This document shows, in pieces, positions 1-12,510 of a DNA stretch of 12,510 nt. A program made the position numbers and the translations under genes. Each line of letters opens with the position of its first letter. Within the stretch, counting starts at the first letter, position 1. Under the pieces are notes generated by a model. The model was not told the origin of the DNA. It was given only the letters and a program-made list of their open reading frames with translations, and ran no database searches. The DNA lies in NCBI GenBank assembly GCA_013824385.1, contig PNNU01000049.1, forward strand, positions 1 to 12,510. Direction: 5' to 3'. The stretch is from Anaerolinea sp. (GTDB taxonomy: Bacteria > Chloroflexota > Anaerolineae > Anaerolineales > Anaerolineaceae).

Positions 1-559
1 GGTTGCCTTGATCGTCGAATTTGCGTTCGTCATGTTTGTGCGGTGGGTAGGAGCTCCAATTGCCGGAGGGCGTATAAACTTCAACAACGATCAACCGGTC
101 ACACGGAAACCCCGCTGGAAGCATTTTGTTGATCTGGCGTGAGACATTGTCGCCGCCTCGCAACTCAACGATGACGTCTTCAGGTTTTACCAAAACAGCC
201 GGATAATCCTTTTCCGTTTTTGCCCATCCACAGGCGAAATCAAGTAAATCGCTGACTGCCGTTACCGTAATGGTGGTATGGCGAGAAAGATACAGCGTGG
301 TCGGCATGCCGTGAAAAACATCTTCACGCGAACCAATGCTCTCCCAATTCCCTGCCGAGGAAGTCACATCACATGTCCCTCCAAGGATGGTTAATGCGAG
401 TTCATAATCAGAAGTATCAAAAGCCCAGGATTGACCCTTTTTCAACTTGATGGCGGCAAAATGCAAATGTTCCCATTGCGCGCTTTCAGGGGTGATGGTG
501 ATATAAAATGGATGTGAAAAATCCGGTTTTACCAGAAGATGTGAATTTGTGGATGACAT
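1..559 (-). CDS. iolB: 5-deoxy-glucuronate isomerase IolB (partial, 3' end outside window)
   Basis: This enzyme isomerises 5-deoxy-D-glucuronate to 2-deoxy-5-keto-D-gluconate in cytoplasmic myo-inositol catabolism. Reading the minus strand from the ATG at 559 gives 186 residues, starting MSSTNSHLLVKPDFSHPFYI and open to the window edge. The family is usually about 270 residues, so roughly two thirds is present. The diagnostic IolB block is near residues 134-177: GGDNVSRQIN, then FPCDRLIVVEVYTPSGNWSS, then YPPHKHDE, whose histidines belong to the metal site of this cupin fold. The start is supported by an AGGAG about 7 nt upstream and by a TGATG overlap with the stop codon of the regulator gene, which implies translational coupling. 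It should be co-transcribed with that regulator and controlled by the operator at 1602-1635. The family assignment is very secure. Confidence 0.95.
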   Translation of the reverse strand, partial: MSSTNSHLLVKPDFSHPFYITITPESAQWEHLHFAAIKLKKGQSWAFDTSDYELALTILGGTCDVTSSAGNWESIGSREDVFHGMPTTLYLSRHTTITVTAVSDLLDFACGWAKTEKDYPAVLVKPEDVIVELRGGDNVSRQINKMLPAGFPCDRLIVVEVYTPSGNWSSYPPHKHDERKFDDQGN

Positions 560-1590
560 CAAGAACTCCTCTTTTGTGGTGCAGATGTCGAACCGCGGAC
601 TAAAAGGTGACCGCGCATCATATGGGTTACAGGAACAATGTTTTGAACGTTGTCAGGGTTATCAATAATGCCTAACAACATTTGGGCGGCTTCAGCCCCG
701 ATCATTCGTTTGGGTTGATCGAATGTGGTTAATGGAGGTGATGTATAGGCTGAGTATGGGATGTTATCAAACCCGGCGATGGAAATTTCATCAGGAACAT
801 TGATCCTGCTTGTATTAAGTACGCTTAATGCACCGATAGCCATGAGGTCGTTGAAACAAAAAACTGCAGTCGGTCGTGACTCCAGCTTTAATAATTCTTC
901 CATACCGTGCACGCCATCTTCAATCTCACTGGCGCCGCAATTGACGATGAATTTTTCATTTACCTGAATCCCTGCCCTTTGAATTTCAGCCCGAAACCCC
1001 AATAAACGATCTTCGTTAATCCGATCTGCGTTGGCGTTTCCCAAATAAGCAATTTCAGTATGCCCCAAATTGATCAGGTGCCGGGTTACATTACGGGCAC
1101 CGTCTACATCATCATTGGCGATGGAACACTGGTAATCTTCTGGAGATTGGTTGTTCACCACCACAATGGGCATGCCATACTTTTTGAGCAGATCCGCATG
1201 TTTGGACCCAAAAGTGACGGAACAAATAATCACACCATCCACACGATGTTCTGCAAATGCCTGGACGATGTTCTTTTCACTGTCAAAATCCAAATGTGAC
1301 GAAGCAACAAACAAACTGTATCCCGTTTTTTGAAGAATTTCTTCAATGCCTTGAAGAATTTCTCCAAAATAAGGATTGTCGATGCGGCTGACAATAACGC
1401 CAACCGCATGAGATTTGTTGGTTTTTAATCCCCTGGCGGCTGCACTTGGAAGATATCCCATCTCTTTGGCTAATTCGCATATGGCCAAAGTCGTTCTTTC
1501 AGGGATGGAATGGTTGCCATTGAGTGCCCGCGACACAGTGGTATGTGAAACACCTGCTTTTTTGGCTATATCTTTAATTGTGACTGGCAT
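559..1590 (-). CDS. LacI-family transcriptional regulator, probable repressor of the inositol operon
   Basis: The product is a 343-residue LacI/GalR-type DNA-binding regulator. Residues 3-24 form the N-terminal helix-turn-helix (TIKDIAKKAGVSHTTVSRAL). A hinge region with AAARGLKTNKS follows near residues 50-60, then a periplasmic-binding-protein-like effector domain with VGVIVSRIDNPYFGEIL and a C-terminal part containing PTAVFCFNDLMAIGAL and ISIAGFDNIP. The start at 1590 is chosen because LacI proteins begin just before the TIKDIA motif and an AAGGA lies about 8 nt upstream. An in-frame ATG further upstream would begin inside the promoter. The stop overlaps the iolB start. The promoter and a palindromic operator lie directly upstream, so it is probably autoregulated. 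The effector is inferred to be an inositol-pathway intermediate from the iolB neighbour alone; sequence does not show the ligand. Confidence 0.93.
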   Translation of the reverse strand: MPVTIKDIAKKAGVSHTTVSRALNGNHSIPERTTLAICELAKEMGYLPSAAARGLKTNKSHAVGVIVSRIDNPYFGEILQGIEEILQKTGYSLFVASSHLDFDSEKNIVQAFAEHRVDGVIICSVTFGSKHADLLKKYGMPIVVVNNQSPEDYQCSIANDDVDGARNVTRHLINLGHTEIAYLGNANADRINEDRLLGFRAEIQRAGIQVNEKFIVNCGASEIEDGVHGMEELLKLESRPTAVFCFNDLMAIGALSVLNTSRINVPDEISIAGFDNIPYSAYTSPPLTTFDQPKRMIGAEAAQMLLGIIDNPDNVQNIVPVTHMMRGHLLVRGSTSAPQKRSS

Positions 1591-1601
1591 ATGATCTATC
1601 C

Positions 1602-1635
1602 TTATATTTAACGCACACGTGTGCATTAAATATAA
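1602..1635. promoter_or_regulatory. Large palindromic LacI-type operator before lacI-iolB
   Basis: A 34-bp inverted repeat has 17-bp arms differing at one position (C1612 opposite A1625). Its centre, GCACACGTGTGC at 1613-1624, is perfect, and the centre contains the CpG typical of LacI-family operators. It lies between the -10 element and the ribosome binding site of the regulator gene, so a bound repressor would block initiation. The 14-bp core recurs at 4366-4379 beside an equivalent promoter. The palindrome and its position are seen directly; binding by the adjacent LacI protein is inferred. Confidence 0.82.
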
Positions 1636-1657
1636 CAAACAAAAATTTGAAAGTCAA
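1629..1657 (-). promoter_or_regulatory. Sigma-70-type promoter of the lacI-iolB operon
   Basis: On the minus strand a -35 TTGACT (1657-1652) and a -10 TATATT (1634-1629) are separated by exactly 17 bp. Transcription would start near 1622, inside the operator. The same elements with the same 17-bp spacing recur at 4385-4413, with closely similar spacer sequence. Confidence 0.8.
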
Positions 1658-1695
1658 TACCGTCCGCTCACAAAATGACTTATGACGCATTTTTA

Positions 1696-1731
1696 CCGAT
1701 ACGGATCCGAATTTCTTCGAATCCGTATCGG
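1696..1731 (-). terminator. Strong hairpin just downstream of hppA, probable terminator
   Basis: The arms CCGATACGGAT (1696-1706) and ATCCGTATCGG (1721-1731) pair perfectly over 11 bp. After one mismatch, a further CGAA/TTCG stem closes on a four-base loop. The hairpin begins about 10 nt after the hppA stop codon. On the minus strand no clear U-tract follows it (TAAAAATGCG). The T-rich flank is on the plus-strand side, although no plus-strand gene ends here. The hairpin is certain; its action as terminator or 3'-end stabiliser of the hppA transcript is inferred. Confidence 0.6.
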
Positions 1732-1741
1732 CTTACTTTCT

Positions 1742-4057
1742 TTATTTCAATATTGCGGGTTTCTTGCTGACTGAGATGGCCCAAACAATCGCAGCGACCA
1801 GCAGTGCCACGACCACCCAACCTGCCACTCCAAGGTTCTGATATCTCACGATCACGGGGGCGGCGATCAAACTGACGAGGTTCACCACTTTGATCATCGG
1901 GTTCAAGGCAGGCCCGGCAGCATCCTTGAGGGGATCGCCAACGGTGTCACCCACCACAGCGGCTTTGTGCCGTTCAGAACCTTTGCCGGTATTGGCAACG
2001 ATGTCTCGCATTTGGTCTTCAACACTTTTCTTCGCGTTATCCCAGGCACCGCCGGCATTTGACATGAAGACCGCCAGCAACTGTCCGCTCACGATGACAC
2101 CGGCAAGAAAACCGCCGAGAGCTTCGACCTGGAAAACCATGCCTACAACCAGCGGCGTCAACACAGCGATGGCTGCCAAAGGAAGCAATTCCTTTTGAGC
2201 CGAACCGGTGGAGATAGCCACCACTTCAGCGTAGTCAGGTTTTCTGGTGCCTTCCATGATGCCGGGGATCTTGAACTGACGACGGACTTCTTCAACGATC
2301 TTGATGGCAGCACGACTGACCGCCTTGATGTTCAAGGCGCTAAACAGCCAGGGTAATGAAGCTCCCAAAAGTAAACCGATGAAAACCTTGGTGTCAGAGA
2401 TTCTGATCGAATCCATGATATTAATCTTCATGCCGCCGGCGATGAGCGTCCGTTGAACATTGCCGACATCCGTGATATAGGATGAGAAGAGACTCACCGC
2501 CGCGATGACCGCGGATGCAATGGCGACCCCCTTGGTGATGGCCTTGGTAGTGTTGCCCACGGCGTCGAGATCAGCCATGGTCTGGCGAGCCTTGAGCGTT
2601 ACTTCATCGGTCTGTCCATGCCAAGCCATCTCACCAATGCCATTGGCATTATCCGAGATAGGGCCAAATGAATCCATGGCGACGTTGTTACCCGTTTGAC
2701 TGAGCATACCGATACCCACCATGGCGATGCCGTAGAGCACATAGATAGATTCGGACCCTGGATAGAGCAGCAAGGAGGCAAAAAATGCGACGGCAATCAC
2801 GAGCAAAGCCCACACACTTGATTCCATGCCAATGGCCAGGCCGGAGAGGATGGTTGTCGCTGCACCCGTTTTGGTGGAGTCCACGATCTCGCGAACCGGA
2901 GCATATTTGGTGGAAGTGAAGTATGAAGTTAATGGGTTGAATGCAACCGCCAGCCCAACACCGATGGCGGTTAAAACTGCCAACTTCCAATCATGAGCGT
3001 ACAAGATAGCCACAACAAACGACCAAACGATCGTATTTATGCTGGAGATTTCATATGACCTGAACATGGATTCTTCAGCATCATTGGCGCGCATGAATTT
3101 GATCGGGAACTTTTCCCAGATAGGAACGGCGAAAGTGCCCAAAATGGAACTGATAACACCAATACCGCGCACGATCAAAGGATACACAATCCATTTCAAG
3201 TTTTGATCTTGAGACCATAGCGCAAGGCCAAGGATAAGAGCTGAAACGATGGTTACTTCATAACTTTCGAAGATATCCGCGGCCATACCGGCGCAGTCCC
3301 CCACATTATCACCCACGAGGTCTGCAATCACGGCTGCGTTGCGTGGATCATCTTCAGGGATGTCTTTTTCCACTTTACCGACAAGATCGGCGCCTACATC
3401 TGCTGCCTTGGTGTAGATACCGCCGCCTACCCGCATGAATAATGCGAGCAGGGTACCGCCAAAACCAAAGCCCAGCAAAGCATCCGGAGACGCCTTGCCA
3501 AAGATGATGAAAATGACGGTGCCGCCCAAGAGACCCAGGCCGTCCGTAAGCATACCGGTGTATGCACCTGCGTAATATGCGATGGAAAGGGCTTCGTTGA
3601 ATTCACGTCTGGCGGCCGAGGCAGAGCGCACACTGGCTTGAATGGCCATGCGCATGCCGAGCTGTCCGACGATGAGTGAAAATGAAGCACCCAAAACAAA
3701 AGCAACTGCCCGTCCAATGGCAATCACCAGTTGGGTATTGAATTTTTCCGGGGGAAATTCGATCAATGCTTCGGCGCTTGGGGGAACCACATAGACAGAG
3801 AGAAATAATGCCACAAAAAGGATTCCGATGGCGGGCAAGATTGTTTTCAATTGTTTCGAAAGATAACCCTCCGCACCAACACGGATGGCATCCCACACTT
3901 CCTGCATCTTAGCGGTACCCTTGTCTTTTTTGAGAACTGATTTCCTCAAAATCCAGGCATAAAAAAGGCTGGCACAAGAAATCACCAAGACAGCAATGAT
4001 GGCGATCTGTTCAAAATTACTCAGCCCATGCCTTAAACCAAGACCTAAAATATTCAT
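1742..4057 (-). CDS. hppA: Membrane-bound proton-translocating pyrophosphatase
   Basis: This integral membrane enzyme hydrolyses cytoplasmic pyrophosphate and uses the energy to pump protons across the membrane. The 771-residue product is full length for the family and highly hydrophobic, with the many membrane segments expected. Signature motifs are present: GGGIYTKAADVGADLVGKVE at 211-230, DDPRN at 236-240, NVGDCAGMAADIFE at 251-264, NAGGAWDNAKK at 667-677 and GDTVGDPLKD at 703-712. The segment GNTTKAITKG (501-510) has lysine at 505, where K+-dependent members carry alanine. This points to the K+-independent, H+-pumping class, because known Na+-pumping members need K+. DNANGIGEM (469-477) varies from the more usual DNAGGIAEM. 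A GGAGGAG lies just before the ATG. The only good promoter seen is about 320 bp upstream and carries the same operator as lacI-iolB. Confidence 0.95.
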   Translation of the reverse strand: MNILGLGLRHGLSNFEQIAIIAVLVISCASLFYAWILRKSVLKKDKGTAKMQEVWDAIRVGAEGYLSKQLKTILPAIGILFVALFLSVYVVPPSAEALIEFPPEKFNTQLVIAIGRAVAFVLGASFSLIVGQLGMRMAIQASVRSASAARREFNEALSIAYYAGAYTGMLTDGLGLLGGTVIFIIFGKASPDALLGFGFGGTLLALFMRVGGGIYTKAADVGADLVGKVEKDIPEDDPRNAAVIADLVGDNVGDCAGMAADIFESYEVTIVSALILGLALWSQDQNLKWIVYPLIVRGIGVISSILGTFAVPIWEKFPIKFMRANDAEESMFRSYEISSINTIVWSFVVAILYAHDWKLAVLTAIGVGLAVAFNPLTSYFTSTKYAPVREIVDSTKTGAATTILSGLAIGMESSVWALLVIAVAFFASLLLYPGSESIYVLYGIAMVGIGMLSQTGNNVAMDSFGPISDNANGIGEMAWHGQTDEVTLKARQTMADLDAVGNTTKAITKGVAIASAVIAAVSLFSSYITDVGNVQRTLIAGGMKINIMDSIRISDTKVFIGLLLGASLPWLFSALNIKAVSRAAIKIVEEVRRQFKIPGIMEGTRKPDYAEVVAISTGSAQKELLPLAAIAVLTPLVVGMVFQVEALGGFLAGVIVSGQLLAVFMSNAGGAWDNAKKSVEDQMRDIVANTGKGSERHKAAVVGDTVGDPLKDAAGPALNPMIKVVNLVSLIAAPVIVRYQNLGVAGWVVVALLVAAIVWAISVSKKPAILK

Positions 4058-4102
4058 TACTCCTCCAAAAGAAAATATTTGACGATACTTTGAACATTTT
4101 TC

Positions 4103-4125
4103 CCAACCTCAAATTTGAGAGTTGG
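4103..4125. repeat. Imperfect inverted repeat in the hppA leader
   Basis: CCAAC (4103-4107) pairs with GTTGG (4121-4125), and the inner CTCAAATTTGAG (4108-4119) is a perfect palindrome; one A (4120) is bulged. It lies about 46 bp before the hppA start codon, so it could fold in the mRNA leader or act as a protein site. No function can be read from sequence. Confidence 0.4.
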
Positions 4126-4288
4126 ATAAAACCTGGAAAAAGATGGTTCAGCCGAAAAAACATAAATAGACTCAGCCTTGACGCTGATACACGTAGAGAA
4201 ATTAGTTTTTTTCGACTCTAAACTGATAAAACAGAAATTATGTAGTAATTTCTAGCAGTAATTCTGGATTTAACGAACAAAAATACAT

Positions 4289-4313
4289 TTCGTATCTCCT
4301 ACTCAGATACGAA
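4289..4313 (-). promoter_or_regulatory. Attenuator-like hairpin in the hppA leader
   Basis: TTCGTATCT (4289-4297) and AGATACGAA (4305-4313) form a perfect 9-bp stem with a 7-nt loop. On the minus strand it is followed within about 5 nt by a TTTTT run (ATGTATTTTTG). It would be transcribed between the distal operator-controlled promoter and hppA. The shape resembles a weak intrinsic terminator or attenuator, but the stem is AT-rich and no competing antiterminator fold was identified. Confidence 0.35.
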
Positions 4314-4365
4314 TTTACGAATTGCTATTCCTTTATTTTCACCAAAATCCGGACAAAAACTGAAT

Positions 4366-4379
4366 TGCACACGTGTGCA
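4366..4379. promoter_or_regulatory. Second LacI-type operator, before hppA
   Basis: TGCACACGTGTGCA is a perfect 14-bp palindrome with the same core as the operator in front of lacI-iolB. It follows the -10 of a minus-strand promoter by a few bases, the arrangement seen at the first site with 2 extra nt. Unlike the first site, the flanks are not palindromic. This places the minus-strand transcription unit (hppA) in the probable regulon of the LacI protein. It may also affect the divergent plus-strand promoter about 60 bp away. Confidence 0.75.
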
Positions 4380-4384
4380 TCAAC

Positions 4385-4413
4385 AATATAGCAAACAAAA
4401 AAAGGAAAGTCAA
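4385..4413 (-). promoter_or_regulatory. Minus-strand promoter reading toward hppA
   Basis: On the minus strand a -35 TTGACT (4413-4408) and a -10 TATATT (4390-4385) are spaced by 17 bp. The block GGTATTGACTTTC and the following spacer match the lacI promoter almost base for base. The predicted start near 4378 gives a leader of about 320 nt before hppA. No better promoter was seen closer to hppA, although a weak one cannot be excluded. Confidence 0.7.
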
Positions 4414-4432
4414 TACCTTTTTGCAAGATTAC

Positions 4433-4461
4433 TTGCATTTTTTGAAAAAATGTTGTAATAT
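4433..4461 (+). promoter_or_regulatory. Plus-strand promoter of the HAD-PGM-transporter operon
   Basis: TTGCAT (4433-4438) and TAATAT (4456-4461) are separated by 17 bp and point toward the first HAD gene, about 105 bp downstream. It is back to back with the minus-strand promoter, with only 19 bp between the two -35 elements. No other promoter candidate of this quality was seen before the genes to the right. Confidence 0.55.
4436..4452. promoter_or_regulatory. 17-bp palindrome within the plus-strand promoter, candidate operator
   Basis: CATTTTTT and AAAAAATG are perfect inverted 8-bp arms around a single G. The element overlaps the 3' half of the -35 and fills most of the -35/-10 spacer, an ideal position for a repressor. 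The RpiR-type regulator encoded in this operon is the obvious candidate, by inference only. Such A/T-run palindromes can also arise by chance. Confidence 0.4.
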
Positions 4462-4570
4462 CTACATTTGTAAGGACAAATTCACAATTTTTACATTTGC
4501 AACTGAATACGCCATCAATTTACGGCGATTTTTCTTCATCATCCTCTTTACAGATCGAAAGGGAAAATCC

Positions 4571-5302
4571 ATGAATCCTAATATCGAAGCCATTTTCCTG
4601 GATGTTGGCAATACGTTGCGAATCGTATTGGAAGATCCTGAATTTCAAGCGAAGGCCAAACAAGATCTGATGAAATTGGTTGGCGCAACAGAATCTGAAG
4701 AAGAATTCTATGCCGGTTTGGAAGAACGCTGGAAAGCTTATCGCAAAGCCTCAAAGAAATCGTTAAAAGAATCTTCTGAAAAAGACCTTTGGTCCATTCA
4801 CCTTTTGCCAGGGTATCCCGTTGAAAAAATCGCACCCCTGGCTGGAAAACTCACCCGCCTGTGGCGCGACCATGATGGAATCCGTGTTCCACGGCACGAT
4901 GTGAAAACCACCGTCCTCGAACTTGCCAAGCGCGGTTACAAAATCGGCATCATCGCCAATACGATCACTGAAACCGAAATACCCGATTGGATTGAATCTG
5001 ATGGATTAACCGGAATCTTTAACCCGATCATCTTGTCGTCAAAAGTGGGCTTACGTAAACCTGACCCTGAAATCTATTGGCTGGCCTCAAGAGAAATTGG
5101 CGTTGATCCTGTCAATTGCGCCTACGTTGGAGACAACCCCATCCGCGACGTCGAAGGCACTCACGCTGCCGGCTACGGCATGATGATTGTGATTGACGAG
5201 CCTGCGACGCTTGAAAAAGAGCCCCAAACCAGCGATTTTGTTATCGACTATCACATCACCGAAATTGCACAATTGCTGGATATCTTTCCAGCTCGAAAGT
5301 AA
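4571..5302 (+). CDS. HAD-superfamily hydrolase, first of a tandem pair
   Basis: The 243-residue product has a haloacid-dehalogenase fold with an alpha-helical cap between motifs I and II. Motif I is FLDVGNTL with the nucleophile Asp11. The usual second Asp (general acid/base of phosphatases) is Gly13. Motif II lies at IIANT (127-131) and has Ala129 where Ser or Thr is usual. Motif III is Lys163 in RKPDP and motif IV is GDNPIRD (187-193). The nearest type is a small-molecule phosphatase-like HAD, but the altered motifs make the reaction uncertain. The start at 4571 is set by AAAGGG 7 nt upstream and by the motif I position. The next gene starts 5 bp after the stop and encodes a clear paralogue. 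The downstream mutases suggest a phosphorylated substrate, by inference. Confidence 0.85.
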   Translation: MNPNIEAIFLDVGNTLRIVLEDPEFQAKAKQDLMKLVGATESEEEFYAGLEERWKAYRKASKKSLKESSEKDLWSIHLLPGYPVEKIAPLAGKLTRLWRDHDGIRVPRHDVKTTVLELAKRGYKIGIIANTITETEIPDWIESDGLTGIFNPIILSSKVGLRKPDPEIYWLASREIGVDPVNCAYVGDNPIRDVEGTHAAGYGMMIVIDEPATLEKEPQTSDFVIDYHITEIAQLLDIFPARK

Positions 5303-5307
5303 CCACC

Positions 5308-6066
5308 ATGGATATTCAGAAGTCCGCCAAGATCGCCGATATAAACGCCATTTTTCTGGATGTGGGTAATACGTTGCGCATCCTGCTTAAAGAGGAACCC
5401 CACCGGGCGGCTGCACGAATGGAAATCGTCAAATTGGTCGGAACCGCTCAAGACCCTGACAGTTTTGTGGCTGAACTTGACCGCCGCTATAAACTCTATC
5501 GAAAATGGGCTTTTGATAATATGGTTGAAGCATCAGAAAAAGAATTGTGGACAAAATGGCTTTTGCCAGATTATCCAACTGAAACAATCGCTTCCATTTC
5601 TGCGCAGCTCACGTTTCAATTCCGTCAATCGATGGGAAGACGTGTTGTTGCAGAAGGCGGAGCAGAAACCATCATCGAGCTTTACAAGCGCGGATACGTA
5701 TTAGGTATTATCAGCAACGTGATCACTGAACGTGAAATTCCCGAATGGCTTGAATCAGACGGATTGACTCAGTACTTCAAATCTGTCATGCTCTCTTCCG
5801 TTTTTGGAAAGCGCAAACCGGATGCCTCCATCTATCTCGAAGGAGCCAGGCAGGCTGAGGTCACCCCTGAACAATGCGTTTATGTTGGCGACAACTTTGC
5901 CCGTGATGTTGAAGGTACTCGCAATGCCGGTTTTGGTATGGTGATCATTATGCCTGATGAAGACGATAAAGATTTGGTGCTAACCCCGGAACAAACACCT
6001 GACATGGTTATTGAACGACTTACTGACCTATTAAAAATCTTTCCACCAAGAGTTTCTGTAAATTAA
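5308..6066 (+). CDS. HAD-superfamily hydrolase, second of a tandem pair
   Basis: The 252-residue product is homologous to the preceding protein along its whole length. Shared stretches include AIFLDVGNTLRI, a SEK-LW----LLP-YP cap segment, IP-W-ESDGLT and YVGDN--RDVEGT--AG. Motif I again reads DVGNT (Asp18, Gly20). Motif II here has the normal serine (IISN, Ser136), unlike its partner. Motif III is Lys170 and motif IV spans 194-200 (GDNFARD). An acidic insert (PDEDDKD, 216-222) follows motif IV. The start at 5308 is 5 bp after the upstream stop with only a weak ribosome binding site, so translation is probably coupled. The pair looks like a tandem duplication that has diverged, perhaps forming a heterodimer or acting on related substrates. 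The exact substrate is unknown. Confidence 0.85.
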   Translation: MDIQKSAKIADINAIFLDVGNTLRILLKEEPHRAAARMEIVKLVGTAQDPDSFVAELDRRYKLYRKWAFDNMVEASEKELWTKWLLPDYPTETIASISAQLTFQFRQSMGRRVVAEGGAETIIELYKRGYVLGIISNVITEREIPEWLESDGLTQYFKSVMLSSVFGKRKPDASIYLEGARQAEVTPEQCVYVGDNFARDVEGTRNAGFGMVIIMPDEDDKDLVLTPEQTPDMVIERLTDLLKIFPPRVSVN

Positions 6067-6087
6067 TAAGCAATAATCGGAGTTTCA

Positions 6088-7674
6088 ATGTGCAATAACC
6101 AGATTAAAAACAGCGGCAAAGTTCTTGCAAATACCGTCAGAGAAATGTACTCTGAAGGTCAAACCGATTATTCGTTTGAGCCGGTTATTGCCGTTGATAA
6201 CCAGGGCAAAGCTGTTGGCAGAATTGAAGAGAATGACGCTGTCGTTTTTTGCTGCCGCAGAGGTGAACGTGAAATTCAACTCACTGAAGCGTTTACTGAA
6301 CCCAATTTCAATAAATTTCAGAAGATTACATTTACAAACCTTCCTTTTGTAATTTTGACTTTATATCACGACAAGTTTATAGACCTTCCTGTTGCCTTTG
6401 CACCAGTCCAAATGAAAGACACTTTGGGAGAGGTAGTAAGTAAAGCCGGTCTATCTCAAGTGCGTATTTCTGAATCTGAAAAATTTGCTCATGTAACTTT
6501 TTTCCTCAACGGCGGAAACAATAAACCATTCTCCAACGAAAAAGACATTCGTGTTCCTTCCCCCAAAGGAATCCCTTTCGACAAAGTTCCTGAACTTAAA
6601 CTGGATGAAGTCGCTGAAAAAGTCATAGAAAGCATCATAAATAAAGAAGACTTAATCGTCACCAACTTTGCCAACGGGGATGTAATCGGTCATACTGCAA
6701 ATCGCGAAGCAAAAATAAAATGCGCCGAAGTTATTGATCGCAACCTGGCAAAAGTGGTCGCCGCTGCCCGTGATGCAGGTTATGTCACTCTAATTACTGC
6801 AGACCATGGCAATCTTGAAGAACTATTTAATGAAGATGGTACTCCCAACGGGGCACATACCACCAACCTTGTGGATTTCATATTGATCGATCCCATAGCA
6901 CCTTCCAGGGTTCAATTGAAAAATGGAAAACTTGCTGACGTCGCACCCACAATTTTAAACGCATTAGACCTTCCACAGCCTTCAGCCATGACAGGGTCCT
7001 GCCTGACAGTTGACCATCACTTTGGATCAAATCGAAAAGTGCTCTTAATCATTCTGGACGGCTGGGGTATCGGTAAGCAGGATGAAAGTAATCCAATTTT
7101 CCTTGCTAACACGCCTGCCTGGGATCAACTCATAGCTTCAGAAGCCACCAGTACCCTCGAGGCATCCGGTGAGGCTGTTGGTTTGAAAGCTGGAAAAGCC
7201 GGCAATTCAGAAGCCGGGCACATGAATCTCGGCGGCGGTCGTGTTGTTTTGCAGGATGATGTGCGTTTGGATTCAGCCATGAAAGATGGCAGCTTTTATG
7301 AAAATACGATTCTTCTTCAAGCTATTGATCATGCCATCAATAATAAAAGCAAGCTACATTTAATTGGTTTGCTTACTTTAAAGAGCTCACACGGATCAAT
7401 CGATTATCCATTGGCAATGCTAAAAATGGCAAAAGAACGCGGCTTAACCGATGTGTTTCTTCATATGATATTCGATGGAAGAAGCACAGAACCCGGCAGC
7501 GCCCCTACCCTCCTTGAAATGTTGGATGAGAAGATCAATGCAATTGGTGTTGGTCAAATTGTCTCAGGCATTGGACGAGGGATTGCACTCGATCGTGACG
7601 GAAATTATTCAAAGACAGAAAAAGCCTACAACGCCTTTGTTTTTGGAAAGGGAAGACCCAGTTTCATCAAATAA
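6088..7674 (+). CDS. Circularly permuted cofactor-independent phosphoglycerate mutase (GpmI-type)
   Basis: GpmI enzymes interconvert 3- and 2-phosphoglycerate through a phosphoserine intermediate on a two-metal site. All parts are here in rotated order. Residues 11-306 match the second half of normal GpmI: Arg58/Arg61, Lys132 in SEKFAHVTFF, Asp198/His202 in NFANGDVIGH, Asp239/His240 in TADHGN, His257 in AHTTN, and the usual C-terminal MTG at 301-303. A 10-residue linker follows. Residues 317-522 match the normal first half: KVLLIILDGWG (Asp324), the nucleophile Ser374 in GNSEAGHMN, His435, DGR (463-465), Arg497 and Arg503, ending at EKAYNAFVFGKG. Spacings between these residues fit standard GpmI numbering. 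The new termini lie in a loop of the transferase domain. Asp after DGR is Ser466, so specificity may differ. GGAG lies 5 nt before the ATG. The order is seen directly; activity is inferred. Confidence 0.88.
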   Translation: MCNNQIKNSGKVLANTVREMYSEGQTDYSFEPVIAVDNQGKAVGRIEENDAVVFCCRRGEREIQLTEAFTEPNFNKFQKITFTNLPFVILTLYHDKFIDLPVAFAPVQMKDTLGEVVSKAGLSQVRISESEKFAHVTFFLNGGNNKPFSNEKDIRVPSPKGIPFDKVPELKLDEVAEKVIESIINKEDLIVTNFANGDVIGHTANREAKIKCAEVIDRNLAKVVAAARDAGYVTLITADHGNLEELFNEDGTPNGAHTTNLVDFILIDPIAPSRVQLKNGKLADVAPTILNALDLPQPSAMTGSCLTVDHHFGSNRKVLLIILDGWGIGKQDESNPIFLANTPAWDQLIASEATSTLEASGEAVGLKAGKAGNSEAGHMNLGGGRVVLQDDVRLDSAMKDGSFYENTILLQAIDHAINNKSKLHLIGLLTLKSSHGSIDYPLAMLKMAKERGLTDVFLHMIFDGRSTEPGSAPTLLEMLDEKINAIGVGQIVSGIGRGIALDRDGNYSKTEKAYNAFVFGKGRPSFIK

Positions 7675-7695
7675 ACGGTATTTTACTGAGGTTAT

Positions 7696-8901
7696 ATGGA
7701 TTTAGACTTTTTACGTCGAATGACAATTCCAGCAAAAACCAAGATCGTCATGCTTATTCTTGACGGTCTTGGAGGATTACCCATGCAGCCAGGTGGATTA
7801 ACCGAATTGGAAACTGCCAAGACTCCAAACCTCGATCATCTTGCCTCACTCTCCGCGCTTGGGCTGACCATTCCTGCTGCGTATGGAATCACCCCGGGCA
7901 GCGGTCCCGGCCATCTGGGAATTTTCGGATACGATCCCATCGAACACGAAATCGGTCGGGGTGCCCTCGAGGCGTTAGGTGTGGATTTTGACCTGCGCCC
8001 TGAAGATATCGCCGCCAGAGGGAACTTCTGCAGTCTGGACGAAAATGGTGTCCTCATTGATCGACGTGCAGGTAGATTGGCAACTGAAGAGGCGTTAAAA
8101 CTGGCAAAAATTCTCAACGCGATTAAGATGGATAACGTCGAGATCTTTGTTGTACCGGTAAAAGAACATCGTTTTGCCTTCGTGATCAGGGGGGCAGGTT
8201 TGGGTGCCAATGTAAGCGAAACTGATCCTCAAAAAAACGGTATCAACCCTATGCTGGCAACAGGCCTGGACCAATCTTCCATTCGAACTGCTGAAATCAT
8301 TAATGAATTCGTTGCAAAAGCCACAAAAGCTCTTGCAGGTGAAAAATTTGCCAACGGAATATTATTGCGCGGTTTTGATAAGCTTCCTGTTCTGCCAAAA
8401 TATCAAGATATATTCAAACTGAATCCTGCTGCGATTGCCGTCAACGGTATGTATAAAGGTGTATCCCGCCTCGTAGGCATGGAAATTATCCAATTTCGGG
8501 GCAAATCCATTGCTGATGAATTTGCTGCACTTGAAGACAATTGGCAGAATTTTGATTTCTTTTATATTCACATCAAACAAACAGATACCGCAGGGGAAGA
8601 TGGCGATTTCGACCGTAAGGTTCGCGTGATTGAAGAAGTTGACGCATTAATCCCCCGGTTGACAGCACTTGCACCAGACGTGATTATCGTAAGCGGTGAT
8701 CATTCATCCCCGGCCGCATTGAAGTTCCATTCCTGGCACCCTGTACCCACCATGATTTTTTCAAATTACGTTCGTCCCGATGGGATTACAAGTTTTGGTG
8801 AAAGAAATTGTTTAAAAGGCAGCCTGGGAATTCTCCCTGCAAAAGAAGTGATGCCAATCGCATTGGCAAACGCATTTCGACTTGCCAAATATGGCGCTTA
8901 A
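7696..8901 (+). CDS. apgM: Archaeal-type cofactor-independent phosphoglycerate mutase (ApgM family)
   Basis: This 401-residue protein belongs to the ApgM branch of the alkaline phosphatase superfamily and has the usual length of about 400. It should interconvert 3- and 2-phosphoglycerate in the cytoplasm using metal ions. Visible landmarks are MLILDGLGG (Asp23), the nucleophile segment GITPGSGPGHLGIFGYDP (Ser69), IHIKQTDTAGEDGDF (Asp297), VSGDHSSPA (Asp335, His336) and FHSWHPVP (His345, His348). Residue 301 is Glu where archaeal members as I remember them have His in the AGHDG motif. The start at 7696 follows GAGG closely; Met9 is an alternative. It lies 21 nt after the permuted GpmI-type gene, so two different mutase families sit side by side. 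A relative acting as a phosphatase on another small phosphate ester cannot be excluded. Confidence 0.9.
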   Translation: MDLDFLRRMTIPAKTKIVMLILDGLGGLPMQPGGLTELETAKTPNLDHLASLSALGLTIPAAYGITPGSGPGHLGIFGYDPIEHEIGRGALEALGVDFDLRPEDIAARGNFCSLDENGVLIDRRAGRLATEEALKLAKILNAIKMDNVEIFVVPVKEHRFAFVIRGAGLGANVSETDPQKNGINPMLATGLDQSSIRTAEIINEFVAKATKALAGEKFANGILLRGFDKLPVLPKYQDIFKLNPAAIAVNGMYKGVSRLVGMEIIQFRGKSIADEFAALEDNWQNFDFFYIHIKQTDTAGEDGDFDRKVRVIEEVDALIPRLTALAPDVIIVSGDHSSPAALKFHSWHPVPTMIFSNYVRPDGITSFGERNCLKGSLGILPAKEVMPIALANAFRLAKYGA

Positions 8902-8939
8902 CGGTATTGGTTAACGAAAAACCAAATTGGAGAAATAAA

Positions 8940-9824
8940 ATGACAAATGAAGAGGCTCAACCAAAATTGGATTTCAATCAACAAGTCAGTAATAATTTTG
9001 ATGGTCTGACAAAAAGCGAAAAACAAATCGCCAATTTCTTGCGTAATAATCAGAACGACGCTGCTTTCCTCTCAGCAGGTGAAATTGCTGAATCCCTCGA
9101 CATCAGTGAAGCGACCGTCGTTCGATTTGCGCGCACGTTGGGTTATCCCTCGTATCCGGCTCTACGAGCCTCTTTTCAAGATGCTTTCAAAACCAGACTC
9201 ACACACTCCTCAAGGATCCTTTCCCGGCTCAAAGAAGTGCCAGAAAAAGGGGACATCTTTGAACGCTTAACCATGATGGAAATCGATTACTTAACCCAGG
9301 CTTTGGAATCTGTAGATCGCCAGGAATTCGATAAAGCAGTCAAAATAACCATGGAAAACAACCGATTCTTTGTTTTCGGTACCGGCCCCTCAATTACACT
9401 GGTCGATTTAATGCATATACGGTTGAGCCGCTTTGGGAAGGCAGTCATTCCGTTAAAAAGCTCAGGTCGCGAAGTACTTGATTCCCTACTGACCCTTTCA
9501 TCTGATGACGTTCTCTATGTAATTTGTTTCTATAACGTAAACCCCACATTAAAACTCGTGCTCGATTATGCAAACGAAATTGGTTGCAAAATAATATTGA
9601 TCACCGACACATTAGAAACCCTTATTGGTCACAAAGCCGAAGTGGTCCTGGCTGCCAAACGGGGCCCAGTATCAGAATTTCATTCCATGGTTGTGCCTAT
9701 GACCATTATCAATGCTTTATTACTTTCTGTTGCAGATCAACAACCAGAAACGATATTGCCCGCATTGGATAAGTTGGATTCTTTACGTGAACGCTTGAAG
9801 CTCTTTAATGCCGAAGAAATCTGA
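8940..9824 (+). CDS. RpiR/MurR-family transcriptional regulator with SIS domain
   Basis: The 294-residue product has an N-terminal RpiR helix-turn-helix domain (about residues 20-85, with LTKSEKQIANFL, LSAGEIAESLDISEATVVRFARTLGY) and a C-terminal SIS domain (about 130-265, starting FFVFGTGPS). SIS domains in this family bind phosphorylated sugars or related phosphate esters, so the protein probably senses the substrate handled by the operon. The start at 8940 is supported by GGAG with 7-nt spacing and leaves 38 nt after apgM. The open frame continues upstream into apgM, but that extension is not family-like. A plausible site of action is the palindrome at 4436-4452 in the operon promoter, which is inference. 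The specific ligand is not evident. Confidence 0.92.
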   Translation: MTNEEAQPKLDFNQQVSNNFDGLTKSEKQIANFLRNNQNDAAFLSAGEIAESLDISEATVVRFARTLGYPSYPALRASFQDAFKTRLTHSSRILSRLKEVPEKGDIFERLTMMEIDYLTQALESVDRQEFDKAVKITMENNRFFVFGTGPSITLVDLMHIRLSRFGKAVIPLKSSGREVLDSLLTLSSDDVLYVICFYNVNPTLKLVLDYANEIGCKIILITDTLETLIGHKAEVVLAAKRGPVSEFHSMVVPMTIINALLLSVADQQPETILPALDKLDSLRERLKLFNAEEI

Positions 9825-9933
9825 GTTTTCAAATTTGTTATAGGAGGATTTTCAAGGGAAAAGCTTGTTATATTTGAGGATTTTGTTGAACGTGAACCGA
9901 AGCTGGTAATTTGCTTTGAACAGGAGAGAATGA
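9825..9933 (+). repeat. Intergenic spacer with an imperfect direct repeat
   Basis: This gap, larger than others in the operon, contains two copies of TTGTTATA followed after 1-3 nt by GAGGATTTT (9835-9852 and 9865-9884). The first copy includes a near-perfect ribosome binding site, AGGAGG, but no start codon follows at a usable distance. The true ribosome binding site of the permease gene is the AGGAG at 9922-9926. It may be a small duplication or the remnant of a lost gene start. No terminator is visible, so transcription probably continues. Confidence 0.4.
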
Positions 9934-11769
9934 ATGGCTGCTAGTACGTTCGACCAACAGACAAAAGCAGAAAAATTCCAGGCCTATCTGCGTAGATTTA
10001 CAAGATGGATTTCAAGGCCGCAAGTAATCTTGTCACTATTTATGCTTGTAGTGATGTTCTATATGGTCCTTATTCCGCTATATCGCATGCTCGCGACAAC
10101 GATCACAGTATCAGATAGCGATTTGCGAATATTAAAGGATGCAAACATAGGTGACATCACCTGGTATCACTGGCTAAGAATGTTAACCAGCAAGATAGCC
10201 GTGATAATGACGTATGAACCTCTATTGCATTCACTTACCATTTCTTTGGGGGCAACTCTATTGGCATTGGTAATTGGTGGTTTGATGGCATGGTTGGTTG
10301 TACGTACGGATGTTCCTGGCAAAGGTATCATTAATACTTTGGCTACCGTTCCATACATCATGCCTTCCTGGACCATCGCCATGGCATGGAAGGTTTTGTT
10401 TAAAAATGCAAAGTCGGGCGGAACGCCCGGTTTATTGGAGTTTATTACCAATCAACCAACCCCTGACTGGCTTGCATATGGACCGGTCCCCATCATAGTG
10501 AGCAGTGCCCTGCATTACTATACCTTTTTCTTTCTGTTTGTGGCGGCAGCATTACTCTCCATTGACAGCTCCCTAGAAGAAGCAGGTGAATTATCAGGCG
10601 CAGGCCGATGGCGCATCATGCGCAAGATCACTTTTCCATTGGTCATACCTGCGATTGCCTCTGGTTTTATCATGACCTTCTCTAAAACCATGGGGACTTT
10701 TGGTGGACCAAATGTGCTGGGTGTGCCTGTTCAGTACTACACCTTGTCTACGATGTTGAGATCCAATACCGGCATTGGCAATTATGGAGATGGATTTGTC
10801 TTGGCCATCGTGCTGATTTTATTTGCGATGGTTACAGTCATGATTAACCAAAAACTGGTGGGTACTCGAAAAAGTTACGAAACCATCGGGGGTAGGGGTT
10901 TCATGGCTCAAAAAATGAAGCTGCGAAACTTTAAAGGCTTGTTTACGGCTATCATAGTGGTCTTCCAATTCATCATTGCGGTATTACCACTCACCTTGTT
11001 GATCTGGAGTACCTTCATGCTCCACACTGGTGATTATAGTGCAAGTAATTTCACCCTGGCACACTGGATTGGAAAAGGCGACATTACCATCAACAGTGGT
11101 GAACCAGGTGTTCTCCTCAATCCAAGAATCTATTTGGGAGCGTGGAACTCCATCAAGCTTTCATTATTCACCGCTTTGTTCACAGCTTTCTTTGGTGTCA
11201 TTCTTGGGTATGCCATTGTAAAAGGCAGGGGAACTCGCCTTTCAAAATTAGTTGAACAGCTCGCCTTCATCCCCTATGTAATTCCAGGTATTGCTTTTGG
11301 TGCGGTTTACATTTCCATGTTTACCAAACCAGTTGGTCCAATACCCGCTCTATATGGCACCTTTGCCCTGTTGGTGGTTGTTTCCGTTGCCAAACACATT
11401 CCTTATTCCTCGCGCAGTGGGGTTTCGGCCATGCTGCAAGTGAGTAAAGAGCTTGAAGAAGCTGCGGCAATTGCCGGCGCATCACCCTGGCAACGGTTTA
11501 AAAGGATCATCTTCCCATTGACCAGCACAGGTTTTGTCTCTGGGTTCTTGATGACCTTCATCACCACGATGAGAGAGTTATCTCTGATTATCTTGCTGGT
11601 AACGCCTACAACGGCAGTGTTGGCAAGTATGACCATGCGGTACATCGAAAACGGAAATGAGCAGCAAGCAAATGCTGTCATTATCGTTCTGATCGTTTTG
11701 GTCTTGATCGGCAACTTCATTATTAGCCGCTTCAAAGGCGGAAGCCTGAAAAAAGGCCTGGGAATGTAA
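9934..11769 (+). CDS. Fused two-domain ABC transporter permease (Fe3+/sugar-phosphate AfuB/FbpB-like)
   Basis: The 611-residue protein is an inner-membrane permease with two binding-protein-dependent transport domains fused in one chain, about 12 membrane segments in all. Each half carries the cytoplasmic EAA loop that contacts the ATPase: EEAGELSGAGRWRIMRKITF (215-234) and EEAAAIAGASPWQRFKRIIF (508-527). Fused permeases of this shape occur in iron(III), thiamine, aminoethylphosphonate and hexose-phosphate (AfuABC) importers. The neighbouring SIS-domain regulator, mutases and HAD enzymes favour an organophosphate substrate here, which is inference. The ATG at 9934 is chosen because an ATG 4 nt earlier reaches a stop after four codons; AGGAG sits 7 nt before 9934. 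The ATPase gene follows after 12 nt. No solute-binding protein gene is present between the regulator and this gene. Confidence 0.9.
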   Translation: MAASTFDQQTKAEKFQAYLRRFTRWISRPQVILSLFMLVVMFYMVLIPLYRMLATTITVSDSDLRILKDANIGDITWYHWLRMLTSKIAVIMTYEPLLHSLTISLGATLLALVIGGLMAWLVVRTDVPGKGIINTLATVPYIMPSWTIAMAWKVLFKNAKSGGTPGLLEFITNQPTPDWLAYGPVPIIVSSALHYYTFFFLFVAAALLSIDSSLEEAGELSGAGRWRIMRKITFPLVIPAIASGFIMTFSKTMGTFGGPNVLGVPVQYYTLSTMLRSNTGIGNYGDGFVLAIVLILFAMVTVMINQKLVGTRKSYETIGGRGFMAQKMKLRNFKGLFTAIIVVFQFIIAVLPLTLLIWSTFMLHTGDYSASNFTLAHWIGKGDITINSGEPGVLLNPRIYLGAWNSIKLSLFTALFTAFFGVILGYAIVKGRGTRLSKLVEQLAFIPYVIPGIAFGAVYISMFTKPVGPIPALYGTFALLVVVSVAKHIPYSSRSGVSAMLQVSKELEEAAAIAGASPWQRFKRIIFPLTSTGFVSGFLMTFITTMRELSLIILLVTPTTAVLASMTMRYIENGNEQQANAVIIVLIVLVLIGNFIISRFKGGSLKKGLGM

Positions 11770-11781
11770 GGAGAGAACATC

Positions 11782-12510
11782 ATGGAAACTACAATCACTG
11801 TAAAAAACCTCACAAAGAAATTTGGCAATGTGGTAGCAGTCAACAATGTCAGCGTTACGGTTGAACCTGGCACTTTCCTGACCTTGCTTGGCCCTTCCGG
11901 CTGCGGCAAGACAACCCTTCTGCGATGTATTTCTGGCCTGGAAGATCCCGACGAGGGTGAGATCTATATCGGCGACAAGCTGGTTTATTCACACATTAAG
12001 GGCATATCCATGGCTCCTGGCAAGCGTGATCTGGGGTTGGTATTTCAGAATTACGCTTTATGGCCGCACATGAATGTATACAAAAATCTGGCCTTTGCAC
12101 TTGAAATCCAAAAACTCTCCAAAGAAGAAATGGACAGGCGAATCAAAGAATCGCTCTCTGAAGTTCAGATGTCAGGGTATGAAGACCGTTATCCCCGTGA
12201 AATGAGCGGAGGCCAACAGCAGCGCATTGCTCTTGCTCGTATGCTGGCTTATCGACCACACGTCTTTTTAATGGATGAGCCACTTTCTAACCTTGATGCC
12301 CGCCTCCGCATGGATATGCGCACCGAACTCAAACGCCTTCACCATGTATCCGGAGCAACAACTGTTTATGTAACCCATGATCAGGTGGAAGCCATGACCA
12401 TGTCTACAAATATCGCCATCATGAAGGAAGGCGTTATTCAACAATTAGACAGTCCAGATAAGGTTTATCACTTCCCAGCTACTTTGTTTGTAGCCGATTT
12501 CATTGGCAAC
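11782..12510 (+). CDS. ABC transporter ATP-binding protein (partial, 3' end outside window)
   Basis: This is the nucleotide-binding subunit that powers the adjacent permease. The frame gives 243 residues and remains open at the window edge; MalK/PotA/FbpC-type subunits are usually about 340-370 residues, so the C-terminal regulatory domain is mostly missing from view. Motifs in order are Walker A GPSGCGKT (37-44), Q-loop VFQNYALWPHM (Gln89), signature MSGGQQQR (141-148), Walker B VFLMDEP (161-167), D-loop SNLDA and H-loop VTHD (His199). The start is METTITVKNL with an AGGAG about 9 nt upstream, 12 nt after the permease stop, so the two are certainly co-transcribed. Substrate specificity cannot be read from this subunit. 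Confidence 0.95.
   Translation, partial: METTITVKNLTKKFGNVVAVNNVSVTVEPGTFLTLLGPSGCGKTTLLRCISGLEDPDEGEIYIGDKLVYSHIKGISMAPGKRDLGLVFQNYALWPHMNVYKNLAFALEIQKLSKEEMDRRIKESLSEVQMSGYEDRYPREMSGGQQQRIALARMLAYRPHVFLMDEPLSNLDARLRMDMRTELKRLHHVSGATTVYVTHDQVEAMTMSTNIAIMKEGVIQQLDSPDKVYHFPATLFVADFIGN

Follow-up and report, generated by a model that had tools for sequence, protein, structure and literature searches.

A natural circular permutant of GpmI-type phosphoglycerate mutase in Anaerolinea sp. and its place in a permuted sister family

Gene content of the window

The window, that is, the whole stretch of 12,510 nucleotides of Anaerolinea sp. contig PNNU01000049.1 that was analyzed, carries on its forward strand an open reading frame with an ATG start (6088..7674) that encodes a circularly permuted GpmI-like protein of 528 amino acids, here assigned to type A. 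Upstream on the same strand are the genes of two HAD-family hydrolases, the first at 4571..5302 (start chosen by us within the reading frame 4373-5302) and the second at 5308..6066, which ends 21 bases before the permuted gene. Downstream, also on the forward strand, lie an ApgM-type phosphoglycerate mutase (7696..8901) that scores over the cut-offs of both NF003160 and TIGR00306, an RpiR-family regulator (8940..9824, start chosen by us within the reading frame 8808-9824), a fused ABC permease (9934..11769), the nearest NCBIfam model of which is PhnU2 at 156.8 bits against a cut-off of 593.25, and an ABC transporter ATPase (11782..12510) that runs past the window end. The reverse strand carries a membrane cation-translocating pyrophosphatase (1742-4057), divergent from and upstream of the HAD and permuted genes, a LacI-family regulator (559..1638), and an IolB-like 5-deoxy-glucuronate isomerase (2..562). 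The last is cut by the window end and scores 194.6 bits against a cut-off of 205; its whole relative in locus L001 scores 335.7 bits.

Circular permutation of the protein

The original prediction held that the C-terminal half of GpmI precedes the N-terminal half in this chain, and the sequence comparisons agree. A phmmer search against PDB sequences matched residues 315-522 to 1EJJ 3-210 without a gap (154.7 bits) and residues 17-308 to 1EJJ 220-510 (202.8 bits). BLASTP against six canonical GpmI proteins of our choosing gave two HSPs each, and when the same six sequences were self-concatenated, the comparison that had been proposed, one colinear HSP appeared in addition in all six cases; in one example it spans residues 32-522 with 42% identity and 386 bits, compared with 213 and 184 bits against the single copy. 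Pfam likewise reports PF01676 and PF06415 in two stretches apiece.

The equivalent of the GpmI C-terminal half comprises residues 8-308 (6109..7011, forward strand; 1EJJ about 212-510, from phmmer and the structure match), and that of the N-terminal half residues 315-522 (7030..7653, forward strand; 1EJJ 3-210, from phmmer, with the transferase part also matched in structure). Between them, residues 309-314 (7012..7029, forward strand) link the old C-terminus to the old N-terminus, the ends being set by alignment to 1EJJ. The linker had been put at about 10 residues: the short join of the old termini stands, while its length is 6 residues relative to 1EJJ and reaches about 10 only relative to other structures. 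Among the best 120 type A proteins, 16-17 residues separate the end of MTGxxL from DGWG in 106, those measurable by script. The new termini fall in the transferase domain, as foreseen, with the cut near GpmI residue 211-219 according to the 1EJJ alignment and the HSPs. All residues named in advance were located where they had been placed (Arg58, Arg61, Lys132, Asp198, His202, Asp239, His240, His257, Asp324, Ser374, His435, DGR 463-465, Arg497, and Arg503). The assertion that nothing is missing fails, since the aspartate of the DGRD motif (Asp154 in 1EJJ numbering) is Ser466 here (codon 7483..7485, forward strand, by 1EJJ mapping).

At the level of sequence, the window gene is confirmed as a real, natural circular permutant of GpmI, and our survey of the open-access literature, judged by titles and the starts of abstracts, found no description of such a permutation. 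Tandem duplication followed by fusion is a plausible origin. Canonical GpmI genes lie adjacent on one strand in four Patescibacteria genomes (G719, G738, G737, and G722; loci L146-L148), which tells us that such duplications occur, and nothing further.

Predicted fold

Residues 9-308 and 390-528 of the window protein match GpmI structurally, giving a GpmI fold over most of the chain. The structure aligners used are sequential; each half was therefore matched by itself, on a different model, and residues 315-389 stay unmatched in structure. When given the full model, Foldseek and VIA-align paired GpmI with no more than the first part of the chain, as is expected of such aligners. The second half, folded in isolation, yielded a model of low overall quality (pLDDT 57.4), and here the match was confined to the transferase part. 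As far as the aligners can show, both halves match GpmI, and the predicted fold gives no ground for rejecting the permutation.

The phosphatase domain would comprise residues 107-388 (6406..7251, forward strand; limits inferred), continuous in sequence and nested in a split transferase domain. Hinge 1 we take to lie near 1EJJ 76-77. Hinge 2 was placed through Ala334 of the C. elegans enzyme, as given in PMC5382265, together with the metal ligands and the 1EJJ alignment. Both inter-domain hinges thereby appear to be kept, with the nesting of the domains turned inside out.

Extent and origin of the permuted family

In the type A protein search, 8,000 candidates were scored and the best 120 used, window protein included. 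The best local alignment covers 95-100% of the query in every one of these, and the motif order is exact in 118, one motif going undetected in the remaining two. Type B homologs are the best 120 listed for the type B query; they cover 84-100% of it, carry the source names Anaerolineae, Aminicenantes, and Armatimonadetes, and again show the exact motif order in 118 cases. Homologs of the same order, which the original prediction had called for, are thus plentiful: among the proteins listed, 239 further clusters of various origin align to the permuted queries over 84-100% of query length. A scan of genomes yielded 10 loci, eight with the permuted order and two (L009 and L010) with canonical GpmI. 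The closest locus, L001 from Anaerolineaceae UBA8523, is permuted and has a relative of each of the ten genes of the window, arranged as they are there, and an unpermuted order at this locus was seen in neither L001 nor L002. An assembly error as the source of the permuted order is rejected as vanishingly improbable, given the same order in the 239 clusters, in other assemblies with shared neighbors, and on a 5.35 Mb contig that bears the type A gene of G261.

With a profile built from 59 type A proteins, at least 28 of 396 genomes in the class of G001 gave one full-length colinear match each, at most 3 candidates being scored per genome for most genomes; among the matches listed, 10 genomes scored 888-999 bits (type A) and 18 scored 459-538 bits (type B). 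Full-length colinear matches were also found in 6 of 299 genomes of Lachnospiraceae (the family of G003), and G776, which belongs to the phylum of G009 (Melghiribacillus), has a divergent A-like permuted gene plus a canonical GpmI. Judged from sequences, permuted GpmI is a family with at least two subfamilies, A (that of the window protein) and B, and not a one-off.

In a tree of 102 rows, one branch splits 48 permuted from 54 canonical sequences with an SH-aLRT of 100. A second tree, from which the junction columns and two long rows were removed (L147_0 and L149 were dropped), again separates 48 from 52 rows (SH-aLRT 99), and in it each of the two types is confined to one side of a branch. 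Rows were left out for L115 and L124 (no usable frame) and for L065 and the second frames of L110 and L111 (length limits). Both trees are unrooted and were made by a quick method, and the canonical sample is 54 rows (51 different sequences) from few phyla, so that the separating branch is no proof of a clade. One such branch fits one permutation event, and permuted GpmI most likely derives from a single one.

Active site

Active-site positions were mapped through 1EJJ in 129 type A, 128 type B, and 54 canonical rows. The seven metal and nucleophile positions (D12, S62, D403, H407, D444, H445, and H462) are all present in the window protein (P0001) and invariant across both sets of permuted rows. 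Nine residues contacting 2-PG or 3-PG in B. stearothermophilus iPGM, namely S62, H123, R153, D154, R185, R191, R261, R264, and K336, are listed in PMC3886921; by that list the window protein keeps eight, the exception being D154, which is Ser466. Of the 15 distinct metal, nucleophile, and substrate positions, 14 are unvarying in the 257 type A and B rows, apart from gaps at two positions each in the short proteins P0183 and P0186.

At the position of Asp154, Ser stands in 129/129 type A rows and in the G776 protein, Gly in 127/128 and Cys in 1/128 type B rows, and Asp in 52 of the 54 canonical rows. The other two canonical rows, from one gene copy in each of the Patescibacteria loci L146 and L148, are also without His123, Arg153, and Arg185, and may be pseudoenzymes. 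Differences fixed in type A near the pocket include K432 (in place of Gly), S434 (Val), C56 (Asn), and E60 (Asp).

Other mutases in the host genomes

Forty genomes with a permuted gene were searched for ApgM, canonical GpmI, and GpmA. Scores over the cut-off were obtained for ApgM in 27, canonical GpmI in 10, and GpmA in 3, the union being 37/40. Of the exceptions, G370 has none of the three families, G064 has a split ApgM match of 286 bits, and G261 has a partial ApgM match of 189 bits on its 5.35 Mb contig. This last match (C1:4307261-4307770) covers 1-174 of 403 and possibly represents a broken ApgM. The idea that the permuted enzyme is the sole mutase of its hosts fails in 37 of the 40 genomes, those with another mutase above cut-off, and it is probably not the main phosphoglycerate mutase of the cell.

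With all candidates scored, no canonical GpmI exceeded its cut-off in any of the 28 permuted genomes from the class of G001, and the permuted and canonical forms did not co-occur in the draw from that class. Half-length matches occur, by our count of the matches listed, in at least 67 other genomes of the draw, a few of them at contig ends and ambiguous as to form. Both forms are found together in 10 genomes outside the class, nine Lachnospiraceae and G776.

Gene neighborhood

Neighborhoods were counted over 27 loci (18 type A and 9 type B) of 5.6 to 19.5 kb, with the incomplete locus L007 left out; gene counts are lower bounds, and some of the clustered frames are antisense. One HAD family occurs in 17/18 type A loci, 14 of which have it directly before the permuted gene and on its strand, and in 0/9 type B loci. 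Type A loci further hold an ABC ATPase (9/18), a solute-binding protein (8/18), a fused permease (7/18), a PRK/uridine-kinase-like protein (8/18), a LacI regulator (12/18), and ApgM (5/18); IolB and LacI genes lie on the opposite strand in both the window and L001. Common to three of the nine type B loci are citrate synthase-like and ATP-grasp (sucC-like) genes. Phosphatases usually have a second Asp where the motif I form DxGxT has Gly. This form was matched in 37 of 54 clustered HAD frames of the type A loci, all 37 with Gly, the other 17 giving no match, and it is present in both window HAD proteins (4571-5302 and 5308-6066). In three type B loci (L095, L097, and L099, from G183, G015, and G110) a histidine-phosphatase gene directly follows the permuted gene; it is weakly GpmA-like, with 25-28 bits to TIGR01258.

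Five Lachnospiraceae loci (L003-L006 and L008), which are close relatives and not independent, run on with IolG, type II GAPDH, PGK, a malate racemase of the LarAH6 type, IolE, and an IolB-like gene, and four of them reach an IolD-like gene within the span of the locus; in L004 a transketolase is further encoded by two genes. Family names were assigned on L003 or L004 and transferred by clustering. These loci form an inositol-catabolism cluster, as if with its own lower-glycolysis branch.

The G776 locus (L132) reads GntR, cyclic 2,3-diphosphoglycerate synthetase, ABC importer, and then the divergent A-like permuted gene. The synthetase gene (3916-5256 of L132) matches the solved structure 9SXB with an E-value of 9.7e-128. 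Used as a query, the synthetase found 0/396 genomes in the class of G001 at E 1e-20 and, at 1e-10, one of 12 further permuted-gene genomes, namely G776 itself as the positive control, so that a general link between the permuted gene and the synthetase was rejected as resting on one locus. The abstract of PMC10690619 states that cyclic 2,3-diphosphoglycerate occurs only in hyperthermophilic archaeal methanogens, a statement against which this bacterial operon with a synthetase homolog stands.

Proposed function

We favor, with a probability of roughly 70%, the reading that the window protein belongs to a single-origin permuted sister family of GpmI and is an accessory phosphoryl-transfer enzyme acting on a phosphoglycerate-like acid, not a housekeeping mutase. 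One permutation event would have opened the transferase domain close to GpmI residue 211-219, where the new termini lie, joined the old termini by a short linker, and made the phosphatase domain continuous between two transferase pieces. The two-metal, Ser-phosphate chemistry of GpmI would be kept, with Ser374 as nucleophile, and a phosphorylated hydroxy-acid would be bound through the conserved Arg/Lys/His set, the change of Asp154 to Ser altering how part of the substrate is handled. Type A would then probably play an accessory part, as phosphomutase or phosphatase for a phosphoglycerate-like acid, in an operon that serves import and carbohydrate catabolism and includes HAD hydrolases, the glycolytic step being presumably supplied by ApgM, canonical GpmI, or GpmA. 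The reversed order and the one altered active-site position, shared by many bacterial relatives, suggest a functional role different from that of ordinary GpmI. That the single permutation founded a separate, unrecognized family of at least two subfamilies, in which the Asp154 contact was lost and the substrate is a different phosphorylated acid, is in our judgment an evenly balanced proposition. The source names shown for the family are mostly phosphoglycerate mutase, plausibly because profile scores sum the two swapped halves.

A possible but clearly less probable reading is an ordinary 2-PG/3-PG mutase that happens to be permuted, perhaps an isozyme for growth on inositol or an imported substrate. 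The near-complete invariance of the 14 positions, the eight kept contacts of the PMC3886921 list, a TIGR01307 score over cut-off, the GAPDH- and PGK-like genes in the Lachnospiraceae loci, and the 3/40 genomes without a second mutase above cut-off are all consistent with it. Against it, no permuted row retains Asp at the position of Asp154, type A has fixed pocket-side changes such as K432, S434, C56, and E60, and another mutase is present in 37/40 genomes and directly adjoins the gene in the window. Somewhat more doubtful still is a phosphatase, or an enzyme with 2,3-bisphosphoglycerate or some similar bisphosphate as substrate: the missing Asp154 carboxylate could leave room for a second phosphate, or re-phosphorylation could be lost. 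The replacement of Asp154 by Ser or Gly throughout and the G776 gene run with the synthetase point this way; against it, the synthetase link comes from that one locus and the other substrate-contact residues are unchanged. A non-catalytic or regulatory paralog, which an accessory position beside another mutase in 37/40 genomes might suggest, is improbable in view of the seven metal and nucleophile positions, whose invariance in 257 rows is unlike a decaying enzyme.

A core glycolytic enzyme family here contains a naturally occurring circular permutant, frequent enough for comparative study, that appears to swap which domain nests in which. With it one can ask how far an enzyme of two domains that close about hinges accommodates new termini, and whether a new substrate accompanied the permutation and the lost substrate-contact residue. 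Automated phosphoglycerate mutase names may be wrong for these proteins, which matters for metabolic models of Anaerolineae and gut Lachnospiraceae.

Comparison with known families

The closest known system is GpmI (TIGR01307; PDB 1EJJ and 1O98), with which the window protein shares PF01676 and PF06415, two metal sites, a Ser nucleophile, the structural match over residues 9-308 and 390-528, and 8/9 substrate contacts. It differs in that the halves are reversed, Asp154 is replaced (by Ser in type A, by Gly or in one case Cys in type B), the phosphatase domain is probably continuous and nested in the transferase domain, and 37/40 hosts of the permuted gene hold another mutase above cut-off. TIGR01307 gives 490.1 bits against a cut-off of 330.65, over two swapped stretches, and NF003897 gives 397.8 bits, far below its cut-off of 862; permuted proteins pass the equivalog cut-off of the former with two swapped stretches and do not pass that of the latter.

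ApgM (TIGR00306 and NF003160) is encoded next door in the window and shows weak profile similarity in the metalloenzyme part, but it is a protein of about 400 amino acids with PF10143, a domain that Pfam at E 0.001 does not report for the permuted protein; with 34.1 bits to TIGR00306 against a cut-off of 320, the window protein falls outside ApgM. Phosphopentomutase (PDB 4N7T) shows 22% identity over aligned residues and has a different second domain. The window protein resembles GpmI in residues and fold. Since it departs from GpmI in its linear order, in which the N-terminal half should come first, and in its substrate-contact set, of which eight of nine residues are found, we class it in a sister family of permuted proteins.
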